From: Microvirga sp. 17 mud 1-3 | Lineage (GTDB): Bacteria > Pseudomonadota > Alphaproteobacteria > Rhizobiales > Beijerinckiaceae | DNA length: 64,000 nucleotides | Reading direction: 5' to 3' | Assembly (NCBI RefSeq): GCF_003151255.1 | Contig: NZ_CP029481.1 | Location: forward strand, 1,488,001 to 1,552,000 | Shown here: one piece after another, positions 1-64,000 of the stretch | How positions within the stretch are numbered: the first letter of the stretch is position 1 | Layout: each line of letters starts with the position of its first letter | The notes under the pieces: generated by a model | Seen by the model: only the letters and a program-made list of their open reading frames with translations | What the model was told of the DNA's origin: nothing | The model's database searches: none | Translations under genes and position numbers: made by a program

Positions 1-187
1 GGCACTCTTCCCGCCCGCGGATGAGGCCTTGCCGGATTGCGACCGGTCCGGCTGGCATGCGACGCGGCCGTAGTGCGCGCAGCTCAATACAATTTTCATT
101 GCCCGAAAACTCTACGAGAACTTGTTTACCTTTGGGCAAGCGGTGCCGTTATATTGCAAGTTAAGTATAATCGCCGGGGGAAACGAC

Positions 188-585
188 GTGTCCGAAGAGG
201 AAGTAGAGCTTGTTGCGGAATTGCTCGCTAGGGTCGGCGGCGCCTGGTATCCCGAGCGGACGAAACCGGCCCTGAGACCCGTGAGCAACCGTCATCGCGA
301 GGTTGCACGCCTCATCCTCGATGCGGTCGAGCGATCGAAGGCGGCTGAAGAAGAGGCCCTGGAGACAGGCTCTCCCTCCGATGCGACACCGGAGGGCCGG
401 GCCTTCAGCTTTGCCGGAGAGGACCAGCTCCATGTGGGCGCGACCGTCGTGTATCGCCCCCTGGTGAGAAGAGAGCGCTGACCTGCCGTATCGAGCGGAT
501 GGAGCATGGTCGGGCTTTTCTTGTCCCGGCGCAGCGGGAGGTCGGCTGGGTGTCTGTTCACACACTCCTGCTGCTGGATTCCTGA
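188..585 (+). pseudogene. frameshifted tandem copy of the N-terminal domain of the next gene
   Basis: From a GTG at 188 the frame encodes a SEEEVELVAELLARVGG start that closely matches the start of the protein at 707. The match runs on through NRHREVARLILDAVERSK and a GATVVYRP strand, then hits a stop at 479-481. Removing one base near 470-478 reopens the frame, which continues as TCRIERMEHGRAFLVPAQ and ends at a TGA at 583-585. This again matches the neighbour (ACRVEKMEQGRAYLVPTQ). The copy covers only about 130 residues and lacks the C-terminal half of the neighbour. It therefore looks like a partial tandem duplication that was later frameshifted, unless the single-base shift is a sequencing error. 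Function is unknown. Confidence 0.6.
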
Positions 586-706
586 AGGCCTTTGCGCAGC
601 ATCTTCGTATGCTGAAGTCGTCACCGTCTCTCTGCAGACCGTTTTACGGTTCGTTTTACAGGCGGCTCTATCGTGAAATCATAAAAGACAGGGCGCGGGG
701 GCGGAA

Positions 707-1714
707 TTGTCGGAAGAAGAAGTCGAACTTGTCGCAGAGTTGCTCGCCAAGATCGGCGGCACCTGGAACCCGGAGCGGACGCAGCCGGCATCGCGGATCG
801 TCGGCAATCGCCATCGGGAGGTTGCACGGCTTGTTCTCGATGCGGTCGAGCGCTCCAAGGCGACCAGCCGCGACGTCGAGGAGGATGTCGTATCCGGCGA
901 AGCTTCGGAGGACGATGCGGTCCGCGATGCGAAAGGCAATCGTCTCTATGTCGGCGCGAATGTCGTGTATCAGCCCCCCGGCGACAAGAGGACCCTGGCC
1001 TGCCGTGTCGAGAAGATGGAGCAGGGCCGCGCCTATCTGGTTCCGACCCAACGGGAAATCGGTTGGGTCTCCACCCATACGCTCCTGCCGCTGAAGCCCA
1101 TTCGCGAGGCCGGAGCACCGGCACGCCAGCCGTCGCCAACGGCGACGGAAGTCGGCGGCATTGCTCCTCAGGCGGCCGCTCCCATCAGCGAGCCCATTCT
1201 GTTCAACCCCGCCCTGCCCATGAAGATTGGGGATGCCTCTGTCAGGGTGCAACACTTCTTCAGCTCGATGGGAGATTGGATCGCCTTCCGGCGCTATCCC
1301 GGCGATCGCTACCTGTTCGATCGAAAAGGCAACTGGATCGGCTGGTTTCCATGGGGCGACAACGACATCGTGGATCTCAACGGCCAGTATCTGGGCACCG
1401 TGATGGATGGGAACCGGATCTATCGGAAGATATCGCCTGATCCGGGAAAGCGTGAGGCGGGCTTCATCGTGCATCCGGGTCGCAGCGGCTATGCAGGTTA
1501 TCCGGGCTATACCGCGCATTGCTTGCCCCCATTCGGATTCAAGGATCTCGACATGTCGAAGATCCCGATGGGGCGTCGATTCTGGCTGAAGAGCTACGGC
1601 CGGGGCGATGCTGCCCAGAATCCGAGCCTGTTCTATGCGCTGCTGTCGAAGATCGGCCTCGGTTCATTCGCAAGCTGGCTCGAGCGCATATTCCGGCGCG
1701 GGAAGAAGCCGTAA
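707..1714 (+). CDS. hypothetical protein with C-terminal beta-flower-like repeats
   Basis: The protein has 335 residues, starting at a TTG (707) chosen because the sequence from SEEEVELV onward aligns with the upstream duplicate. Residues 1-45 look helical, and residues 80-130 form a small beta-rich module. A proline/alanine linker follows. From about residue 170 there are short aromatic repeats (DWIAFRRYPGDRYLFD, GNWIGWFPWGDNDIVDLNG, QYLGTVMDGNRIY). This pattern recalls the small four-fold beta-flower domain seen in many hypothetical proteins; that assignment is from memory and tentative. No signal peptide or catalytic motif is visible. The function is unknown. Confidence 0.6.
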   Translation: MSEEEVELVAELLAKIGGTWNPERTQPASRIVGNRHREVARLVLDAVERSKATSRDVEEDVVSGEASEDDAVRDAKGNRLYVGANVVYQPPGDKRTLACRVEKMEQGRAYLVPTQREIGWVSTHTLLPLKPIREAGAPARQPSPTATEVGGIAPQAAAPISEPILFNPALPMKIGDASVRVQHFFSSMGDWIAFRRYPGDRYLFDRKGNWIGWFPWGDNDIVDLNGQYLGTVMDGNRIYRKISPDPGKREAGFIVHPGRSGYAGYPGYTAHCLPPFGFKDLDMSKIPMGRRFWLKSYGRGDAAQNPSLFYALLSKIGLGSFASWLERIFRRGKKP

Positions 1715-1924
1715 AGCGCACCACGCGAGATCCGGCCGGGCGCGTTGCATCTCTCTCGTCAGGTGCCTGAAGCCACCTCACCATCGTGCCGAGAAGGGGT
1801 TTCTTTCCGCCGCCCGATATAGGGGTGATCCTTCCAGGATCCGGACGATCTTTGAAATAAGATTCTATTGATCGAAGCCTCCCTACCGGAGACGCTTGGA
1901 AGCATGACAAGCCAGAAGAGCATC

Positions 1925-2479
1925 ATGCCCCATATCGTCGCCATCTCCGGCAGTCCGACCCTCCGCTCCCGCACGCGCAGCCTCGTCACCGAGATTCAGC
2001 GAAGGATCGTGCAGGAGACCGGCGCCGGGGCGGGTCTTGTCGACATCGCCGAACTGGTGCCTAGCCTGATGGTGCGCACGCGCGAGCAGGCGTCACCCAG
2101 CTTGGAGGATGCGCTGGCCTCAGTGGAGCGGGCCGATCTGCTCGTGGTCGCATCGCCCGTCTACAAGGGATCCTATACGGGCCTGTTCAAGCATTTCATG
2201 GATCTCGTCGACTACAAGTCCCTGGCAGGCGTGCCCGTGGCGCTCCTTGCGACGGGCGGATCGGATCGACATGCCCTCGTGATCGATCACCAGCTGCGGC
2301 CGCTTTTCGGGTTCTTCAATGCGCAGACCTTGCCGACCGGCGTGTTCCTGTCCGATGCCTCGTTCGTCGACGGGCGCATCGAGGATCCGGCGCTGCAGCG
2401 GCGGCTCTCCGTCCTCGTCCGCGAAAGTGCGGACGCCGTGCGGCTCCGCGTGGCATCGGGTGGACTCAAGGCTGCGTAG
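1925..2479 (+). CDS. NADPH-dependent FMN reductase, luciferase-partner type
   Basis: This is a 184-residue flavodoxin-fold reductase of the MsuE/SsuE group. The N-terminal HIVAISGSPTLRSRT motif is the FMN phosphate-binding loop, and ASPVYKGSYTGLFKHFMDL is the typical flavin-contacting segment near residue 80. Proteins of this group supply reduced FMN to two-component luciferase-like monooxygenases. Such a monooxygenase lies in the operon at 3378-11037, so the two probably work together. The ATG at 1925 puts the flavin loop at the very N-terminus, as is usual; an in-frame ATG at 1904 is an alternative. It is separated from its likely partner operon by a convergent regulator gene. It resembles the family I remember as the LLM-partnered FMN reductases (CE1759 type). 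Confidence 0.85.
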   Translation: MPHIVAISGSPTLRSRTRSLVTEIQRRIVQETGAGAGLVDIAELVPSLMVRTREQASPSLEDALASVERADLLVVASPVYKGSYTGLFKHFMDLVDYKSLAGVPVALLATGGSDRHALVIDHQLRPLFGFFNAQTLPTGVFLSDASFVDGRIEDPALQRRLSVLVRESADAVRLRVASGGLKAA

Positions 2480-2493
2480 TCCGCGAGGATTGC

Positions 2494-2955
2494 TCAGCCC
2501 TGAGCCGCGAGCGAATAGGCAGTGGTCGATTTGACTCGCTGCATGGCGAAGCGGGACGTCACGTTCTTGAGCGGGATTTCGTCGATCAGCCGCTTGTAGA
2601 AGCGGTCATAGGCGGCCATGTCGGACACGACGACGCGCAGCATGTAGTCCACGTCGCCCGCCATCCGGTAGAACTCCATCACCTCCGGCATGGCGGACAC
2701 GAATTCGGCAAAACGCTGCAGCCATTGCCCCGAATGGTCCGACGTCTCGATGGAGACGAAGACGGTCAACCCAAGGCCGACCTTCTCGGGATCGACGATC
2801 GCAACCCGCCGTTGGATGACGCCTGTCGCTTCCAGCCGCTGAATCCGTTTCCAGCACGGTGTCTGGGAGAGATTGATCCGTTGGGCCAGTTCCGCGATCG
2901 AGATGCTCGCATCTTCCTGCAGAATGGTCAGAATTTTGATATCGGTGGCATCCAT
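2494..2955 (-). CDS. Lrp/AsnC family transcriptional regulator
   Basis: The protein has 153 residues. An N-terminal winged helix-turn-helix (DATDIKILTILQEDASISIAELAQRINLSQTPCWKRIQRL) is followed by the alpha/beta RAM ligand-binding domain, which includes the V.EFYRMAGDVDYMLRVVV signature of Lrp proteins. It is convergent with the FMN reductase (15-bp gap) and divergent from the ABC transporter/monooxygenase operon starting at 3378. It is therefore the obvious candidate regulator of that operon and of itself. A palindromic AT-rich sequence lies just upstream of its own start. The effector, probably an amino acid or a related small molecule, cannot be read from sequence. Confidence 0.93.
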   Translation of the reverse strand: MDATDIKILTILQEDASISIAELAQRINLSQTPCWKRIQRLEATGVIQRRVAIVDPEKVGLGLTVFVSIETSDHSGQWLQRFAEFVSAMPEVMEFYRMAGDVDYMLRVVVSDMAAYDRFYKRLIDEIPLKNVTSRFAMQRVKSTTAYSLAAQG

Positions 2956-3377
2956 CTCTTATTCAGGCCTAGTGTAGAGAATAATTCTCGCTTTCTCTTG
3001 AAAGTGAGAAAAAATTTCATATGATGCGCGAAACGGCATCGTGGAAGATAAAATTATTCTACCTTGACCAATGGGTACGTCAATCGTGGCCGACCATGCC
3101 TCGGGCAGAACCAGTTCTCCCTGAGAGCCTCTGACAGGCTCCAGGACTGTTCTATGTAAAGAACGGAAACGGGTCCGGCTGCACCGCTTTCTCTCTTGAT
3201 TCATCTGCGGATTCGACGAATTTTGATGCAACGAACATTTCATCTCTCGGAGCAGCCCTGAAGAGAAGGATTTACTCGGACGGTTCGTTCTAAAAAAAGA
3301 ACGTTCCCGTTGCCGTTTGGGGCGTCTCTCGGGATAATTCTCCGGTCTTTCGGCGATCCAGCCAAGCACGCAGGGGA
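2956..3377. promoter_or_regulatory. divergent control region with Lrp-type palindrome
   Basis: This is a 422-bp gene-free stretch between the divergent Lrp-type regulator and the ABC transporter operon. GAGAATAATTCTC at 2977-2989 is a perfect 6-bp inverted repeat around one central base, and it lies 22 bases from the regulator start. A related half-site, reading GGTAGAATAATTTT on the minus strand, lies at 3050-3063. These are good candidates for Lrp binding and autoregulation. The rest shows no convincing gene. Confidence 0.45.
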
Positions 3378-5051
3378 ATGATCGTGTCGCTCACCAATCG
3401 CTTCAAAAACAGGCCTGTCCTCGCTGCCGCCGCAGGTGCCGTCTTCCTGACGGGTTCGTTGACATGGGGCAGCGTCACGAAGGCCGCCGGCGCAAGTGAG
3501 ACGCCGGTCAAGGGCGGCACGCTGGTTTATCTGGAGCAGCAGCCTCATACGAATCTCTATCCGCCTGCCGGCGGCTTTTATCCGAATGGCGGCATCCTCA
3601 ACCAGATCACCGACAAGCTGACCTACCAGAATCCCGAGACTCTCGAAATCGAGCCCTGGATCGCAGAATCATGGACGGTCAATGCCGATGCGACCGAGTA
3701 CACGTTCAAGATCCGCAAGGGCGTTACGTTCTCGGACGGAACGCCGCTCGATGCCGCTGCCGTGGCGAAAAATTACGACGTTTACGGGCGCGGCAGCAAG
3801 GACCTGAAGCTTCCGATCTCGGAAGTGATCAACAATTACGACCGCAGCGAGGTGATCGATCCGCAAACCGTCAAATTCTACTTCAAGAAACCGTCGCCCG
3901 GCTTCCTGCAGGGAACGTCCGTGATCGGCTCCGGTCTCGTCTCGCTCGCGACGCTTGCGCTGCCCTATGAGGCCCTTGGCGATGCCACGAAGATCATCGG
4001 CTCCGGACCCTTCGTGGTGGCGGCTGAAACGTTAGGGCGGGAACTCACGCTTAATGCGCGGACCGACTACAATTGGGGACCGGCCAAGCTCGCGCAGCAG
4101 GGCCGGGCTTATCTCGACACCATCAAGTACATCATCACGCCCGAGGACAGCGTGCGCATCGGCGCGCTGCTGGCCGGGCAGGCCGACGTCATTCGCCAGG
4201 TCCAGGCCTATGACGAAAAGCAGGTCGAGGACGAAGGGTATCTCATCTACGCGCCTTCCACACGGGGCGTGAACAACAGCGTCGTGTTCCGCCCCGACAA
4301 TCCACTCGTTGCCGATATCCGCGTACGCCGCGCCTTGCTGCACGCGACCAATGCGGACGAGATCGTCTCGACCCTGTTCTCTGCCAACTACCCGAAGGCC
4401 ACGTCCATCATCGCCAAGACGGCCCTCGGCTATGTCGACCTGTCGTCCAGGCTTTCCTATGATCTCGAGAAGGCCAAGGCGCTGCTCGACGAGGCAGGCT
4501 GGAAAGAGGGCACGAACGGCCTTCGTCAGAAGGACGGTCAGGTCCTGGAGCTGACGGCCTATGAATCCCTGCCGCAGCCGCAGAACAAGGAGACGCTGCA
4601 GCTGGTCTCCCAGCAATGGGGCAAGATCGGCGTGAAGCTGAATGTTCTCACGGCCGATTCAGGCAGCGCGACGGTGAACAATCTCGATCCTGCAAAGGCG
4701 CCCGTGTCCCCCGCCATGGTCGGCCGTGCCGATCCCGACGTGATTAAGAGCCAGTATTATCCGACGAACCGGAACGTGCTGCTGCAGAAAGGCGGCAACA
4801 GCGACAAGGTCCAGACCTTCCTGGACGAGAAGCTGAACACGCTCCTCGACAACCTGGCGTCCGAGCCGGATCGCGCAAAACGCCTCGCCATTGCGGGTGA
4901 TGTGCAGGCCTATGTCGTCGATCAGGCCTACGCCATTCCGATCTTCGAGGAGCCGCAGGCCTTTGCGGCCGCCCCTTACGTGAAAGGCCTGTCGTTCGAG
5001 GCCGTCGGACGTCCCAGTTTCTACGGCACCTGGCTCGCGCCGCGTCACTAA
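3378..5051 (+). CDS. ABC transporter substrate-binding protein, peptide/opine/nickel (SBP_bac_5) family
   Basis: The protein has 557 residues with an N-terminal hydrophobic signal segment (residues about 10-36, ending near TKAAGAS), so it should be periplasmic. The mature part starts VKGGTLVYLEQQPHTNLYP and contains the family motif WTVNADATEYTFKIRKGVTFSDGTPLDAAAVAKNY around residues 95-135. The length fits DppA/OppA-like proteins. It is the first gene of an operon with two permeases, a fused ATPase, a luciferase-like monooxygenase and two CMD-domain proteins. I recall this arrangement as a conserved cluster (KPN_01854-type binding protein) of unknown substrate. A GC-rich hairpin follows the gene, which would favour high expression of this component. 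Confidence 0.9.
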   Translation: MIVSLTNRFKNRPVLAAAAGAVFLTGSLTWGSVTKAAGASETPVKGGTLVYLEQQPHTNLYPPAGGFYPNGGILNQITDKLTYQNPETLEIEPWIAESWTVNADATEYTFKIRKGVTFSDGTPLDAAAVAKNYDVYGRGSKDLKLPISEVINNYDRSEVIDPQTVKFYFKKPSPGFLQGTSVIGSGLVSLATLALPYEALGDATKIIGSGPFVVAAETLGRELTLNARTDYNWGPAKLAQQGRAYLDTIKYIITPEDSVRIGALLAGQADVIRQVQAYDEKQVEDEGYLIYAPSTRGVNNSVVFRPDNPLVADIRVRRALLHATNADEIVSTLFSANYPKATSIIAKTALGYVDLSSRLSYDLEKAKALLDEAGWKEGTNGLRQKDGQVLELTAYESLPQPQNKETLQLVSQQWGKIGVKLNVLTADSGSATVNNLDPAKAPVSPAMVGRADPDVIKSQYYPTNRNVLLQKGGNSDKVQTFLDEKLNTLLDNLASEPDRAKRLAIAGDVQAYVVDQAYAIPIFEEPQAFAAAPYVKGLSFEAVGRPSFYGTWLAPRH

Positions 5052-5060
5052 TCGTTGCCT

Positions 5061-5083
5061 GGGCCGGCCTCTAAAGCCGGCCC
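5061..5083 (+). terminator. intercistronic hairpin after the binding-protein gene
   Basis: GGGCCGGC (5061-5068) pairs with GCCGGCCC (5076-5083) around the loop CTCTAAA. There is no T-tract, so it is more likely an mRNA-stabilising or attenuating hairpin than a full terminator. Such hairpins are common between binding-protein and permease genes. Confidence 0.5.
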
Positions 5084-5107
5084 CCACGCTCTCAGGCAGG
5101 ATCTCTC

Positions 5108-6052
5108 ATGTCGCGCTATGTGATCGGACGTGTCGGACAGGCTCTGCTCGTGCTCTGGGCAGCCTTCACGGTGTCCTTTGTCCTTCTCCAGGCATTGCCC
5201 GGCGATGCCATCCTCATCAAGTTCCTGAATCCGGAGTTGGGGCTGGGCCCGGAGCAGATTGCGGAGATCCGCGCCTCCTATGGGGCGGATGTGCCGCTCC
5301 TGTCCCAATATCTGCACAGCATCGTCAATTTCCTGTCCGGTGAGTTCGGCTATTCCGTGCAGGCCGGCGTGCCTGTGGGCGACCTTCTGCTCGCCAAGCT
5401 GCCGCCGAGCCTGTGGCTGGCGACGCTCGGCTTTCTGCTCGCGACGATCCTCGCCGTCTCGATAGCCGTCCTCTCGACCCTCGCCCCGTTTGCGTGGCTG
5501 CGCTCCCTGATCCAATCCGTGCCATCCCTGTTCGTGTCCACGCCGGTGTTCTGGCTCGGGATCCTGCTGATCCAGGTCTTCTCGTTCCAGCTCAGGCTGA
5601 TCCCGGTCATCAATCCGGGCCCATGGGAGGCCCTCATCCTTCCCGTGCTGACTCTCGCAGTGCCGATCTCGGCGCCTCTCGCCCAGATCCTGATCCGCAA
5701 CATCGACGAGGTCATGACCGAGCCCTTCATCGCGGTCGCCCGCGCGAAGGGCGCCTCGCGCAGCTGGGTTTTGTGGAAGCATGTGGCGAAGAACGCCATC
5801 CTTCCGACCCTGACCATCGGCGGCATCCTGTTCGGAGAGCTTTTGGCCGGCGCCGTCGTCACGGAAGCCGTCTTCGGCCTGAACGGCATCGGCGGACTCA
5901 CGCAGCGCGCCGTGGGCAGCCAGGACATCGCCGTCCTTCAGGCGCTCGTCGTGTTCTCGGCGGTGGCTTTCGTACTCATCAATTTGGCCGTGGATCTCCT
6001 CTATCCGGTTTTCGATCCGCGTCTGCGCATCAGAGAAAGGGCTGCTGCATGA
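5108..6052 (+). CDS. ABC transporter permease, DppB/OppB-like
   Basis: The protein has 314 residues and about six membrane helices, with the N-terminal RVGQALLVLWAAFTVSFVLLQALPGD typical of DppB-type permeases. The EAA-loop is present near residues 205-225 (IAVARAKGASRSWVLWKHVAKNAILPTL). Its stop overlaps the start of the second permease (ATGA at 6049-6052), showing translational coupling. It forms the inner-membrane channel with the next gene product for the unknown substrate bound by the protein at 3378. Confidence 0.93.
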   Translation: MSRYVIGRVGQALLVLWAAFTVSFVLLQALPGDAILIKFLNPELGLGPEQIAEIRASYGADVPLLSQYLHSIVNFLSGEFGYSVQAGVPVGDLLLAKLPPSLWLATLGFLLATILAVSIAVLSTLAPFAWLRSLIQSVPSLFVSTPVFWLGILLIQVFSFQLRLIPVINPGPWEALILPVLTLAVPISAPLAQILIRNIDEVMTEPFIAVARAKGASRSWVLWKHVAKNAILPTLTIGGILFGELLAGAVVTEAVFGLNGIGGLTQRAVGSQDIAVLQALVVFSAVAFVLINLAVDLLYPVFDPRLRIRERAAA

Positions 6053-6972
6053 CCAGCATGAACACCACAGGGCGAAGCCTGCTGCAGAACGATGCAGGTG
6101 TGCTGGAGGGTTCTTCCCGGGTCTTCGCGGCTGGCCATGTCGGCAACCTGTCAGGCCTGCAATGGCTTGCAAGCCTCCGCGGCATCAAGCCCGGCCTCGT
6201 GCTCGCATGGTCCGTGATCGCCATTGTCGTCCTGTGGGGGCTCCTTCCTCATTGGTTCACGAGCTACAGCGGGACAGTCGGGGTCGCCCGGCAGCAGCTT
6301 CGCGCGCCCAGTGCAGACCATTGGCTCGGCACGGATGCCCTGGGTCGCGACCTTCTCGCCCGCATCATCTACGGCACCAGCCAGTCGCTCTCGGGAGCCA
6401 TCGTCGCTGTCGGTGTCGGCCTTCTGGTCGGCACTGCGCTCGGCCTTGTCGCGGGTTCGGCCCGAGGCAAGGTGGAGAGCGTCGTCATGCGGGGCGTCGA
6501 TGTCCTGCTCTCGATCCCGCAGCTCCTTCTGTCGCTGAGCATCGTCATCCTGCTCGGTTTCGGCACCGTCAATGCCGCCATCGCGGTGGGCGTGACCTCC
6601 ATCGCCAGCTTCGCGCGGCTCGCCCGCTCGGAAGTCGTGCGGGTGCGCGCCAGCGACTATGTGGAGGCCGCCTTCGGCAGCGGCGGAACGTTTCTCCGCG
6701 TGCTGCTGCGCCACATCCTTCCGAACTCCCTGACCTCCGTCATCGCACTCGCTGCCCTGCAGTTCGGATCGGCCATCCTGGCCATCTCGACCCTGGGCTT
6801 CCTGGGCTACGGCGCGCCTCCGCCCACGCCCGAATGGGGCCTGCTGATTGCCGAGGGGCGGAACTACATCGCGCGCGCATGGTGGCTGACGACCGCTCCG
6901 GGCCTTGTCGTGATCCTCGTCGTGCTGTCCGCGAACCGCATCAGCCGGTCCTTCGGAAAGGCCGGAGCATGA
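6049..6972 (+). CDS. ABC transporter permease, DppC/OppC-like
   Basis: The protein has 307 residues. The start is the ATG at 6049, which overlaps the previous stop; it gives an N-terminus of normal DppC size, whereas the open frame reaches much further upstream without meaning. It carries the DppC signature HWLGTDALGRDLLARIIYG near residues 88-106 and the EAA-loop (ASDYVEAAFGSGGTFLRVLLRHILPN). There are five to six membrane helices. It again overlaps the next gene by four bases (ATGA at 6969-6972). Confidence 0.93.
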   Translation: MTSMNTTGRSLLQNDAGVLEGSSRVFAAGHVGNLSGLQWLASLRGIKPGLVLAWSVIAIVVLWGLLPHWFTSYSGTVGVARQQLRAPSADHWLGTDALGRDLLARIIYGTSQSLSGAIVAVGVGLLVGTALGLVAGSARGKVESVVMRGVDVLLSIPQLLLSLSIVILLGFGTVNAAIAVGVTSIASFARLARSEVVRVRASDYVEAAFGSGGTFLRVLLRHILPNSLTSVIALAALQFGSAILAISTLGFLGYGAPPPTPEWGLLIAEGRNYIARAWWLTTAPGLVVILVVLSANRISRSFGKAGA

Positions 6973-8669
6973 GCGCAAAGCAAGCCCTCGTCCCGGCCGT
7001 GCCCGGTGCCCGGGACGTGCCGGTTCTCGAGATCGCCGATCTCGCGGTTTCCTATCGGGGCGATACCGGGTTCCAGCCTGTGGTGCACGGTGTCTCGCTC
7101 CAGGTAAGACCGGGCGAGATCGTCGCCCTCGTCGGGGAATCGGGTTCCGGCAAGACCACGACCGCGCAGGCCGTCATCGGTCTCCTGGCCGAGAACGGAC
7201 GCGTCGATTCCGGAGCGATCAGGCTCAACGGCACCGACATCGCGGGCTGGTCGCAGACGCGTCTCGACACCGTTCGCGGCCGCAGGATCAGCCTGATCCC
7301 GCAGGATCCAACGAGTTCGCTGAACCCTGTCAAGACCATCGGTGCGCAGATCGCCGAAGTGTTCCGCATCCACCGGCAGGGCAGCCGGGGCGAGGTCGAG
7401 AAACACGTCATCGATCTCCTGGCCCGCGTTGGCCTTTCGCAGCCGGAGCTGCGGGCCCGGCAATACCCTCATGAGCTCTCGGGCGGCATGCGCCAGCGCG
7501 TGCTGATCGCCATCGCGATTGCCCTGCGGCCGGCCCTGATCATTGCGGACGAGCCCACCAGCGCCCTCGACGTCACCGTACAGAAGCGCATCCTCGATCT
7601 CATCGACGGGCTTCGTGAGGAATTCGGCACCGCGGTGCTGCTCGTAACGCACGATCTGGGCGTGGCGGCCGACAGGGCCGACCGTCTCGTCGTCCTGAAG
7701 GGCGGGCGCATTCAGGAGCAGGGGCCGACGGACGCGATCCTGGCCGCGCCCCGCAGCGAGTATACGCGAAAGCTCCTGGCCGATGCTCCGTCATTGGCGA
7801 AGGCTCAGACATTTCCTCGAACGGCAGGTTTTCGGAGGAGCGACGGCGACCCTGTCGTCATTGTCGAGAACCTCGTTCAGGATTTCCCCGTCGATCACGG
7901 GCCGCGGAAGACCTTCAGGGCGGTCGACGGCGTCTCGTTCAAGGTCGAACGTGGAACGACCCACGCCATCGTGGGTGAGTCCGGTTCCGGCAAAACGACG
8001 ACGGCGCGCAGCATCGTCGGCTTCCAGAAACCCACATCCGGGCGGATCCTGGTCGACGGGATCGACATCACATCCCTGCGCGGCGAGGCCCTCCGCCAAT
8101 TCCGCCGGTCGATCCAGCTCGTCTATCAGAACCCCTTCGCGTCGCTTGATCCGCTCCAGACCATCTTCCGGATCGTCGAGGAGCCTCTCCTCAATTTCGG
8201 TTCTGTGCCGAGGGAGGAGCGAGCCAGAAAAGTCCAGGCCATCGTCGAGCGGGTCGGCCTGCCGCTGTCTGTGCTGTCTCGCAAGCCGCGGGCTCTGTCG
8301 GGAGGGCAGCGGCAGCGCGTAGCCATCGCGCGTGCCCTCGTGCTGGAGCCGAAGGTGCTGGTCCTGGACGAGGCCGTCTCGGCTCTCGATGTGACCGTGC
8401 AGGCGCAGATTCTGGCGCTCCTCGACGAACTCCAGCGCGATCTCGGCCTGACCTACCTGTTCATCTCCCATGATCTGGCCGTGGTCCGCCAGATCTCCGA
8501 CACGGTGTCCGTTCTCCAGGGCGGCCGCCAGGTCGATGCCGGAACCGTGGAGGATGTGTTCCTGCGCCCCGGCAGCCCCTACACGCGCGAGCTCATCGCG
8601 GCCATTCCCGGCCGGCGCAAGGCCGACCGGCGTGACGTTTCACCCGCTTTCATCGGAGCAGATTCATGA
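6969..8669 (+). CDS. ABC transporter ATP-binding protein, two fused NBDs (DppD-DppF type)
   Basis: The protein has 566 residues with two complete nucleotide-binding domains. NBD1 has Walker A GESGSGKTTTAQ, signature LSGGMRQR and Walker B LIIADEPTSALD. NBD2 has Walker A GESGSGKTTTARS, signature LSGGQRQR and Walker B VLVLDEAVSALD, where V replaces the usual proline-threonine style. Tandem fusion of the D and F ATPases is common in this transporter family. It overlaps the permease upstream and the monooxygenase gene downstream by four bases each, so all are cotranscribed and translationally coupled. Confidence 0.95.
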   Translation: MSAKQALVPAVPGARDVPVLEIADLAVSYRGDTGFQPVVHGVSLQVRPGEIVALVGESGSGKTTTAQAVIGLLAENGRVDSGAIRLNGTDIAGWSQTRLDTVRGRRISLIPQDPTSSLNPVKTIGAQIAEVFRIHRQGSRGEVEKHVIDLLARVGLSQPELRARQYPHELSGGMRQRVLIAIAIALRPALIIADEPTSALDVTVQKRILDLIDGLREEFGTAVLLVTHDLGVAADRADRLVVLKGGRIQEQGPTDAILAAPRSEYTRKLLADAPSLAKAQTFPRTAGFRRSDGDPVVIVENLVQDFPVDHGPRKTFRAVDGVSFKVERGTTHAIVGESGSGKTTTARSIVGFQKPTSGRILVDGIDITSLRGEALRQFRRSIQLVYQNPFASLDPLQTIFRIVEEPLLNFGSVPREERARKVQAIVERVGLPLSVLSRKPRALSGGQRQRVAIARALVLEPKVLVLDEAVSALDVTVQAQILALLDELQRDLGLTYLFISHDLAVVRQISDTVSVLQGGRQVDAGTVEDVFLRPGSPYTRELIAAIPGRRKADRRDVSPAFIGADS

Positions 8670-9712
8670 CGACATCCTCACGGCCGAAGCGGCTCGGCTT
8701 CTTCACCCGTCTCCTTGATGAAGGGAGCGCCGCGGAGCGCTACCGTCTCGCCACTGAGCAGATCGTTCATGCGGAGAGATACGGCTTCGACTCCGCCTGG
8801 GTCGCGCAGCATCACTTCCACGAGGCTGAGGGAGGCCTGCCGTCGCCGTTCGTCTTTCTGGCGCAGGTTGCGGCCAGGACTTCTCGGATTCGCCTCGGAA
8901 CGGGCATCATCACCCTGCCGCTCGAAAACCCTGTCCGGGTGGCCGAGGATGCGGCCGTCCTTGACCTCCTGTCCGATGGGCGGCTCGAGATCGGCGTCGG
9001 GACAGGCGGCACGCCCTCGTCCTTCACGGCTTTCGGCCTCGACAGCGCAAACCGTTCTGAGATTTACGAACGGCACCTCGCGACTGTGCGAGACGCCTGG
9101 GCGGGCAAGCCGCTCGAAGGGGGCGATACCCTCTACCCGTCGGCCCCTCATCTGAATGGACGCGTCTGGCAGGCGACCTTCTCGACCTGGGGCGGCGCGC
9201 GCGCCGGACGGGCAGGGGACGGCCTCATGCTGTCCCGCACTCAGCCTCGCCCGAAGGAGGCGCCCCAGGCCAGCCTTGCGGAGATCCAGCATCCCATCAT
9301 CGATGCCTATCTCGAGGCGCTGCCCGAAGGAGCGGAGCCGCGCATCGTCGCGTCGCGCTCGCTCTTCGTGGCGGATGATCGCGAGAAGGCGCTTCGCCTT
9401 GCCGAGAAGGGATTGCGCCGGGTGGTGGACGGGTTTGCCGCTAAGGGGCACGTCATCCCGGGAAATTCCCTCGCGGACATTCTCGCGGCCCTCGACACGC
9501 ATGTGGGCACGGCGGCGGACGTGATCGAAAGCCTCAGCCGGGACACGACCCTGCCGCGCGTGACGGATCTCGTCTTCCAGGTGCACTCGGTTGATCCGCC
9601 CCATGCCGACATTCTGCGTTCCATCGAGCTGATCGCCACCGACGTGGCACCTGCGCTCGGCTGGCAGAGCGCGGCCCCCAGGTCCGAGAAGCGTGTCGCT
9701 CTCGTGCGCTGA
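8666..9712 (+). CDS. FMN-dependent luciferase-like monooxygenase (LLM)
   Basis: The protein has 348 residues with the bacterial-luciferase TIM-barrel pattern: KRLGFFTRLLDEG at the first strand, ERYGFDSAWVAQHHFHEAEGGLPSPFVFLAQVAARTSRIRLGTGIITLPLENPVRVAEDAAVLDLLSDGRLEIGVGTG broken over strands 2-5. It would use FMNH2 and O2 to oxidise the imported substrate, with the reductase at 1925 supplying FMNH2. It matches what I remember as the KPN_01858-type subfamily, which always occurs beside this ABC transporter and CMD-domain proteins. The substrate is unknown. A sulfonate, amine or thioether is possible but not shown. Confidence 0.88.
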   Translation: MTTSSRPKRLGFFTRLLDEGSAAERYRLATEQIVHAERYGFDSAWVAQHHFHEAEGGLPSPFVFLAQVAARTSRIRLGTGIITLPLENPVRVAEDAAVLDLLSDGRLEIGVGTGGTPSSFTAFGLDSANRSEIYERHLATVRDAWAGKPLEGGDTLYPSAPHLNGRVWQATFSTWGGARAGRAGDGLMLSRTQPRPKEAPQASLAEIQHPIIDAYLEALPEGAEPRIVASRSLFVADDREKALRLAEKGLRRVVDGFAAKGHVIPGNSLADILAALDTHVGTAADVIESLSRDTTLPRVTDLVFQVHSVDPPHADILRSIELIATDVAPALGWQSAAPRSEKRVALVR

Positions 9713-9747
9713 ACTGCCAGCTGCCGCCATACCAAAGTGAGAAAGCC

Positions 9748-10413
9748 ATGAGCACGATCTTATCGGACGTCATCGACCATCTGGCCGGCATTGAGCCGGG
9801 TTCGCATCTCGATATCCTGAGGGCTCAGCGCCTTCAGGCGCGGGAGAATGCCCAGAAGAGCTATCTGGCTCTGTTCGAGCCTGAGTATCCTGGCAATGTC
9901 ACGGCACTGGAGCGCCATGCGGTCGCGACATTCGTGGCAGGCCTTCACCGTCAGCAAGTGGTGCTCGATTTCTACCGAGCGGCGCTTCTGAGGCTCGAGC
10001 GCCCGGATGTGGCCGAACTGATCGATGCCGAGATCGCACGCGCCTCCGTGAAAGGGCCCTATGGGCGCTATCCCAAAGGGCCGCTTGCCGCTGAGGATCG
10101 GGACGGTCCGGATTATCGTGTCCTCTCGGGATACGAGAAGGTCCTGGGAGCCCGTCTGAGCGCCGCCCTGGAGCACGCGCATCTGCTCGTGTTCCGCCCA
10201 CGTGACGCCAGCCCTGCGGCGCTGCAGAAGCTGCTCGATGCAGGGTGGTCGACGACGGACATCGTGACCCTGTCGCAGCTCGTGGCCTTTCTCTCGTTCC
10301 AGATCCGCGTGGTCGCGGGCCTGCGCGCCCTTGCGGCCGAACCGGCGCATGATGCGGCTGACCTCTATCGCGGTCCCGCCTTCACGGGCCTCCTCGCCTC
10401 CGGCACCGTCTGA
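9748..10413 (+). CDS. CMD-domain protein without cysteines
   Basis: This 221-residue helical protein resembles carboxymuconolactone-decarboxylase/AhpD-fold proteins. It has the paired-helix pattern LTALERHAVATFVAGLHRQ in the first half and WSTTDIVTLSQLVAFLSFQIRVVAGLRAL in the second. No cysteine is present, so it cannot do the CxxC peroxidase chemistry of AhpD. It matches, from memory, the Avi_7170-type CMD protein of the same conserved cluster. It may be a structural or hydrolytic partner of the next gene product, only 12 bases downstream. Confidence 0.75.
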   Translation: MSTILSDVIDHLAGIEPGSHLDILRAQRLQARENAQKSYLALFEPEYPGNVTALERHAVATFVAGLHRQQVVLDFYRAALLRLERPDVAELIDAEIARASVKGPYGRYPKGPLAAEDRDGPDYRVLSGYEKVLGARLSAALEHAHLLVFRPRDASPAALQKLLDAGWSTTDIVTLSQLVAFLSFQIRVVAGLRALAAEPAHDAADLYRGPAFTGLLASGTV

Positions 10414-10425
10414 AAAGGAACTCTC

Positions 10426-11037
10426 ATGAGCGAGCAAACCCTGTCATACCCCGATAATCATGAGCCTGTGGCGTTCACGCAGGAGGAGTTGGGCTGGCTG
10501 CCGTGGCTTGAGCCGTTCCCGGCCGACCAGTTGACCGAGCGGCACTGGGCCGGTCTCGTCGATGCGTCGCGCGCGAAGTCGCCATACTTCCTCCTGCTCG
10601 CCCGTGATCCGGACATCCTTCAGGCGAGGACGAAGACCGACAAGGACATCTTCTACAACACAAAGAACGGTCTTCCCCGAGCGGAAAGGGAGCTTGCCGC
10701 GACCGCGACCTCACGTGTGAACGGCTGCATCTTCTGCGCGTCCGTCCATTCCCGGTTCGCGACCCAGTATTCCAAGCGGGGTGCCGATGTTCAACGCCTG
10801 CTCGACGAAGGGGATGGAGCGGACATCGACAGCCGGTGGAATGCCATTGTTGCGGCCTCCGTCGCGCTGACGAAGACACCACAGGAATTCAGCAGCGAGC
10901 AGGTGCGGGACTTGCGCAGCGCCGGCCTGGATGACCTCGAAATCGTGGACGTCATCAACGGTTCGGCCTTCTTCAACTGGGCGAACCGCCTGATGCTCTC
11001 CCTGGGAGAGCCGACACCTCCGGCTAAACACGCATAG
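10426..11037 (+). CDS. alkylhydroperoxidase AhpD-like CMD protein
   Basis: The protein has 203 residues. The AhpD-type redox motif CIFCASVH is at about residues 102-109, preceded by RAERELAATATSRVNG. This suggests a thiol peroxidase or related reaction. It matches the Avi_7169-type alkylhydroperoxidase-domain family that accompanies this LLM/ABC cluster. A plausible role is to remove hydroperoxide formed by an uncoupled flavin monooxygenase, or to process its product. It is the last gene of the operon; a hairpin follows at 11052-11077. Confidence 0.82.
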   Translation: MSEQTLSYPDNHEPVAFTQEELGWLPWLEPFPADQLTERHWAGLVDASRAKSPYFLLLARDPDILQARTKTDKDIFYNTKNGLPRAERELAATATSRVNGCIFCASVHSRFATQYSKRGADVQRLLDEGDGADIDSRWNAIVAASVALTKTPQEFSSEQVRDLRSAGLDDLEIVDVINGSAFFNWANRLMLSLGEPTPPAKHA

Positions 11038-11051
11038 GACAGCACCTTGAG

Positions 11052-11077
11052 CCGGGCAGGACAATGCTCCTGCCCGG
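11052..11077 (+). terminator. hairpin at the end of the monooxygenase operon
   Basis: CCGGGCAGG (11052-11060) pairs perfectly with CCTGCCCGG (11069-11077) around an eight-base loop. No U-tract follows, so termination may be imperfect or Rho-assisted. Confidence 0.55.
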
Positions 11078-11276
11078 GCGGCTAAGGGGGAAGGGGACAG
11101 CCTCAGGCCCGCCATCCCCTTTCTGGCCATTGGGCGTTTCACCCCTATACCACCCTCGCCCTATGGCTCTTCATGGAGCGATCGGCTAACATTCGCGCCA
11201 GTCCTGCATCCGGTTGCATATTCTGGCCGCGCGACTATGTAGCAATTCGATCCTAATCCATCGAAGGAGGGGACAG

Positions 11277-11651
11277 GTGAACGCATCCAGTCCAAATGAC
11301 CTGAGGCAGGTATTGGCGAAGGCGATCTGCACCCTGCCGTCCCCGAACGACCTGCGGCTGGTAGCCCAGCGTTTCGTCGATCACGCGGTCGAGCCCCGGC
11401 TTTCCACCGCGGAGGCGGACATGCTTGCACAGGATCTGGGCTATACGGATCTCGAAAGCTTCTGCCGCGACGTCCAGCTGCCCGAGCATATCATCGAGAG
11501 ATGGAAGCGCTTCGGCATCTCTTCGGAGATGGGGCAGGTGCTGGCCTTCTTCGTGCTGCAGCGGAAGCGCGTGCGTGATGCCGTGGACGAATTCGAGTCG
11601 ACACGCAATGTCGGTCTGGACGACTTTTTCGAAGAGCGTGGGCTCGTCTGA
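11277..11651 (+). CDS. hypothetical protein, all-helical
   Basis: The protein has 124 residues. The start is the GTG at 11277, chosen for the GGAGGGG ribosome-binding site just before it. The sequence is soluble and helical, with repeated helix patterns (LRQVLAKAICTLPSPNDLRLVAQRFVDHAV and VQLPEHIIERWKRFGISSEMG), ending in an acidic DDFFEERG tail. I do not recognise a family. It stands alone between the monooxygenase operon and a convergent SorC-type regulator. Confidence 0.6.
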   Translation: MNASSPNDLRQVLAKAICTLPSPNDLRLVAQRFVDHAVEPRLSTAEADMLAQDLGYTDLESFCRDVQLPEHIIERWKRFGISSEMGQVLAFFVLQRKRVRDAVDEFESTRNVGLDDFFEERGLV

Positions 11652-11712
11652 GCGCTTCCGCCTCTAAAGTCTTTATAGACTGTCTGCCTTTATCTGTGGT
11701 TGCGGTTCCTGA

Positions 11713-12687
11713 TCAATGCTCGTCGAGCAGCGAGGCCGCGGTATCGCTGTCGGTGATCAGGACCTGAACGGACACGGCCTTCATGGCTGCACGGACAGCC
11801 TGGACTTTTTTCTTCCCACCTGCCGCCAGGACTACGTTGGGGATTCGGCTGATCGCCTCAAGCTCGATCGCCATAATTCGCCGGTTGATCTCGTGATCCA
11901 CCAGGCGCCCGTCGGCCGTCACGAAATGGCAGAGGATGTTGGCGACCGCGCCTTTCCGTTTCAGCGGATGGATCAGGTCGGCCGGCACGATTCCATGCCT
12001 GAAGATGGTCGCCTCCGCCGAAATGTCGCCGACGGTGAGCAGCGCAATGTCCGCAGCCTCTGCCTTGGCATGGACGACCTGCAATGTCGGCTGGGCCCAG
12101 AGGCGATCTCGCAGATCCGGCTCGTCCACGATGACCGGGGCGGTGATCTGGTAACTGTCTGCCCCTAGCGCTTCGGCGACCTTCACGGCAACGATGGAAG
12201 GGTTGATCCACTGCGAGTGCGGCAGGCTGCCGACAAGCGCCACCACCGTTGCATCCTGGAGTTGCCGGCGCGGTAGAAAGGCCAGGCTCGCGTAGAGTGT
12301 CGCGCCGCCGCCGATCGCGAGGGTCGCGCCATCCTGCATCCTCTCGCCCACATAGGCGGCAACCGCATGGCCGATGGACTTTTCCAGGCTCGCCTCGTTG
12401 CTGGGGGTTGGGACGACCACGGCTGCGGCCAGCCCCCAGCGCTTCTCCAACTCCCGCTCGAGCCGAATCTGCTCGGCTGTCGAGGCATTGATGGCCGTCG
12501 TTACGACGCCCTCGGCCGCACATGCAGCCAGTGTGCGCATGACCTTGATCCGCGTCACGCCGAGCTTCTCGGCGATCTGCTCCTGCGTGAATCCTTCCAC
12601 GTAGTAGAGCCAGGCCGTTTTCACGGCCAGATCGGAGGAGACGAGCGGCAGCGTGGCCTCCGGTGCATCGTGCTTGAGTACCGTCAT
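11713..12687 (-). CDS. SorC/DeoR-family sugar-binding transcriptional regulator
   Basis: From the ATG at 12687 the protein has 324 residues; an upstream ATG at 12726 is possible, but 12687 has the better ribosome-binding site. An N-terminal helix-turn-helix (AWLYYVEGFTQEQIAEKLGVTRIKVMRTLA) is followed by the SorC sugar-phosphate-binding domain (AIGGGATLYASLA, ALVGSLPHSQWINPS, DHEINRRIMAIELEAISRIPNVVLAAGG). SorC proteins bind phosphorylated sugars. It is divergent from the ABC-MBL-SurE operon at 12901-18664, and an inverted repeat lies between them, so it very likely controls that operon. Confidence 0.92.
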   Translation of the reverse strand: MTVLKHDAPEATLPLVSSDLAVKTAWLYYVEGFTQEQIAEKLGVTRIKVMRTLAACAAEGVVTTAINASTAEQIRLERELEKRWGLAAAVVVPTPSNEASLEKSIGHAVAAYVGERMQDGATLAIGGGATLYASLAFLPRRQLQDATVVALVGSLPHSQWINPSIVAVKVAEALGADSYQITAPVIVDEPDLRDRLWAQPTLQVVHAKAEAADIALLTVGDISAEATIFRHGIVPADLIHPLKRKGAVANILCHFVTADGRLVDHEINRRIMAIELEAISRIPNVVLAAGGKKKVQAVRAAMKAVSVQVLITDSDTAASLLDEH

Positions 12688-12765
12688 TCTTCTGTTCCCT
12701 CGGCACAACCCGGCGAATGCAGTCACGAATGGGGCGCGTCAAGCCTGCCGCTGGGGCAGGCGTGA

Positions 12766-12793
12766 TCATTTGTACTTGACTTTGAACAAATGA
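12766..12793. promoter_or_regulatory. inverted repeat, candidate operator of the SorC-type regulator
   Basis: TCATTTGT (12766-12773) and ACAAATGA (12786-12793) are perfect inverted arms with a 12-bp spacer, in the divergent region between the regulator and the ABC operon. Position and symmetry fit an operator. Confidence 0.55.
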
Positions 12794-12900
12794 ACAATAT
12801 CGTCGGCGATGTCATCACCCTGTGACACTGCTAATTATAAGAACTGCGGGCCGACACAACCATTAGGTGTGGACGGATTCCGTTTAGACAGGAGGAATTC

Positions 12901-13890
12901 ATGAGCCGTCGCTTTTCAATGGGATTGAAGCTGATCCCATTCGCCTTTGCCGCAAGCATGATCGCGTCCGCGGCGCAGGCCGAGACCATCATGCTCTACA
13001 CATCGCAGCCTGAGGCCGATGCTTCGAAAACCATCGAAGAGTTCCGGAAGGCGAATCCGGGCATCGACGTTCAGGTTTACCGCTCCGGCACCAGCGATAT
13101 TCTCAGCAAGCTCGCGGCCGAATTCGCTGCCGGCGCTCCGCAGCCCGACGTGCTGTTCATCGCCGATGCCGTCAGCATGGAGCTGCTGAAGAAGGACGGA
13201 AGGCTTGCCGCCTACAAGGAGGCCAACACTACCGGTTTCTCGCCTGAGGCCTACGATGCGGACAAGACCTATTTCGGCAGCAAGCTGATCACGACCGGCA
13301 TTGCCTACAACACCGGCGCGCCGAAGAAGCCGCAGCATTGGCAGGATCTTGCCGATTCATCCTATAAGGGAATGATCGTCATGCCGAGCCCGCTCTATTC
13401 GGGCGCGGCCGCTTACATGCTGTCGGGCTTCGCCGCGAAGCCCGAATACGGGTGGGGCTACTTCGAGAAGCTGAAGGCGAACGATACGCTGGCGGTTCGC
13501 GGCAATGGTGCAGTCCTGAAGTCGGTTGCGAGCGGCGAGAAGCCTTACGGAATCCTCGTCGATTTCATGGCGCTCAATGCCAAGGCCAAGGGCTCGCCGA
13601 TCGAGTTCGTGTTCCCCGAGGAAGGCGTGCCGGCAGTTACTGAGCCGGTGGCGATCATGTCGACGGCCAAGAATCCGGCTGGGGCTAAGAAGTTCATCGA
13701 CTTCATCCTCTCCGATGCGGGCCAGAAGCTGGCTCTGAGCCAGGGCTATCTGCCCGCGAAGGAGAATGTGGGCCGCCCGTCCTGGCTGCCGCAGGACGCC
13801 AAGATCAAGATCATGCCGATCGACATCAAGGCCGTTCTCCAGAGGACCGAGGAGGACAAGAAGAAGTTCTCCGATCTCTTCGGCGGCTAA
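12901..13890 (+). CDS. ABC transporter substrate-binding protein, Fe3+/phosphosugar type
   Basis: The protein has 329 residues with a clear signal peptide (residues 1-28, cut after AAQA). The mature start ETIMLYTSQPEADASKTIEEFRKANPGIDVQVYRSGT and the later ILVDFMALNAKAKGSP region are typical of the FbpA/AfuA/PhnS cluster of binding proteins. That cluster includes ferric-ion, hexose-phosphate, 2-aminoethylphosphonate and polyamine binders. No tyrosine pair clearly typical of iron binding is seen. The SorC regulator and the downstream SurE phosphatase favour a phosphorylated organic ligand (inference). It has a strong AGGAGG-like site before the ATG. Confidence 0.9.
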   Translation: MSRRFSMGLKLIPFAFAASMIASAAQAETIMLYTSQPEADASKTIEEFRKANPGIDVQVYRSGTSDILSKLAAEFAAGAPQPDVLFIADAVSMELLKKDGRLAAYKEANTTGFSPEAYDADKTYFGSKLITTGIAYNTGAPKKPQHWQDLADSSYKGMIVMPSPLYSGAAAYMLSGFAAKPEYGWGYFEKLKANDTLAVRGNGAVLKSVASGEKPYGILVDFMALNAKAKGSPIEFVFPEEGVPAVTEPVAIMSTAKNPAGAKKFIDFILSDAGQKLALSQGYLPAKENVGRPSWLPQDAKIKIMPIDIKAVLQRTEEDKKKFSDLFGG

Positions 13891-13903
13891 GGAGAGACAT
13901 TCG

Positions 13904-15652
13904 ATGGCCGTATCGATCAGTCGCGTACAGGCGTCGCCCGAGCTTCCGGCGCCTGCTTCGCTGAAGAAAAGCCTTCCTTCGGAATGGATGTTGACTGGCT
14001 TCGTCGTTGCAATCGTCGTCGTCCTGTCGATCCTTCCCATGCTGCGCCTGATCCAGGAGATCATCGCGCCGGGCGGAAAGCTGTCGACTGCGGCCATCGA
14101 AGCCGGTCTTGCCAATCCCGCGACCTGGACCGCGACTTGGCACTCCCTCGTGGTGGGTTTCGGAGGCACCGCTCTGGCGGTGTTCTTCGGAACCACCATC
14201 GCCATTCTCGTATCGCTCACGGACGTCCGCGGACGCAGCGCATTCGTGCTCTGCTACGTAACGCCCTTGATGATTGCGCCTCAGGTGACGGCACTTGCCT
14301 GGTTGCAGCTCTTCGGTCCCGCAAGCCCTCTCCTGAAGCTGCTCGGCATTGCCCCGCCTCTGGGCAGCCGTAACCCGCTCTACTCGCCGGAGGGCATCAT
14401 TCTCCTGCTCGGAGTGCAATACGGCCCCCTGGTCTTCCTGATGGTCCGCGCTGGGTTGCGCAAGCTTCCTCGGGAACTCATCGAAGCCGCTTTGGCTGGT
14501 GGTGCGAGCCGCTGGACGACCCTGAGGACCGTTATCCTTCCGCTGATGACGCCTGCGATCATCGGAGCCTCGGCCCTGGTTTTCGTTTCATGCGTCGGCA
14601 ACTTCGGTATTCCGGCCTTCCTGGGCATTCCGGCCAATTACCTCGTGTTGCCGACCCTGATCTATCAGCGTCTGGCAGGTGCCGGGCCCTCCGTTCTCGC
14701 CGAGGTAGCCTTCCTTTCGGTCCTGATCGGTCTGATCGCCATGGCGGGTATCGTCGCGCAGGACATCATCAGCCGCCGGCGAGATTACCGGATCACGTCC
14801 ACGTCGCTTCCAGCAGAACCTTTCGAGCTCGGGCGCTATCGCATCCTCACCGAAATGATCATGTGGGCGGTCGTCGTGATCATTCTGGTGCTGCCGCTGC
14901 TCGGGCTCTTCCTGACGTCGATCGTGCCCGGATACGGCATTCCGCTGTCGGCCAAGACCGCAACGCTGTCCAACTACTCGTTCGTGCTGTTCGACCATGC
15001 GGGCGCCAAGAGTGCTTTCTTCAACAGCTCTCTCCTGTCGGTCGGAGCTGCCGTATTCGCGGTCCTCATCGCGGTGCCGCTCGGCTATTTCATCGCCTGG
15101 CGCATGTCGTGGTGGACCAAGTTCCTGAACCTGACGATCGAGCTTCCCTATGCGCTTCCGGGCGTGGTGCTGGCCATTGCGGCGCTGCTCCTGTTCCTGA
15201 AGCCGATCCCGGTGATCAACCTTCACATCTACAACACCGTCTGGATCATTCTGTATGCGTATCTCGCGCGCTTCATGGTCCTGGCCCTGCGCCCGACGGT
15301 CAGCGGGTTCCACCAGATCGACCGCTCCCTGGAGGAGGCCGCGCAAGTCGCCGGCGCGGGCTTCTTCATGCGGCTGCGCACGATCATCTTCCCGCTCGTC
15401 GCACCCGTGGCAGTCGCGGGAGGTCTTCTGATCTTCATGACGGCGCTTAGTGAACTGACGGTTTCGGCGCTCCTGTGGTCCTCCGGTTCGGAAACCATCG
15501 GCGTTGTCATCTTCTCGTTCGAGCAGGGTGGCGATTCGAGCTACGCGGCGGCGATCTCGATGATCACGGTCGTCCTGACATTCCTGGTGATGCTCGCATC
15601 CAACCTGCTTGCCCCCCATCTGCCGAACGGAGTCCTCCCATGGCGGGATTGA
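13904..15652 (+). CDS. ABC transporter permease, fused double permease (FbpB-like)
   Basis: The protein has 582 residues with about twelve membrane helices. It joins two permease halves, each with an EAA-loop: LIEAALAGGASRWTTLRTVILPLMTPAI near residues 190-220 and LEEAAQVAGAGFFMRLRTIIFPLVAPV near 475-505. This is the usual organisation for Fe3+/phosphosugar-type importers. The ATG at 13904 follows a GGAGAG site, 13 bases after the binding-protein stop. It overlaps the ATPase gene by 13 bases. Confidence 0.95.
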   Translation: MAVSISRVQASPELPAPASLKKSLPSEWMLTGFVVAIVVVLSILPMLRLIQEIIAPGGKLSTAAIEAGLANPATWTATWHSLVVGFGGTALAVFFGTTIAILVSLTDVRGRSAFVLCYVTPLMIAPQVTALAWLQLFGPASPLLKLLGIAPPLGSRNPLYSPEGIILLLGVQYGPLVFLMVRAGLRKLPRELIEAALAGGASRWTTLRTVILPLMTPAIIGASALVFVSCVGNFGIPAFLGIPANYLVLPTLIYQRLAGAGPSVLAEVAFLSVLIGLIAMAGIVAQDIISRRRDYRITSTSLPAEPFELGRYRILTEMIMWAVVVIILVLPLLGLFLTSIVPGYGIPLSAKTATLSNYSFVLFDHAGAKSAFFNSSLLSVGAAVFAVLIAVPLGYFIAWRMSWWTKFLNLTIELPYALPGVVLAIAALLLFLKPIPVINLHIYNTVWIILYAYLARFMVLALRPTVSGFHQIDRSLEEAAQVAGAGFFMRLRTIIFPLVAPVAVAGGLLIFMTALSELTVSALLWSSGSETIGVVIFSFEQGGDSSYAAAISMITVVLTFLVMLASNLLAPHLPNGVLPWRD

Positions 15653-16716
15653 TGATCGACCAAGTCAGCAAGCGCTTCGGCGACTTCGACGCACTCTCCA
15701 ACGTGTCCATCGATGTCGCGGATGGGGAGTTCCTTGCGGTCCTTGGGCCCTCCGGCTGCGGCAAGACGACATTGCTGCGCACGGTGGCAGGCTTCGAGAA
15801 GGTCACGGGCGGGCGCATCGTCATCGGCGGCGAGACGGTATCAGAGCCGGAGCGCAGCCTTCCGCCGGAGAAGCGCCGCGTCGGCATCGTGTTCCAGAAC
15901 TATGCCCTCTGGCCGCACATGACCGTTGCCGAGAATGTGGGCTACAGCCTGCGGGTCGCGAAGGTCCCGCGCGCCGAGCGCGATCGGCGTGTGCAGGAGG
16001 CGCTCGCGCTCGTGAACCTGTCGGGCTATGGCGACCGGCGCCCCAGCAACCTTTCCGGCGGCCAGCGGCAGCGCGTGGCCTTGGCCCGCTGCCTTGTCGC
16101 CGCTCCATCCCTCGTCCTGTTCGACGAGCCGCTCGCCAATCTGGACGTCCATCTGCGAGCCGCCATGGAAGACGAGTTCGCAGATTTCCATAAGCGGACC
16201 GGCACCACCATCGTGTACATCACCCATGACCAGGCCGAAGCCATGGCGCTTGCGGATCGCATCGCCGTCATGGATCGCGGAAAGCTTGCCCAACTTGCGC
16301 CTCCGCGCGAGCTCTATCGCGAGCCGGCAAACGAAATGGTCGCCTCATTCATCTCCCAGGGCATCCTGCTCCCGGCGGACGTGCTGACGCCTGCTGAGGC
16401 CGGGCATTGCCGTGTTCGGGTTCTGGGGCACGAGATTGTGGCCCGCTGCCGGCCCGACGAGAAGCCGCGAGCGGACGCCAAACTGTGTTGTCGGTCCGCG
16501 GAGATCGAGGCTGTCGGGCCCGGCGAGGATGGCATCCCGGTTGAGATCAAGCGGGTCGTCTATCAGGGAGGTCGCGCCCGGGTGGAGCTTTCGCCCGCGG
16601 ATCGTCCCGATCTGAGCCTTCATATCGAGCAGGCGGATCCGGTGACCCTGGAGGCCGGTGTCGCGGCGCGGGTTCGCATCCGCTCCGGCTGGGTGATCCC
16701 GAGGTCCGCCCCATGA
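15640..16716 (+). CDS. ABC transporter ATP-binding protein, UgpC/FbpC-like
   Basis: The protein has 358 residues. Walker A is GPSGCGKTTLL, the signature LSGGQRQR, Walker B LVLFDEPLANLD, and the switch histidine sits in YITHDQAEA. Residues from about 240 form an OB-fold regulatory (TOBE) domain. The start at 15640 inside the permease end is chosen for the upstream CGGAG site; an ATG at 15652 is an alternative. The stop overlaps the next start (ATGA at 16713-16716). Confidence 0.95.
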   Translation: MAGLMIDQVSKRFGDFDALSNVSIDVADGEFLAVLGPSGCGKTTLLRTVAGFEKVTGGRIVIGGETVSEPERSLPPEKRRVGIVFQNYALWPHMTVAENVGYSLRVAKVPRAERDRRVQEALALVNLSGYGDRRPSNLSGGQRQRVALARCLVAAPSLVLFDEPLANLDVHLRAAMEDEFADFHKRTGTTIVYITHDQAEAMALADRIAVMDRGKLAQLAPPRELYREPANEMVASFISQGILLPADVLTPAEAGHCRVRVLGHEIVARCRPDEKPRADAKLCCRSAEIEAVGPGEDGIPVEIKRVVYQGGRARVELSPADRPDLSLHIEQADPVTLEAGVAARVRIRSGWVIPRSAP

Positions 16717-17879
16717 TGCAGGTCGATCTGCACGGTGGCTTCGGCGAGAAGGGGCGGACGAGTGTTGCGATCCGGGGCAACGACGGCCATGTCCTGCTCG
16801 ATGTCGGGATCAAGGTCGGCGCCTCCGGCCGAGAATATTACCCGGCCATCGACGGGGCTGGAGACATCCAGGCGCTCCTCTTGTCCCATGCGCACGAGGA
16901 TCATGTCGGGGCTCTCTCGTGGCTGCTGGCTGAAGGCTACCGCGGCCCCATCTTCATGACCGAGGAGACCCTTGAGGAGGCTCCGGCGACGCTCGCGCAC
17001 TATGCGGATCGGAGCCAGTTGAAGCAGTTTCCATTGCCTCGGGACCGGGTGCAGCTGTTCAAGCCGGGCGAGACACTCACCGTCGGAGACCTGACCATCC
17101 GCACGGGGCGCTCGGGGCATGTGGTCGGCGGCGTATGGTTTGCGGTTGGAAACGGAAATGAGACGATTGTCTATTCGGCTGACGTCCTGCCGGACAGCAA
17201 GGTCTTCGTCATGGACCCGATCCCGGCCTGCGATCTGCTGATCCTCGATGCCTCCTACGGGGCCGATCCGGTCTCGAGCGAGACGCGGGGCGACGAGATC
17301 GCTGCCTGGATCGCGGGTCACCCAGGGGGATGCCTACTGCCGACGCCCCTGTTCGGCCGGTCCCTTGAACTGCTCGCCGTCATGCCGGATCGCTTCGCGA
17401 TTCATGCCAGCATGCGCCAGGCATTGGCCAGCCAAATCGAAGCCCGCGAGGCGCTGCAGCCTGAGATCATCGCCACTCTGGTGCAGAAGCTCGCCGCGGC
17501 CATCGACTGGCACGACGGCGAGCCCCTGCCGGAATGCCCGCTCCTGGCCGATGACGGCATGGGCACGGCAGGTCCATCGGCGAAACTGATCCCTCTGGCC
17601 GATGCCAGTGACTATCCCGTGCTCCTGACCGGGCACCTGCCGGCTTCCTCGCCGGGCGATGTGCTCTATCGCAAGGGGCGTGCCGCCTGGATCAGGATGC
17701 CGACTCATCCGACCCTGTCGGGCAATGTCGGGATCTGGCAGAAGGCCGGAGAGCCGCCGACCCTCGGTCATTCCTGCACTCTTCCGACGCTCGAGGAGCT
17801 CGGTCGCCATATCTGCTCGCTTCGCACGGATGTCCGGACAGGCCAGAGCCTTACCCTTCGTGAAGGAAAGATTACATGA
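16713..17879 (+). CDS. metallo-beta-lactamase-fold hydrolase, RNase J/beta-CASP-like
   Basis: The protein has 388 residues with no signal peptide, so it is cytoplasmic. Metal ligands are seen in SHAHEDHVGAL (about residues 55-65), SGHVVGG (about 134) and YSADVLPDS (about 157). The C-terminal region with LLTGHLPASSPGDVL and MPTHPTLSGNVG resembles the beta-CASP part of RNase J and CPSF-type nucleases and of related phosphodiesterases. It is translationally coupled to the transporter ATPase before it and to SurE after it, so it should act on the imported compound or its product. A phosphodiesterase role on a nucleotide or glycerophosphodiester-like substrate is an inference. Confidence 0.8.
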   Translation: MMQVDLHGGFGEKGRTSVAIRGNDGHVLLDVGIKVGASGREYYPAIDGAGDIQALLLSHAHEDHVGALSWLLAEGYRGPIFMTEETLEEAPATLAHYADRSQLKQFPLPRDRVQLFKPGETLTVGDLTIRTGRSGHVVGGVWFAVGNGNETIVYSADVLPDSKVFVMDPIPACDLLILDASYGADPVSSETRGDEIAAWIAGHPGGCLLPTPLFGRSLELLAVMPDRFAIHASMRQALASQIEAREALQPEIIATLVQKLAAAIDWHDGEPLPECPLLADDGMGTAGPSAKLIPLADASDYPVLLTGHLPASSPGDVLYRKGRAAWIRMPTHPTLSGNVGIWQKAGEPPTLGHSCTLPTLEELGRHICSLRTDVRTGQSLTLREGKIT

Positions 17880-18664
17880 GGATTCTCGTCTGCAACGATG
17901 ATGGCGTCGAGGCTCCCGGCATTGCCTTCCTGACCGAGGTTGCTCGCAGCCTTTCCGATGATGTGTGGGTCGTTGCCCCCGACGGAAAGCGGACAGCCGG
18001 CAGCTCATCGCTGACCATTGCCCGGCCCCTGACGATGAAGAGGCTCTCGGAGCGGCGGTATTCATGCTCCGGCACTCCGGCCGATTGTGTCATCTCGGCC
18101 ATGGCTTGGCTCTTCAAGGACGACAAGCGGCCCGACCTGGTGCTTTCCGGCATCAATGATGGCCGTAACGTAGGGGAAGATCTCGCATATTCCGGCACGC
18201 TCGGCATCGCGCGGGAGGCTAGTTTTTGGGGTGTTCCGGCGATCGGCTTCTCGCGGGTCAAGAATCCCCGGACGACTGACAAGGATCTGCCCTGGCTGGC
18301 CGGGCTGATCCATGGCCTCTGGCAGAACCGTGCGACCTGGGCCATCGAGGGGCATTACCTGTGCGTCAATCTCCCGGCGGAGCTCCCGGCCGGGATCCTC
18401 CAGCCGAAGATCGGCCGGGACAAGATCGGCCGCTTGGCTGACGTCGTTTCGACCGAGGGGGACGAGACGGTCATCGTGGTGCCGCGCGGACGCAGCCATC
18501 ATACGACTCCTGGCGACGATAACGAGGCCATCGACAGCGGCCACGTCACCATCAACCGCCTGAACTGGTTCGGCGAAACGCCTCTGGAGACGGGTTTCAT
18601 ATCCGGTCTGATGGAGGTCGCCGGAGCGCGGGCCGGGGAAAGCTGCGTTCGGGAACAGGCTTAA
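17876..18664 (+). CDS. surE: SurE-family 5'/3'-nucleotidase (acid phosphatase)
   Basis: The protein has 262 residues with the SurE metal-binding start ILVCNDDGVEAPGI, the GSSSLTIARPL segment, SGTPADCVISAM and VLSGINDGRNVGEDLAYSGTLGIAREA. SurE enzymes dephosphorylate nucleoside monophosphates and some other phosphates. The usual housekeeping surE lies beside pcm or nlpD, whereas this copy ends an ABC-importer operon under a SorC-type regulator, so it is probably a dedicated paralogue. It overlaps the MBL gene by four bases. Confidence 0.92.
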   Translation: MRILVCNDDGVEAPGIAFLTEVARSLSDDVWVVAPDGKRTAGSSSLTIARPLTMKRLSERRYSCSGTPADCVISAMAWLFKDDKRPDLVLSGINDGRNVGEDLAYSGTLGIAREASFWGVPAIGFSRVKNPRTTDKDLPWLAGLIHGLWQNRATWAIEGHYLCVNLPAELPAGILQPKIGRDKIGRLADVVSTEGDETVIVVPRGRSHHTTPGDDNEAIDSGHVTINRLNWFGETPLETGFISGLMEVAGARAGESCVREQA

Positions 18665-18698
18665 GAAACTGAAGCCATAAGCGGGCCGCCATGCCCGC

Positions 18699-18720
18699 AG
18701 GCGCCCGAGTGGCGCCTTTG
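18699..18720 (+). terminator. possible terminator after surE
   Basis: AGGCGCC (18699-18705) and GGCGCCT (18711-18717) form a 7-bp stem followed by TTG. A second small hairpin (GCGGGC/GCCCGC, 18681-18698) lies directly before it. Confidence 0.5.
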
Positions 18721-18819
18721 ATCAGGTCGAAAGCCCTCTTGGCTTCAGGGGATTGCTTTCGGCACGGTCTTGGCGTTCATTGACATACTAAGTCGGCAAA
18801 TAAAATCGGGCTTTTTGGA

Positions 18820-20511
18820 ATGGACGCGACCCGGACACTCATTCAGTTGATCGGCAGTGTCGCCCTCATGCTTTGGGGAGTGTACTTGGTGCGCTCGGGC
18901 GTGAGCGAAGCCCTGGGAGCCCAGCTGCGGCGGCTGGTTGCCGCTTCGTCACGGAACCGGCTGACAGCATTCACCAGCGGCCTGGTCGGGACGACGCTGC
19001 TGCAATCCAGCACGGCCATGGCCCTCATCATTGGCTCCTTTGCGGGACGCGGTATCATCGGCCTGTCGGCGGCTTTGGCCGTCATGCTCGGAGCCGATGT
19101 CGGCTCGACGATCGCGGCGCAGCTCCTGGCTTTCGACATCAAGTGGTTCTGGGCGATTCTCGTGGCCGGTGGCTTCGGGCTCTTCAGTGCCAGGGAAAGT
19201 GCCAAGAGTGTCGCAAGGGCCATCATCGGTCTCGGCCTTCTCCTGCTGGCGCTTCAGGAACTCGGATTGGCTGCGGCGGCCTTGCGCGAGTCACCGACCG
19301 TGCGCCTCGTCCTTGGAGCCGTGGCCGAGGAGCCCATGATTGCGCTCATCGTCGCGGCACTGCTGACCTGGGCGGCCCATTCCAGCCTCGCGATCGTCCT
19401 TTTCATCATGTCTCTGGCAGGCAGCGGCGTCATCTCGATGCCCGAAGGGCTGGTTCTCGTGCTCGGCGCCAATATCGGCGGTGCATTCGCCCCATGGGTG
19501 GCGCTTTCCGGTTCGCCGCCTGCGGCACGGCGCGTTCCGCTCGGCAATCTACTCATGCGCGGCGTCGTCGGTCTCCTCGTGCTGCCGTTCATCAGTTTCA
19601 TCGCCCAGGAAATGAGCTTGTGGATCCAGGATCCGGCCCGCAACGTCGTCCTGTTCCACACGGCTTTCAACCTCGGGGTCGCAATAGTCGGTCTCCCGTT
19701 CGTGGGCCTCCTGGCCAATCTTCTCGAGCGCTGGGGCAACGAGCCTAAGGGCGCTGTCGACGAGGGTCAGCCGCGCCACCTGGAGCCAAGCGTGCTCGGC
19801 ACGCCATCGGAGGCCCTGGCCTGTGCCATGAGGGAATCCCTGCGCATGGGAGAACTTGTCGACACCATGCTCAACAACGTGCTGGCTGTGATCGAGGGTA
19901 ACGACCAGAAGCTTCTGAAGGATATCGAGAAGGCGGACGATACGGTGGACCGGCTCCACGAAGCCATCAAGCTCTATCTGGTCGAAGCATCCAAGGCCGC
20001 CATGTCTGACGAGGAAAGCCGCCGTCTGCTGGAAATCCTGACCTTCACGACCAACCTCGAACATATCGGCGACATCATCGACAAGAACCTCGTCGAGCTT
20101 GCGGCCAAGAAGATGCGGCGACAGCTGTCGTTCTCGGCCGAAGGGCTTGCGGAGATCCGTACCTTCCACAGCCGCGTCACGGAAACGATGCGCATGGCCT
20201 CGAATGTGTTCGCCACCCGCGACATCAGCCTGGCGAGACGGCTTTTCGCGGACAAGAGCACCATGCGCGCGGCGGAGCGGAACGCGACGGAGAGCCACTT
20301 CGTGCGCCTGAAGGACGGCCGGCCGGAATCGATCGAGACCAGCTCCATCCATATCGACATCATTCGAGATCTGAAGCGCATCCACGGCCATCTCACGGCC
20401 ACCGCTTACCCGCTTCTCGAGGCGCAGGGTGACCTGGCTGAATCGCGGCTCCGGCAGAGGAATGCCCAGGAGACGCCGGACATGACGGCATCTTTGAGCG
20501 GGCGTGCCTAA
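18820..20511 (+). CDS. Na/Pi cotransporter family protein with PhoU-like domain
   Basis: The protein has 563 residues. Residues 1-310 hold two inverted Na/Pi repeats with the QSSTAMALIIGSFAGRG signature and the second-repeat partner AAHSSLAIVLFIMSLAGSG. Residues about 330-540 form a helical PhoU-like domain. It is an inner-membrane protein of the NptA/YjbB type, moving phosphate with sodium. It follows the SurE operon on the same strand after a probable terminator. A link to phosphate released by SurE is possible but unproven. Confidence 0.92.
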   Translation: MDATRTLIQLIGSVALMLWGVYLVRSGVSEALGAQLRRLVAASSRNRLTAFTSGLVGTTLLQSSTAMALIIGSFAGRGIIGLSAALAVMLGADVGSTIAAQLLAFDIKWFWAILVAGGFGLFSARESAKSVARAIIGLGLLLLALQELGLAAAALRESPTVRLVLGAVAEEPMIALIVAALLTWAAHSSLAIVLFIMSLAGSGVISMPEGLVLVLGANIGGAFAPWVALSGSPPAARRVPLGNLLMRGVVGLLVLPFISFIAQEMSLWIQDPARNVVLFHTAFNLGVAIVGLPFVGLLANLLERWGNEPKGAVDEGQPRHLEPSVLGTPSEALACAMRESLRMGELVDTMLNNVLAVIEGNDQKLLKDIEKADDTVDRLHEAIKLYLVEASKAAMSDEESRRLLEILTFTTNLEHIGDIIDKNLVELAAKKMRRQLSFSAEGLAEIRTFHSRVTETMRMASNVFATRDISLARRLFADKSTMRAAERNATESHFVRLKDGRPESIETSSIHIDIIRDLKRIHGHLTATAYPLLEAQGDLAESRLRQRNAQETPDMTASLSGRA

Positions 20512-20610
20512 GCAGGCTTCGTGTATTCTGATAGAAAAGCCCGAAGAGCAGGGACTGTCGAGACGGGATTCTACAATAGCGCATCGATCCTGCTACGGCA
20601 GGTGATGTTG

Positions 20611-20633
20611 CGGCCCGGACTGATGCCGGGCCG
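20611..20633 (-). terminator. hairpin at the end of the aco-like operon
   Basis: CGGCCCGG (20611-20618) pairs with CCGGGCCG (20626-20633) around a seven-base loop. It lies just beyond the stop of the E2 gene in the minus direction. No long T-run is present. Confidence 0.45.
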
Positions 20634-20643
20634 CCAGAGCCTA

Positions 20644-22011
20644 CTATCCTGCGCGCGCCAGTTCCGCGCTCAGGCGGCCAATGGCATGCCGCTGTTCCAT
20701 CTGCGGCATATGACCGGTCGCCGAAAAGACGTGAACGGCGATATTCCCCGGAAGGCCCATGGCATGGCGAACCGGAATGATCCGGTCCTCAGCGCCAAAG
20801 ATGACCTTCACGGGCCAGTCGAAGCTCTCGAGAAGAGGCCGGATGCTGAAGGCCTGCGTCCCATCCGGGAAGATGCTGGCGGCGAGCCGTTCCTGGAGTT
20901 TCGGTTGGTCGCTGGTTCGTGCCCGCAGCGTGGCACTCACGAAGGACGCTCCCAGGGAGCCTTCGTCGAAGACGAGCTCCCGAACCCACGGTGCCAGGCT
21001 CGCCTCGCTCGTCGCGCGCAGGAAGCCCGAGATGAAGGCACCGTTGATGTCGGGGCCAAGCCCGGCTGGCGAGAGCAGCATCAGCGAACGGATGTCCAGC
21101 ATCGACTGCGCTGCGACGGTCGCCGCAACGGCAGCGCCAAGCGAGTGGCCGATCAGATGGAGGCTACCGACGCCCTCATCCGCAAGAGTGTCGAGCACGG
21201 CTGCCGCGAGATCCTCGAGAGAGCTCTGGCCCGCCAAGGGAGAGCGGCCATGCCCTGGAAGATCGATTCCGAGGATCGGCCGATCCGAGGGCAGGGACGA
21301 GAGGACAGGGCGCCAGCTGTTCAGGTCGGATCCAAAACCATGGATCAGGACGAGGGGCGTGCCCGTGCCCTGACGCAACCAGGTCCGGTAAAGGGGGGAG
21401 GTTCCGGACGTCGGTGCCGGGATGGCATCCTGCCGGGCCCGGGCCAATCGTGGCGAAGAGACCTCGGCTACAGCGCTCGTACTGACATCGTTCCCAGACA
21501 GAGTGCCGAGATGTTCGAGCACGTCGCTTTGCTGAATACGTCCCCGGGGCCCGGAACCTTGCAGGCGGCTCAGCTCGATGCTGTGCTCGCGAGCAAGTCG
21601 CCGCGCCAAGGGCGTGGCGCGCAGGCCGTCCGATACCGACGTCTGTCCCATAGGCAGGGCTGCAGGCGGTGTGGCCGGAGCCGGGGATGCGGGTCGAGCC
21701 GGGGCATCGGCAGAAGTTGGGATATCGATAGGAGCGCCAGGCGCCGCCTGGACCGGGCCATTATAAGCCTCGCCCTCCCCATAGATCTGGGCGACCACGC
21801 TGCCGACCGGGACTTCCTTGCCTTCTTCGCCTGTGATGTCCCGAATGATGCCGGACACGGGGGCTTCGATCTCCATCACGGCCTTGTCCGTCTCGAGCTC
21901 GAAGATCACCTGGCCCTTCTCGACCTTGGCATTCTCGTCGACAAACCAGCGGGAGACTTTGCCGGTCGCCATATCCATGTCGACGCGCGGCAGGATCACC
22001 TCGGTAGGCAT
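20644..22011 (-). CDS. acoC: E2-like lipoyl protein fused to an alpha/beta hydrolase (AcoC type)
   Basis: The protein has 455 residues from an ATG at 22011, with AAGGAGG seven bases upstream. Residues 1-78 are a lipoyl domain with the attachment lysine in FELETDKAVMEIEAP. Residues about 130-165 are a peripheral-subunit-binding domain (RATPLARRLAREHSIELSRLQGSGPRGRI). Residues about 195-455 are an alpha/beta hydrolase with nucleophile GHSLGAA, in place of the usual E2 acyltransferase domain. This architecture is known from acetoin dehydrogenase E2 (AcoC). The operon also encodes both E1 chains and a DRL-like oxidoreductase but no E3, which must come from elsewhere. Confidence 0.9.
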   Translation of the reverse strand: MPTEVILPRVDMDMATGKVSRWFVDENAKVEKGQVIFELETDKAVMEIEAPVSGIIRDITGEEGKEVPVGSVVAQIYGEGEAYNGPVQAAPGAPIDIPTSADAPARPASPAPATPPAALPMGQTSVSDGLRATPLARRLAREHSIELSRLQGSGPRGRIQQSDVLEHLGTLSGNDVSTSAVAEVSSPRLARARQDAIPAPTSGTSPLYRTWLRQGTGTPLVLIHGFGSDLNSWRPVLSSLPSDRPILGIDLPGHGRSPLAGQSSLEDLAAAVLDTLADEGVGSLHLIGHSLGAAVAATVAAQSMLDIRSLMLLSPAGLGPDINGAFISGFLRATSEASLAPWVRELVFDEGSLGASFVSATLRARTSDQPKLQERLAASIFPDGTQAFSIRPLLESFDWPVKVIFGAEDRIIPVRHAMGLPGNIAVHVFSATGHMPQMEQRHAIGRLSAELARAG

Positions 22012-22013
22012 CG

Positions 22014-23036
22014 TCAAGCCTCCTTGCGAACGAGCTTGCGCGCCGCCGCAACGATGTCGGGAACTTGAGGCACGGCGGCCTTTTCCAGCTCCGGATTATA
22101 GGGGAGGGGGGACTCGGCGCCGCCCAGCCGCAGCACGGGCGCATCGAGATAGTCGAAGGCGTCGCTCTCGACGATGGCGGCGCTGATCTCGGCACCGATG
22201 CCCAGGGTCTTCACCCCTTCATAGACGCAGAGGAGCCGGGAGGTCTTCTTGACGCTCTCGATGATCGTCGCCGTATCCATGGGGCGGAGGGATCGCAGGT
22301 CTACCACCTCGACGTCGATTCCCTCGTCGGCAAGCTGCTGGGCTGCGTCGAGCGACTTATGGACCATGATCGACGTGGCCACGATGGTCAGGTCGCGGCC
22401 ATGACGGCGGGTCTCGGCCTTGCCGATCGGCACCGTATAATGGCCCTCCGGCACCGGACCCTTCATCTTGTAGAGCAGCTTATGCTCGAAGATCATGACG
22501 GGATCCGGGTCCGCCACGGCGGCGAGCAGCATTCCCTTCGCGTCGTGCGGCGTCGAGGGCTGGAGCACCTTGAGGCCGGGCACGTGGGCAAGCCAGGCCT
22601 CGAGGCTCTGGCTGTGCTGCGCGGCCGCGCCGGTCCCGGAGCCTGCCGGGAAGCGCATGACGAGGGGGACCGAGACATTGCCGCCGAGCATGTAGCGCAT
22701 CTTGGCGGCCTGGTTCACGATCTGCTCCATTGCGAGCGTCGCGAAGTCCGAGAACTGAAACTCGAAGATCGGCCGCATGCCCGTGACGGCTGCGCCGACC
22801 GCGACGCCGGCGCCACCAAGCTCGGAGATGGGCGTGTCCATGACCCGATCCTCGCCGAAGCGATGGACCAGGTCGCCGGTCACTTGGAAGGCGCCGCCAT
22901 AGACGCCGATATCCTCGCCCATGAGAAAGACGCGTTCGTCCATCTCCATGGCGATGGCCATGGCCTCCTGGATAGCCTGGGCATAGCTGAGTTCGCGCAC
23001 ATTCGCATCCATGGCGGCATCAATCCGTGTAGACAT
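22014..23036 (-). CDS. acoB: thiamine-dependent 2-oxo acid/acetoin dehydrogenase E1 beta subunit
   Basis: The protein has 340 residues with the transketolase-type fold of E1 beta: [41 protein letters not shown] broken over the first strands, [14 protein letters not shown] motif ([21 protein letters not shown]) and the C-terminal [24 protein letters not shown]. It pairs with the E1 alpha chain encoded directly before it; the start at 23036 overlaps the end of that gene by 17 bases, and an ATG at 23012 is an alternative. The complex would cleave an alpha-hydroxyketone or decarboxylate a 2-oxo acid. Confidence 0.92.
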
Positions 23037-24042
23037 ATTGCGTGACGTCGGAAGGGGAGGGCGACGGGCTTGCCTTGGCGAACTCCAGCCCCTCGGCGAT
23101 CTCCGTCTCCACCTCGGTGCGGATCTTCTCGATCTCGTCGGGCGTGATCAGGCCGAGCTGGGTCAGTTCGGTCTCGAAGATGCCGATCGGGTCGCGGGCT
23201 TGCCAGGACTCGATCTCCTCCTTGGTCCGGTAGCGGTTACGATCGGAGCGCGAGTGGCCCCGGATGCGGTAGGTCTTGCTCTCGATCAGGGTCGGGCCCT
23301 CGCCACGGCGGGCTCTATCGGCGGCCTCGAAGGACGCGGCGGCCACGGCCCCGAAATTGTTCCCGTCGACGATGACGCCCGGCATGGAATAGGCACTGGC
23401 CCGGTCCGCGATGTTCGGCACTGCGGTCGAGCGCTTCGTCGAGGTGGACATGCCATAGCCGTTGTTCTCGCAGACGAAGATCACCGGCAGCTTCCAGATC
23501 GAGGCCATGTTGAGAGCCTCGTGGAACGCGCCTTCGTTGTTGGCGCCGTCGCCGAAGAAGGACACGACGACGGAATTCTTGCCCTGCTTCTTCAGGGCAA
23601 GTGCGGCCCCTACGGCGATGGGAATGCCACCGCCGACGATGCCATTGGCGCCGAGATTGCCTTTCGAGACGTCGGCGATATGCATGGATCCGCCGCGGCC
23701 GCGGCAATAGCCGTCTTCCTTGCCGAAGAACTCGGCAAACATGCGCTTCACTTCCGCACCCTTGCCGATGCAATGGCCATGACCACGATGGGTGGAGGTG
23801 ATGAAGTCAGCGTCCGTCAGCGGAGCGCAGATGCCAACCGCGCTGGCCTCCTGGCCGATGGACAAGTGCATCGTGCCGTGGATCAGGCCGCGCATATACG
23901 CTTCCTCCGCGCTTTCTTCGAAGCGGCGGATGAGGTGCATCTTGCGAAGCGCTTCCCTCAGGTCGTCGGAGGAAAGGCGCCGGTAGACGTCCGGCAGATT
24001 GGCGACAGGGGGCGCTGCCTTATCGGTCGTCGGTTGAGGCAT
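23020..24042 (-). CDS. acoA: thiamine-dependent 2-oxo acid/acetoin dehydrogenase E1 alpha subunit
   Basis: The protein has 340 residues from the ATG at 24042; an upstream ATG at 24075 is possible. The TPP-binding motif [20 protein letters not shown] leads to [15 protein letters not shown], and [11 protein letters not shown] and [10 protein letters not shown] are typical of AcoA/PdhA. In acetoin dehydrogenase the E1 chains cleave CH3-CO-CHOH-R to an acetyl unit and an aldehyde. The gene lies 51 bases after a DRL-like oxidoreductase, which suggests that the natural substrate may be a deoxyketose phosphate rather than acetoin (inference). Confidence 0.92.
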
Positions 24043-24093
24043 GACAATTCTCTCGGCAGGTTGGGCAGGCAGCATGAGGCCGCCCGTTCGTTC

Positions 24094-25422
24094 TCAGGCG
24101 ACTTCAGCGAACCGCGCATCCGCTTCATCGAGGCGGCGGCGAATCTGGGTGACGACGAAGGACTCGTCCGGCTGGCAATTCGTATAGGTGAGGCGCTCAC
24201 CCGCCTTGATCGGCTTCACAACCTTGGCGCGCTCCGAGAGGCCGAGCGGCAGGGCGCGCTCGCTGCGTGCATCGCTCCAGGTCATGGCGAAGCCGCGATA
24301 GTCCGTCTCGCCGATCTTGCCCAGAGTTTCGCCCGGCTGGAGATCGCGCTTGGCGACCGAGACACATTCCGCGACCGGATGGTCGAGAGGCTGCATGTCG
24401 GGCCTCCCGAAAGCGACGGCTCGCGCGGCGGAGAGCGGCGTCTCGAGGCTGGTCAGGTGATAGGGGCGGAGGATCGAGAAGCATGGGCCAGGGCCCACCT
24501 TAAGGTCGACCATGCGCTCAAGGACGCGGGGATGCCTCGGCTTTACGATGCAGAAGACGCCCGGCGCGACTCCCTTGCCGATCGAATAGTCGACGACGCC
24601 CGAACGGTTGAGAATGCCGCCGTCCTCTTTGGTGCACAGCACCTGCGCCAGCTGCTCGCGCGTGGCGGTGGGGCCGTGCATGCCGGGAACGTCCGGCACA
24701 AGCCCGGTGGCGTTCGCGACCGCAACCATCTCGACCATGGTCTTGGTACCGTCCACGAACTCCACCAGCATGCGCGCATTCATGTTGCGCGCCCGGGCCT
24801 CCTCCTCATAGTCGGCCGGCATGGCGTCGAACTTGAGCGGATTGTTCTTGCCTTTGCCGGCAGCCACCACTTCGAAGCCGAGGCTCTGGGCGAAGCTGAG
24901 GATTTCCAGCGTACAGGCCGGCTCGTCACCGGCGGCGCCCGTGTAGACGACCCCGGCCTTGCGGGCCTCTTCCTTGAGGAAGCGCCCGACCGTGATGTCG
25001 GCTTCCACGTTCAGCATGACCACATGCTTGCCGTTCTTCATCGCCTCGAGGGCGAAGAGCGTGCCGATATTGGGATTGCCGGTGGCGTCGATCACCACAT
25101 CGATCCGCCCGGCCGCGCAAAGGGCGTTGATGTCTTCCGTGATGGCAACCTTGTTGGCCTCGATGGCGCGGTCAATGTCGGAGGCCGTGGAGGCGTTCAC
25201 AACGTCATCGAGCGCATGGCCGGCCAGGAGGGCCGCATCCCGTGCCGCCTGCGGGCGAACTTCGGAAATGGCACCGATGCGCACGCCGGGCATGAGCGCG
25301 ACCTCGACGACGATGTCGGTGCCCATCTGGCCCGCGCCGGCCAAGCCGATCGTGATCGGTCCCGACTTCTCCATCCGAGCGGCAAGCTCAGCTGCCAAAC
25401 CCAGTTGCGCGATCCGCGGCAT
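24094..25422 (-). CDS. DXR-II/DRL-like oxidoreductase with C-terminal SAF domain
   Basis: The protein has 442 residues. The N-terminal Rossmann fold has IGLAGAGQMGTDIVVE and IDVVIDATGNPNIGT; the central part resembles homoserine-dehydrogenase-like enzymes (GDEPACTLEILSFAQSLGFEVVAAGKGKNNPL); the C-terminus from about residue 350 is a SAF domain (CVSVAKRDLQPGETLGKIG). This matches, from memory, the DRL family, whose Brucella member turns 1-deoxyxylulose 5-phosphate into 2-C-methylerythritol 4-phosphate in place of DXR. Many DRL relatives occur in genomes with ordinary DXR and have unknown roles. Here it heads an operon with an acetoin-dehydrogenase-like complex, divergent from PTS genes. The start at 25422 follows GGGAAAGG; 25440 is an alternative. 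Confidence 0.78.
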   Translation of the reverse strand: MPRIAQLGLAAELAARMEKSGPITIGLAGAGQMGTDIVVEVALMPGVRIGAISEVRPQAARDAALLAGHALDDVVNASTASDIDRAIEANKVAITEDINALCAAGRIDVVIDATGNPNIGTLFALEAMKNGKHVVMLNVEADITVGRFLKEEARKAGVVYTGAAGDEPACTLEILSFAQSLGFEVVAAGKGKNNPLKFDAMPADYEEEARARNMNARMLVEFVDGTKTMVEMVAVANATGLVPDVPGMHGPTATREQLAQVLCTKEDGGILNRSGVVDYSIGKGVAPGVFCIVKPRHPRVLERMVDLKVGPGPCFSILRPYHLTSLETPLSAARAVAFGRPDMQPLDHPVAECVSVAKRDLQPGETLGKIGETDYRGFAMTWSDARSERALPLGLSERAKVVKPIKAGERLTYTNCQPDESFVVTQIRRRLDEADARFAEVA

Positions 25423-25487
25423 CGAACTGACCTTTCCCATTGAAGAGCGATGTCAGAAGGCTAGAGAACTTTTGTGTGTCGGTCAAA

Positions 25488-25498
25488 CAATATGTACA
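25488..25498 (-). promoter_or_regulatory. 11-bp motif TGTACATATTG, copy 1
   Basis: Read on the minus strand this is TGTACATATTG. It lies about 65 bases upstream of the DRL-like gene. An identical copy in the opposite direction is at 25909-25919 and a one-mismatch copy at 31900-31910, so it is a candidate operator for a shared regulator, probably the SorC protein at 30814-31848. Confidence 0.55.
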
Positions 25499-25908
25499 TT
25501 CTGAGAGCGCCATCCCTGCGATATTGCAGGCCTCAGAGACCTCCTGGTCTACCTCAAAGCCTGATCCTCATGGCCTGGCCATGGCTCCACAGTACGAAAG
25601 AACTATGCGGGGATGCCTATCGGTCACCTACTAAGCCAAGGTCTCGCTCGGACAATGCACAGCTTAAGACCGCGCCTCTGCCTGTGTCTGATTCAGATGG
25701 CGGCCCACCCAGGGCCCTGATCGACCCGCCAGGGATCGAGGCCGTGTGTGCGAAAGGGTCCGTGCAGTTCGGGACGAGATGAATTTCCAGCTCGTTGGCC
25801 CCCTACGCGTCACTGTCCAGTGGATTCATCAAGTGAGGGCTATGCTGGACACTCAACGCCAGTCACACTGTTCAGAGATGCCTTTCCCGGCTTCTCTCGC
25901 CGGCCTTG

Positions 25909-25919
25909 TGTACATATTG
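25909..25919 (+). promoter_or_regulatory. 11-bp motif TGTACATATTG, copy 2
   Basis: The motif is identical to copy 1 but in the opposite direction. It lies about 110 bases upstream of the GutM-like gene that starts the glucitol-type PTS operon. Confidence 0.55.
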
Positions 25920-26030
25920 ACATAAAAGGTGGCAAATGTTCTCCTCTGAAAATTGGCCTAAATGGCCGCGAAGGCCGACCATGCAGAGAGAACGTCTTGT
26001 TCGCCTGCGTGTTCAAGCTGGAGGTGGGTG

Positions 26031-26456
26031 ATGCCCCTATGGCAGATCGGATTGCTGCTGCTCGGCGTGGTCTGGCTCCTTCAGGCCGTCGGGACCTGGC
26101 TGCAGATGCGGCATTACCGCGAGGTCATGAGCTCCATCGGAGGCAAGTGGACCGACGGGTATCTGGGTGTCGGCAATGCCCGCGCCAGCCTCGGGCGAGG
26201 CGTCATTCTCATGCTGGTTCTTGGTCCGGACGACACGATCCGGGATCTGCTCGTCATGGAGGGGAGGAGTGTCTTCGCCAAGTTCGAGCGGCTGAGCCAG
26301 TATCAAGGCCGCAATGTCGGCAGCCTCCTTGAGGACGAGTCCTTTACAGGAAGGCGCGGGCGCAGGCAGGCCCTGGAACAGGCATTGCAGCAAATCGCCA
26401 GCGCAAAAGCTAGGAAGTCCGAGGTTCCGGCTCTGCCGGATCAGCAGCCGGCATGA
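26031..26456 (+). CDS. gutM: GutM-like glucitol operon activator protein
   Basis: The protein has 141 residues from the ATG at 26031, with GGAGGT upstream. It has an N-terminal membrane segment (LWQIGLLLLGVVWLLQAVGTWLQMRHY) and the GutM features GKWTDGYLGVGNARASLGRGVILMLVLG and MEGRSVFAKFERL. GutM proteins accompany glucitol PTS genes and help activate them, by a mechanism that is not well understood. It lies 53 bases before the SrlA-like IIC gene, probably in the same operon. Confidence 0.85.
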   Translation: MPLWQIGLLLLGVVWLLQAVGTWLQMRHYREVMSSIGGKWTDGYLGVGNARASLGRGVILMLVLGPDDTIRDLLVMEGRSVFAKFERLSQYQGRNVGSLLEDESFTGRRGRRQALEQALQQIASAKARKSEVPALPDQQPA

Positions 26457-26509
26457 GCCCGGCCGCATAATATAAGACGAGGCTTAGCCTTACGTCAGAG
26501 GGAGGAAAC

Positions 26510-27307
26510 ATGACAATCCTTGCCACGATGGCTCAGCACATCGATGTGATTGGTGAAGGTCTTCACCACGCATCGCTGAGTGCAAGCCACGCCGTCCACA
26601 GCCTGGGCATGGCTGCGGCAGACGGCGCACATGCAGGCCACGCCGCGGGACAGGCATCCGGCGACATGATCGTTCTCGCCCAGAACACAGCTCCCGCGGC
26701 TCCGGGCACGGCAGCGGACTTCGCGAACCGGGTGAAGAACGTCGCTCAGGAGGAGCAGCTTGGGTGGCTCTCCACAATCGGCCGCCATTTCATCGGCGTG
26801 TTCCAGCAGGGCGGTCAGGTCTTTACCGGATTTGTCACGGGCATCATCCCGACCCTGATCGTCCTGATGACGGCATTCTATGCCGTTACAGAAATCGTCG
26901 GCGAGCAGCGGGTGCACGGATTGGCGCGCGCAGCAGGACGAATTGCGCTGACCCGCTACACGGTCCTGCCCGTCATGGCGATGTTCTTCCTCACCAACCC
27001 CATGGCCTATACGTTCGGGACCTTCCTCGAGGAGAGGCACAAGCCGGCCTTCTACGATTCGGCGGTGTCGTTCTGCCATCCCATCACGGGCCTCTTCCCC
27101 CACGCTAATGCGGGCGAGTACTTCGTGTGGGGCGGTGTCCTGGTCGCTCTCCAGCAGCTTGAGGCTGCCGGGAAATTACCCTCCGGCTGGCATGTCAATC
27201 TTGCCGTCTGGTACTTCATCGTCGGCGTCGTGGTGATCTTCATCAGAGGCATCGTGACGGAAAAGATCACGCAGATCATGGCTCGCCGCGAAGGCGTGAA
27301 GCTCTGA
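26510..27307 (+). CDS. srlA: PTS glucitol/sorbitol-type permease IIC, with histidine-rich N-terminal extension
   Basis: The protein has 265 residues. Residues about 85-265 match the SrlA IIC component (GRHFIGVFQQGGQVFTGFVTGIIPTLIVLMTAFYAV, FGTFLEERHKPAFYDSAVSFCHPITGLFPHANAGEYFVWGG broken over helices). E. coli SrlA is about 187 residues; the extra N-terminal 80 residues are rich in His, Ala and Gly (LHHASLSASHAVHSLG, GAHAGHAAGQ) and are not part of the usual family. The protein forms half of the membrane channel with the IIB/C2 product of the next gene, 21 bases downstream. Confidence 0.9.
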   Translation: MTILATMAQHIDVIGEGLHHASLSASHAVHSLGMAAADGAHAGHAAGQASGDMIVLAQNTAPAAPGTAADFANRVKNVAQEEQLGWLSTIGRHFIGVFQQGGQVFTGFVTGIIPTLIVLMTAFYAVTEIVGEQRVHGLARAAGRIALTRYTVLPVMAMFFLTNPMAYTFGTFLEERHKPAFYDSAVSFCHPITGLFPHANAGEYFVWGGVLVALQQLEAAGKLPSGWHVNLAVWYFIVGVVVIFIRGIVTEKITQIMARREGVKL

Positions 27308-27328
27308 GCGGAATGTGGGAGGAGTGCC

Positions 27329-28348
27329 ATGACAAAGACATACAGAGCCGTACGTATCAATCACGGATCGGGTGGCTGGGGCGGCCCGCTGGTCATCAAG
27401 CCGACGGCGCAGAAGGATAAGATCGTCGCCGTTACCGGTGGCGGAATTCCCCCGCTGGCCCAGAAGCTCGCCGATATGACCGGCGCGACCGTCGTCGACG
27501 GCTTCCGGGCACCGCCCGTCGAGGGCGAAATCGCCGCGGTGGTGATCGATTGTGGCGGAACCGCGCGATGTGGCGTCTATCCGCGCAAGCGTATTCCGAC
27601 CGTGAACCTGACGCCCGTCGGGCAATCAGGACCGCTGGCTCAGTTCATCACGGAGGACATTTACGTCTCCGGCGTGAAGGAGGCCAACCTGTCCTTTGCG
27701 GATGACGAGGATATTCCGGCGCCTGCTTCCGCCGGCGCGAGCGACCTGTCGCCGTCGGTCGGCGAGGCTGCGGCCGAAGCCCGGTCGGACATGGCGCATT
27801 CCACCGCGCCTGCCAGCGGCTTCATCGGCATTGTGACCAGCGTCGGCCGCGTCATGGGCCGAGCCGTCGCGATCTTCTTCAACGCGGGCCGCCGGACAAT
27901 CGATCAGGTGATCCGTAACGTGCTGCCGTTCATGGCCTTCGTGACCATGCTCATCGGCATCATCCTGTATACCGGCATTGGCGACCTGCTAGCCCAACCC
28001 ATGGGGCCGCTCGCCAACAACATTATCGGCCTTGTCATCCTTGCGGCCATCTGCGGCTTGCCGTTCCTGTCGCCCGTGCTCGGGCCCGGGGCCGTCATCG
28101 CGCAGGTGATCGGCGTCGCGATCATCGGTCCGCAGATCGCCAACGGAACCATTGCGCCCGCAATGGCTCTGCCGGCGCTCTTTGCCTATAACGCCCAGGT
28201 CGGCTGCGACTTCGTACCCGTCGGTCTGGCCCTCGGAGAAGCCAAACCGAAGACGATCGAGATCGGCGTCCCGGCAGTTCTGCTCAGCCGTCAGATCACC
28301 GGGCCCATCGCGGTTCTGGTCGCCTACGGAGCGAGCTTCTTCCTCTAA
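27329..28348 (+). CDS. srlE: PTS glucitol/sorbitol-type IIB/IIC2 component
   Basis: The protein has 339 residues. The phosphorylated cysteine is Cys75 in the motif IDCGGTARCGVYPRKRIPT. Residues about 165-339 are membrane-embedded (VIRNVLPFMAFVTMLIGIILYTGIGDL and following). Length and architecture fit E. coli SrlE (about 319 residues). It transfers phosphate from IIA to the incoming alditol. It is the third gene of the gutM-srlAEB-ptsHI operon. Confidence 0.93.
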   Translation: MTKTYRAVRINHGSGGWGGPLVIKPTAQKDKIVAVTGGGIPPLAQKLADMTGATVVDGFRAPPVEGEIAAVVIDCGGTARCGVYPRKRIPTVNLTPVGQSGPLAQFITEDIYVSGVKEANLSFADDEDIPAPASAGASDLSPSVGEAAAEARSDMAHSTAPASGFIGIVTSVGRVMGRAVAIFFNAGRRTIDQVIRNVLPFMAFVTMLIGIILYTGIGDLLAQPMGPLANNIIGLVILAAICGLPFLSPVLGPGAVIAQVIGVAIIGPQIANGTIAPAMALPALFAYNAQVGCDFVPVGLALGEAKPKTIEIGVPAVLLSRQITGPIAVLVAYGASFFL

Positions 28349-28363
28349 ACAGAAAAGAGACCC

Positions 28364-28750
28364 ATGACAGTTTTCTACCAGACGAAGATCACGGATGTCG
28401 GTCCTGAAGTCGCCGAACTGATCGAAGGCGGCGTCCTGATCCTCTACGCGGTGGGGGCTCCGCCGGAGCTGGCCGAGGTATCGGTGCTGCACAAAGTTGA
28501 GACCGGACCCACTGTAGAGGCTCCGCCGGTTGGAGCAGAGCTTCGCATTGGTGACGTCTCGGCAGCGTTGACGGCTATCGGTGAGCTGGCATGGAAGAAA
28601 GTTGCGGATATCGGCCACGTCGTGATCAATTTCGACGGGGCCGATACCGCTGGCCGGCCGGGAGAGCTCTGCGCCTCCAAGGTCGATGCCGCCATTCTGC
28701 TCAAAGCCCTTGCGCCAGGAGCCGCGATCGCGATCCGATCCGCCGCTTAA
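28364..28750 (+). CDS. srlB: PTS glucitol/sorbitol-type IIA component
   Basis: The protein has 128 residues, a typical IIA-Gut length. The phospho-accepting histidine is His43 in SVLHKVE, the same position as in E. coli SrlB. It accepts phosphate from the HPr domain encoded by the next gene and passes it to Cys75 of the IIB component. It lies 15 bases after srlE. Confidence 0.9.
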   Translation: MTVFYQTKITDVGPEVAELIEGGVLILYAVGAPPELAEVSVLHKVETGPTVEAPPVGAELRIGDVSAALTAIGELAWKKVADIGHVVINFDGADTAGRPGELCASKVDAAILLKALAPGAAIAIRSAA

Positions 28751-28760
28751 CGAGCGAACG

Positions 28761-28811
28761 CTGATTCATTTGAGAGTTTATGCGGCGCTCCGCGCGCCGC
28801 CTCTGATTCAT
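28761..28811 (+). repeat. short direct repeat flanking a hairpin before ptsHI
   Basis: CTGATTCATT occurs at 28761-28770 and again at 28802-28811. Between them lies a hairpin, GCGGCG (28782-28787) with CGCCGC (28795-28800). The element sits between srlB and the HPr-EI gene and could tune expression of the latter. Confidence 0.4.
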
Positions 28812-28823
28812 TGGAGAAGAGCG

Positions 28824-30779
28824 ATGCAGATCGAGCGAGCCGTTTGCGTCAGAGTTCGCGACGGCCTTCATGCCCGTCCCGCGACACAGTTCGTCAAGCT
28901 CGCGAAAAGCTTCCAGTCCGATATCGAGATTGTCCGAGACGGACAGGGTGTCAATGCGAAGAGCTCCGTCAAGCTGATGCTTCTCGGCATCAAGGAGAAT
29001 GATGAACTCGTTCTGCGTGCAAGCGGCGAGGATGCCGCCACGGCCATGGATGCGCTCAGCCGTTTCATGGAGACGCCGGACGCAGGGTTGGACGTTGGAG
29101 CGCCAGACGCGCATGCGTCAGCTGCTCCCTCACAGGAAACCAGGCCACCGAAACCATCCTTGTCGGAAGAGCCACGAGGCATTCCGGCGAGCGAAGGGAC
29201 GGCCTTGGGGCCCGTCCACCACTTCTTCCACGATCCGTTGAAGGTCGAGCGACGCCAAGTGCATCCGGACCAGATCGAGGCGGAAATCCTGCGCTACGAG
29301 GAGGCTGTCGCACGGACGGCTTTGGTCCTTGCGGAGGAGCGCAAACGGGCGGACCTCAAGCCAGAGGATCTTCAAATCATCAATGCGCTGATCGACGTGG
29401 CGCACGATGCGGAACTCGTCGGGCAGGTGAAGGGCAGGATCGGGAGCGGTGAGGATGCTGTCTATGCGACCCTCGCGGCCGGAGATGATCTTGCCCGCTC
29501 CTTCGAAGCCATGAGCGATCCTTACATAAGGGCCCGTGCCGAGGATATCAGAGGCATTACGAGAAATGTGGCCCTGACGCTGCTTGGACGCCGCGAAGCA
29601 ACGCTCGCGGATGTGGCGGAGGGCGCAATCATCGTAGCGGAGGAGATCAGTGCCTGGGATTTCGCGAAGGCGCCGATCGGACGCATTGCGGGACTTCTCT
29701 GCACCAAAGGGTCTTCGACCTCGCATATCGCCATTATGGCGCGCACCCACGGCCTTCCGGCTGTGCTCGGGTATCCCGGTTCCGTCGAGGCGCTCCGCAG
29801 AGCGAAGACCGCTGCGATCGACGGCCATACGGGCGAGGTGGTGCTGGATCCGTCGGAATGGGTAGTAGCGACCTTCCGCGCTCGGATCGACAAGGAGGCG
29901 GAGGCCCGCGCACAGCTGGCGCGCTATTCTCACATGGAGCCGCGAACCCGTGACGGAACGCTGATCGAGGTTGCGGCCAATCTCGGCTCCCTCAGCGAGA
30001 TCGACGCTGCTCTGAAGGCCGGTGCCATGGGCGTCGGGCTGTTCCGCACGGAGCTCCTTTTCATGGAGCGCAAGGTGCTGCCGACGGAGGATGAGCAGGC
30101 GGACATCTATACCGAGCTCGCGCGCGCGTTCGCGCCGCATCCGGTCATCGTCCGCACGCTCGATATCGGCGGCGATAAGCCGATTGCGGGTATTGATTTT
30201 CCCGAGGAAGCCAATCCCTTCCTGGGCTGGCGCGGAATTCGCATGTGCCTGGACCGGCTCGATATCTTCCGGCCGCAACTGAAGGCTCTCCTGCGGGCCG
30301 CGACCGTCGGCAACATCAAGATCATGGTACCCATGATTTCCGACGTATCGGAGCTCAAAGCCGTGAAGGCGCTGCTGGATGAGTGCAGAATGGAACTACG
30401 GAACCAGGGAATTCCATACGGGGATGCTGAGCTCGGTGTCATGATGGAAACGCCAGCAGCCGCCCTCGGGGCCGACGAGCTGGCGGCCGAGGCGGACTTC
30501 TTCTCGATTGGGACCAATGACCTGACCCAATACATTATGGCGGCAGACCGCCTGAACGCTCGCCTCGTCAATCTTAACCGGGCGGATCACCCCGCTGTGA
30601 TGAAGGCGATCGACCTCATCTGCCAGGCAGCGAAGGGAGGTGGGATCTGGGTCGGTATCTGCGGAGAGGCCGCGGCCCGCGAGGACCTGATCCCGGAATT
30701 CGTCCGTATGGGCGTCACCGAACTGAGCATGAGCCCGGCCTCGATCCCGAGAGCCAAGAAGCGCATCATCGAGTTGTGA
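28824..30779 (+). CDS. ptsHI: fused HPr-Enzyme I phosphotransferase
   Basis: The protein has 651 residues from the ATG at 28824 (GGAGAAGAG upstream). Residues 1-88 are HPr with active His16 in RDGLHARPA and the regulatory serine region NAKSSVKL. A 25-residue linker leads to Enzyme I: catalytic His in KGSSTSHIAIMAR, PEP-binding GVGLFRTELLFMER and EARP segment, and the C-terminal active-site Cys in GICGEAA. It uses PEP to energise the glucitol-type PTS in the same operon and presumably the galactitol-type PTS nearby. Alphaproteobacteria mostly carry only the regulatory nitrogen PTS, so a dedicated sugar HPr-EI fusion marks this as a specialised uptake locus. Confidence 0.95.
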   Translation: MQIERAVCVRVRDGLHARPATQFVKLAKSFQSDIEIVRDGQGVNAKSSVKLMLLGIKENDELVLRASGEDAATAMDALSRFMETPDAGLDVGAPDAHASAAPSQETRPPKPSLSEEPRGIPASEGTALGPVHHFFHDPLKVERRQVHPDQIEAEILRYEEAVARTALVLAEERKRADLKPEDLQIINALIDVAHDAELVGQVKGRIGSGEDAVYATLAAGDDLARSFEAMSDPYIRARAEDIRGITRNVALTLLGRREATLADVAEGAIIVAEEISAWDFAKAPIGRIAGLLCTKGSSTSHIAIMARTHGLPAVLGYPGSVEALRRAKTAAIDGHTGEVVLDPSEWVVATFRARIDKEAEARAQLARYSHMEPRTRDGTLIEVAANLGSLSEIDAALKAGAMGVGLFRTELLFMERKVLPTEDEQADIYTELARAFAPHPVIVRTLDIGGDKPIAGIDFPEEANPFLGWRGIRMCLDRLDIFRPQLKALLRAATVGNIKIMVPMISDVSELKAVKALLDECRMELRNQGIPYGDAELGVMMETPAAALGADELAAEADFFSIGTNDLTQYIMAADRLNARLVNLNRADHPAVMKAIDLICQAAKGGGIWVGICGEAAAREDLIPEFVRMGVTELSMSPASIPRAKKRIIEL

Positions 30780-30813
30780 GTTCCCTCTCGGACCGGGAGG
30801 CCCGGTTCGGGAC

Positions 30814-31848
30814 CTATGAAAGCTGAGAGGGCGGTACGCCGACAGCCGAGAGCACAGAAGCGGCCGTGACTTCATCCGTGATGAAGACCGTCGGCTTCAC
30901 CATGCGAATGGCACCGATGATCGCATCGATCTTGCTTGGCCCCCCAGAGGTCAGAATCCGGTTCGGCGCTCCCGCGAGGCTTTCGACCGGAATGGCCATG
31001 ACGCGCTCGTTCACGGGATGATCGACGAGGCGGCCGTCGAGGCCGTAGAAGAAGTAGAGCAGGTCGCCAACGGCGCCCTCTTTAATCAGCTCCAGCCGAT
31101 CCTGTTCGGAGAAATAGCCGAACCGATAGGCGGTGGCGTCCGGGTTCATGCCACCGACGCTCAGTAGCACCGCATCGAGCGAGCGTCCTACTTCGAAGAT
31201 CTCGGACAGGCCGCATCGCTCGATGAGGGCGTGCTTAGTCTCGACGCTGTCAACCAGAGCCGGGGCAGGGAGCAGGAAGCACTCCGACTGGAGAAGCCTG
31301 GAGAACTGCCATGCAAACTCGGTCGGGTTGTACTGCTTGGCCTTCACGATGCCTCCCAACAGGGAGACGACGGAGATATCGGGGATCTGGCGGTCACTGA
31401 TGAAAGCAAGCGATTGCAGCAGGGTCTTGCCCCAGCCGACGCCGATCTTCATGCCCGGCTGCAAGAACTCGGAAATGAACTGTCCCGTGGCCGCTGCAAT
31501 CGTACGGGTGGGGTCAGCATCCTTGGACGAGACGGGAGCCACGATGACCTCCCCGATGCCGAAAGCTCTCTCTAGTGCCATCTCAAGCGACGTCAGTTCA
31601 GAGACGGCACGGCTGAGGGTGATGCGGACCTCATGGAGGTTCCGTGCATCCGACAGAAGCCGCACGACGGTCACGCGACCGATGCCCAGGGCGTCTGCAA
31701 TCGCGCTCTGAGTCATCTCTTCGACGTGGTACATCCAGGCGGCACGAAGCCTGAGCCGGTCCGATCGACGGCCAACGGGCATGGGAGCAGTGTCGGTATC
31801 GGCTGACGCAGCAGCGGCGTTTTTCTTTCGCGCTTTGTTCTCGGTCAT
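30814..31848 (-). CDS. SorC/DeoR-family sugar-binding transcriptional regulator
   Basis: The protein has 344 residues. A helix-turn-helix (AWMYHVEEMTQSAIADALGIGRVTVVRLLSDAR) is followed by a SorC-type sugar-phosphate sensor domain (GVGWGKTLLQSLA, SLLGGIVKAKQYNPTEFAWQ, DHPVNERVMAIPVESLAGAPNRILTSGG). It is convergent with the gutM-ptsHI operon and divergent from the galactitol-type PTS. The shared 11-bp motif before all three operons of the region suggests that it controls them together, with a phosphorylated pathway intermediate as inducer (inference). Confidence 0.92.
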   Translation of the reverse strand: MTENKARKKNAAAASADTDTAPMPVGRRSDRLRLRAAWMYHVEEMTQSAIADALGIGRVTVVRLLSDARNLHEVRITLSRAVSELTSLEMALERAFGIGEVIVAPVSSKDADPTRTIAAATGQFISEFLQPGMKIGVGWGKTLLQSLAFISDRQIPDISVVSLLGGIVKAKQYNPTEFAWQFSRLLQSECFLLPAPALVDSVETKHALIERCGLSEIFEVGRSLDAVLLSVGGMNPDATAYRFGYFSEQDRLELIKEGAVGDLLYFFYGLDGRLVDHPVNERVMAIPVESLAGAPNRILTSGGPSKIDAIIGAIRMVKPTVFITDEVTAASVLSAVGVPPSQLS

Positions 31849-31899
31849 GGCAGATTTCTAGCCTGGGCTCGCAAGAAATACAACGGCGAGTACTTCAGC

Positions 31900-31910
31900 T
31901 GAACATATTG
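31900..31910 (+). promoter_or_regulatory. 11-bp motif, copy 3 (TGAACATATTG)
   Basis: It differs at one base from the copies at 25488 and 25909. It overlaps a 10-bp palindrome, TTCAGCTGAA at 31894-31903, in the divergent region between the SorC regulator and the galactitol-type PTS operon. Confidence 0.5.
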
Positions 31911-32029
31911 CGCAGTAGATAGACGAATGATCTAATCAATTCTCTAGAGCCGGATATCCGGTCCGCGCATGTCGCTAACCGGTCAAAGAACGCCGGGTGG
32001 TAAATGGAGCCAGTCGGGAGGAAGAGGCC

Positions 32030-33457
32030 ATGGACGGCATACTGACAGCCTTCAAAGGTGTCGTGGATACCCTCGGTGCAACGGTTTTGCTGCCGATCAT
32101 CATTTTCATCATTGCGCTGGTGCTCGGTGCGCGTCCAGGCAGGGCGTTTCGGGCCGGCCTGACCATCGGCATTGCCTTCATCGGCATCAATCTCGTGCTG
32201 GGGCTGATGCTGACCACCCTTGGCGAAGTCGCCCAAGCCATCGTCAAGAATACCGGGATGCAGCGGGACATTGTGGATGTCGGCTGGCCTTCCGCGGCGG
32301 CCATCGCGTTCGGGTCGTCCGTCGGCCTGTGGGTGATCCCCATCGGCATCATCGTCAATATCGCCCTGTTGCTCGTAGGCCTGACACGAACGCTCAATGT
32401 TGACGTCTGGAATTTCTGGCACTTCGCCTTTGTAGGCTCGCTCGTGGTCGCCGCGACCGGGAGCCTGGGCTACGGCCTCGCGGCAGCTGCCCTTATGGCA
32501 GCCCTGGCGCTCGTGCTTGCGGACTGGACCGCCAAGGGCGTGCAGCGCTTCTATGGGGTGCCCGGGGTGTCAGTGCCTCACCTCGCGTCTGCGCAGATCG
32601 TGCCGATCGCGATCGTCCTGAACTGGATCATGGATCGCATTCCCGGCATCAACACCATCCAGCTTGATACCGATACGGTGCAGAAGAGGCTCGGCGTCTT
32701 CGGCGAGCCGATCGTCCTCGGTCTCGTCATCGGCCTGGTGCTCGGCTTCGCGGCCTACTACAACGCCGGCGATGCAGGCACCGTCCTCTCGAAGGTCCTG
32801 AAGACCGGCATCAATCTGGCGGCCGTGATGCTGCTGCTGCCAAGAATGGTCAAAATCCTCATGGAGGGCCTTATCCCGGTTTCCGAAGCGGCACGGGAAT
32901 TCGTGCAGAAGCGGGCCGGCGACCGGGAGATCCATGTGGGCCTGGATTCGGCGATCCTGATCGGCCACCCGGCCGCGATCGCCAGTTCTCTCGTCCTGGT
33001 GCCGGTTGCGATCGTGCTGTCAATCATTCTTCCGGCAAACCGGATCATTCTGTTCGCGGACCTCGCGGTTATTCCGTTCGTCGTTGCCATGACGGCTCCG
33101 ATCGTCAACGGAAACGTCTTCCGGATGATCGTCATCGGGGCGATTACACTGACGGTCGGCTTCTACGTAGGCATGGCACTGTCGCCGCTCATGACATCGA
33201 CCGCGCAGACGGCAGGGTTCCAGATCCCGGCCAACGCGACGCTCATCACAAGCGTCGTCGACGGCTTCCTCTACATCCCCTACCTCGTGATCAGTGCCAT
33301 TTCGGCGCTGGGCTGGCTCGGTGTCGGGCTGGTTCTCGTTGCGGTCGCGGCTCTCCTCTTCGGCTTCCGGTCTGCACCGCGGGCATGGGAGCGCATGGCC
33401 GGGGCCGAGCCGACGGAGCCCGTCATCCAGACCCGCGCCACAATGCCGGCGGAGTAG
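32030..33457 (+). CDS. gatC: PTS galactitol-type IIC component
   Basis: The protein has 475 residues from the ATG at 32030, behind a GGGAGGAAGAGG ribosome-binding site. It has about ten membrane helices and GatC features: LGATVLLPIIIFIIALVLGARPGRAFRAGL at the N-terminus, SVPHLASAQIVPIAIVLNWIMDRIPG and FGEPIVLGLVIGLVLGFAAYY in the middle. GatC-type permeases import galactitol and other alditols. Three bases separate its stop from the IIA gene. Confidence 0.93.
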   Translation: MDGILTAFKGVVDTLGATVLLPIIIFIIALVLGARPGRAFRAGLTIGIAFIGINLVLGLMLTTLGEVAQAIVKNTGMQRDIVDVGWPSAAAIAFGSSVGLWVIPIGIIVNIALLLVGLTRTLNVDVWNFWHFAFVGSLVVAATGSLGYGLAAAALMAALALVLADWTAKGVQRFYGVPGVSVPHLASAQIVPIAIVLNWIMDRIPGINTIQLDTDTVQKRLGVFGEPIVLGLVIGLVLGFAAYYNAGDAGTVLSKVLKTGINLAAVMLLLPRMVKILMEGLIPVSEAAREFVQKRAGDREIHVGLDSAILIGHPAAIASSLVLVPVAIVLSIILPANRIILFADLAVIPFVVAMTAPIVNGNVFRMIVIGAITLTVGFYVGMALSPLMTSTAQTAGFQIPANATLITSVVDGFLYIPYLVISAISALGWLGVGLVLVAVAALLFGFRSAPRAWERMAGAEPTEPVIQTRATMPAE

Positions 33458-33460
33458 GGC

Positions 33461-33922
33461 ATGGCTGTCGATTTTCGATCGATCCTCTCTCCCCAGGCCA
33501 TGTGCCTGGGGATATCGGCCAGATCATCAGACGAAGTGATCAGGCTTTTGGGAGAGCGGCTCATTGCTCTCGGAAAGGTCAAGGCTGATTACCCGGATGC
33601 GCTGATCTCCCGTGAGAGCACCATGCCCACCGGACTGCCTCTCGGCACGATCAACGTAGCCGTTCCCCATTCCGATCCTGTGCATGTCGTTGCTCCGGCC
33701 ATCGCATTGGCCACTCTGGAAGAGCCCGTCTCCTTTGGCAGCATGGATGACCCTGAGGACAGAATTCCAGTCCAGATTGTCATTGCCCTGGCATTGACCG
33801 ACAAGGATGCGCAGATCGAAATGCTGCAGGCCGTTGCAGGCTTTATCCAAAACCCGGGAGCTCTGGCCGCCCTTGCCGAGGCAAGGACGCCCGAGGAGGC
33901 ATTCTCGGCCCTTCCAACCTGA
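33461..33922 (+). CDS. gatA: PTS IIA component, galactitol/fructose type
   Basis: The protein has 153 residues and the mannitol/fructose/galactitol IIA fold. The phospho-accepting histidine is His70 in INVAVPHSDPVHV, preceded by RESTMPTGLPLG. It takes phosphate from HPr, most likely the HPr-EI fusion at 28824. Confidence 0.92.
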   Translation: MAVDFRSILSPQAMCLGISARSSDEVIRLLGERLIALGKVKADYPDALISRESTMPTGLPLGTINVAVPHSDPVHVVAPAIALATLEEPVSFGSMDDPEDRIPVQIVIALALTDKDAQIEMLQAVAGFIQNPGALAALAEARTPEEAFSALPT

Positions 33923-33937
33923 AAAGTGAGTTTTTCT

Positions 33938-34225
33938 ATGGCTCAGCCCAAAGTCGTTCTGGTCGCCTGCGGAACAGCGGTCGCAACATCAACCGTCGTT
34001 GCGCTTGCAATCGAGGAGGCCATGGCGGAACGGGGTATTCCTGTCGTGATCCGCCAGTGCAAGGCAACTGAGGTTCGCAGCATGGTTGCCGATGTCGACA
34101 TCGTGGTTGCGACGACTCCGGTGCCAGACGATCTTGGCAAGCCGACATTCAAGGGCCTTCCGTTCCTCACCGGTATCGGAAAGAGCCAAGTGCTGGACGA
34201 TATTGAGAAGGCGCTGCGGAGCTAA
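33938..34225 (+). CDS. gatB: PTS IIB component, galactitol type
   Basis: The protein has 95 residues. The phosphorylated cysteine is Cys11 in VVLVACGTAVATSTVVA, the P-loop of GatB-type IIB. The ATG at 33938 has an AAGTGAG site upstream; a GTG at 33926 is also in frame. It is the last gene of the operon. No polyol-phosphate dehydrogenase or kinase follows, unlike typical galactitol operons. Confidence 0.9.
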   Translation: MAQPKVVLVACGTAVATSTVVALAIEEAMAERGIPVVIRQCKATEVRSMVADVDIVVATTPVPDDLGKPTFKGLPFLTGIGKSQVLDDIEKALRS

Positions 34226-34755
34226 CCGGTTAAGACGCTTACCGGGACGCTGTGAACCCGCCGTCCCTTCCTGGATGCAAGGGAAGGAGACTGCGTAAGG
34301 TATGGATGCGGACCTGCATCCGTGTGGGTCGGTGATAGCCTGATCTATTTTCGTCGGTGACCAAACGGGCTCCCTGTCATCACATCGGGGTTTGGAGCTC
34401 GGTGTATGGGTTAAGCTTGTGGAACTGCAGGCGTGCTGCCGAGCTGCCGAGCTTTATGTATCGACGTATCGTTGCGATGAAGGAAGGCATTCATTGCCCA
34501 CCTTCATATCGTCCTGAGCCCACATGAGCTGATGCGACCTTCAAAGGCGAGCCGGTTCCAGATAGGATGGCGATGTTTGAGCCATTCTACACTAATCAGT
34601 TACCATGGATGGATCAGGGTCATCCAAAGACATGGCGGATGCATGATCGAATGTGCGGCGCGACCTATCTATAAGGCTCGCAACTATCGAGGACCACCAA
34701 TCGTAACGGGATATCGTGAGATGTCCCGTTCTTCCTTTTAAAGGCGTAGTCAATC
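34226..34755. other. gene-free stretch between the PTS operon and the c-di-GMP/DSF module
   Basis: 530 bp with no supported gene. A hairpin TCCCTT...AAGGGA lies near 34263-34286 and may end the PTS operon. A 69-codon open frame at 34532-34741 lacks a ribosome-binding site and recognisable features. The promoter of the gene at 34756 should lie in the right half. Confidence 0.5.
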
Positions 34756-36909
34756 ATGGCGTTGTTAGTCGTCGTGGACGATCAAGGCAGCAACCGGCGG
34801 ATTTATTCCAAGCTGGCGAGCCTCGTTGACGAGGATGCTTCTGTTAAGACTTTTAGCAGCCCGTTCGAGATGCTGGACTGGGCAAAGACCCATACGCCCG
34901 ATCTTGTCATCACTGACTTCAAGATGCCCGGCATGGACGGGGCCGACCTGACCCGTCGGCTGCGTGCGCTCCCCGACGTGGCAGAGGTTCCGATCATTGT
35001 CCTGACCGCATATGAGGACCGGAGCTTTCGTCTGAACGCCCTTGAGGCAGGGGCGACGGACTTCATGCAGACCCCCGTCAGCCACGACGAGTTCATCAGC
35101 CGCGCCCGGAATCTGCTGAGGCTGCGGCAGCAGCAGCAGAAGATCAGGCAAGAGGCCAGGAGACTCGAGCGTCGTCTTTGGGAGAGTGAAACCTCACGGC
35201 AAAAGGCGCTTCGTCATGGCCATGAGCAACTGGCACAGGTGATCGATACGGTTCCGGCGCTCATCAGCGCAACGAACCTCGACGGGCAGTGTGTCTTCGT
35301 CAATGCGATGTTCGCAGTCTATGCGAAAAGGGATCCTGCGGACTGTGTCGGTCTCAAGCCGTCTGACCTCCTGTCCGGGTCCGACTTGGAACGCAACAAG
35401 GCTGCGGAGGAGGCTGCCCGCACGCGCGGCCAAGTCAGCCCCGGGTTTGAGGAGCGGCTCCTCGATCCTGATGGCTTTCCCCGATCCTTCCTGACCACCA
35501 AGTCGCCACTCTTCAACGAGAGTGGATCGCTTATCGGGATTCTCACGACCTCGCTCGACATCACGGAGCAGAAGCAGGCACAGGAGCGCCTCCGTCACCT
35601 GGCCCAGCATGACGCTCTGACGGGCTTGCCGAACAGGACCTTTCTCAGCAACCGTCTGCAGGAAATTCTGGCAAGTCATGACAGCTCGGAGACGGGCCAG
35701 TTAGGCGCGCTTCACCTTCTGGATCTGGATCGATTCAAGAGCATCAACGATACGCTCGGTCATTCCTTTGGCGATCAGCTGCTGCAAGCCGTTTCGGGTC
35801 TGTTGCGGCCCCTGTGCGGTGTCGGTGTGACACTGGTACGCCTGGGAGGCGACGAGTTTGCATTGCTGCAGGAAGACATCACGGAAAGATGGGAGGCGGA
35901 GCAGCTCGCCTCCAGGATCATCTCCGCCTTGGCAAAGCCCATCAAGGTCGGCCAACGCTATGTGAATACGACTGCCAGCCTAGGCATCGCCTTCGTGGGG
36001 CGCGATGGATCCGACGTCAATGAGATCCTCAAGAATGCCGACCTTTCCATGTACCAGGCGAAATCCAAGGGCCGGAATCGATATCATGTCTTCTCCGAGG
36101 ACCTGCGGGCTCGCATGGACGAGTTCGCATGGCTTGAGGCCGGCATCAGGGAAGCCCTCAAGCGAAACGAATTCGTCCTCCATTACCAACCGCAGCTGAA
36201 CCTGCAGTCAGGCCAGATCATCGGTGTCGAGGCCTTGATACGGTGGCAGCACCCGGAACGCGGGCTGCTGATGCCCGGAGCGTTCCTGCCGGTTGCCGAG
36301 GAAAGTGGCTTGATGCCCGACATCTCGGACTGGGTGCTGCGGGCTGCCTGTCGGCAGCTGGCTGAGTGGCGAAGGCGGGGGATCGGAGAACTTCGTCTTG
36401 CCGTTAATATCTCTCCTTCTCAGTTTAACAGGTCGAAAACCTGGGAGAGCCTGAGGTCTATCCGCGACGAGATAGGCGATGATCTGGCTAAGCTGGAAAT
36501 CGAGCTGACGGAAAGTGCTTTCGTCGACCAGATCGAAGATGCAGCGGGCAATCTCAGACTGCTTAAGGAGGCTGGGGTCAGTATTGCGCTCGACGACTTT
36601 GGGACCGGATTCTCTTCCCTGGGACTGGCGAAGGAGCTGCCGATCGATGCTCTGAAGATTGACCGTAGCTTTGTGTGCAATCTTCCCCACAGCAAGGCCG
36701 ATGCGGCCATCACGCGCGCCATAATCCGGCTTGGCCATGGTCTGGATTTGCGTGTCGTCGCCGAAGGCGTTGAAAACGAGGAGCAGCTGGCCTTCCTTCG
36801 TCAGGAGGACTGTGACGAAATCCAGGGTTATTATTTCAGCAAGCCTTTGGCTGCCGAGGAGTGCCTGCAGCGCATTCTCCAACAGAACTCCGGCGGAACA
36901 TCCGTCTGA
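34756..36909 (+). CDS. response regulator with PAS, GGDEF and EAL domains (c-di-GMP enzyme)
   Basis: The protein has 717 residues. Residues 1-120 are a receiver domain with acceptor Asp in LVITDFKMPGMDG and conserved LTAYED and TPVSHDE. Residues about 155-280 are a PAS domain, residues 285-450 a GGDEF domain with intact RLGGDEFALL, and residues 460-705 an EAL domain with GVEALIRWQHP, VNISPSQF, LDDFGTGFSSL and LKIDRSFV. Both catalytic motifs look intact, so it may make or degrade c-di-GMP depending on phosphorylation. Its gene is 37 bases upstream of the RpfC-like kinase, which probably phosphorylates it. It sits where RpfG (REC-HD-GYP) is found in Xanthomonas. Confidence 0.93.
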   Translation: MALLVVVDDQGSNRRIYSKLASLVDEDASVKTFSSPFEMLDWAKTHTPDLVITDFKMPGMDGADLTRRLRALPDVAEVPIIVLTAYEDRSFRLNALEAGATDFMQTPVSHDEFISRARNLLRLRQQQQKIRQEARRLERRLWESETSRQKALRHGHEQLAQVIDTVPALISATNLDGQCVFVNAMFAVYAKRDPADCVGLKPSDLLSGSDLERNKAAEEAARTRGQVSPGFEERLLDPDGFPRSFLTTKSPLFNESGSLIGILTTSLDITEQKQAQERLRHLAQHDALTGLPNRTFLSNRLQEILASHDSSETGQLGALHLLDLDRFKSINDTLGHSFGDQLLQAVSGLLRPLCGVGVTLVRLGGDEFALLQEDITERWEAEQLASRIISALAKPIKVGQRYVNTTASLGIAFVGRDGSDVNEILKNADLSMYQAKSKGRNRYHVFSEDLRARMDEFAWLEAGIREALKRNEFVLHYQPQLNLQSGQIIGVEALIRWQHPERGLLMPGAFLPVAEESGLMPDISDWVLRAACRQLAEWRRRGIGELRLAVNISPSQFNRSKTWESLRSIRDEIGDDLAKLEIELTESAFVDQIEDAAGNLRLLKEAGVSIALDDFGTGFSSLGLAKELPIDALKIDRSFVCNLPHSKADAAITRAIIRLGHGLDLRVVAEGVENEEQLAFLRQEDCDEIQGYYFSKPLAAEECLQRILQQNSGGTSV

Positions 36910-36946
36910 TATGGGCTCTGCCCATAGGCGATGATCAGGAGCGCGC

Positions 36947-39463
36947 GTGTTCGATTCAATCTCGCACTGGCGTCGATGGTTCCAAAACCGCCCTGATCGT
37001 GAGCATGAGATCACGATCAACCGGCAGATCATAAGCCTAGCCATCTTCGTCTATGTGTGGCTCATCATGCCCGGCTTTGCCGAGCAGACGTTTGAAGCAC
37101 GGATGATCGCGCTGGCCTATCTGTGCGCGGCGTCTGTCCTGTCCATTCATCTCCTCGCCAGGCCCGGGATCTCGGTTGTCCGCCGCGTCGCGGCAATTGG
37201 CGTCGATCTTGGGCTTTTATCCATCGGCCTTTATGCCGGCGGAGAGTACGTCACCATCCTCTATCCGTTTTATTACTGGATTATCCTCGGCAACGGCTTC
37301 CGGTACGGCGTCAGGTATCTCTATTTTGGCACATTCGTCGGAGCGCTCGGCTTTCTGCTCGTCACCCAATCGGCGGAATACTGGTTGCAGAACCAGCCGC
37401 TGGGCCTCGGCCTTCTGGGTGGAGTGATCATCCTTCCTCTTTATGCCGCGACCCTCATCAGGAGCCTGTCGCAGGCACGTGAGCTTGCGGAGCAGGCCAA
37501 CCGGGCAAAGACCCAGTTCCTGGCCAGTGTCAGCCACGAGCTACGAACCCCGCTCAACGCAGTCGTAGGGATGGCAGACCTTCTCAACGACACGTCGCTG
37601 CGTGCAGATCAGCGCGAAATGGTTGAAACCGTCAGGACATCATCGAAGGCGCTTCTTGCCCTCATCGACGACCTGTTGGATTTCGCCAGCATCGAAGCCG
37701 GCAAGATTACGATAAATTCGGCGCCGTTCCACCTGAGCCGGATGCTGTCGCAGGTACGGGAGGTCGCGTCCCTTCAGGCAGGAGCCAAAGGGCTTCGATT
37801 CCACCTTCATGTCACGCCGCGAACACCTTCTTTTTTGCTTGGAGACGAGCGTCGACTGAGAGAGGTTCTTCTCAACCTGATCGGCAATGCCGTGAAGTTC
37901 ACCGAACAGGGCAGGGTGGACCTGTTCGTGGACGGCGCCCCGACCCGCAATCTGGTGTCGCTCCGCTTCGACGTGAGCGATACGGGGATTGGCATTGAGG
38001 CGAGCGCCCGAAGGCGGATTTTTGAGAGGTTTACCCAGGCCGACGAGACGATCCTGAATCGCTTCGGCGGAACGGGTCTCGGTCTTGCCATCTCCCAGCA
38101 TCTCGTCCGCCTGCAAGGGGGCGAGATCACCGTCGAGAGCGTACCCGGCCGGGGAAGCACGTTCAGCTTTACGCTGCCGATGGCACTCTCCGATACCCAG
38201 GATGAACGTGAGGTCGATCTCCAGGACGTGGAGGTTGTCCTGCTTGGCGGCGATGACGATCAGCTGCGCTGGGTTGAGGAGCGGCTAGGCCAGGCTTGCG
38301 GCTCGGTTAGGAAATGCGAGGACGTTCTGCAGGCAGCGCGTATCCTCAAGTCTCCTACGGCGGGCCAAATCCAGCGGCGGATTGTTCTGCTCGTAGGGGA
38401 CCGTGGCCTTGCGGTGATTTCCAGCGAAGGGCCGCTCAAGCTCGCCGAGATCGAGGCTGCCAATCCCTATGGGGTCTTTCTTGTTGGGGCTCCGTCGATG
38501 GATGCAACCCAGCCCGTCGTTAGGAAAAGCGTCTCGGCCGTCCTGAGCCGCGATGCCCTTCTCTCTGATCTAACGGCTGCGATGCGCTTCGTTAGGGGAG
38601 GGCAGGCCACCGTCGCCGTACGGCAGCCGCTGATCCGCCGACGCGAACGCAGCCTGCGCATTCTATTGGCCGATGACAACCGAGTGAACCAGAAGGTCAT
38701 CAGTCGCATTCTGGAAGCGGGCGGCCATGAGGTCTCGCTCGTCGAGGATGGGGAGCAGGCCCTGGACAGCCTGGAGCGCCATAGCTTCGACCTTGTCGTA
38801 ATGGACCTCAACATGCCTGTGATGGACGGTATCGAGGCGACCAAGCTCTACCGAATGGCATCCCTGGGGGAGCGCTATGTCCCGATTGTCGGTCTGACCG
38901 CGGATGCCACCCTATCTGCGGCATTGAGAGCGAAGGAGGCGGGCATGGATGCCTGCTTGACCAAGCCTGTCAGTGCTCCCGTTCTCCTCGATCGGATCGA
39001 CGAACTCACGGCAGGCCAGCCGCAGGCGCAGCCCGTTCAAGTTCCTGAAGCTACTCAAGTAGCACCCCATCTCGGCAGTCACGATCTCGTCGATTTCGGA
39101 ATGTTGGAGAACTTGAAGATTCTCGGGGGCGAGACCTTTCTGGAAGAAGTCATCTCCGCCTTCCTGACGGATGGTGGCGTCATTCTCGATCAACTCCAGG
39201 CCGCCGTGGATCGAGGCGACGTGCCCGGCTTCAACGAGCAGGTGCACGCTCTGCAAAGCGGGTCAGGCAATGTCGGTGTGCACGGCCTCGCCGAACGTTG
39301 CCGCCGTTGGCGGCCGAGATCGGCAAGTGATCTCAAGAACCATGGCGGCGAAATCGTCTCAGGATTGCGTTCGGACTTTGAAGCCGCACGTTCCATCTTC
39401 CTGCGAGATTATGTGAGCAAGCCCTTCTTGATCATAGACCGTCGCCCATCGGACGATCATTGA
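36947..39463 (+). CDS. rpfC: RpfC-like hybrid sensor histidine kinase (DSF sensor)
   Basis: The protein has 838 residues from a GTG at 36947 with AGGAG upstream. The N-terminus NRPDREHEITINRQII followed by about five helices, with FRYGVRYLYFG, strongly recalls the DSF-sensing input region of RpfC. Then come HisKA (SVSHELRTPLNAVVG, His near residue 196), HATPase (LIGNAVKFTE, FGGTGLGLAIS), a degenerate receiver-like segment (about 425-560), a true receiver domain (LADDNRVNQKVI, acceptor Asp in VVMDLNMPVMDG) and a C-terminal HPt domain (His in VHALQSGSGNVG). A phosphorelay to the REC protein encoded directly upstream is likely. The convergent RpfF-like gene completes the DSF system. Confidence 0.88.
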   Translation: MFDSISHWRRWFQNRPDREHEITINRQIISLAIFVYVWLIMPGFAEQTFEARMIALAYLCAASVLSIHLLARPGISVVRRVAAIGVDLGLLSIGLYAGGEYVTILYPFYYWIILGNGFRYGVRYLYFGTFVGALGFLLVTQSAEYWLQNQPLGLGLLGGVIILPLYAATLIRSLSQARELAEQANRAKTQFLASVSHELRTPLNAVVGMADLLNDTSLRADQREMVETVRTSSKALLALIDDLLDFASIEAGKITINSAPFHLSRMLSQVREVASLQAGAKGLRFHLHVTPRTPSFLLGDERRLREVLLNLIGNAVKFTEQGRVDLFVDGAPTRNLVSLRFDVSDTGIGIEASARRRIFERFTQADETILNRFGGTGLGLAISQHLVRLQGGEITVESVPGRGSTFSFTLPMALSDTQDEREVDLQDVEVVLLGGDDDQLRWVEERLGQACGSVRKCEDVLQAARILKSPTAGQIQRRIVLLVGDRGLAVISSEGPLKLAEIEAANPYGVFLVGAPSMDATQPVVRKSVSAVLSRDALLSDLTAAMRFVRGGQATVAVRQPLIRRRERSLRILLADDNRVNQKVISRILEAGGHEVSLVEDGEQALDSLERHSFDLVVMDLNMPVMDGIEATKLYRMASLGERYVPIVGLTADATLSAALRAKEAGMDACLTKPVSAPVLLDRIDELTAGQPQAQPVQVPEATQVAPHLGSHDLVDFGMLENLKILGGETFLEEVISAFLTDGGVILDQLQAAVDRGDVPGFNEQVHALQSGSGNVGVHGLAERCRRWRPRSASDLKNHGGEIVSGLRSDFEAARSIFLRDYVSKPFLIIDRRPSDDH

Positions 39464-39577
39464 ACGTCCTGGCAAGACAGAGAAATCCGTCTCGCCAAGA
39501 GTTGCAGTTCTCGCGGGATCCGCCGAACAGCGATTTTCGGGCGGTCATGGTTCGCGCGGGTTCAGGTGGCAGATGGA

Positions 39578-40534
39578 TCATTCGGCGGCGATGAGCATTC
39601 CGGGAGCCGGTCCCAAATTGCAACGGCGATCCTGAGCGGATGCCAGGCGCTCCATCTTCCGCAGGTCGGAAGGTGTTAGCCGCAGGGCGGCCTCGACCCA
39701 CGTGTCGGTCACGTGGCGGAGCTCTTCGAGCGTGATGGGAGAGACTTGGTGTCTCGCTTTGAAGACTGCCTGGAGAGCATTGTGGCGGCGCTGGTGTTGA
39801 TGGACGTATTCCCTGACGGCCTCTTCGCCGTAACCATCTTCCGCGAGGATATCGACAAGCCCTTTCTGGTGCAGCTCCTCGGCGGTGTAGATCTTCCCGC
39901 TTAAGATCATCCGCTCCGCTTCGATCGCGCCGAGGCGGCGAGCGATGAGGCTGTAGGCGCCCATGCCCGGGAACAGGTTAAACAGGACCTCGGGCAAGCC
40001 GAACTTGGCGCTGCGCTCAGCAACAATGACATTGCAAGACAAGGCGGTCTCGAAACCGCCCCCCAGGGCATCTCCCTGTACCAGCGCAATCGTGACGACC
40101 GGATGCCCGTAGCTGCTGAGATTGTTGTAGATGATATCGACGCAGCTATATGCATAGGTCTGGAGACAAAGCCGCTGCTGCTTCCGAACGGCCTCCGCAA
40201 AAAGGCGAAGATCGCCACCGAGATTGAAGACACCCGGGGTACGGGAGCCAACGACGAGAAAATCGAACGGTCGCTCTGCTTCGGGGGTGTCCGAGAGCCG
40301 CTGACGCAGGAGGGTCTGCATGGCCGTAACGTCGCGGAGCAGACCAGGCGTGACGCTGGGTCTGTCCTCAGAGTTCAGATGGCACCAGAAAATCCGCTCC
40401 ATCTCGTCGAGGGAAAGATCAAGATTGGCGTAAGTTGGAGTCCAATCCTGCTCGATGGGTCTGGGCAAGCGATGGGGCGAGAGGCCCTGCGAAAGCATAG
40501 GCCCGCTCTGATTGAAAGAATACTTCTTTTCCAT
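39578..40534 (-). CDS. rpfF: RpfF-like DSF synthase (crotonase family)
   Basis: The protein has 318 residues from an ATG at 40534 with AGGAG six bases upstream. It belongs to the enoyl-CoA hydratase superfamily and has RpfF traits: GVFNLGGDLRLFAEAVR, VQGDALGGGFETALSC with the first catalytic Glu, and AKFGLPEVLFNLFPGMGAYS with the second. RpfF enzymes convert acyl-ACP to cis-2-unsaturated fatty-acid signals (diffusible signal factor). The convergent RpfC-like kinase gene supports this call. The upstream 342 bp hold a TATAAT box (minus strand, near 40676-40681). Confidence 0.88.
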   Translation of the reverse strand: MEKKYSFNQSGPMLSQGLSPHRLPRPIEQDWTPTYANLDLSLDEMERIFWCHLNSEDRPSVTPGLLRDVTAMQTLLRQRLSDTPEAERPFDFLVVGSRTPGVFNLGGDLRLFAEAVRKQQRLCLQTYAYSCVDIIYNNLSSYGHPVVTIALVQGDALGGGFETALSCNVIVAERSAKFGLPEVLFNLFPGMGAYSLIARRLGAIEAERMILSGKIYTAEELHQKGLVDILAEDGYGEEAVREYVHQHQRRHNALQAVFKARHQVSPITLEELRHVTDTWVEAALRLTPSDLRKMERLASAQDRRCNLGPAPGMLIAAE

Positions 40535-40876
40535 GAGTTGCTCCTGTGTGTAGCACAATGCCGTCCACGCAAAGCGCGCTCGAAAGACTTGGGTTGCGTG
40601 GCGTTAATCTATTTTGCGCGTTCGGCAGGGAGGCGCAAAGCTTTGTTTTGAGGAGTGTCCACGGCGATAATGGGGAATTATATGTTACAATAAACCGTAG
40701 CATTTTGCGGTGTGTGCAGGCGTCGCGCGGGACAATGTTGCAACATGATTACGGATTCGGATTGGACTTGCCGGTTCACCACGCGTGGCCAGAGAACATT
40801 ATCGCTTCGGTCGAACACTGAAGTTCATCGTGCGGATCAAACGAATTACAGTACGCGCGGAAGACCGAGCCTTCCC
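40535..40876 (-). promoter_or_regulatory. rpfF upstream region
   Basis: 342 bp without a gene. On the minus strand TATAAT is present at 40676-40681, about 140 bases from the rpfF-like start; a clear -35 box is not seen. The stretch is AT-richer than its surroundings. Confidence 0.35.
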
Positions 40877-42361
40877 TCACCCTGAGGTCACTGTCTCGAA
40901 ACCGCAGACGTTGTTCCGACCCGCCGCTTTGGCCTTATAGAGAGCTGTGTCGGCAGCCTCGAAGAGAATTGCCGCCATGCTACCCCGCGGCGGGCGTGCC
41001 GAAGCAACGCCAATGCTGACGGTCACAATGTGATAAGGGCTTCCCTCGTGAGCGATGCCCAGCGCCATGATGGCTTGCCGGATGTTCTCGGCAACCATGC
41101 GTGCACCGGACGCATCCGTCTCGGGCAGTACAATGGCGAATTCTTCGCCGCCGTGTCGAGCGGAGACATCCCGCGGGCGCTGTATGTTCGCGTTGAGCAT
41201 GTGCGCGATCGTTCGAAGCACGTCGTCGCCTTTTCCATGCCCATAGCGGTCGTTGAAACTCTTAAAGTAATCCGCGTCGATATAGAGAAGAGAAATCGAT
41301 GACCCCGAGCGGATCGCCTGTCGCCATTCGCGCTCGAAGATTTCCCGAAAGCCACGCCGGTTCAGAAGGCCGGTCAGGTCGTCCGTTCTGGCAAGCCTTC
41401 TTAGTTTCGTCTCAGCTTTCGTGCGCCGTTTCAGCTCTCGCTGGAACAGGACGGTCAGGCCAACCACGGCAAAGCAGAGGATCCCCGTCATGAGGCTCAT
41501 GACAATCGCCTTGACCCTCCAAGCAGCGAGAAATTCATCCACGGACAGCGCAACCGTCAGGACGAGCGGTTGATCATCGAGCCGCTGAAACGAAATGATG
41601 CGGCGGACCTGATCGATAGGAGACACGGAATCAAGGGTACCGTTGGGCGCGTGCAGAAGACGCTGGACCTGCAGGGAGGTACCGAGATTCTGGTTTATCT
41701 GAGAGGTGTCGAAAGGATGACGGGTCAGGAGAATTCCATCCCCTCGGAAGAGATTGATTGTGCCATGCTTTCCCAGCCTGAGGTCGTTGAACAGCTGGTT
41801 GACGGTGTGGAGAGGAAGAAAGCCCATCACCACCCCTGCAAAGCGTCCATCCGAATAGGAAAGCCTCCGGCTCAGGCCGAGGCTCAGCTCCCCGTTCCTC
41901 AGCGGGTCCTTGAACGGACGACTGACGTAAAGCCCGATGTAGGAGTTCGCCTTGTGCACAACGAAGGATTCGTTGTCGGCCAGGTTGAAGGACCGCGGCG
42001 CGATCACGGGACCCGCATCTGCGATGAGTTCGCCGGCCTCGTTTACGACAACGAGCGACCCCATGAGGGAGGCTGTCGCGACACGATCAAATAAGACCCG
42101 GTGCTGCAGATCGGGCGGGAGCCTCTGAAATCCGATATAGCGAAGACCTTCAATGACACCCTTCAGTGACAGGTCCAGTAGATCGAGATCGCTTCCGAGG
42201 TCGCGCGCAATGGCCGTGAGCAGGTTCCTGGAGGAGTTCTCGGCCTCTTGCCAGGTGTCGAGGTAATCGTTCCTCAACGTATGCGCTGAAATCGCGAGGA
42301 TGCCTAATGCAATGAGGCCAGCGATCAGGTTGAGGCGGAGCTTGGTCAAGGCAAATTTCAT
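40877..42361 (-). CDS. diguanylate cyclase with periplasmic Cache-type sensor domain
   Basis: The protein has 494 residues. Helix 1 (LIAGLIALGILAISAHTL) and helix 2 near residue 290 bracket a periplasmic double-Cache-type domain (NLADNESFVVHKANSYIGLYVSRPFKDP, DGRFAGVVMGFL). The C-terminal GGDEF domain has the active signature ARHGGEEFAIVLPE, with DDLTGLLNRRGF and YIDADYFKSFNDRYGH. It should make c-di-GMP in response to an external small molecule. It adds a second c-di-GMP enzyme to the DSF neighbourhood but is transcribed on its own. Confidence 0.92.
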   Translation of the reverse strand: MKFALTKLRLNLIAGLIALGILAISAHTLRNDYLDTWQEAENSSRNLLTAIARDLGSDLDLLDLSLKGVIEGLRYIGFQRLPPDLQHRVLFDRVATASLMGSLVVVNEAGELIADAGPVIAPRSFNLADNESFVVHKANSYIGLYVSRPFKDPLRNGELSLGLSRRLSYSDGRFAGVVMGFLPLHTVNQLFNDLRLGKHGTINLFRGDGILLTRHPFDTSQINQNLGTSLQVQRLLHAPNGTLDSVSPIDQVRRIISFQRLDDQPLVLTVALSVDEFLAAWRVKAIVMSLMTGILCFAVVGLTVLFQRELKRRTKAETKLRRLARTDDLTGLLNRRGFREIFEREWRQAIRSGSSISLLYIDADYFKSFNDRYGHGKGDDVLRTIAHMLNANIQRPRDVSARHGGEEFAIVLPETDASGARMVAENIRQAIMALGIAHEGSPYHIVTVSIGVASARPPRGSMAAILFEAADTALYKAKAAGRNNVCGFETVTSG

Positions 42362-42733
42362 TTGGGATCACCAGCACCCCTCTAACGCCTTTTACCGCTT
42401 AGCCATGGATCGGAAATTAGACATAAGGTTATTTGGATTTCGTGAATAAGCGGCCGTCCGAGACGAGTAAATCGTAAGAGCATCCAGTCTTGTATGAAGG
42501 ATGCCTGCCTGATTTCTCGGTCAGGGAGGAGAGGTGCGAACCTTGTCCTGGGCTCAGCGTCTTCTCGGAAGGTGCACTGTCCCGCGCAGCTAGATCTGCG
42601 CTAGGGCCCGAAGGGTTCGTGGATGGATAATATAACGGGAGATGGCGTGCTGCTTGGAGTTCGGCACAAGTTCTATGGAAGTGACAGGGCTCCTGGGCGA
42701 GCCTCACTTCTTCGCTCTTGGAAATTCAAGAAA
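42362..42733. other. gene-free stretch between diguanylate cyclase and tRNA-Pro
   Basis: 372 bp containing the promoter side of the diguanylate cyclase gene. No gene, terminator or repeat is convincing here. Confidence 0.4.
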
Positions 42734-42810
42734 TGGTCGGAGTGGCAGGATTTGAACCTGCGACCCCCACGTCCCGAACGTGGTGCGCTACCAGACTGCG
42801 CTACACTCCG
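42734..42810 (-). tRNA. tRNA-Pro (anticodon CGG)
   Basis: The minus strand folds as a full 77-nt tRNA with acceptor arms CGGAGTG/CACTCCG, anticodon stem CCACG/CGTGG around loop TTCGGGA (anticodon CGG), T-arm GGTTCAAATCC and an encoded CCA end at 42734-42736. Confidence 0.95.
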
Positions 42811-42963
42811 ACACCGAAATCATCGGGAAGGCCGGTCTTATAGCGGGGGGCATCCTGGGCCGCAAGAGGGAAAACGAGCTTGGCCGTGAGATCGCCGCAG
42901 TGGCGAAAACCTAGTTGCCAGCCCAGTTCGAGACGATTATGTACACCCCACTTCGCGAAGCAT

Positions 42964-43038
42964 TGGGGCGTCGCCAAGCGGTAAGGCAGCGGTTTTTGGT
43001 ACCGCCATTCCCAGGTTCGAATCCTGGCGCCCCAGCCA
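42964..43038 (+). tRNA. tRNA-Gln (anticodon TTG)
   Basis: A 75-nt tRNA with acceptor arms TGGGGCG/CGCCCCA, anticodon stem GCGGT/ACCGC around loop TTTTGGT (anticodon TTG), T-arm GGTTCGAATCC, discriminator G and an encoded CCA. Confidence 0.95.
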
Positions 43039-43240
43039 TCGTTCTTCCGCAAATCCTCTATGACCTTGCCAGCTCGAAGCACTGGGTTGCTTCCTTGGCC
43101 ATCTGCCAATTGTTACCGCCCTCATCCATCACGTCCGAAAATCGCGAGACGGCGGCTTGTGGCATTGCCATCATGGCTCCTGGGGTCGTGGGATTGGAGC
43201 GCTTTGGAACGGTTTCGTTCGGAGCTTGCGGAGGGGGATT

Positions 43241-43783
43241 ATGGAACCGGCATTGCCAGTACGCCTCGTGGTCAGCCAGATCGAGACGCCGCTCGGCGAT
43301 GCGCTCGTGGCGGTGGACGAAAGGGATGTCCTGCGGGCCCTCTTCTTTGCGGATTTTGAGGAGAGGATGCTCCGATCCCTTCGGTCCCAGTATGGCGCCC
43401 TGCCTCTTGAGGCCGGCCAGGTTCCGGCTCCCGTGGGGAGGGCGATCTCGGCATATTTCGAGAGTGACCAAGCCGCCCTGTCGGGGCTCGCCTGGGCGAC
43501 CGGCGGTACACCCTTCCAGCGGACGGTCTGGAGGGCGCTGGCGGACATCCCGTTCGGGGCGACCGTGAGTTACAGCGCGCTTGCCGCAAGGCTCGGGATG
43601 CCGAAGGCAGTTCGGGCCGTCGGTCTCGCCAACGGGGCCAATCCCATCAGCGTCGTGGTGCCCTGCCATCGGGTCATCGGCGCTAATGGAGCGCTCACAG
43701 GCTATGGCGGTGGTCTCCACCGGAAACGATGGCTCCTTGCCCACGAGAATGCTCTTCCGCCCGAGCCGCCGCGCCTGCTGTGA
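43241..43783 (+). CDS. ogt: methylated-DNA-[protein]-cysteine S-methyltransferase
   Basis: The protein has 180 residues from the ATG at 43241 (GGAGGGGG upstream). The C-terminal domain carries the suicide active site VVPCHRVIG near residues 147-155, with the DNA-binding helix PFQRTVWRALADIPFGATVSYSALAARLG before it and GYGGGLHRKRWLLAHE after it. It repairs O6-alkylguanine and O4-alkylthymine in DNA. It is a stand-alone Ogt type without an Ada regulatory domain. Confidence 0.95.
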   Translation: MEPALPVRLVVSQIETPLGDALVAVDERDVLRALFFADFEERMLRSLRSQYGALPLEAGQVPAPVGRAISAYFESDQAALSGLAWATGGTPFQRTVWRALADIPFGATVSYSALAARLGMPKAVRAVGLANGANPISVVVPCHRVIGANGALTGYGGGLHRKRWLLAHENALPPEPPRLL

Positions 43784-43868
43784 TCCGGGTCGAGGGCCTC
43801 TCCTTCAGGGGAGACAAGCGGTGCAATTCCCGGGCAATATGCATGCCTCTCAGGGAGCGGGAATCGGG

Positions 43869-45056
43869 ATGGGCGAGAATTTGTTGCAGAATGATCTCTT
43901 GAAGGCGCTTCCGGCAGACGGGTGTAGCGGCGCCCTGGCGGGCCGGGCCTGGCGCCCGGGCGTCGGCCCCTGTGTGGTGTCTATCCGGGACGAGGGGGTC
44001 TTCGACCTCTCGGCCGCCTGCGCCACCATAAGTTCGCTTGCGGCACTTCCCGACCCAGCCTCGGCGGTGAAGAATATGTCTGGCGAGCGCATTGGCTCCC
44101 TTGAGGACATCCTTGCCAATACGCCGCCCGAGAGGCGCGACCCGGCCAAGCCCTGGCTTCTGGCGCCGATCGACCTTCAGGTGATTAAGGCGGCCGGGGT
44201 GACCTTCGCGGTCTCGATGCTGGAGCGTGTCATCGAGGAGCGGGCGCGGGGTGATGCGGCCTCCGCGGCAGCCATCAGGGCCGAAGTGACCCGTCTGGTG
44301 GGCGACGATCTCAGCCGTCTCAAGCCCGGCTCCAAAGAGGCCATGGACCTGAAAGCGGTCCTGGTGGCGCAGGGCGCCTGGAGCCAGTATCTCGAGGTCG
44401 GGATCGGTCCTGACGCCGAGATCTTCACCAAGGCGCCGACTCTCTCGGCAGTGGGCTCCCTGATGGATGCAGGCGTGCATCCCAAATCGACCTGGAATAA
44501 TCCGGAGCCTGAGGTTGTGCTTTTGGTTTCCGGGGAGGGGCGTATCGTCGGCGCGAGCCTGGGCAACGACGTCAACCTGCGGGATTTCGAAGGCCGTTCG
44601 GCCCTCCTCCTGTCCAAGGCCAAGGATAACAACGCTTCCTGCGCCATCGGCCCCTTTATTCGCTTTTTCGACGAGAGCTTCTCGCTGGACGATGTGCGCC
44701 GCACGACCGTGACCTTGACGGTCGAGGGACAAGACGGCTTCAAGCTTGAGGGATCCTCTTCCATCGCGAAGATCAGCCGCGACCCGGAGGATCTGGTGGC
44801 GCAGACGATTGGGGCAAACCACCAGTACCCGGACGGGTTCGTGCTGTTCCTGGGCACCATGTTTGCGCCGACGCAGGACCGGGACGAGCCCGGGATGGGC
44901 TTTACCCACAAGCCGGGCGACATCGTCACCATTGCGGCGCCTCAGCTCGGCGCCCTGACGAACCGCATCCGACCGAGCTCGGAATGCGAGCCCTGGACCT
45001 TCGGCATCGGCGCGCTCATGGCGAACCTCGCCCGGCGCGGCCTGCTGAAGGAGTGA
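43869..45056 (+). CDS. fumarylacetoacetate hydrolase family protein
   Basis: The protein has 395 residues from the ATG at 43869; an ATG at 43839 is an alternative. The C-terminal two thirds have the FAH fold: KAPTLSAVGSLMDAGVHPKSTWNNPEPEVVLLVSGEGRIVGASLGNDVNLRDFEGRSALLLSKAKDNNASCAIGPFI contains the metal-binding PEPEVVL and the NDVNLRDFEG loop. Relatives act as dehydratases or hydrolases on sugar acids or aromatic-ring fission products. It resembles the longer FAH proteins with an N-terminal extension. The exact substrate is not clear from context. Confidence 0.88.
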   Translation: MGENLLQNDLLKALPADGCSGALAGRAWRPGVGPCVVSIRDEGVFDLSAACATISSLAALPDPASAVKNMSGERIGSLEDILANTPPERRDPAKPWLLAPIDLQVIKAAGVTFAVSMLERVIEERARGDAASAAAIRAEVTRLVGDDLSRLKPGSKEAMDLKAVLVAQGAWSQYLEVGIGPDAEIFTKAPTLSAVGSLMDAGVHPKSTWNNPEPEVVLLVSGEGRIVGASLGNDVNLRDFEGRSALLLSKAKDNNASCAIGPFIRFFDESFSLDDVRRTTVTLTVEGQDGFKLEGSSSIAKISRDPEDLVAQTIGANHQYPDGFVLFLGTMFAPTQDRDEPGMGFTHKPGDIVTIAAPQLGALTNRIRPSSECEPWTFGIGALMANLARRGLLKE

Positions 45057-45221
45057 CCGGAGGAGAGGGCGGGCCGGGGCCGGCTCTGGTTGCGCCTATT
45101 CCGGTCAGAACCCGATCAGACAGCGCTGATACGATCCCGGCACTGTTCCGAGAGGGTCTCTCTGATCTTTTTCCAGTTTCGCGGGTTGGGTTGGACACAA
45201 CCAAACGAAAGTGGACGGGGA

Positions 45222-46166
45222 ATGGGGTCTGACGAAAAGCTTCTCGATTGCCTTATCGTGGGAGGCGGTCCTGCGGGTCTGACGGCGGCCCTCTATCTGG
45301 CGAGGCTTCGACGGAACTTCGTGCTCATCGACAGCGGAGCGCAGCGGGCGGCCTGGATTCCGAAAAGTCATAATATCCCCGTCTTTGCGAGCGGCATCTC
45401 CGGTCCGGACCTGCTGGCCCGCCAGCGGGACACGCTTGCGCAATATGGGGTCGCGCCTACCATAGGGACGGTTTCGGGTCTGCGCAGGCAGCCGGATCGG
45501 TTCGTCGCCGTCACCGAAGGGGAGGGCGGCAGCCGCCAGATTTCTGCAAGGTACGTTCTTCTTGCCACGGGCGGCGTCGATATCGAGCCCGACCTGCCCG
45601 ACCTGCCCAATGCGATCCAGCGCGGTCTCGTGCGGTATTGCCCGATCTGTGACGGCTACGAATCCCGCGACCGCCGCATTGCGGTGATCGGTTACGGCGA
45701 CCGGGGCCTCGGCGAGGCGATCTTCATCGCACGCACATATTCGCGTGACGTGACGCTCCTCACCCTCGGGCAGCCTCTCGAAAAGCCCCTGAGGCGGCAG
45801 GGCGAGCTCGATGCCCTCGGCGTTAAGGTGGTCGAGGCCCCAGTGGAGCGTCTCGATCTTGAGGGTGACCGGATCGCAGCACTGCATGCGGGTGGCAAGG
45901 AGCTGCATTTCGACGTGCTCTATTCCGCCCTCGGTCTCAAATACCGTTCCGATCTCGCCCTGTCTCTGGACGCGGAGCACGATCCTTCCGGCGGCCTCAT
46001 CGTCGACGGCCATTGCCAGACGAGCGTGAAGGGACTCTATGCGGCCGGCGACATCGTGCGCGGCCTCGATCAGATCGTCGTCGCCATGGGCCATGCGGCC
46101 ATGGCCGCCATTCACATCCACAACCGTTGCGAGTTGCCCACCGAGGACGAGCCCGACGGCGCATGA
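45222..46166 (+). CDS. thioredoxin-reductase-like FAD/NAD(P) oxidoreductase
   Basis: The protein has 314 residues from the ATG at 45222. It has an FAD-binding CLIVGGGPAGLTAALYLARL at the start, the redox-active pair in RYCPICDGYE (about residues 138-147), the NAD(P) fold IAVIGYGDRGLGEA and the C-terminal GLYAAGDIVRGLDQIVVAMGHAAMAA. The CxxC suggests dithiol transfer, but the partner need not be thioredoxin. This length fits TrxB-like proteins. Confidence 0.9.
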   Translation: MGSDEKLLDCLIVGGGPAGLTAALYLARLRRNFVLIDSGAQRAAWIPKSHNIPVFASGISGPDLLARQRDTLAQYGVAPTIGTVSGLRRQPDRFVAVTEGEGGSRQISARYVLLATGGVDIEPDLPDLPNAIQRGLVRYCPICDGYESRDRRIAVIGYGDRGLGEAIFIARTYSRDVTLLTLGQPLEKPLRRQGELDALGVKVVEAPVERLDLEGDRIAALHAGGKELHFDVLYSALGLKYRSDLALSLDAEHDPSGGLIVDGHCQTSVKGLYAAGDIVRGLDQIVVAMGHAAMAAIHIHNRCELPTEDEPDGA

Positions 46167-46187
46167 TGCTCGGCCCTAAGCTGAAAT

Positions 46188-47212
46188 TCAGCTCAGGGCT
46201 TTGGCGAGGAGCGGGAGGCTGATGTCCATCCGGTAGTCCACGGAGGAGTGGTTGTCGTGGAACTCCTCGTAGACATGGGTGATGCCGGCCGCCGCGAGCT
46301 TGCGATGGAGGATCCGCGATCCGTAGACCATGTTGTACTGGTCGATGTCGCCACAATCCACATAAAGGCATTTCATGCCGCGCAGGGCCTTTTGGTGCCG
46401 CTCCTCGTCCACCATGCGCAGGGGGTCCCAGCGCAGCCAGTTCGCCCAGCGCTCCTCGATCAGCTCGCAGGTCTGCATGTCGACCGGCAGGCGCACGCCG
46501 TAGAACGCCTCGGGGGCCGGATCGAAGGTCGCGGACTGGGCGAGGATCATTATGGTGTGCCAATCGGCATCCTTCGCCTTTGGGCCAGCCTCGAACTTCC
46601 GGATGAAGGTCTCGATGGACATGCCGTGATCGGCGAGGTGCCGGAGCGCGCCGGCGAATTCACCGAGGTGATAGAGGAACTCGAAGCCCACATCGCCCGA
46701 ATGGCTCGCCGCTGCGGCCCAAACGGTCCCGCCATGGCGCAAGGCGTGAACCAGGGAGCCGTATCCGCCCGAGCTCTTGCCGAAAACACCCCGCCGCCCA
46801 TCGCCGCCGCACCCGAAGCTGCGCTCCACGAGGGGCAGCATTTCCCGGATCAGGAAAGTTTCCCAGGCGCCGGTGGCGGCGCTATCGATATACTGATTGC
46901 CACCAAGGCGGGTGAAGCAGTCGGGAAATACCACCACGACCGGCGGCATGGCGCCCGTGCCGATCAATCGGTCGAGGCGCTCGGGACGTTCTCGCCGTAA
47001 TTCTTCCAGTTGGTGTGGGCCGGGCCGCCCGCCGTGTAACCGACCAGGTCCACCAGGAGGGGAAGGCCGCTCCCGTCGTGGCCCGCCGGAACATAGACGT
47101 CGACGCGCCGCCGCGACGGGTCGCCGAGCAGGTTGCCCTTCAGGCACTCGCTGTCGATCCAGAGGGTGTGCACCGTTCCTTCCGGCTGGGTGTAGTCCTT
47201 CCGCATGGTCAT
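46188..47212 (-). pseudogene. alpha/beta-hydrolase esterase (enterochelin-esterase/S-formylglutathione-hydrolase fold), frameshifted
   Basis: The N-terminal part reads from 47212 (MRKDYTQPEGTVHTLW, YVPAGHDGSGLPLLVDLVGY, HTNWKNYGENVP) and then runs into a stop near 46964. The rest continues in another frame from about 46985 as ERLDRLIGTGAMPPVVVVFPDC, GAWETFLIREMLPLVER, the nucleophile motif GKSSGGYGS and a C-terminal FHDNHSSVDYRMDISLP. One base missing near 46980-46986 explains the break. With that base restored the protein would be about 340 residues of the esterase D/Fes type. It is either a recent pseudogene or a sequencing error. Confidence 0.7.
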
Positions 47213-47367
47213 CCTCGTCCCGTGGAGGACGAAACGTGACGGCGGACGGCTCCTTTGTCCAGATCGAAGCCTCGCGTGGCCGTGAATAAGTCCTTTCCGG
47301 ACCTAGCCATTTCCCCGGTCCCGGCGCTACGGTGCGCGGGACATTGCATTGCTCGGGGGATTGGACA

Positions 47368-48702
47368 ATGGCCGCAGGCTACCTTCCAAAATGGACGTTG
47401 AAGACGGAAGGCATCATCATGCCGGATGAGCGCCTGCCGATGGGGCAGACGCTCGTCGTGGGGCTCCAGCACGTGGTCGCCATGTTCGGCTCCACGGTGC
47501 TCGCTCCCATCCTCATGGGGTTCGATCCCAACGTATCGATCCTGTTTTCCGGCATCGCGACGCTGCTCTTCTTCGTGATCGTGGGCGGCCGGGTGCCGAG
47601 CTATCTCGGGTCGAGCTTTGCGTTCATCGGGCCGGTTCTCGTCGCCACCGGCGCGACGGTCGGCAGCCCTAACCCCAATATCGCTCTGGCGCTCGGCGGC
47701 ATCATCGCGGCCGGTGCCCTGTATTTCCTGATCGGTGTCGTCGTTCAGATGGCAGGCCACCGCTGGATCGAGCGGCTCATGCCGCCGGTGGTGACGGGCG
47801 CCATCGTGGCAGCCATCGGCCTGGTGCTCGCACCCATTGCGATCTCCAGTGCGTCGGGCACGACGCCTGACAATCAGGCAGGCTCTGACTTCGCCCGTTG
47901 GATTGCGCTCACCACAGTCGTGGCGGTCGGCCTTGTGGCGGTCTACGCACCGGGCATGTGGCGCCGCCTGCCGGTGCTCGTCGGTGGCGCCGTGGGCTAT
48001 CTCGCCTATTATGTGTGCGCCAATATCCTCGGCCTCGGCCAGGCCATCGACTACGCGAAGGTGAGCGAGGCGGCCTGGTTCGGAATGCCGCAATTCCACA
48101 GCCCGGTCTTCGACATGCGCGCCGTCAGCCTGATCGCTCCGGTGGCTCTGATCCTGGTTGCCGAGAACCTGGGTCATATCAAGGCCATCGGCGCCATGAC
48201 CGGGCGCAATCTTGATCCCTATCTTGGCCGCGCCTTCATGGGCGACGGGCTCGCGACCATGCTCTCAGGTGCCTCTGGCGGCACGGGCATGACCACCTAT
48301 GCCGAGAACATGGGCGTCATGGCAGTGACCCGCATTTACTCCACGCTGATCTTCATCGTGGCGGCTTTCATCGCGCTCATCCTCGGCCTTTCGCCGAAGT
48401 TCGGGGCCTTCATCGGCACCATCCCGGGTCCGGTGCTCGGCGGCCTGTCCATCGTGGTGTTCGGTCTCATCGCCGCAACGGCCGGTCGGATCTGGGTCGA
48501 GAACAGGGTCGACTTCTCCAATCCGCGCAACCTGATCACCGTCGCGGTGGCCCTGATCCTTGGGGCCGGCAATTTCAAGTTCACGCTTGGCGGGTTCACT
48601 CTGGATGGCATCGGAACCGCGACCTTCGGCGCCATCATTCTCTATCACCTCCTCCATGCGGGCCAGCCGACCGCAGCCGAGCGGGCCCAGCCGGCCGAAT
48701 AG
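47368..48702 (+). CDS. uracil/xanthine permease, NCS2 family
   Basis: The protein has 444 residues from the ATG at 47368. Many membrane helices carry the NCS2 (UraA/XanQ) motifs: LVVGLQHVVAMFGSTVLAPILMG at the start, SYLGSSFAFIGPVLVATG, the substrate-site region LVAENLGHIKAIGAMTG and GDGLATMLSGASGGTGMTTYAENMGVMAVT. It is most similar to uracil permeases. It would import a nucleobase with protons. Confidence 0.93.
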   Translation: MAAGYLPKWTLKTEGIIMPDERLPMGQTLVVGLQHVVAMFGSTVLAPILMGFDPNVSILFSGIATLLFFVIVGGRVPSYLGSSFAFIGPVLVATGATVGSPNPNIALALGGIIAAGALYFLIGVVVQMAGHRWIERLMPPVVTGAIVAAIGLVLAPIAISSASGTTPDNQAGSDFARWIALTTVVAVGLVAVYAPGMWRRLPVLVGGAVGYLAYYVCANILGLGQAIDYAKVSEAAWFGMPQFHSPVFDMRAVSLIAPVALILVAENLGHIKAIGAMTGRNLDPYLGRAFMGDGLATMLSGASGGTGMTTYAENMGVMAVTRIYSTLIFIVAAFIALILGLSPKFGAFIGTIPGPVLGGLSIVVFGLIAATAGRIWVENRVDFSNPRNLITVAVALILGAGNFKFTLGGFTLDGIGTATFGAIILYHLLHAGQPTAAERAQPAE

Positions 48703-48711
48703 CTCTCCGCA

Positions 48712-48736
48712 GGAACACGCCTCGAAAGCCCGCGTT
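48712..48736 (+). promoter_or_regulatory. EcfG-type promoter before the SDR gene
   Basis: GGAAC at 48712-48716 and GTT at 48734-48736 with a 17-base spacer. It lies 95 bases upstream of the SDR gene start. Confidence 0.6.
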
Positions 48737-48830
48737 GGGAAGCCAGCGCGGGCTTTGTCATGAATGAGCCCGGCGTTCCCCTGAACGCGCCGGTCGCAGG
48801 ACCGCGCCCCATCGCCAAGCGGATCATGCC

Positions 48831-49691
48831 ATGAGCTCTCAGCAGACCAAGACGTTGCCGCCTCAGACCCAGGACAAACAGCCGGGCCGGGAAACCGAGA
48901 TGCATCCCAGGCCCGATTACGAGCCGCGCTTTCCCGGCAGCGGCCGGCTGAAAGGGAAGGTCGCGCTCATTACAGGCGGCGACAGTGGCATCGGGCGGGC
49001 TGTATCGGTTCTCTTCGCCCGCGAAGGAGCAGACGTAGCCATCGTCTATCTCAACGAGGGGGAGGACGCCCAGGAGACAAAGCGCCTGGTGGAGCGCGAG
49101 GGGCGGCAATGCCTGACCATCGCGGGCGATGTCCGCGACCCGGATTTCGCGAAGGCGGCCGTCGAGCGGACCCTGAAGCAGTTCGGGCATCTCAATATTC
49201 TTGTGAACAACGCAGCCGAACAGCACCCGCAGAAGGACATTGCGGCGATCAGCCCCGAGCAGCTCGACCGAACCTTCCGAACCAACATCTTCGGGTATTT
49301 CTACATGGCTCAGGCGGCCCTTCCGCACCTTGGAAAAGGCTCTGCCATCATCAACACGACCTCGGTCACGGCCTATCGCGGCAGCCCCGAACTGCTCGAT
49401 TACAGCGCTACCAAGGGAGCGATCCTGGCCGTCACGCGGTCCCTGGCGAAAAAACTCGCCGAAAAGGGCATTCGCGTGAATGGGGTCGCGCCGGGGCCGA
49501 TCTGGACACCTCTTATCCCCTCGACTTTCACGGCTGAGCACGTCGCCAAATTCGGAGCCGATACACCACTGAAACGTCCCGGACAGCCGAATGAAGTGGC
49601 GCCGAGCTTCCTTTTCCTGGCCTGCGAGGATTCGTCCTACATCACCGGCTCCGTCCTGCATCCCAATGGCGGCGAGCCGACGGAATCCTGA
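48831..49691 (+). CDS. SDR-family oxidoreductase, general-stress type
   Basis: The protein has 286 residues with a flexible charged N-terminus of about 40 residues. It has a Rossmann motif TGGDSGIGRA, LVNNAAEQHPQ and the catalytic YSATKGA near residue 190, with the typical SDR C-terminal GSVLHPNGGE. The long N-terminus and HPRPDYEPRFPGSGRLKGKVALITG pattern match the YhdF/GsiB-associated general-stress dehydrogenases. An EcfG-type promoter upstream fits a stress role. The substrate is unknown. Confidence 0.92.
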   Translation: MSSQQTKTLPPQTQDKQPGRETEMHPRPDYEPRFPGSGRLKGKVALITGGDSGIGRAVSVLFAREGADVAIVYLNEGEDAQETKRLVEREGRQCLTIAGDVRDPDFAKAAVERTLKQFGHLNILVNNAAEQHPQKDIAAISPEQLDRTFRTNIFGYFYMAQAALPHLGKGSAIINTTSVTAYRGSPELLDYSATKGAILAVTRSLAKKLAEKGIRVNGVAPGPIWTPLIPSTFTAEHVAKFGADTPLKRPGQPNEVAPSFLFLACEDSSYITGSVLHPNGGEPTES

Positions 49692-49755
49692 CAGCAAAGA
49701 GGGCGGCTTGCGATGGGCCGCCCTCGGTTCAGGATGAAAAGAAATTGGGAAGCGT

Positions 49756-49959
49756 TTAGCGCCTGTTGCGCACCCTGACAGGTACCGGCACGGGAACAGG
49801 CGCTGCCCACACAAAGAAGAGCATGACTGCGGACAAGGAAGCGCCGATCAGGAAGACGATTTCGGCGATCTTCACTTGGGATGTCCAGCCGATGACAGCC
49901 GCAAGAGACGTGAGGATCGTAAAGATAAAAAATGTGCGGATGGCAATGGAACGATTCAT
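49756..49959 (-). CDS. small two-helix membrane protein, EcfG-controlled
   Basis: The protein has 67 residues with two membrane helices (IRTFFIFTILTSLAAVIGW and VKIAEIVFLIGASLSAVMLFFVW) and a basic, valine-proline-rich tail. The ATG at 49959 follows GGGAGG. An EcfG-type promoter lies at 49987-50011 on the same strand. The function is unknown. Confidence 0.7.
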   Translation of the reverse strand: MNRSIAIRTFFIFTILTSLAAVIGWTSQVKIAEIVFLIGASLSAVMLFFVWAAPVPVPVPVRVRNRR

Positions 49960-49986
49960 TGGAATAGCCTCCCAAGTGTTCTGGGA

Positions 49987-50011
49987 AACGTGCTTATCAG
50001 ACCGCGGTTCC
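49987..50011 (-). promoter_or_regulatory. EcfG-type promoter before the small membrane protein
   Basis: On the minus strand GGAAC (50007-50011) and GTT (49987-49989) are 17 bases apart. It lies about 28 bases upstream of the ATG at 49959. Confidence 0.65.
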
Positions 50012-50079
50012 ATACTGCTCTGGTCTCCTTTCAATACTTAATGTGTCGTCAGGAAAGCAGTGAAATGAGTCAGAAAGAC

Positions 50080-50105
50080 GGAACCCTACAGTCGCGCTTC
50101 GCGTT
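50080..50105 (+). promoter_or_regulatory. EcfG-type promoter before the DUF1328 gene
   Basis: GGAAC at 50080-50084 and GTT at 50103-50105 with an 18-base spacer. It lies about 50 bases upstream of the gene. Confidence 0.55.
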
Positions 50106-50155
50106 GTTTGTGCATCATCGGCTGCGGCCGAAGTCACTGTAAGCGAGGTAACACC

Positions 50156-50329
50156 ATGCTCGGTTGGGCTGTCACTTTTCTGATTATCGCTCTGGTCGCG
50201 GCTCTGTTTGGTTTCGGCGGTATTGCCGGTACGGCGGTCGAGATCGCAAAGCTCATTTTCTTCGTGGCAATCGTCCTGTTCGCCATTTCGGCTGTCATCG
50301 GACTGCTGCGTGGACGAAACCCTCTCTGA
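50156..50329 (+). CDS. DUF1328 (YtjA-like) small membrane protein
   Basis: The protein has 57 residues with two membrane helices ([21 protein letters not shown] and [20 protein letters not shown]) and the GR C-terminal end typical of DUF1328. Such proteins are frequent members of alphaproteobacterial stress regulons. An EcfG-type promoter precedes it and a strong terminator follows. Confidence 0.9.
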
Positions 50330-50355
50330 CGTAAGTCACGCTCCACCTAAAAAAG

Positions 50356-50379
50356 CGCCGCCCCCCGGGCGGCGTTTTT
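50356..50379 (+). terminator. Rho-independent terminator after the DUF1328 gene
   Basis: CGCCGCCC (50356-50363) pairs with GGGCGGCG (50367-50374), followed by five T. An A-run before the stem allows function from the other side as well. Confidence 0.85.
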
Positions 50380-50460
50380 CATGTCTGACGTTAGGGAAAT
50401 CAGGCTTCCAAGGGAAATGGTTGGGGATCAGAGAGTAAGGAAAGGGTGATCCGGGCCGTG

Positions 50461-51006
50461 TTAGCCGGTTCCTTGCAGGGCAGCCCGCGTCATGCTGTCG
50501 GGACCGAGGTCGTCCACGTCGTCCACATTGAGAAGAGAGGCGAGGCGGAACCTTGCTCTGTTGACACGGCTTTTAATGGTCCCAACGGCGCAGCCGCAGA
50601 TATTGGCGGCCTCTTCGTAGGAAAATCCCTGTGCGCCGACGAGCAGAAGCGCTTCCCTTTGGTCAGGCGGGAGCTTGGCAAGTGCGCTGCGAAAATCCTC
50701 GAAATCGAGGCGGGCGCCCTGTTCCGGCTGCACCTTCAGGCGACTGGCGTAAGAACCCTCCGGGTCCTCCACCTCGCGGCGGCGCTTGCGGTATTCGGAG
50801 TGGAAGAGGTTGCGCAGGATCGTGAAGAGCCACGCGTTGAGATTCGTTCCGCGCTCGAAACGATGCAGATTGGAAAGCGCGCGGAGCAGCGTGTCCTGAA
50901 CGAGGTCATCGGCCCGATCAACTTGTCCTGACAGGGAAATTGCAAAGGCGCGGAGGCTCGGAACGGCAGCGAGGAGAGCCTCGCGAAGAGCCGGTTCCGG
51001 AGTCAT
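50461..51006 (-). CDS. ecfG: ECF sigma factor EcfG (general stress sigma factor)
   Basis: The protein has 181 residues with sigma region 2 (ADDLVQDTLLRALSNLHRFERGTNLNAWLFTILRNLFHSEYRKRRRE broken) and region 4 (LPPDQREALLLVGAQGFSYEEAANICGCAVGTIKSRVNRAR). It belongs to the EcfG group, which recognises GGAAC-N17-GTT promoters. Its start overlaps the nepR stop (ATGA at 51003-51006). In unstressed cells it is held by NepR. Phosphorylated PhyR, encoded divergently, frees it. Confidence 0.95.
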   Translation of the reverse strand: MTPEPALREALLAAVPSLRAFAISLSGQVDRADDLVQDTLLRALSNLHRFERGTNLNAWLFTILRNLFHSEYRKRRREVEDPEGSYASRLKVQPEQGARLDFEDFRSALAKLPPDQREALLLVGAQGFSYEEAANICGCAVGTIKSRVNRARFRLASLLNVDDVDDLGPDSMTRAALQGTG

Positions 51007-51221
51007 TTTGCCTTCTCCCCGCTGCTTCTCTCCAGCTTCTCCAGGAGATCCTTGAAGCGGTCGGGCACGGGCTGCTGCATCAGCTCATCGTACATTGCCC
51101 GCAGCTGGTCGCCGATGCGATTCTGACTCGTTTTGTCCAGCTGAGGCTCGGATGCAAGCTTCTCGTTCAACGACTCCTCCGGGATGACCCGAGCCAGCTT
51201 GTTTCCCTTTTCACCCGTCAT
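51003..51221 (-). CDS. nepR: anti-sigma factor NepR
   Basis: The protein has 72 residues from the ATG at 51221 (AAGGGGA upstream). The core IGDQLRAMYDELMQQPVPDRFKDLLEKLE is the NepR helix pair that binds EcfG and PhyR. It lies between the divergent phyR and ecfG, translationally coupled to ecfG. An EcfG-type promoter at 51301-51325 gives positive autoregulation. Confidence 0.95.
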   Translation of the reverse strand: MTGEKGNKLARVIPEESLNEKLASEPQLDKTSQNRIGDQLRAMYDELMQQPVPDRFKDLLEKLERSSGEKAK

Positions 51222-51300
51222 TGAGGTCCCCTTGTGATACCCACAGGCTAATTCAGGATGGTTAACCTTGGCAGTATCTGTATATTCATTTTCGAGCAAT

Positions 51301-51325
51301 AACGCCGACCGTTGCCTCTGGTTCC
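51301..51325 (-). promoter_or_regulatory. EcfG-type promoter of nepR-ecfG
   Basis: On the minus strand GGAAC (51321-51325) and GTT (51301-51303) are 17 bases apart, about 80 bases before the nepR start. Confidence 0.75.
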
Positions 51326-51332
51326 CAAAAAT

Positions 51333-51357
51333 GGAACTTTCTTCGTGCCGTCGAGTT
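51333..51357 (+). promoter_or_regulatory. EcfG-type promoter of phyR
   Basis: GGAAC at 51333-51337 and GTT at 51355-51357 with a 17-base spacer, about 52 bases before phyR. It is back to back with the nepR promoter. Confidence 0.75.
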
Positions 51358-51408
51358 TAATGGGTCCGTAGCGAGAACCGAGTCAAAAAGCTAAATAAGG
51401 GGAAGCTA

Positions 51409-52212
51409 ATGTCGACAGCCCAGCTTGTCGTCCAGCACTTGCCATATCTTCGTCGTTATGCCCGCGCACTCACCGGCAGCCAAATGGCCGGCGATGCCTA
51501 TGTGGCAGCCACCTTGGAAACCCTCGTCAGCGAGCCCGAGACCATCGGGCCGTCAGGGAACGTCAAGGTCGAGCTGTTCCGGGTCTTTACCCGCATCTGG
51601 AATTCCCTTTCGGTCAACGGCCGTAGTGAGCAGGTTCAGCGTGACCTGCCCGCAGAGGTCCGCTTGGGCCAGATTACCCCGCTGCCGCGTCAGGCCTTCC
51701 TCTTGTCCTGCCTCGAAGGTTTCGGAGAGGAAGAAGTGGGCCAGATCCTCGAGACGGACACGAAAAGCGTCCGTGATCTCGTCGACGAGGCGGGGCGCGA
51801 GCTGGCCGCCGACATGGCCACCGATATCCTCATCATCGAGGACGAGCCGCTGATCGCCATGGATCTTGAAGCCCTCGTCGAGGGGCTCGGCCATAATGTC
51901 ACGGGCGTTGCCCGCACCCGCACGGAAGCCGTCAAGCTGGCTTCCGCCAAGCGCCCGGGGCTCATTCTCGCCGATATCCAACTTGCCGATGGCAGCTCTG
52001 GCCTCGATGCGGTCAACGACTTGCTCAAGGCCTTCGAGGTTCCGGTTATTTTCATCACGGCTTATCCGGAGCGCTTCCTCACCGGTGAGCGGCCGGAGCC
52101 GGCCTTCCTCATCGCGAAGCCGTTCCAGCCCGCGAACGTGTCCGCCGTCATCAGCCAGGCCCTGTTCTTCCAGCAGAGTGCCCGTCGGCGCGAAGTCCGC
52201 GCAACGGCCTGA
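51409..52212 (+). CDS. phyR: PhyR, general stress response regulator (sigma-like domain plus receiver)
   Basis: The protein has 267 residues. Residues 1-125 mimic an ECF sigma factor (HLPYLRRYARALTGSQMAGDAYVAATLE, LPRQAFLLSCLEGFGEEEVGQIL). Residues about 138-260 are a receiver domain (ILIIEDEPLIAMDLEALVE, acceptor Asp in LILADIQLADG, FITAYPERFLTG, IAKPF). When phosphorylated, the sigma-like part captures NepR and so frees EcfG. The cognate PhyK-type kinase is not in this window. A terminator follows the gene. Confidence 0.96.
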   Translation: MSTAQLVVQHLPYLRRYARALTGSQMAGDAYVAATLETLVSEPETIGPSGNVKVELFRVFTRIWNSLSVNGRSEQVQRDLPAEVRLGQITPLPRQAFLLSCLEGFGEEEVGQILETDTKSVRDLVDEAGRELAADMATDILIIEDEPLIAMDLEALVEGLGHNVTGVARTRTEAVKLASAKRPGLILADIQLADGSSGLDAVNDLLKAFEVPVIFITAYPERFLTGERPEPAFLIAKPFQPANVSAVISQALFFQQSARRREVRATA

Positions 52213-52240
52213 TCGGACAGGCGAGTGTGAGCAGGAAAGT

Positions 52241-52273
52241 AAATGCCCGGCGCTAGGCCGGGCATTTCTTTTT
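52241..52273 (+). terminator. Rho-independent terminator of phyR
   Basis: AAATGCCCGGC (52241-52251) pairs with GCCGGGCATTT (52257-52267) and is followed by CTTTTT. It faces the terminator of the candidate sRNA at 52294-52376. Confidence 0.88.
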
Positions 52274-52293
52274 GGTGGCTCAAAAAGGCAAAT

Positions 52294-52376
52294 AAAAAAG
52301 ACGGGCTTATAAAAGCCCGTCTGAAGGTGCCGGCCAATGCACAAGGGGAATGCGGGGAGGACCAGGAGGCCGGTAC
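52294..52376 (-). ncRNA. candidate EcfG-dependent small RNA A
   Basis: On the minus strand an EcfG-type promoter (GGAAC 52403-52407, N17, GTT 52383-52385) is followed by about 80 bases without an open frame. These end in a strong terminator: AGACGGGCTT/AAGCCCGTCT (52299-52322) then TTTTTT. The predicted transcript is C-rich, with CCTCCTGG and GTCCTCCCCGC, anti-Shine-Dalgarno-like segments typical of trans-acting sRNAs, for example GsrN, a stress-sigma-dependent sRNA of Caulobacter. Just before the terminator it carries GCCGGCACCTTC, shared with candidate B at 55979. The start site is inferred from the promoter. Confidence 0.6.
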
Positions 52377-52382
52377 TTCAAG

Positions 52383-52407
52383 AACGCCACAGTACCGGGA
52401 AGGTTCC
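52383..52407 (-). promoter_or_regulatory. EcfG-type promoter of candidate sRNA A
   Basis: On the minus strand GGAAC (52403-52407) and GTT (52383-52385) with a 17-base spacer. No coding gene follows within reach on this strand. Confidence 0.6.
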
Positions 52408-52443
52408 GGACCTGTTCTTTTATTTACGAAAAGTAAATCTCCA

Positions 52444-52468
52444 GGAACATCGCCGATAGGGCCGCGTT
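52444..52468 (+). promoter_or_regulatory. EcfG-type promoter before the exported protein gene
   Basis: GGAAC at 52444-52448 and GTT at 52466-52468 with a 17-base spacer, 42 bases before the ATG at 52511. Confidence 0.65.
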
Positions 52469-52510
52469 GTTCTGCCGGAAGTAGCCAAGCTGCCGGAATT
52501 GGAGGGGAAA

Positions 52511-52927
52511 ATGCGCAACCTGCCTGCGATCGTCATCGGAACCGTAGGAAGCGCTTTCCTGGCCGGCGGGCTGTTCTTCGCCGATTCGGACATGATGCGT
52601 AACGTATCAGGTCCCGAAAGCCTGATGACGGAGCAGGGCAGGGGTGAAATTGCCTCCCGGCCCTCGCAGTTTGAAAGTCTCGATTTCCGGATTCTCTTCG
52701 GGTCGGATTCGGTGACGAACACGACCTATTTCGGCGACGCGAGGCAGCCTCTGGCGACCTTGAAGGAAAAGCGTCAGGAGCCCGCCCCGAAGGCCTTGCC
52801 GCAACGTCACGAATCCAAGGACGAGCTGCAGAAAAAGGGCAGGCCGCGGACCTTTGGCTGCGTGACGTCCGTCAGCCCGCTGGCGCGCGCTGCCGCCGAA
52901 CAGAGCCCCAGCCTCTGCCTGGCGTAG
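52511..52927 (+). CDS. hypothetical exported protein
   Basis: The protein has 138 residues from the ATG at 52511 (GGAGGGG upstream). An N-terminal hydrophobic segment (LPAIVIGTVGSAFLAGGLFFA) is a signal peptide or anchor. The rest is polar and basic, with two cysteines near the C-terminus (FGCVTSVSPLAR and LCLA). I do not recognise a family. An EcfG-type promoter places it in the stress regulon. Confidence 0.65.
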   Translation: MRNLPAIVIGTVGSAFLAGGLFFADSDMMRNVSGPESLMTEQGRGEIASRPSQFESLDFRILFGSDSVTNTTYFGDARQPLATLKEKRQEPAPKALPQRHESKDELQKKGRPRTFGCVTSVSPLARAAAEQSPSLCLA

Positions 52928-52992
52928 CATGGGCAGGCGCCCGTCCAGGGTTAGGTGCACGAGGACCGGCATAGCCACCATCGGAGGATTGT

Positions 52993-54849
52993 GTGAGTGA
53001 GGATGGGCAGGCTGTTGGCCGGCGTCGGCTGTTCGCCCGGTTCTGGCGAACGGCGTCTGGTTTCTGGACGGGCGTACGACGGCAAGAGGCTTGGTTCCTT
53101 ACCGTATCGCTCCTCGCGATCATTCTCGCCCAGCTCTTCGTCCAGTATCGACTGAACGTCTGGAATCGCGAAATCTTCGACGCACTTGAGAAGCGCGACG
53201 TTGCCCTGGTCGGTCGCCTTGCCCTGCTGTTCCTGCCCTTGGCTTTAGGGGCTGTGGCATTCAATGTCGCGTCCGTCTGGGGGCGGCTGACGACCCAACG
53301 CGCCTGGCGCGCCTGGCTGACCGACCACCAGATCGACCGCTGGCTGAAGAATGGGCGCTACTACCAACTCAACCTTGTAAAGGGACAGCATCAGAATCCT
53401 GAATTCCGTATCGCCGACGACACGCGGATTGCTACGGAATCTCCTGTGGATTTCGCTTTCGGCGTCACGACCGCGGTTCTGACCGCCGTCACGTTCATCG
53501 GGGTCCTATGGGCGGTTGGGGGCGGGATTTCTTTCGAATTGGGTGGGCGCTCCCTGACCATTCCCGGCTATCTGGTGTTTGTCGCAGTCATCTACTCCGC
53601 CATCACCACGACCGCGATGATCTTCATCGGCCGTCGTTTCGTTCAGGTGGCCGAGGACAAGAACCAGGCGGAGGCCGAGTTTCGTTATGCGGTCACCCGC
53701 CTGCGTGAGAATGGGGAGAGCATCGCTCTACTGGGCGGAGAACCCGAGGAGCGTAGCAGCCTGAGCATCGCGCTCGGCCACGTGATCGCGCAATGGAAGG
53801 CGCTGTGTGGACAATACCTGCGCACCACCGTGGTGTCTTACGGCAATTTTGTGCTTGCACCCGTCATTCCCCTCATCCTGTGCGCGCCAAAGTACCTTGC
53901 CGGAACCATGACGCTTGGAGAGGTCATGCAGGCGGCGACTGCCTTTGTGACAGTCCAGCAATCCTTCAACTGGCTCGTGGAGAATTACCCTAAGCTTGCC
54001 GACTGGACGGCCTCCGCCAACCGTGTCGCTGGCCTGATCGTCTCTCTTGACCAATTGGAGCGGGCCGAGGGGCCGGGCATCGGCCGGATTGCCCGCAAGG
54101 AAAAGGAGGAGCAGGCGGCGCTTCGTCTCCATGGGGTCTCCGTAACCCTGGACGATGGCACGGCGGTCGTTGGGGAGACAGAGGTCAAGATCAATCCCAG
54201 CGAGAGGGTGCTGGTCGTCGGTGAGTCCGGGGCCGGCAAAAGCACGTTGATCCGGGCCATTGCTGGTTTGTGGCCCTGGGGAGAGGGCGAGATCATTTTC
54301 CGGCAGGGCGCCAAATTGTTTTTCATGCCGCAACGTCCCTACGTTCCCATGGGGACGCTCAAGCATGCCGTCGCCTACCCTAACCCGGCCGACAGCCTGG
54401 AAGATGGCGCCGTGGTCGAAGCGCTGAAGAGCGCGGGTCTGGGTCACCTGACCAATCGCATCAATGATGAGGGCGAGCCCTGGGATAGAACGCTCTCCGG
54501 GGGCGAGCAGCAGCGCTTAGCCTTCGCCCAGCTTTTCATTCAGAGGCCCGACATCATCGTCATGGACGAGGCGACCTCTGCGCTGGATCCCGAGACGCAG
54601 GACGTGCTCATGGAAAGGATCATCGAGCGCCTTCCCGATTCGGCGATCATCAGTGTGGGGCATCGTCCGGAGCTGGAGGCCTTCCATAATCGTCGTCTGG
54701 TCCTCGCGCGCCGAGAAGATGGGGCCCGTCTCGTGGCGGATGAACCTTTGTCCCCGCGAACCTTCGCCGTGAGGCGCGCTATGTCGCTTCTGTTCCGTCG
54801 GCCGGGACCCAGGACTTCCGAACCGTCCCAACCTCGCCAGAAAGCCTGA
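52993..54849 (+). CDS. ABC transporter, fused membrane and ATPase domains (SbmA/BacA-like, YddA type)
   Basis: The protein has 618 residues from a GTG at 52993. Residues about 30-340 are the ABC_membrane_2 domain (VQYRLNVWNREIFDALEKRD, WLTDHQIDRWLKNGRYYQL, NPEFRIADDTR), typical of the SbmA/BacA and ABCD peroxisomal families. The ATPase part has Walker A GESGAGKST, signature LSGGEQQR and Walker B IIVMDEATSALD. Relatives import peptides or export long-chain lipids. It lies 65 bases after the EcfG-controlled gene at 52511 and may be cotranscribed with it. Confidence 0.92.
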   Translation: MSEDGQAVGRRRLFARFWRTASGFWTGVRRQEAWFLTVSLLAIILAQLFVQYRLNVWNREIFDALEKRDVALVGRLALLFLPLALGAVAFNVASVWGRLTTQRAWRAWLTDHQIDRWLKNGRYYQLNLVKGQHQNPEFRIADDTRIATESPVDFAFGVTTAVLTAVTFIGVLWAVGGGISFELGGRSLTIPGYLVFVAVIYSAITTTAMIFIGRRFVQVAEDKNQAEAEFRYAVTRLRENGESIALLGGEPEERSSLSIALGHVIAQWKALCGQYLRTTVVSYGNFVLAPVIPLILCAPKYLAGTMTLGEVMQAATAFVTVQQSFNWLVENYPKLADWTASANRVAGLIVSLDQLERAEGPGIGRIARKEKEEQAALRLHGVSVTLDDGTAVVGETEVKINPSERVLVVGESGAGKSTLIRAIAGLWPWGEGEIIFRQGAKLFFMPQRPYVPMGTLKHAVAYPNPADSLEDGAVVEALKSAGLGHLTNRINDEGEPWDRTLSGGEQQRLAFAQLFIQRPDIIVMDEATSALDPETQDVLMERIIERLPDSAIISVGHRPELEAFHNRRLVLARREDGARLVADEPLSPRTFAVRRAMSLLFRRPGPRTSEPSQPRQKA

Positions 54850-54903
54850 TTGAGCTTCTCAAAGGTTTTGGCGAGAGCCCGCTGCCGGGAAGCAGCCGCC
54901 AAG

Positions 54904-54928
54904 GGAACCAATTGCGGGCCGGCTAGTT
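54904..54928 (+). promoter_or_regulatory. EcfG-type promoter, distal, before the PRC-barrel gene
   Basis: GGAAC at 54904-54908 and GTT at 54926-54928 with a 17-base spacer. It is 230 bases from the PRC-barrel start, so it could make a long leader or a separate RNA. Confidence 0.5.
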
Positions 54929-55076
54929 GATAAAAATTCATGTATTTTATGCTCCTCCCCAAGGGATGGGGCAGTATTTGTCTGTGTGCTTGAATATAAA
55001 TTCAGGAATTTAGCTGCGCCACGAGCATAATGGTGAGTATGCACTGCTCGCATTAGTGAATTTGGAGAATTTTGTC

Positions 55077-55101
55077 GGAACGACAATGCCAAGATTGCGT
55101 T
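55077..55101 (+). promoter_or_regulatory. EcfG-type promoter, proximal, of the PRC-barrel gene
   Basis: GGAAC at 55077-55081 and GTT at 55099-55101 with a 17-base spacer, 56 bases before the ATG. Confidence 0.7.
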
Positions 55102-55157
55102 AAACCGACACGCGCTCAGGCGTATCGTGCGGATTAATGACCTTAGGAGATTATGCA

Positions 55158-55901
55158 ATGCTTAAGAAGCATATGGCTGCCTGTCTTGTTGCGACCTTCT
55201 TCGCGGCGCCTGCTTTCGCTCAGACCTCGACGGCGCCGACTTCCGGTGCGACCGACCGCCCGGCCGCGACGGGTTCGGGCTCGACCACGTCCGGTTCGCC
55301 CGCCATGCAGCCCGGCAATACGGGTTCGTCGATGAATTCGTCCTCCATGGACACGTCCAAGTCGACCACCATGGCGCAGTCTGGGACGACGCAGGGCCAG
55401 TTCATGACCCACATGCAGGCCGACCAGATGATGGCCTCGGACCTCATCGGCACCAAGGTGATCAGCGCCAATAACGAGTCGATCGGCGACATTAACGATG
55501 TGATCGTTGACCGGAATGGCCAGGCTGTGGCGGCCGTGGTCGGCGTCGGCGGCTTCCTCGGCATTGGCGAGAAGGATGTGGCAGTGCCCTTCAACTCGCT
55601 GGAATTCGCGACCCGCGAGCAGGTCAATGCCATGAATAACGCCAACGCTTCCAACAATGCTGCCTCGACGACCGGTTCGACGGCCCCCAATACGGCTGCC
55701 ACGAACAACTCGGCGATGAACAACAACGCTGTGAATGCGACTGGCTCGACGACCACGGCCGGCACCTCGGCCAGCAGCCGCGATAATGAGCCGGAGCGGG
55801 TGATCCTGCGCATGACGAAGGCCGAGCTTCAGGCCGCTCCGAAGTTCGACAAGCGCGCTGACAGCAGCACTGCGACCGGTACCGCTGCGCCGAAAAAGTA
55901 A
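55158..55901 (+). CDS. exported PRC-barrel domain protein
   Basis: The protein has 247 residues. A signal peptide (MLKKHMAACLVATFFAAPAFA) is followed by a low-complexity Ser/Thr/Gly linker. The PRC-barrel domain spans about residues 95-165 (MASDLIGTKVISANNESIGDINDVIVDRNGQAVAAVVGVGGFLGIGEKDVAVPFNSLEF broken). A second Asn/Thr/Ala-rich linker and a RMTKAELQAAPKFDK tail follow. It would be periplasmic or surface-attached. Such proteins are common stress-regulon members in Rhizobiales. Confidence 0.92.
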   Translation: MLKKHMAACLVATFFAAPAFAQTSTAPTSGATDRPAATGSGSTTSGSPAMQPGNTGSSMNSSSMDTSKSTTMAQSGTTQGQFMTHMQADQMMASDLIGTKVISANNESIGDINDVIVDRNGQAVAAVVGVGGFLGIGEKDVAVPFNSLEFATREQVNAMNNANASNNAASTTGSTAPNTAATNNSAMNNNAVNATGSTTTAGTSASSRDNEPERVILRMTKAELQAAPKFDKRADSSTATGTAAPKK

Positions 55902-55924
55902 GATTCGGCGATAGGCTGTTTGAG

Positions 55925-55953
55925 ACGGCGCCCGGAAACCGGGCGCCGTTTTT
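55925..55953 (+). terminator. Rho-independent terminator of the PRC-barrel gene
   Basis: ACGGCGCCCGG (55925-55935) pairs with CCGGGCGCCGT (55939-55949) around AAA, followed by a T-run. It faces the terminator of candidate sRNA B. Confidence 0.9.
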
Positions 55954-55978
55954 CTATATCGGGTCAATAGGGGCCAAG

Positions 55979-56044
55979 AAAAAGGCGCGGTCTAAAGACC
56001 GCGCCTCGAAAGGTGCCGGCTCAGGGGGCATTGGAACCGGTTGA
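55979..56044 (-). ncRNA. candidate EcfG-dependent small RNA B
   Basis: On the minus strand an EcfG-type promoter (GGAAC 56071-56075, N17, GTT 56051-56053) is followed by about 65 bases ending in a strong terminator: GGCGCGGTCT/AGACCGCGCC (55984-56005) then TTTTTC. The predicted transcript has the C-rich loop AATGCCCCCTG and then GCCGGCACCTTTCG right before the terminator. This matches candidate A (GCCGGCACCTTC). Layout, promoter and the 11-base common segment suggest paralogous small RNAs. A 234-codon open frame crosses this region in minus orientation, but it has no ribosome-binding site and runs through the hairpin. Confidence 0.6.
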
Positions 56045-56050
56045 GCAGGT

Positions 56051-56075
56051 AACGCCGTTGAAGGTCTCCGGTTCC
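56051..56075 (-). promoter_or_regulatory. EcfG-type promoter of candidate sRNA B
   Basis: On the minus strand GGAAC (56071-56075) and GTT (56051-56053) with a 17-base spacer. It is divergent from the promoter at 56129-56153. Confidence 0.6.
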
Positions 56076-56128
56076 GTGGGATTTCGAAATTTTTTCCGGG
56101 CCCCGTCGAAGGGCGCATTGCCGCAGGA

Positions 56129-56153
56129 GGAACCGTAGCGGAGCCGGCACGTT
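56129..56153 (+). promoter_or_regulatory. EcfG-type promoter before a small gene
   Basis: GGAAC at 56129-56133 and GTT at 56151-56153 with a 17-base spacer, 24 bases before the ATG at 56178. Confidence 0.6.
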
Positions 56154-56177
56154 GCCCCCGCAGATGCGGAGGTTTCC

Positions 56178-56414
56178 ATGACTGCAACCAACGAGCTCGA
56201 CGCTGTTCTCACCCACGAAATTATTCCTGACGAGTTCTGTCGTCTCGCTTCCAGCACGCCCCCTCGGGAGAAGCCTCTTGTCGCGTCGCTCCTGAGCGGA
56301 GTTGTGCCGGCACGCCAGCAGGATGGGGTTCTGTGTCCTCTCATGCTGCGACGGCACCTCGTCGTTCCGCTTTGGGAGCCGAGCCTGGCTGGGGAGGCCG
56401 GGGGACAGTTTTAG
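56178..56414 (+). CDS. small hypothetical protein, EcfG-controlled
   Basis: The protein has 78 residues and follows a GGAGGT ribosome-binding site five bases before its ATG. An EcfG-type promoter lies directly upstream, which is the main support that it is real. The sequence (ATNELDAVLTHEIIPDEFCR start, LVVPLWEPSLAGEAGG end) is soluble and unrecognised. Confidence 0.5.
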   Translation: MTATNELDAVLTHEIIPDEFCRLASSTPPREKPLVASLLSGVVPARQQDGVLCPLMLRRHLVVPLWEPSLAGEAGGQF

Positions 56415-56444
56415 GGATCTCATATCGGTCAGTAGCGATTGCAG

Positions 56445-56993
56445 ATGATTCAAGTCGAAAACCGCCCTATGAACGAGAATTCTGTTACGGTCCTCTTTCC
56501 TCCCCCGATCGTCCCTCTGATCGATGCGTTCCGATCTCTCGAAGTGCTTGCGGAGCATTATGATCTCCATGTCCTCGAAGGGCCCGAGGAGGATCTTGCG
56601 CGCTTCATGGAACCGAGTGCCGCAAAGGCAGTGATCTCGGACGCTATGCTGCTGGCATTCGCTCTCGGCCGTCAGAGGGGCGAGCCTCTCGTCCACTGCC
56701 CCTTACGGTCACGCAAAGGCAGCGCTGACGAATATTGCATCTTCACCCTGATTGCGGCTGCCCGGGAGCCCGATACCGGCCTTGCGTTAGAGGCGGCAGC
56801 TACCCTTCGCGTGATTTCCTTCGAATTCGTGTTCGCCATGGCGACGGATCTTCTGCGACGAATGGACCGTGGCGGTTTCGTGCTTGAACGGCCGAGCCTT
56901 CACGAGTTTCGGGCCATTGTCGGGGAAGGGGAGCTTTTCGAGCAATCGATTGAGCCCATAGGCACAGAGGCGACTTTCCGTTTCCACCATTGA
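56445..56993 (+). CDS. hypothetical protein
   Basis: The protein has about 182 residues from the ATG at 56445; an ATG at 56469 is an alternative and neither has a strong ribosome-binding site. It is soluble and alpha/beta (FPPPIVPLIDAFRSLEVLAEHYDLHVLEG, AAATLRVISFEFVFAMATDLLRRMDR). The pattern is unfamiliar. It lies 30 bases after the EcfG-controlled small gene and may be cotranscribed with it. A terminator shared with the convergent KGG gene follows. Confidence 0.6.
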   Translation: MIQVENRPMNENSVTVLFPPPIVPLIDAFRSLEVLAEHYDLHVLEGPEEDLARFMEPSAAKAVISDAMLLAFALGRQRGEPLVHCPLRSRKGSADEYCIFTLIAAAREPDTGLALEAAATLRVISFEFVFAMATDLLRRMDRGGFVLERPSLHEFRAIVGEGELFEQSIEPIGTEATFRFHH

Positions 56994-57054
56994 CGCATAG
57001 CGCTGCGGTACCGCCGAGACGCAGGCTTTTTGGATCCGTCCTGTCGGAATAAAG

Positions 57055-57082
57055 AAAAGGGGCCGTCTAGCGGCCCCTTTTA
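57055..57082. terminator. bidirectional terminator
   Basis: AAAAGGGGCCG (57055-57065) pairs with CGGCCCCTTTT (57071-57081). It separates the convergent genes at 56445 and 57099 and has A and T tracts on both sides. Confidence 0.85.
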
Positions 57083-57098
57083 GTTGCTATGAGGAGCT

Positions 57099-57293
57099 TT
57101 ACTCCTGGTTGGAGCGGTTGCTGCCCGAAGCCTGGCCGCCCTTGCGTCCTGCCTCCGAAGCCAACTCGCGATCCTGCGAGAACGAGCGCTTCTCGGCCGG
57201 AACACTCTTGCCGCCTTTGCTCGCAATCTCACGCTGCCTGTCACCATCCATCGAAGCAAAGCCACGCTTCGAAGTCGAACTTCCTGTTGCCAT
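57099..57293 (-). CDS. KGG-motif stress-induced protein (Con-10-like)
   Basis: The protein has 64 residues with KGG repeats: GFASMDGDRQREIASKGGKS and ELASEAGRKGGQASG. Such small hydrophilic proteins (GsiB/Con-10-like) are induced by desiccation and other stress. The ATG at 57293 follows TAGGAGG. An EcfG-type promoter lies 35-59 bases upstream. Confidence 0.93.
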   Translation of the reverse strand: MATGSSTSKRGFASMDGDRQREIASKGGKSVPAEKRSFSQDRELASEAGRKGGQASGSNRSNQE

Positions 57294-57698
57294 CACAAGC
57301 CTCCTAAGCAATTAACTCTGCCTTGAAAACCGCGGGGAATTTGGTTGGTTCCGGCTGTTCTTAACAGTTTCCTTGCTCGCTTATTAAAGTTATCAAAAAT
57401 GAGGAGATGGGTTGTTTTATGTAAGGCGCTGTAAGGGCAAGAAGAATGTTGTCCTTTTATTTCCGATGATGAAAGCTTGGCGGTTTCATTCGTATTTTAA
57501 CCCCTTGGGAGACTACACGTTTCGTTTCAGCCAGAATGGGGATGCGGAGATAGCAAAATGCTTTGGGACTATTTGAGTGGGTAGCGTAGGCTTATTGTGT
57601 GCTAAATCCACTTGATAAGCAGGTCTCGCAATAAAAGTATAGCCTTTGCAAAGACATGCATTGATCAAGTGCATTTACATGCAACTTCGCTATATATG
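57294..57698. other. AT-rich gene-free stretch
   Basis: 405 bp, clearly AT-richer than the surroundings. It holds the EcfG-type promoter of the KGG gene at its left end. Nothing else is convincing. Confidence 0.5.
57328..57352 (-). promoter_or_regulatory. EcfG-type promoter of the KGG gene
   Basis: On the minus strand GGAAC (57348-57352) and GTT (57328-57330) with a 17-base spacer. Confidence 0.7.
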
Positions 57699-58157
57699 CT
57701 ATAGCCGGGCCGCCTGAAGGGCGTGGCTGGCGCGGCTGTCGTGGTCGTGGGGGCCGGGTCCGATGGGGCCGAAATCGCCGCGCAGCGCTTTCAGCGCATA
57801 TCGCTCGGTATCGATCTCACGAGCGGTATGGAAGCCGAGCCGTCGGAGGACGGGCAGGGGCGGGCACCACCCCTGAATCGCATGCTGGAGTAGGAAGGCG
57901 GTCACCAGTGCCGGGAGGGCCAGCCAGCGCCTGTCGCCCTTATAGGCGAGCGCAACGCCCGTGAAGGCGAGGGTGGCGGCATTGGTCTCCAGCGTCCGCT
58001 CGATATCCCATTCCCGGTCAAGCTCGCGCAGTCGGCGGTCGATGCCTTCCGGGTGGGCCGCATGCCACCGAATGCTTTCGGCAATGCCGCGCATGATTTG
58101 ATGATTGGCCGATGCGGATGTGTGATCTGTGACCCGTTCGACAGTGCTCGCAACCAT
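57699..58157 (-). CDS. DUF2892-type membrane protein, EcfG-controlled
   Basis: The protein has 152 residues. The N-terminal half is soluble and helical; two membrane segments follow around residues 58-95 (TNAATLAFTGVALAYKGDRRWLALPALVTAFLLQHA). The motif GWCPPLPVLRRLGFHTAREIDTERYALKALRGDF is typical of DUF2892-like proteins related to the YgaP membrane part. An EcfG-type promoter lies 25-50 bases upstream. It is divergent from the bigR operon. Confidence 0.8.
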   Translation of the reverse strand: MVASTVERVTDHTSASANHQIMRGIAESIRWHAAHPEGIDRRLRELDREWDIERTLETNAATLAFTGVALAYKGDRRWLALPALVTAFLLQHAIQGWCPPLPVLRRLGFHTAREIDTERYALKALRGDFGPIGPGPHDHDSRASHALQAARL

Positions 58158-58182
58158 GCTTCAATTTCCTCCAAAACGGGGC

Positions 58183-58207
58183 AACGGCGCGTCTGCGCGC
58201 CGGTTCC
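58183..58207 (-). promoter_or_regulatory. EcfG-type promoter of the DUF2892 gene
   Basis: On the minus strand GGAAC (58203-58207) and GTT (58183-58185) with a 17-base spacer. The spacer itself contains an inverted repeat GGCGCGC...GCGCGCC. Confidence 0.65.
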
Positions 58208-58230
58208 GCCGTAGCCTTCGGCCGGATCTC

Positions 58231-58260
58231 TTGACATATACTAAGCAAGTACTAAATTAG
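58231..58260 (+). promoter_or_regulatory. bigR promoter/operator
   Basis: TTGACA at 58231-58236 with an AT-rich -10 region (TAAATT, near 58253) is a good promoter. It overlaps two TACTAA direct repeats (58239 and 58250) and the palindrome CTAAATTAG (58252-58260), where an ArsR-type repressor could block transcription. Confidence 0.55.
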
Positions 58261-58288
58261 CATGATCTTATTTAAGAGAGGCACATAA

Positions 58289-58624
58289 ATGCTCCGGCCG
58301 GACCTTGATCTTGAGAGTTTTGAGCGCCAGGCGACTGAGGTCGCCGACATCCTTCGGGCAGTGGCCAACGAGCGTCGCCTGATGATCCTGTGCAAGCTGG
58401 TGGAGTGGGGCGAGGCCAATGTAACCTCTCTGGCTGAGGCGGTGGGCCTGTCGCAATCGGCCCTGTCGCAGCATCTGGCCAGGATGAGGGACGAGGGGAT
58501 CGTCACGTTCCGGCGTGAGAGCCAGACGATCTGGTACCGGATTGCGGATCCGCGCATCGAGCAGCTTCTCGCCACCCTCTACGGACTGTTCTGCAAGCAG
58601 GCCGAGCCCGGCAAATCGGCCTGA
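58289..58624 (+). CDS. bigR: BigR-like ArsR-family persulfide-responsive repressor
   Basis: The protein has 111 residues with an ArsR winged helix (LRAVANERRLMILCKLVEWGEANVTSLAEAVGLSQSALSQHLARMRDEGIV). Two cysteines, in LMILCKL (about residue 35) and LYGLFCKQ (about 105), match the pair that forms a disulfide or tetrasulfide in BigR/SqrR proteins. The gene order bigR, YeeE/YedE, DUF6691, MBL dioxygenase is the classical BigR operon for sulfide detoxification. Confidence 0.93.
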   Translation: MLRPDLDLESFERQATEVADILRAVANERRLMILCKLVEWGEANVTSLAEAVGLSQSALSQHLARMRDEGIVTFRRESQTIWYRIADPRIEQLLATLYGLFCKQAEPGKSA

Positions 58625-58636
58625 ATGGAGGTCGCC

Positions 58637-59062
58637 ATGGATCACTTCACGCCCATCTCGGCCCTCATTGGCGGCCTTCTGATCGGCCTGTCGGCAGCCT
58701 GGCTCCTTGTGCTGAACGGGCGCGTCGCCGGCATCAGCGGGATTCTTGGAGGGCTGCTTCCTCCGGCCCCTCGCGAAACCGGCTGGCGCATGGCTTTCCT
58801 GGCCGGCCTGTTCGCCGCGCCACTCGCCTATGCGGCATTCGGCGGAACACTGCCGCCTGTGGACTTCGATGTCTCGCTGCCCGTTCTGGTCACGGCGGGT
58901 CTGCTTGTCGGCTTTGGAACACGCCTGGGCTCGGGCTGCACCAGCGGTCACGGTGTCTGCGGCATCGGGCGCGGATCGCCTCGCTCAATCGTTGCGACCG
59001 GCATCTTCATGGTCTGCGCCATCGCGACCGTCTACCTCACCCGCCATATTGTAGGGATGTAA
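58637..59062 (+). CDS. YeeE/YedE-family sulfur transport protein, first half
   Basis: The protein has 141 residues from an ATG at 58637 with GGAGGT upstream. It has about four helices and the conserved cysteine motif GTRLGSGCTSGHGVCGIGRGSPRS, which in YeeE moves thiosulfate. It represents one half of a full YeeE/YedE channel. The second half follows three bases later. Confidence 0.92.
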   Translation: MDHFTPISALIGGLLIGLSAAWLLVLNGRVAGISGILGGLLPPAPRETGWRMAFLAGLFAAPLAYAAFGGTLPPVDFDVSLPVLVTAGLLVGFGTRLGSGCTSGHGVCGIGRGSPRSIVATGIFMVCAIATVYLTRHIVGM

Positions 59063-59065
59063 GCC

Positions 59066-59524
59066 ATGCCGTTGATCGCTTCCGCCTTCGCGTCGGGCCT
59101 GCTGTTCGGCCTCGGGCTGATCGTCTCGGAGATGGTCAACCCAGCCAAGGTGCTCGGCTTCCTCGACATCTTCGGCAACTGGGACCCAAGCCTCGCCTTC
59201 GTCATGGGCGGTGCCGTCATTGTCTCGGCCCTGGGAACCTTCGTCGCAAGACGGCGCGGCGTGCCTGTGCTGGCGCCACGCCTCGACATGCCCAGCCGGC
59301 GCGACCTCGATCCGCGCCTGATGACAGGCGCCGCCTTGTTCGGCATCGGCTGGGGCCTGGTCGGCCTGTGTCCCGGTCCGGCGCTCGTCGATCTGACCTT
59401 CGGTCCCTGGCAGATATTCGCCTTCGTCGCCGCCATGGTGGTCGGCATGGCGCTCTTCCGTCTCGTTCCCGATGATTGGCCGCAAGCCGCCTTCAGGCGA
59501 GAGGCCGCGCGCGTGGATGGGTGA
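59066..59524 (+). CDS. YeeE/YedE-family protein, second half (DUF6691)
   Basis: The protein has 152 residues and four to five helices, with FGLGLIVSEMVNPAKVLGFLDIFGNWDPSLAFVMGGAV and GIGWGLVGLCPGPALVDL. It pairs with the preceding protein as the two halves of a YeeE-like transporter in BigR operons, where it exports or imports reduced sulfur. Confidence 0.92.
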   Translation: MPLIASAFASGLLFGLGLIVSEMVNPAKVLGFLDIFGNWDPSLAFVMGGAVIVSALGTFVARRRGVPVLAPRLDMPSRRDLDPRLMTGAALFGIGWGLVGLCPGPALVDLTFGPWQIFAFVAAMVVGMALFRLVPDDWPQAAFRREAARVDG

Positions 59525-59597
59525 GCCTGCCGAGAAAACGTCGCCCGACCCATTTTGTCCTAAACCGACCTTCACTCTGTCATGAGGAGAAGACCCT

Positions 59598-60509
59598 ATG
59601 CCGACCCTGACTTCGCCCCTGCATGGACGCCCTATCGTGAAGGGCTTCTATGAGAAGCGCACCGGCAGCGTCCAATACGTGGTCGCTGATCCTGAGACGA
59701 AGAAATGCGCCATCATCGATCCGGTGCTGGACTTCGATCCAAAATCCGGAGCGACCGCCACGACACAGGCCGACGAGCTCCTCGCCCATATCGAGCGCGA
59801 GGGATATGAACTGGAGTGGATCCTCGACACCCATCCCCACGCCGACCATTTCTCGGCCGCCGGTTACCTCAAGGACAAAACCGGTGTGCCTACTGCCATC
59901 GGCGAAAAGGTGGTCGAGGTCCAGAAGCTCTGGAAGGGCATCTATAATTGGCCCGACAGCTTCCCGACGGACGGCTCGCAATGGGACAAGCTCTTCGCCG
60001 ATGGCGAGCGCTTCAAAATCGGCAACATGGACGTCGAAGTGATGTTCATGCCGGGCCACACGCTCGCCTCCATCACGTATGTCGTTGGCGATGCAGCTTT
60101 CATCCACGACACGATCTTCATGCCCGATAGCGGCACGGCCCGTGCCGATTTTCCTGGCGGCTCCGCCAAAGTTCTGTGGCAGAGCATTCAACGGATCATG
60201 TCCTTGCCGGACGACACGCGCCTCTTCACCGGGCACGATTACCGGCCGGGCGGACGTGAAGCAAAATGGGAAAGCACGGTGGCGCAGCAGCGGCGCGAGA
60301 ACACCCATCTCGTCAAGGCGAAGACCGAGGCGGAATTCGTTGCCCTCCGCGAGGGACGGGATCGTGAATTGCCGATGCCGAAGCTCATCCTGAACGCCCT
60401 GCAGGTGAATATCCGAGGCGGGCGTCTGCCTGAGCCGGAGAGCAATGGCACGCGCTATCTCAAGATTCCGCTCAACGTTCTCGGAAACGCTCCCTGGGGC
60501 GACGACTAA
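59598..60509 (+). CDS. blh: metallo-beta-lactamase-fold persulfide dioxygenase (Blh/ETHE1-like)
   Basis: The protein has 303 residues. Iron ligands are in DTHPHADHFSAAGYLK (about residues 76-91), GHTLASITYVVGD and GHDYRPGGR. Residues 1-30 (VKGFYEKRTGSVQYVVADPETKKCAIIDPVLDFD region) are typical of Blh. It oxidises glutathione persulfide to sulfite. It is the last gene of the bigR operon, 73 bases after the DUF6691 gene. Confidence 0.93.
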   Translation: MPTLTSPLHGRPIVKGFYEKRTGSVQYVVADPETKKCAIIDPVLDFDPKSGATATTQADELLAHIEREGYELEWILDTHPHADHFSAAGYLKDKTGVPTAIGEKVVEVQKLWKGIYNWPDSFPTDGSQWDKLFADGERFKIGNMDVEVMFMPGHTLASITYVVGDAAFIHDTIFMPDSGTARADFPGGSAKVLWQSIQRIMSLPDDTRLFTGHDYRPGGREAKWESTVAQQRRENTHLVKAKTEAEFVALREGRDRELPMPKLILNALQVNIRGGRLPEPESNGTRYLKIPLNVLGNAPWGDD

Positions 60510-60547
60510 GCGGCACGAAGTGGGACCTTCTGGCGGACCGGATGCCG

Positions 60548-61909
60548 TCAGCCTGGAACCACTTCGACACCGAAACCTGCCCTCAGGCCGGGATGGCCAT
60601 GGCGGTTGCGAAGCTCGAATGGTGCTTTCGCGTGCCTGAGCGCCGTCGCGACGATGGCGAGGCCAAGCCCGCTCCCGATGACGCTGCGGTGGCGGCCGCG
60701 AAAGAAGCGGTCGGTCACGAGGCCGATCTCGTCTTCCGGGATGCCGGGGCCGTCATCCTCCACAGTGATGACGGGAGGGTTTGAACTGTCGTCGAGGAAC
60801 CATCGCACACGGCCGCCCTCCGGCGAATGCTGCACGGCGTTTTCATGCAGATTGCGTACGGCGAGATGGAGGAGCTCCCTGTTCATCCGGATCGTCGTTC
60901 GATAGAGCAGGGGGTCGATCTCCACCACAACGCCGGATGCAGTGGCACCGAGGCTCGCCGCAACATCCTCGATAGCGCGCCCGGCCACGATGTCCTGCAC
61001 TTCTCCCTCGTTTTGCGAGGCATCGAGCGCCGACATGGCAAGCAACTGGCGCACGAGCCGGCCTGTACGGTCGACCGCCACCAGAGTCTGCCTCAGGGCA
61101 GCTTCGCGGATTTCCGGATCCTTCGCGGCTAAGGCCACCTGGACCTGGGTACGCAGGCCGGCGAGCGGCGTGCGCAATTCGTGGGCAGCGAAAGCCGTGA
61201 AGCTGCGCTCGTGCTCCCGTGCCGCCGCGACCTTTCCGAACAGGCCGTTCAGGGCCTCCACCACTGGGCGGATTTCTGAGGGCGGGACATTGATCTTGAC
61301 CGGGCTCAGATCCTCCGGACCGCGCTCCTTAAGACCGCGTGCGAGGCTGCGGAGGGGCCGCAAGCCCTGCCCGACGCTGGCCCAGATCAGGAAGGCCAGT
61401 ATCGGCACCATGAGGGCCGCCGGCAGGAGCAGGCTGCGGACGAGATCCGTCACCAGACGGTCGCGCAACCCCAGCCTGTCGCCGACCAGGACGCGGATGC
61501 CCGTATTCCGGTCGGCAACCGCATAGACGCGCCACGGTTCGCCCTCGATCTCGCGCTCGGAAAAGCCACTTGCCTCGTTCGACAGCTCCTCCTCTGGAGC
61601 CCCCGTGGAGCGTCCGATCAGCCGCCCGTCCAGGGACCAGATCTGGCACGAGAGCTGGCGCTCATAACCGAGATGCAGGGACTCTGGGATGGGGAGCGGG
61701 GCCGTGGATGAGTCCCCCCTTGACGCCAGAGCGACCTCGCCGCTTCTGGCGAGCGACGCGACCATGCGGGCCGCCTCCATGAGCCGCGTATCGAGCACAT
61801 GTTGCAGCTGACGCTTGGTATCGACGTAGATCCAGGCGGCTGCGACCAGCCAGATCAGGCCCGTGGTGGCAATCAGGACAACGAACAGGCGGGTGCGGAT
61901 AGAGCTCAT
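60548..61909 (-). CDS. sensor histidine kinase, PmrB/QseC-like
   Basis: The protein has 453 residues from an ATG at 61909. Two membrane helices (about residues 8-28 and 155-180) flank a periplasmic domain. A HAMP-like linker leads to the phosphorylated His in FAAHELRTPLAGL and the ATPase motifs NLHENAVQHSPEGG, DDGPGIPEDEIG and GSGLGLAIV. It is encoded one base after its partner response regulator. The PmrA-type box upstream of the pair suggests a PmrAB/BasRS-like role. Confidence 0.93.
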   Translation of the reverse strand: MSSIRTRLFVVLIATTGLIWLVAAAWIYVDTKRQLQHVLDTRLMEAARMVASLARSGEVALASRGDSSTAPLPIPESLHLGYERQLSCQIWSLDGRLIGRSTGAPEEELSNEASGFSEREIEGEPWRVYAVADRNTGIRVLVGDRLGLRDRLVTDLVRSLLLPAALMVPILAFLIWASVGQGLRPLRSLARGLKERGPEDLSPVKINVPPSEIRPVVEALNGLFGKVAAAREHERSFTAFAAHELRTPLAGLRTQVQVALAAKDPEIREAALRQTLVAVDRTGRLVRQLLAMSALDASQNEGEVQDIVAGRAIEDVAASLGATASGVVVEIDPLLYRTTIRMNRELLHLAVRNLHENAVQHSPEGGRVRWFLDDSSNPPVITVEDDGPGIPEDEIGLVTDRFFRGRHRSVIGSGLGLAIVATALRHAKAPFELRNRHGHPGLRAGFGVEVVPG

Positions 61910-61910
61910 G

Positions 61911-62570
61911 TTACGGGCTCCGAAGGCGATAGCCGAGGCCGCGCACTGTCTCGACGGCGTCCCGCCCGATCTTGTTGCGCAGGTGATGAATGTGCACCTC
62001 GACGGTGTTGCTCTCCACGTCCTCGTCCCAGCCATAGAGGCGGTCGGCAAGCTGGTCCTTCGACAGTACCGTGCCCGGATGGCTCATCAGTGCCTCCAGG
62101 ATGGAGAACTCGCGCCGGGACAGGGCGGCGGGCCGGCCATCCACCTCGACGGTGCGGCGGCCGGGATCGAGCACAATGTCGTTCCAGGTCAGGACCGGCG
62201 ATGCGCGTCCGGCGGCGCGACGGGAAATGGCCCGCAGACGGGCCGCCACCTCGTCGAGGTCGAAAGGCTTGCCGAGATAATCGTCCGCGCCGCTGTCGAG
62301 ACCATCGATGCGGTCTGCAACCGTGTCCTTGGCGGTCAGCAGCAGGACGGGCGTTGCGTCCTGGCGCCGGCGCAGTTCCCGCAGGATGTCGAGCCCGGAA
62401 CCGTCGGGCAGCATCAGGTCGAGCACGACGGCGTCGAACGCCGTCGTGGCCAGAGCCGCCCTGGCATCACCGCAGGATGCAACAGCATCGGCCGTGAATC
62501 CGTGCAGCCCGAGACCGATTTTCAGGCCGTCGAGCAGCATCGCGTCATCTTCAACCACGAGAATTCGCAT
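61911..62570 (-). CDS. OmpR-family response regulator, PmrA/QseB-like
   Basis: The protein has 219 residues from an ATG at 62570. The receiver domain has MRILVVEDDAMLLDGLK, acceptor Asp in AVVLDLMLPDGSG, LTAKDT and LGKPFDLDE. The winged helix ends with YGWDEDVESNTVEVHIHHLRNKIG. This is the PmrA/QseB/TctD subfamily. A tandem CTTAAG repeat lies 34 bases upstream and is a likely binding site. Confidence 0.94.
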   Translation of the reverse strand: MRILVVEDDAMLLDGLKIGLGLHGFTADAVASCGDARAALATTAFDAVVLDLMLPDGSGLDILRELRRRQDATPVLLLTAKDTVADRIDGLDSGADDYLGKPFDLDEVAARLRAISRRAAGRASPVLTWNDIVLDPGRRTVEVDGRPAALSRREFSILEALMSHPGTVLSKDQLADRLYGWDEDVESNTVEVHIHHLRNKIGRDAVETVRGLGYRLRSP

Positions 62571-62603
62571 CAAGCACCTCTGCGGGCTCAGTGGCCCGCT
62601 AGC

Positions 62604-62620
62604 CTTAAGGCTGCCTTAAG
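62604..62620. promoter_or_regulatory. PmrA-type box (CTTAAG-N5-CTTAAG)
   Basis: CTTAAG at 62604-62609 and 62615-62620 with a five-base gap, an 11-bp period. It matches the known PmrA recognition pattern (YTTAAK-N5-YTTAAK). It lies between the two-component genes and the divergent dsbD-like gene, so it may control both. Confidence 0.7.
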
Positions 62621-62664
62621 GTTGGCCGGGAGTTTGGGGACATCGCCCGATTGCGAGGATTCGC

Positions 62665-64000
62665 TTGTCCCATAATCTTATCCGAATTGTGTTCGCGCTT
62701 GCGGCATGGATTGTCGGCTCGGCCGGAGTGGAGGCTCAGTCCAGGATCCCACGCGCCGACGAGGTTTTCCGGCTCAGTACCTCAAAGAGCCCCGATGGAG
62801 GTGTCTCCTTCGAATGGGAAATCGCTCCAGAAACCTATCTTTATCGCAACAAAGTAGCGGTTTCGGTCGCCTCTGACGGTTCCCGGCCGATCCCGGTCGA
62901 GACCAGCGCGGGCACGAATAAGGACGATCCCACTTTCGGCGAGACCGAGGTCTATTACGAGGCCGCCCGTGCGGTTGTTTCGGCGGGCGCCCTGGCGGCT
63001 GCAGGCTCGCCACAGACCATCCACGTCACCTACCAGGGCTGCGCGGAAAAGCTTGGGATCTGCTATCCGCCCGAGACGAAAGCGCTCGACCTTGCGGCGC
63101 TTCCCATTGCGCCCGGAGAGGAGGGCAAATCCGCCGCTGCGGTCTCATCCCCCAATGACGTGTCGGCGGATCTGTCGTTGCCGGCCGAGACACCAGCCCC
63201 GTCCACGATTGCCACGCCGACATCGGAGGCCGGCGCATGGATGGGCGGTAGCCTCGCATCAACCCTGGCGGCCTTCCTGGGTTTCGGCTTGCTGCTCACT
63301 TTCACGCCTTGCGTGCTGCCGATGATCCCGATTCTGTCCGGAATACTCGCCCGCAGCGGCGGGCGGCTCTCGGCGGGCCGGGGCTTCGCGCTCTCCACTG
63401 CCTATGTGCTGGCCATGGCGGCGGCCTACGCCCTGCTCGGCATTGCGGCCGCATGGTCCGGACAGAACCTGCAGGCAGCCCTTCAGGCGCCCTGGGCGCT
63501 CGGGGCCATGAGCGTTCTGTTCGTCATCCTTGCGCTGTCCATGTTCGGGCTGTTCGAGCTTCAGCTTCCGAGTTCCTGGACCGGCTTCATTTCAGGGAAA
63601 ACCTCCGGCATGGGCGGCTCGCTGTCTGGCGCAGCGGTTCTCGGCTTCACGTCCGCCCTGATCGTCGGCCCCTGTGTGACGCCGCCGCTCGCCGGGGCGC
63701 TGCTCTATGTGTCCCAGACCGGGGACGTGGCGCGCGGCGCTGCGGCCCTGTTCATGCTTGGCCTCGGCATGGGCCTGCCGCTGATTGCGTATGGCACCCT
63801 CGGCGCCAGGGCGCTGCCGAGATCGGGGCCGTGGCTGGTGCGCGTGAAGCAGGTCTTCGGCGTGGTCTTCCTCGGGATTGCGGTCGCGATGATCTCCCGC
63901 ATCGCACCGCCGCAGGTATCGCTCGCCCTCTGGGCACTGCTCGCCATCGGCGCAGGTGTGTTTCTGGGTGCCTTCGATGCACAGCCCGACGGGTCCCTGC
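62665..64000 (+). CDS. dsbD: DsbD-like thiol:disulfide interchange protein (partial, cut by window end)
   Basis: The frame is open from a TTG at 62665 (GAGGA upstream) to the window end. A signal peptide (SHNLIRIVFALAAWIVGSAGVEAQ) is followed by the periplasmic DsbD alpha domain, with its cysteine pair in YQGCAEKLGICYPPETK. After a Pro/Ser/Ala linker comes the membrane core, with the redox cysteines in FTPCVLPMIP and GPCVTPPLAG. The C-terminal thioredoxin domain would lie beyond the window. DsbD carries electrons from cytoplasmic thioredoxin to periplasmic proteins. The divergent two-component system may regulate it. Confidence 0.9.
   Translation, partial: MSHNLIRIVFALAAWIVGSAGVEAQSRIPRADEVFRLSTSKSPDGGVSFEWEIAPETYLYRNKVAVSVASDGSRPIPVETSAGTNKDDPTFGETEVYYEAARAVVSAGALAAAGSPQTIHVTYQGCAEKLGICYPPETKALDLAALPIAPGEEGKSAAAVSSPNDVSADLSLPAETPAPSTIATPTSEAGAWMGGSLASTLAAFLGFGLLLTFTPCVLPMIPILSGILARSGGRLSAGRGFALSTAYVLAMAAAYALLGIAAAWSGQNLQAALQAPWALGAMSVLFVILALSMFGLFELQLPSSWTGFISGKTSGMGGSLSGAAVLGFTSALIVGPCVTPPLAGALLYVSQTGDVARGAAALFMLGLGMGLPLIAYGTLGARALPRSGPWLVRVKQVFGVVFLGIAVAMISRIAPPQVSLALWALLAIGAGVFLGAFDAQPDGSL

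What the first reader, a model, noticed from the sequence alone, without database searches (positions are those of the whole stretch)
20644..34225. Possible catabolic pathway for a methyl- or deoxy-polyol: PTS uptake, DRL-like isomeroreductase, acetoin-dehydrogenase-like cleavage
Seen: a DXR-II/DRL-like oxidoreductase gene heads an operon with AcoA, AcoB and AcoC-like genes; divergent to it are glucitol-type PTS genes with their own HPr-EI, and further on a galactitol-type PTS. No polyol-phosphate dehydrogenase or aldolase is present. Known: Brucella DRL interconverts 1-deoxy-D-xylulose 5-phosphate (DXP) and 2-C-methyl-D-erythritol 4-phosphate (MEP); acetoin dehydrogenase cleaves CH3-CO-CHOH-R into acetyl-CoA and an aldehyde. 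Inference: PTS import of 2-C-methyl-D-erythritol (a plant product) would give MEP, reverse DRL reaction would give DXP, and cleavage of its C2-C3 bond would give acetyl-CoA plus glyceraldehyde 3-phosphate. Import of 1-deoxy-D-xylulose would enter one step later. I know of no described pathway of this kind.
Basis: partly seen in the sequence, partly recalled or inferred. Interest (0 to 1): 0.9.

Follow-up and report, generated by a model that had tools for sequence, protein, structure and literature searches.

The report
Methylerythritol-eating gene cluster, MEP pathway reversed
A bacterium carries a gene set that most likely imports the plant sugar alcohol methylerythritol and breaks it down by running the first two steps of isoprenoid biosynthesis backwards, which would give a long-puzzling enzyme family (DXR-II) a second, food-digesting job.

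Summary
The cluster holds a DXR-II/DRL gene, acetoin-type E1α-E1β-E2 genes and, divergently, GutM, a glucitol-type PTS with HPr-EI, a SorC/DeoR regulator and a galactitol-type PTS. All three promoters share an 11-base motif found nowhere else in the window. The genome has a separate canonical ispC. Among loci carrying both E1 genes, E1α follows DRL directly in 48 of 49, while uptake varies: gut PTS, or ABC/MFS plus kinase. Of 23 genomes with an E1-linked DRL, 13 have DXR-I and 5 a stand-alone DRL; 21 with stand-alone DRLs only have no DXR-I. Some stand-alone DRLs sit beside dxs. Six genomes with a MEP pathway have only the clustered DRL as DXR candidate, so it should act on DXP/MEP. E1- or gut-linked DRLs have an acidic residue after β2 (45 of 45), suggesting NAD+. 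A sorbitol PTS is reported to import methylerythritol (title only). Best reading: methylerythritol → MEP → DXP → acetyl-CoA + glyceraldehyde 3-phosphate. Substrate and E1 specificity are untested.

The parts
20644..22017 (-). E2 of acetoin-dehydrogenase type (lipoyl + E3-binding + alpha/beta-hydrolase domain); would pass the acetyl group to CoA
   Evidence: Pfam; NCBIfam NF011457 equivalog above cut-off
22014..23036 (-). E1 beta subunit (TPP enzyme, transketolase pyr + C domains)
   Evidence: comparison with aco operons
23020..24075 (-). E1 alpha subunit with residues shared with acetoin dehydrogenases (H96, G98, C102, K105, I133-A134-D135, A143)
24094..25440 (-). DXR-II/DRL oxidoreductase (start possibly 25422); proposed NAD-linked MEP-to-DXP step; acidic residue E60 right after strand beta2
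25488..25498 (-). copy 1 of shared promoter motif TGTACATATTG, upstream of the DRL operon
25909..25919 (+). copy 2 of shared promoter motif, upstream of GutM / gut PTS operon
26031..26456 (+). GutM (glucitol operon activator family)
   Evidence: PF06923 E 2.7e-20 on ORF 25962-26456; in-frame ATG at 26031 after GGAGGTGGG
26510..27307 (+). glucitol-type PTS IIC with an N-terminal extension of about 87 residues
27329..28348 (+). glucitol-type PTS IIB(C); only copy in the genome
28364..28750 (+). glucitol-type PTS IIA (below NCBIfam cut-offs)
28686..30779 (+). HPr-enzyme I fusion (ORF as listed; HPr begins at residue about 50, so the true start is probably downstream of 28750)
30814..31848 (-). 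SorC/DeoR-family regulator with sugar-binding domain
   Evidence: PF04198; nearest NCBIfam model DeoR, below cut-off
31900..31910 (+). copy 3 of the promoter motif (TGAACATATTG) between the regulator and gat IIC
31997..33457 (+). galactitol-type PTS IIC
   Evidence: below subfamily cut-off
33461..33922 (+). galactitol-type PTS IIA (PTS_EIIA_2)
33926..34225 (+). galactitol-type PTS IIB (PTS_IIB)

Best explanation
An inducible catabolic cluster for 2-C-methyl-D-erythritol or a very close branched tetritol. (1) The glucitol-type PTS, fed by its own HPr-EI, imports the polyol as its phosphate, MEP. (2) The DXR-II-type DRL oxidises and rearranges MEP to DXP, the reverse of MEP synthesis, probably with NAD+. 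(3) The acetoin-dehydrogenase-type E1 (TPP) cleaves the C2-C3 bond of DXP, the bond DXS makes, releasing glyceraldehyde 3-phosphate; the acetyl group passes via lipoyl-E2 to CoA, with the housekeeping E3. Net: acetyl-CoA plus glyceraldehyde 3-phosphate. A SorC/DeoR regulator controls all three promoters. Shown by sequence: the parts, their linkage and recurrence, the shared motif, the DXR-II site residues. Strongly implied: DRL acts on MEP/DXP. Inferred: the direction, the substrate, E1 acting on DXP, NAD+ use, and the regulator acting at the motif.
For: Other uptake solutions: ABC + PfkB-type kinase, MFS + FGGY kinase, FGGY + rbs-type ABC in Mesorhizobium. Division of labour in the window's GTDB family: of 23 genomes with an E1-linked DRL, 13 have DXR-I, 5 a stand-alone DRL, 5 neither; of 21 genomes in which only stand-alone DXR-II-clade DRLs were found, 0 have DXR-I (Fisher p 2.6e-5, not corrected for relatedness). 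Second sample: 8 of 8 Mesorhizobium-like genomes carry one stand-alone and one E1-linked DRL. Stand-alone DRLs of another clade sit beside dxs (4 of 4 tested). Six genomes with IspF and no HMG-CoA reductase or DXR-I have only the clustered DRL. Acidic residue after beta2 in 45 of 45 distinct DRLs with E1E2 or gut PTS and in 70 of 71 when kinases also count, against 27 of 75 without such context; its place after beta2 is seen in the model. E1 alpha shares 8 residues with three genuine acetoin operons that three other E1 alpha of the genome lack. Title stating that the sorbitol PTS transports 2-C-methyl-D-erythritol in Salmonella (reference list). E. coli PDH E1 mutants make DXP (PMC3424233, passages).
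Against: No assay or growth data. In the six genomes above the clustered, acidic DRL must also make MEP, so the acidic residue does not by itself mean an oxidative role. Fourteen context-free DRLs of two genera (10 and 4 rows), plus L140 of the first genus with an FGGY gene nearby, are acidic too, with Arg at +1 or +2, in genomes without DXR-I. One FGGY-neighboured DRL is not acidic (L193), and its genome G344 has DXR-I besides a stand-alone and an E1-linked DRL. With relatedness allowed for, the residue-context link rests on about 6 pairs (4.5 same way, 0 opposite, median p 0.06; with E1E2/PTS alone as context 3.4 same way, median p 0.25). The acetoin likeness is weaker in E1 beta: it shares only 4 positions, is closer on average to one of the genome's own 2-oxoacid E1 beta (50%) than to three AcoB (45-47%), and passes the cut-off of a pyruvate dehydrogenase E1 beta model; E1 alpha's best model is also a PDH one, just below cut-off. 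The Mesorhizobium FGGY/ABC loci and the Listeria, Enterococcus and Ligilactobacillus PTS loci show no E1/E2 near DRL. Kinases found score below cut-off with xylulokinase, ribulokinase and ribokinase models; no erythritol kinase model was hit. DXR is recalled to favour MEP, so flux would need the E1-E2 step as a pull.
Confidence: 0.66

Rival explanations
1. The same enzymes, but the imported compound is not 2-C-methyl-D-erythritol: for example 1-deoxy-D-xylulose, 1-deoxy-xylitol or the threo isomer of the methyltetrol; DRL then handles a side branch or an isomer, and E1-E2 still cleaves a 1-deoxyketose phosphate.
For: The FGGY kinase of Mesorhizobium scores best with the xylulokinase model, and XylB phosphorylates 1-deoxyxylulose (stated in PMC3424233); a second, galactitol-type PTS in the window suggests more than one polyol.
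Against: If the sugar entered as a 1-deoxyketose, DRL would not be needed, yet DRL is the gene that stays with each transporter type seen; a title reports 2-C-methylerythritol transport by a sorbitol PTS.
Confidence: 0.17
2. Salvage rather than catabolism: imported methylerythritol or deoxyxylulose feeds isoprenoid synthesis through MEP, and the E1-E2 complex is a neighbour with another task such as acetoin or pyruvate oxidation.
For: PTS + DRL without E1/E2 in Listeria and FGGY + ABC + DRL in Mesorhizobium.
Against: Salvage of methylerythritol as MEP needs no DXR at all; E1 alpha lies directly behind DRL in 48 of 49 loci; cluster E1 chains carry positions absent from three acetoin and three own 2-oxoacid E1 sets (16 in E1 alpha, 22 in E1 beta); the window's organism has its own ispC.
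Confidence: 0.08
3. Glucitol/galactitol or acetoin catabolism, with DRL a bystander or acting on another sugar phosphate.
For: Family names: glucitol PTS equivalogs and acetoin E2, galactitol IIC.
Against: No sorbitol-6-phosphate dehydrogenase, aldolase, AcoX, sigma-54 regulator or butanediol dehydrogenase among the cluster proteins scanned, unlike the genuine acetoin operons L186-L188; DRL keeps K196, K198, T234 and H255 in all 71 context rows as in the 75 other rows.
Confidence: 0.06
4. DRL is simply a back-up isoprenoid enzyme that happens to lie beside sugar genes.
For: DXR-II is a documented MEP synthase (PMC3847144).
Against: The linkage recurs in Hyphomicrobiales, Acetobacteraceae and Burkholderia and, with PTS or kinase genes, in Bacillota; genomes with E1-linked DRL usually have another DXR (18 of 23; 9 of 10); the DRLs found beside dxs are stand-alone ones.
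Confidence: 0.03

Closest known systems
DXR-II / DRL family (alternative MEP synthase of Brucella and others; structures 3UPL, 3UPY)
   Same: Same family and length; the substrate-site, interface and divergence residues checked from PMC3847144 are identical in the window protein.
   Different: Sits with PTS and acetoin-type E1-E2 genes in a genome that has DXR-I; acidic residue after beta2 where Brucella has Ala followed by Arg-Arg. The 2013 family paper, of which I read sections 3, 5, 6, 7 and 9, discusses only isoprenoid synthesis as the role of DXR-II.
Acetoin dehydrogenase complex (AcoABC)
   Same: E1 alpha residues and AcoC-type E2 equivalog; chemistry on CH3-CO-CHOH-R.
   Different: E1 chains share only 44-50% identity with three genuine acetoin operons; 16 (E1 alpha) and 22 (E1 beta) positions conserved in the DRL clusters differ from them and from own paralogs; no AcoX or sigma-54 regulator among scanned cluster genes.
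Glucitol/sorbitol PTS operon (gut/srl)
   Same: IIC, IIB, IIA and GutM.
   Different: No sorbitol-6-phosphate dehydrogenase; own HPr-EI; SorC/DeoR-type regulator.
MEP pathway of isoprenoid synthesis (DXS-DXR)
   Same: Same two intermediates, DXP and MEP; dxs-DRL gene pairs exist in relatives.
   Different: Proposed here in reverse, with a lipoate-linked E1-E2 in place of DXS.

Membership tests
DXR-II / DRL | DRL_cat domain and full-length similarity to Brucella DXR-II | tested here: met
DXR-II / DRL | Residues K191, K193, T229 (substrate), E174, F178, R320, Y322 (interface), and family-specific G121, H250, V351 | tested here: met
   alignment read against PMC3847144 section 6
DXR-II / DRL | Separates from DLO1/DLO2 in a tree | tested here: inconclusive
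   four rows with N60 (32-35% identity) branch apart with support 100; I call them DLO-like from their divergence, no DLO reference sequence was included
DXR-II / DRL | Conversion of DXP to MEP | not testable with these tools
   indirect only: sole DXR candidate in six genomes with IspF and no HMG-CoA reductase
Acetoin dehydrogenase | AcoA-type E1 alpha residues absent from 2-oxoacid E1 | tested here: met
   (8 residues shared with all three reference acetoin operons, absent from three own paralogs)
Acetoin dehydrogenase | AcoB-type E1 beta | tested here: inconclusive
   4 shared positions only; mean identity 45-47% to AcoB, 50% to one own 2-oxoacid E1 beta
Acetoin dehydrogenase | AcoC-type E2 | tested here: met
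   NF011457 above cut-off
Acetoin dehydrogenase | AcoX and sigma-54 AcoR in the operon | tested here: not met
   none among the cluster proteins scanned
Acetoin dehydrogenase | Cleaves acetoin | not testable with these tools
   needs assay
Glucitol PTS operon | IIC, IIB, IIA, GutM | tested here: met
Glucitol PTS operon | Sorbitol-6-phosphate dehydrogenase | tested here: not met
   no such domain among the cluster proteins scanned

The most novel reading that the evidence does not exclude
DXR-II began as (or is chiefly) an NAD-linked catabolic enzyme of branched polyols and was recruited several times as an isoprenoid enzyme, with loss of the acidic cofactor-site residue and sometimes pairing with dxs. 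Bacteria would thereby eat methylerythritol, from plants or from isoprene oxidation, by reversing the first two MEP steps. This would explain why DXR-II is found beside DXR-I and even in Finegoldia without a MEP pathway.
Probability: 0.45. Interest if true: 0.95.

Novelty: new variant of a known kind. Interest (0 to 1): 0.86.

Why it matters
It proposes a complete, testable pathway for a compound that plants make (recalled) and that atmospheric isoprene oxidation yields (2-methyltetrols, search listing). It gives a function to the puzzling distribution of DXR-II, which the 2013 family paper (PMC3847144) explained mainly by gene loss and redundancy. It predicts a cofactor switch at one residue, and it offers a natural enzyme complex that may cleave DXP. 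It also warns that a DXR-II gene does not by itself prove a biosynthetic role.

Tried and rejected
Literature: ten searches of the held open library listed no paper whose title or abstract start describes such a pathway; several lists were capped at 10-20 of many hits and subscription journals are mostly not held, so this is no proof of absence. The original DRL paper, the DRL structure paper and the Salmonella transport paper are not held; the last is known here only by its title in a reference list, its content is recalled.

Shared 16-base motifs with up to 3 mismatches between the two intergenic regions: none. The 11-base motif was then noticed by eye in the printed sequence and counted, so it was chosen after seeing the data; no exact copy was found in L151 and one in L155, but near copies remain on the DRL and GutM sides of both congeners; in the other six relatives scanned by that script only looser matches appear.

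Substrate pocket of the E1 for a phosphate: only cluster-specific residues, some basic (such as K190 and K276 of E1 beta), were listed, not placed in a structure, so no claim is made. The AlphaFold model is modest (mean pLDDT 69.5, residues 218-293 under 50) and was used only for the position of residue 60 in the better-predicted N-terminal domain; no fold search was run.

Script slips: the line 'P0121 check' counts on a gapped copy of the sequence and is off; the alignment columns are right (seen). The small gene finder missed the FGGY gene of L044. In some searches the label E1b next to DRL in six loci marks dxs-sized ORFs, four of which were tested and are dxs. Gene contexts were called by tblastn with window and relative proteins within 9-10 kb, so distant or unlike genes are missed and contigs that end early count as lacking them.

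Places not examined: of the many places listed I fetched only those whose DRL_cat match spans 486-495 nt (no insertion), 51 and 26 regions; the longer-match types were taken as DLO-like and left out, as were G194:C70, G138:C46 and G165:C36. G169:C117 was at first left out; checked at the end on the short locus L003 it proved to be E1-linked, which moved G169 from the stand-alone-only to the E1-linked group (22/22 became 23/21). L017 (G194) shows no E1 on its 3.4 kb, which decides nothing. Rows dropped before the residue counts: 8 DLO-like rows and identical sequences (167 rows to 146; L003 is not in that table); one short E1 alpha (L036).

Full report
What is there. The window lies at 1488001-1552000 of a single-contig 4.40-Mb genome; its nearest named DRL relative is from Microvirga (92%). 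The DRL operon (DRL, E1 alpha, E1 beta, E2) runs leftward from 25440 to 20644. Divergently run GutM, gut IIC, IIB, IIA and an HPr-EI fusion, then a SorC/DeoR regulator on the other strand and a galactitol-type IIC-IIA-IIB set up to 34225. No polyol-phosphate dehydrogenase or aldolase is among the 13 cluster proteins scanned with Pfam. The genome has one gut IIB, in this cluster, one DRL_cat gene, one canonical ispC far away, five full-length E1 alpha-type matches and dihydrolipoyl dehydrogenase genes beside two other E1 sets. One of these could serve as E3.

DRL is a true DXR-II by sequence. The alignment with Brucella DXR-II keeps the residues that PMC3847144 (section 6) names for substrate binding (K191, K193, T229) and dimer interface (E174, F178, R320, Y322), and the divergence sites I checked (G121, H250, V351). 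Across 146 distinct DXR-II-clade rows K196, K198, T234 and H255 (window numbering) are invariant, in 71 rows with sugar-gene context as in 75 without.

The linkage is widespread. Terrarubrum and Pseudoroseomonas plasmids show the same arrangement. Sinorhizobium americanum has an ABC transporter, a PfkB-type kinase, SorC, DRL, E1 alpha, E1 beta, E2 and Lpd. Priestia has E1-E2-Lpd, SorC, MFS, DRL and an FGGY kinase. Listeria has SorC-DRL-GutM-gut PTS and Ligilactobacillus DRL-gut PTS-GutM-fsa-tkt; neither shows E1/E2 nearby. Phyllobacterium has DRL behind an ABC transporter without E1/E2. Among the surveyed loci with both E1 genes, 48 of 49 have E1 alpha directly behind DRL on the same strand (41 with a gap under 150 nt, 7 with 160-332, measured between tblastn matches; Priestia is the exception); gutB occurs in 25, SorC in 31, EI in 19, gatC in 7, a kinase in 8, and the E2 is AcoC-type in 25 and catalytic 2-oxoacid type in 24. 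So the uptake and phosphorylation module changes while DRL plus E1-E2 stays.

Division of labour with isoprenoid synthesis. In the window's GTDB family, 87 of 199 genomes have DRL_cat genes. I fetched 51 regions in 47 genomes, chosen by a match without insertion, and tested 50 genomes for DXR-I (17 have it). Counting the window's genome, and G169 whose second DRL proved E1-linked on a short contig, 23 genomes have an E1-linked DRL: 13 also have DXR-I, 5 (G104, G074, G099, G118, G169) have a stand-alone DRL, and 5 have neither (G017, G041, G021, G091, G064). In the 21 genomes where only stand-alone DXR-II-clade DRLs were found, none has DXR-I (Fisher p 2.6e-5; relatedness not corrected, and one genus supplies many of these). 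In the remaining four genomes the fetched locus is DLO-like (32-35% identity) and DXR-I is present. A second sample from the phylum (396 genomes, 64 with DRL_cat; 26 regions in 17 genomes) repeated the pattern: 8 of 8 Mesorhizobium-like genomes carry one stand-alone and one E1-linked DRL, of which one (G344) has DXR-I as well; G238 has an E1-linked DRL and DXR-I; G449 only an E1-linked DRL. This sample is not fully separate from the named loci: equal contig lengths indicate that L203, L211 and L212 are the records of L112, L067 and L095. In six loci a 595-618-aa ORF follows the stand-alone DRL; the four tested are dxs far above cut-off. So the same enzyme family is paired with DXS where it must make MEP and with an acetoin-type E1 where the gene set looks catabolic. 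In six genomes (the five above and G449) the clustered DRL is the only DXR candidate, while IspF is present and HMG-CoA reductase absent. Unless assemblies hide a gene, the clustered enzyme must work on DXP/MEP; four of the six are fragmented assemblies (90-430 contigs), Terrarubrum (G017, four contigs) is the cleanest case, with a DRL 81% identical to the window's.

Cofactor site. Residue 60 follows strand beta2 (53-59) of the Rossmann fold, after the GxGxxG of residues 35-40 (model). That is the place where, by general knowledge, an acidic residue favours NAD(H) and a small residue followed by Arg favours NADP(H). It is acidic in 45 of 45 distinct rows with E1E2 or gut PTS, and in 70 of 71 when kinases also count; rows without such context are acidic in 27 of 75. 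Of these 27, ten are next to a SorC regulator (L061, L065, L067, L070, L071, L073, L104), GutM (L064) or ABC transporter genes (L040, L083), three show nothing (L077, L097, L119), and 14 belong to two genera (DRSGR/DRRGT and ETRTD/EMRTD types; L140 of the first genus has an FGGY gene nearby) whose genomes lack DXR-I. Acidity is therefore not exclusive to the catabolic setting. On the tree the residue changes 7 times; over independent pairs the context goes the same way in 4.5 and the opposite way in 0 (median p 0.06), and with E1E2/PTS alone as context in 3.4 and 0 (median p 0.25). The trees are quick searches, midpoint-rooted; that the catabolic state is ancestral is inference from the position of the Bacillota, Priestia and Chelatococcus rows.

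E1 type. The cluster E1 alpha chains share H96, G98, C102, K105, I133-A134-D135 and A143 with three genuine acetoin operons (Enterococcus with butanediol dehydrogenase; two Burkholderiaceae with a NAD-kinase-like gene that I take as AcoX and sigma-54 regulators) and not with three other E1 alpha chains of the window's genome; 16 E1 alpha and 22 E1 beta positions are conserved only in the DRL clusters. The beta chain is less telling: 4 shared positions, mean identity 45-47% to AcoB against 50% to one own 2-oxoacid E1 beta, and NCBIfam's best models for both chains are pyruvate dehydrogenase ones. An acetoin-type E1 acts on CH3-CO-CHOH-R; DXP is such a compound. That related E1 enzymes can handle DXP is shown in reverse: PDH E1 mutants of E. 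coli make DXP, and purified PDH makes 1-deoxyxylulose (PMC3424233, passages).

Regulation. TGWACATATTG occurs three times in 64 kb, once in each of the three promoter regions of the cluster, against 0.01 expected per shuffled window. I picked the motif after seeing the sites, so the figure overstates the surprise. Near copies persist on the DRL and GutM sides in two congeners although the sequence between has changed. The regulator's family senses sugar phosphates (general knowledge), which fits MEP or DXP as inducer.

Substrate. Gut-type PTS transport of 2-C-methyl-D-erythritol is the subject of a published paper on Salmonella (title in the reference list of PMC3994034; I recall but could not read it). 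Import through such a PTS would give MEP, exactly the substrate of reverse DRL. In Mesorhizobium the kinase is xylulokinase-like, which leaves 1-deoxyxylulose or related polyols open. The window's second, galactitol-type PTS may serve another isomer.

Verdict. The finding is real, its parts are family-typical, and their combination is conserved in ways that the reverse-MEP reading predicts. The proposed pathway was not found in print in the searches listed, and it makes the family-wide puzzle of DXR-II directly testable. What is missing is biochemistry.

Noticed in passing
L157:8470-11638, L161:6665-9981, L164:6791-9981, L102:9941-13082: Stand-alone DRL followed directly by dxs, a DXS-DXR-II gene pair.
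   Followed up: partly
L185:4016-9936: Clostridioides difficile plasmid with SorC-type regulator, acetoin-like E1 alpha-E1 beta-E2-Lpd and an MFS transporter but no DRL in the stretch; its E1 beta is 57% identical to the DRL-cluster E1 beta, closer than three genuine AcoB.
   Followed up: partly
L037:8995-16569: Ligilactobacillus salivarius: DRL with gut PTS, then fructose-6-phosphate aldolase and transketolase instead of E1-E2, a possible fermentative fate for DXP.
   Followed up: no
L083:9201-9983: Class II aldolase gene directly upstream of DRL in Aestuariivirga, with ABC transporter genes nearby.
   Followed up: no
L197, L201, L205, L107, L117, L118: Galactitol-type PTS genes near the stand-alone, non-acidic DRL of Mesorhizobium-like genomes, which my reading does not explain.
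   Followed up: no
L044:10001-19063: Mesorhizobium DRL 79% identical to the window's, with xylulokinase-like FGGY kinase, SorC, rbs-type ABC transporter and an SDR dehydrogenase, but no E1-E2.
   Followed up: partly
window:24094-25440 and its genus: Within the window's genus the cluster is patchy: of the 13 genomes of the genus listed, a window-type DRL cluster is seen in three (own, G030, G188); six have no DRL_cat match, G196 has a DLO-like gene, and G114, G139 and G150 were not examined.
   Followed up: partly
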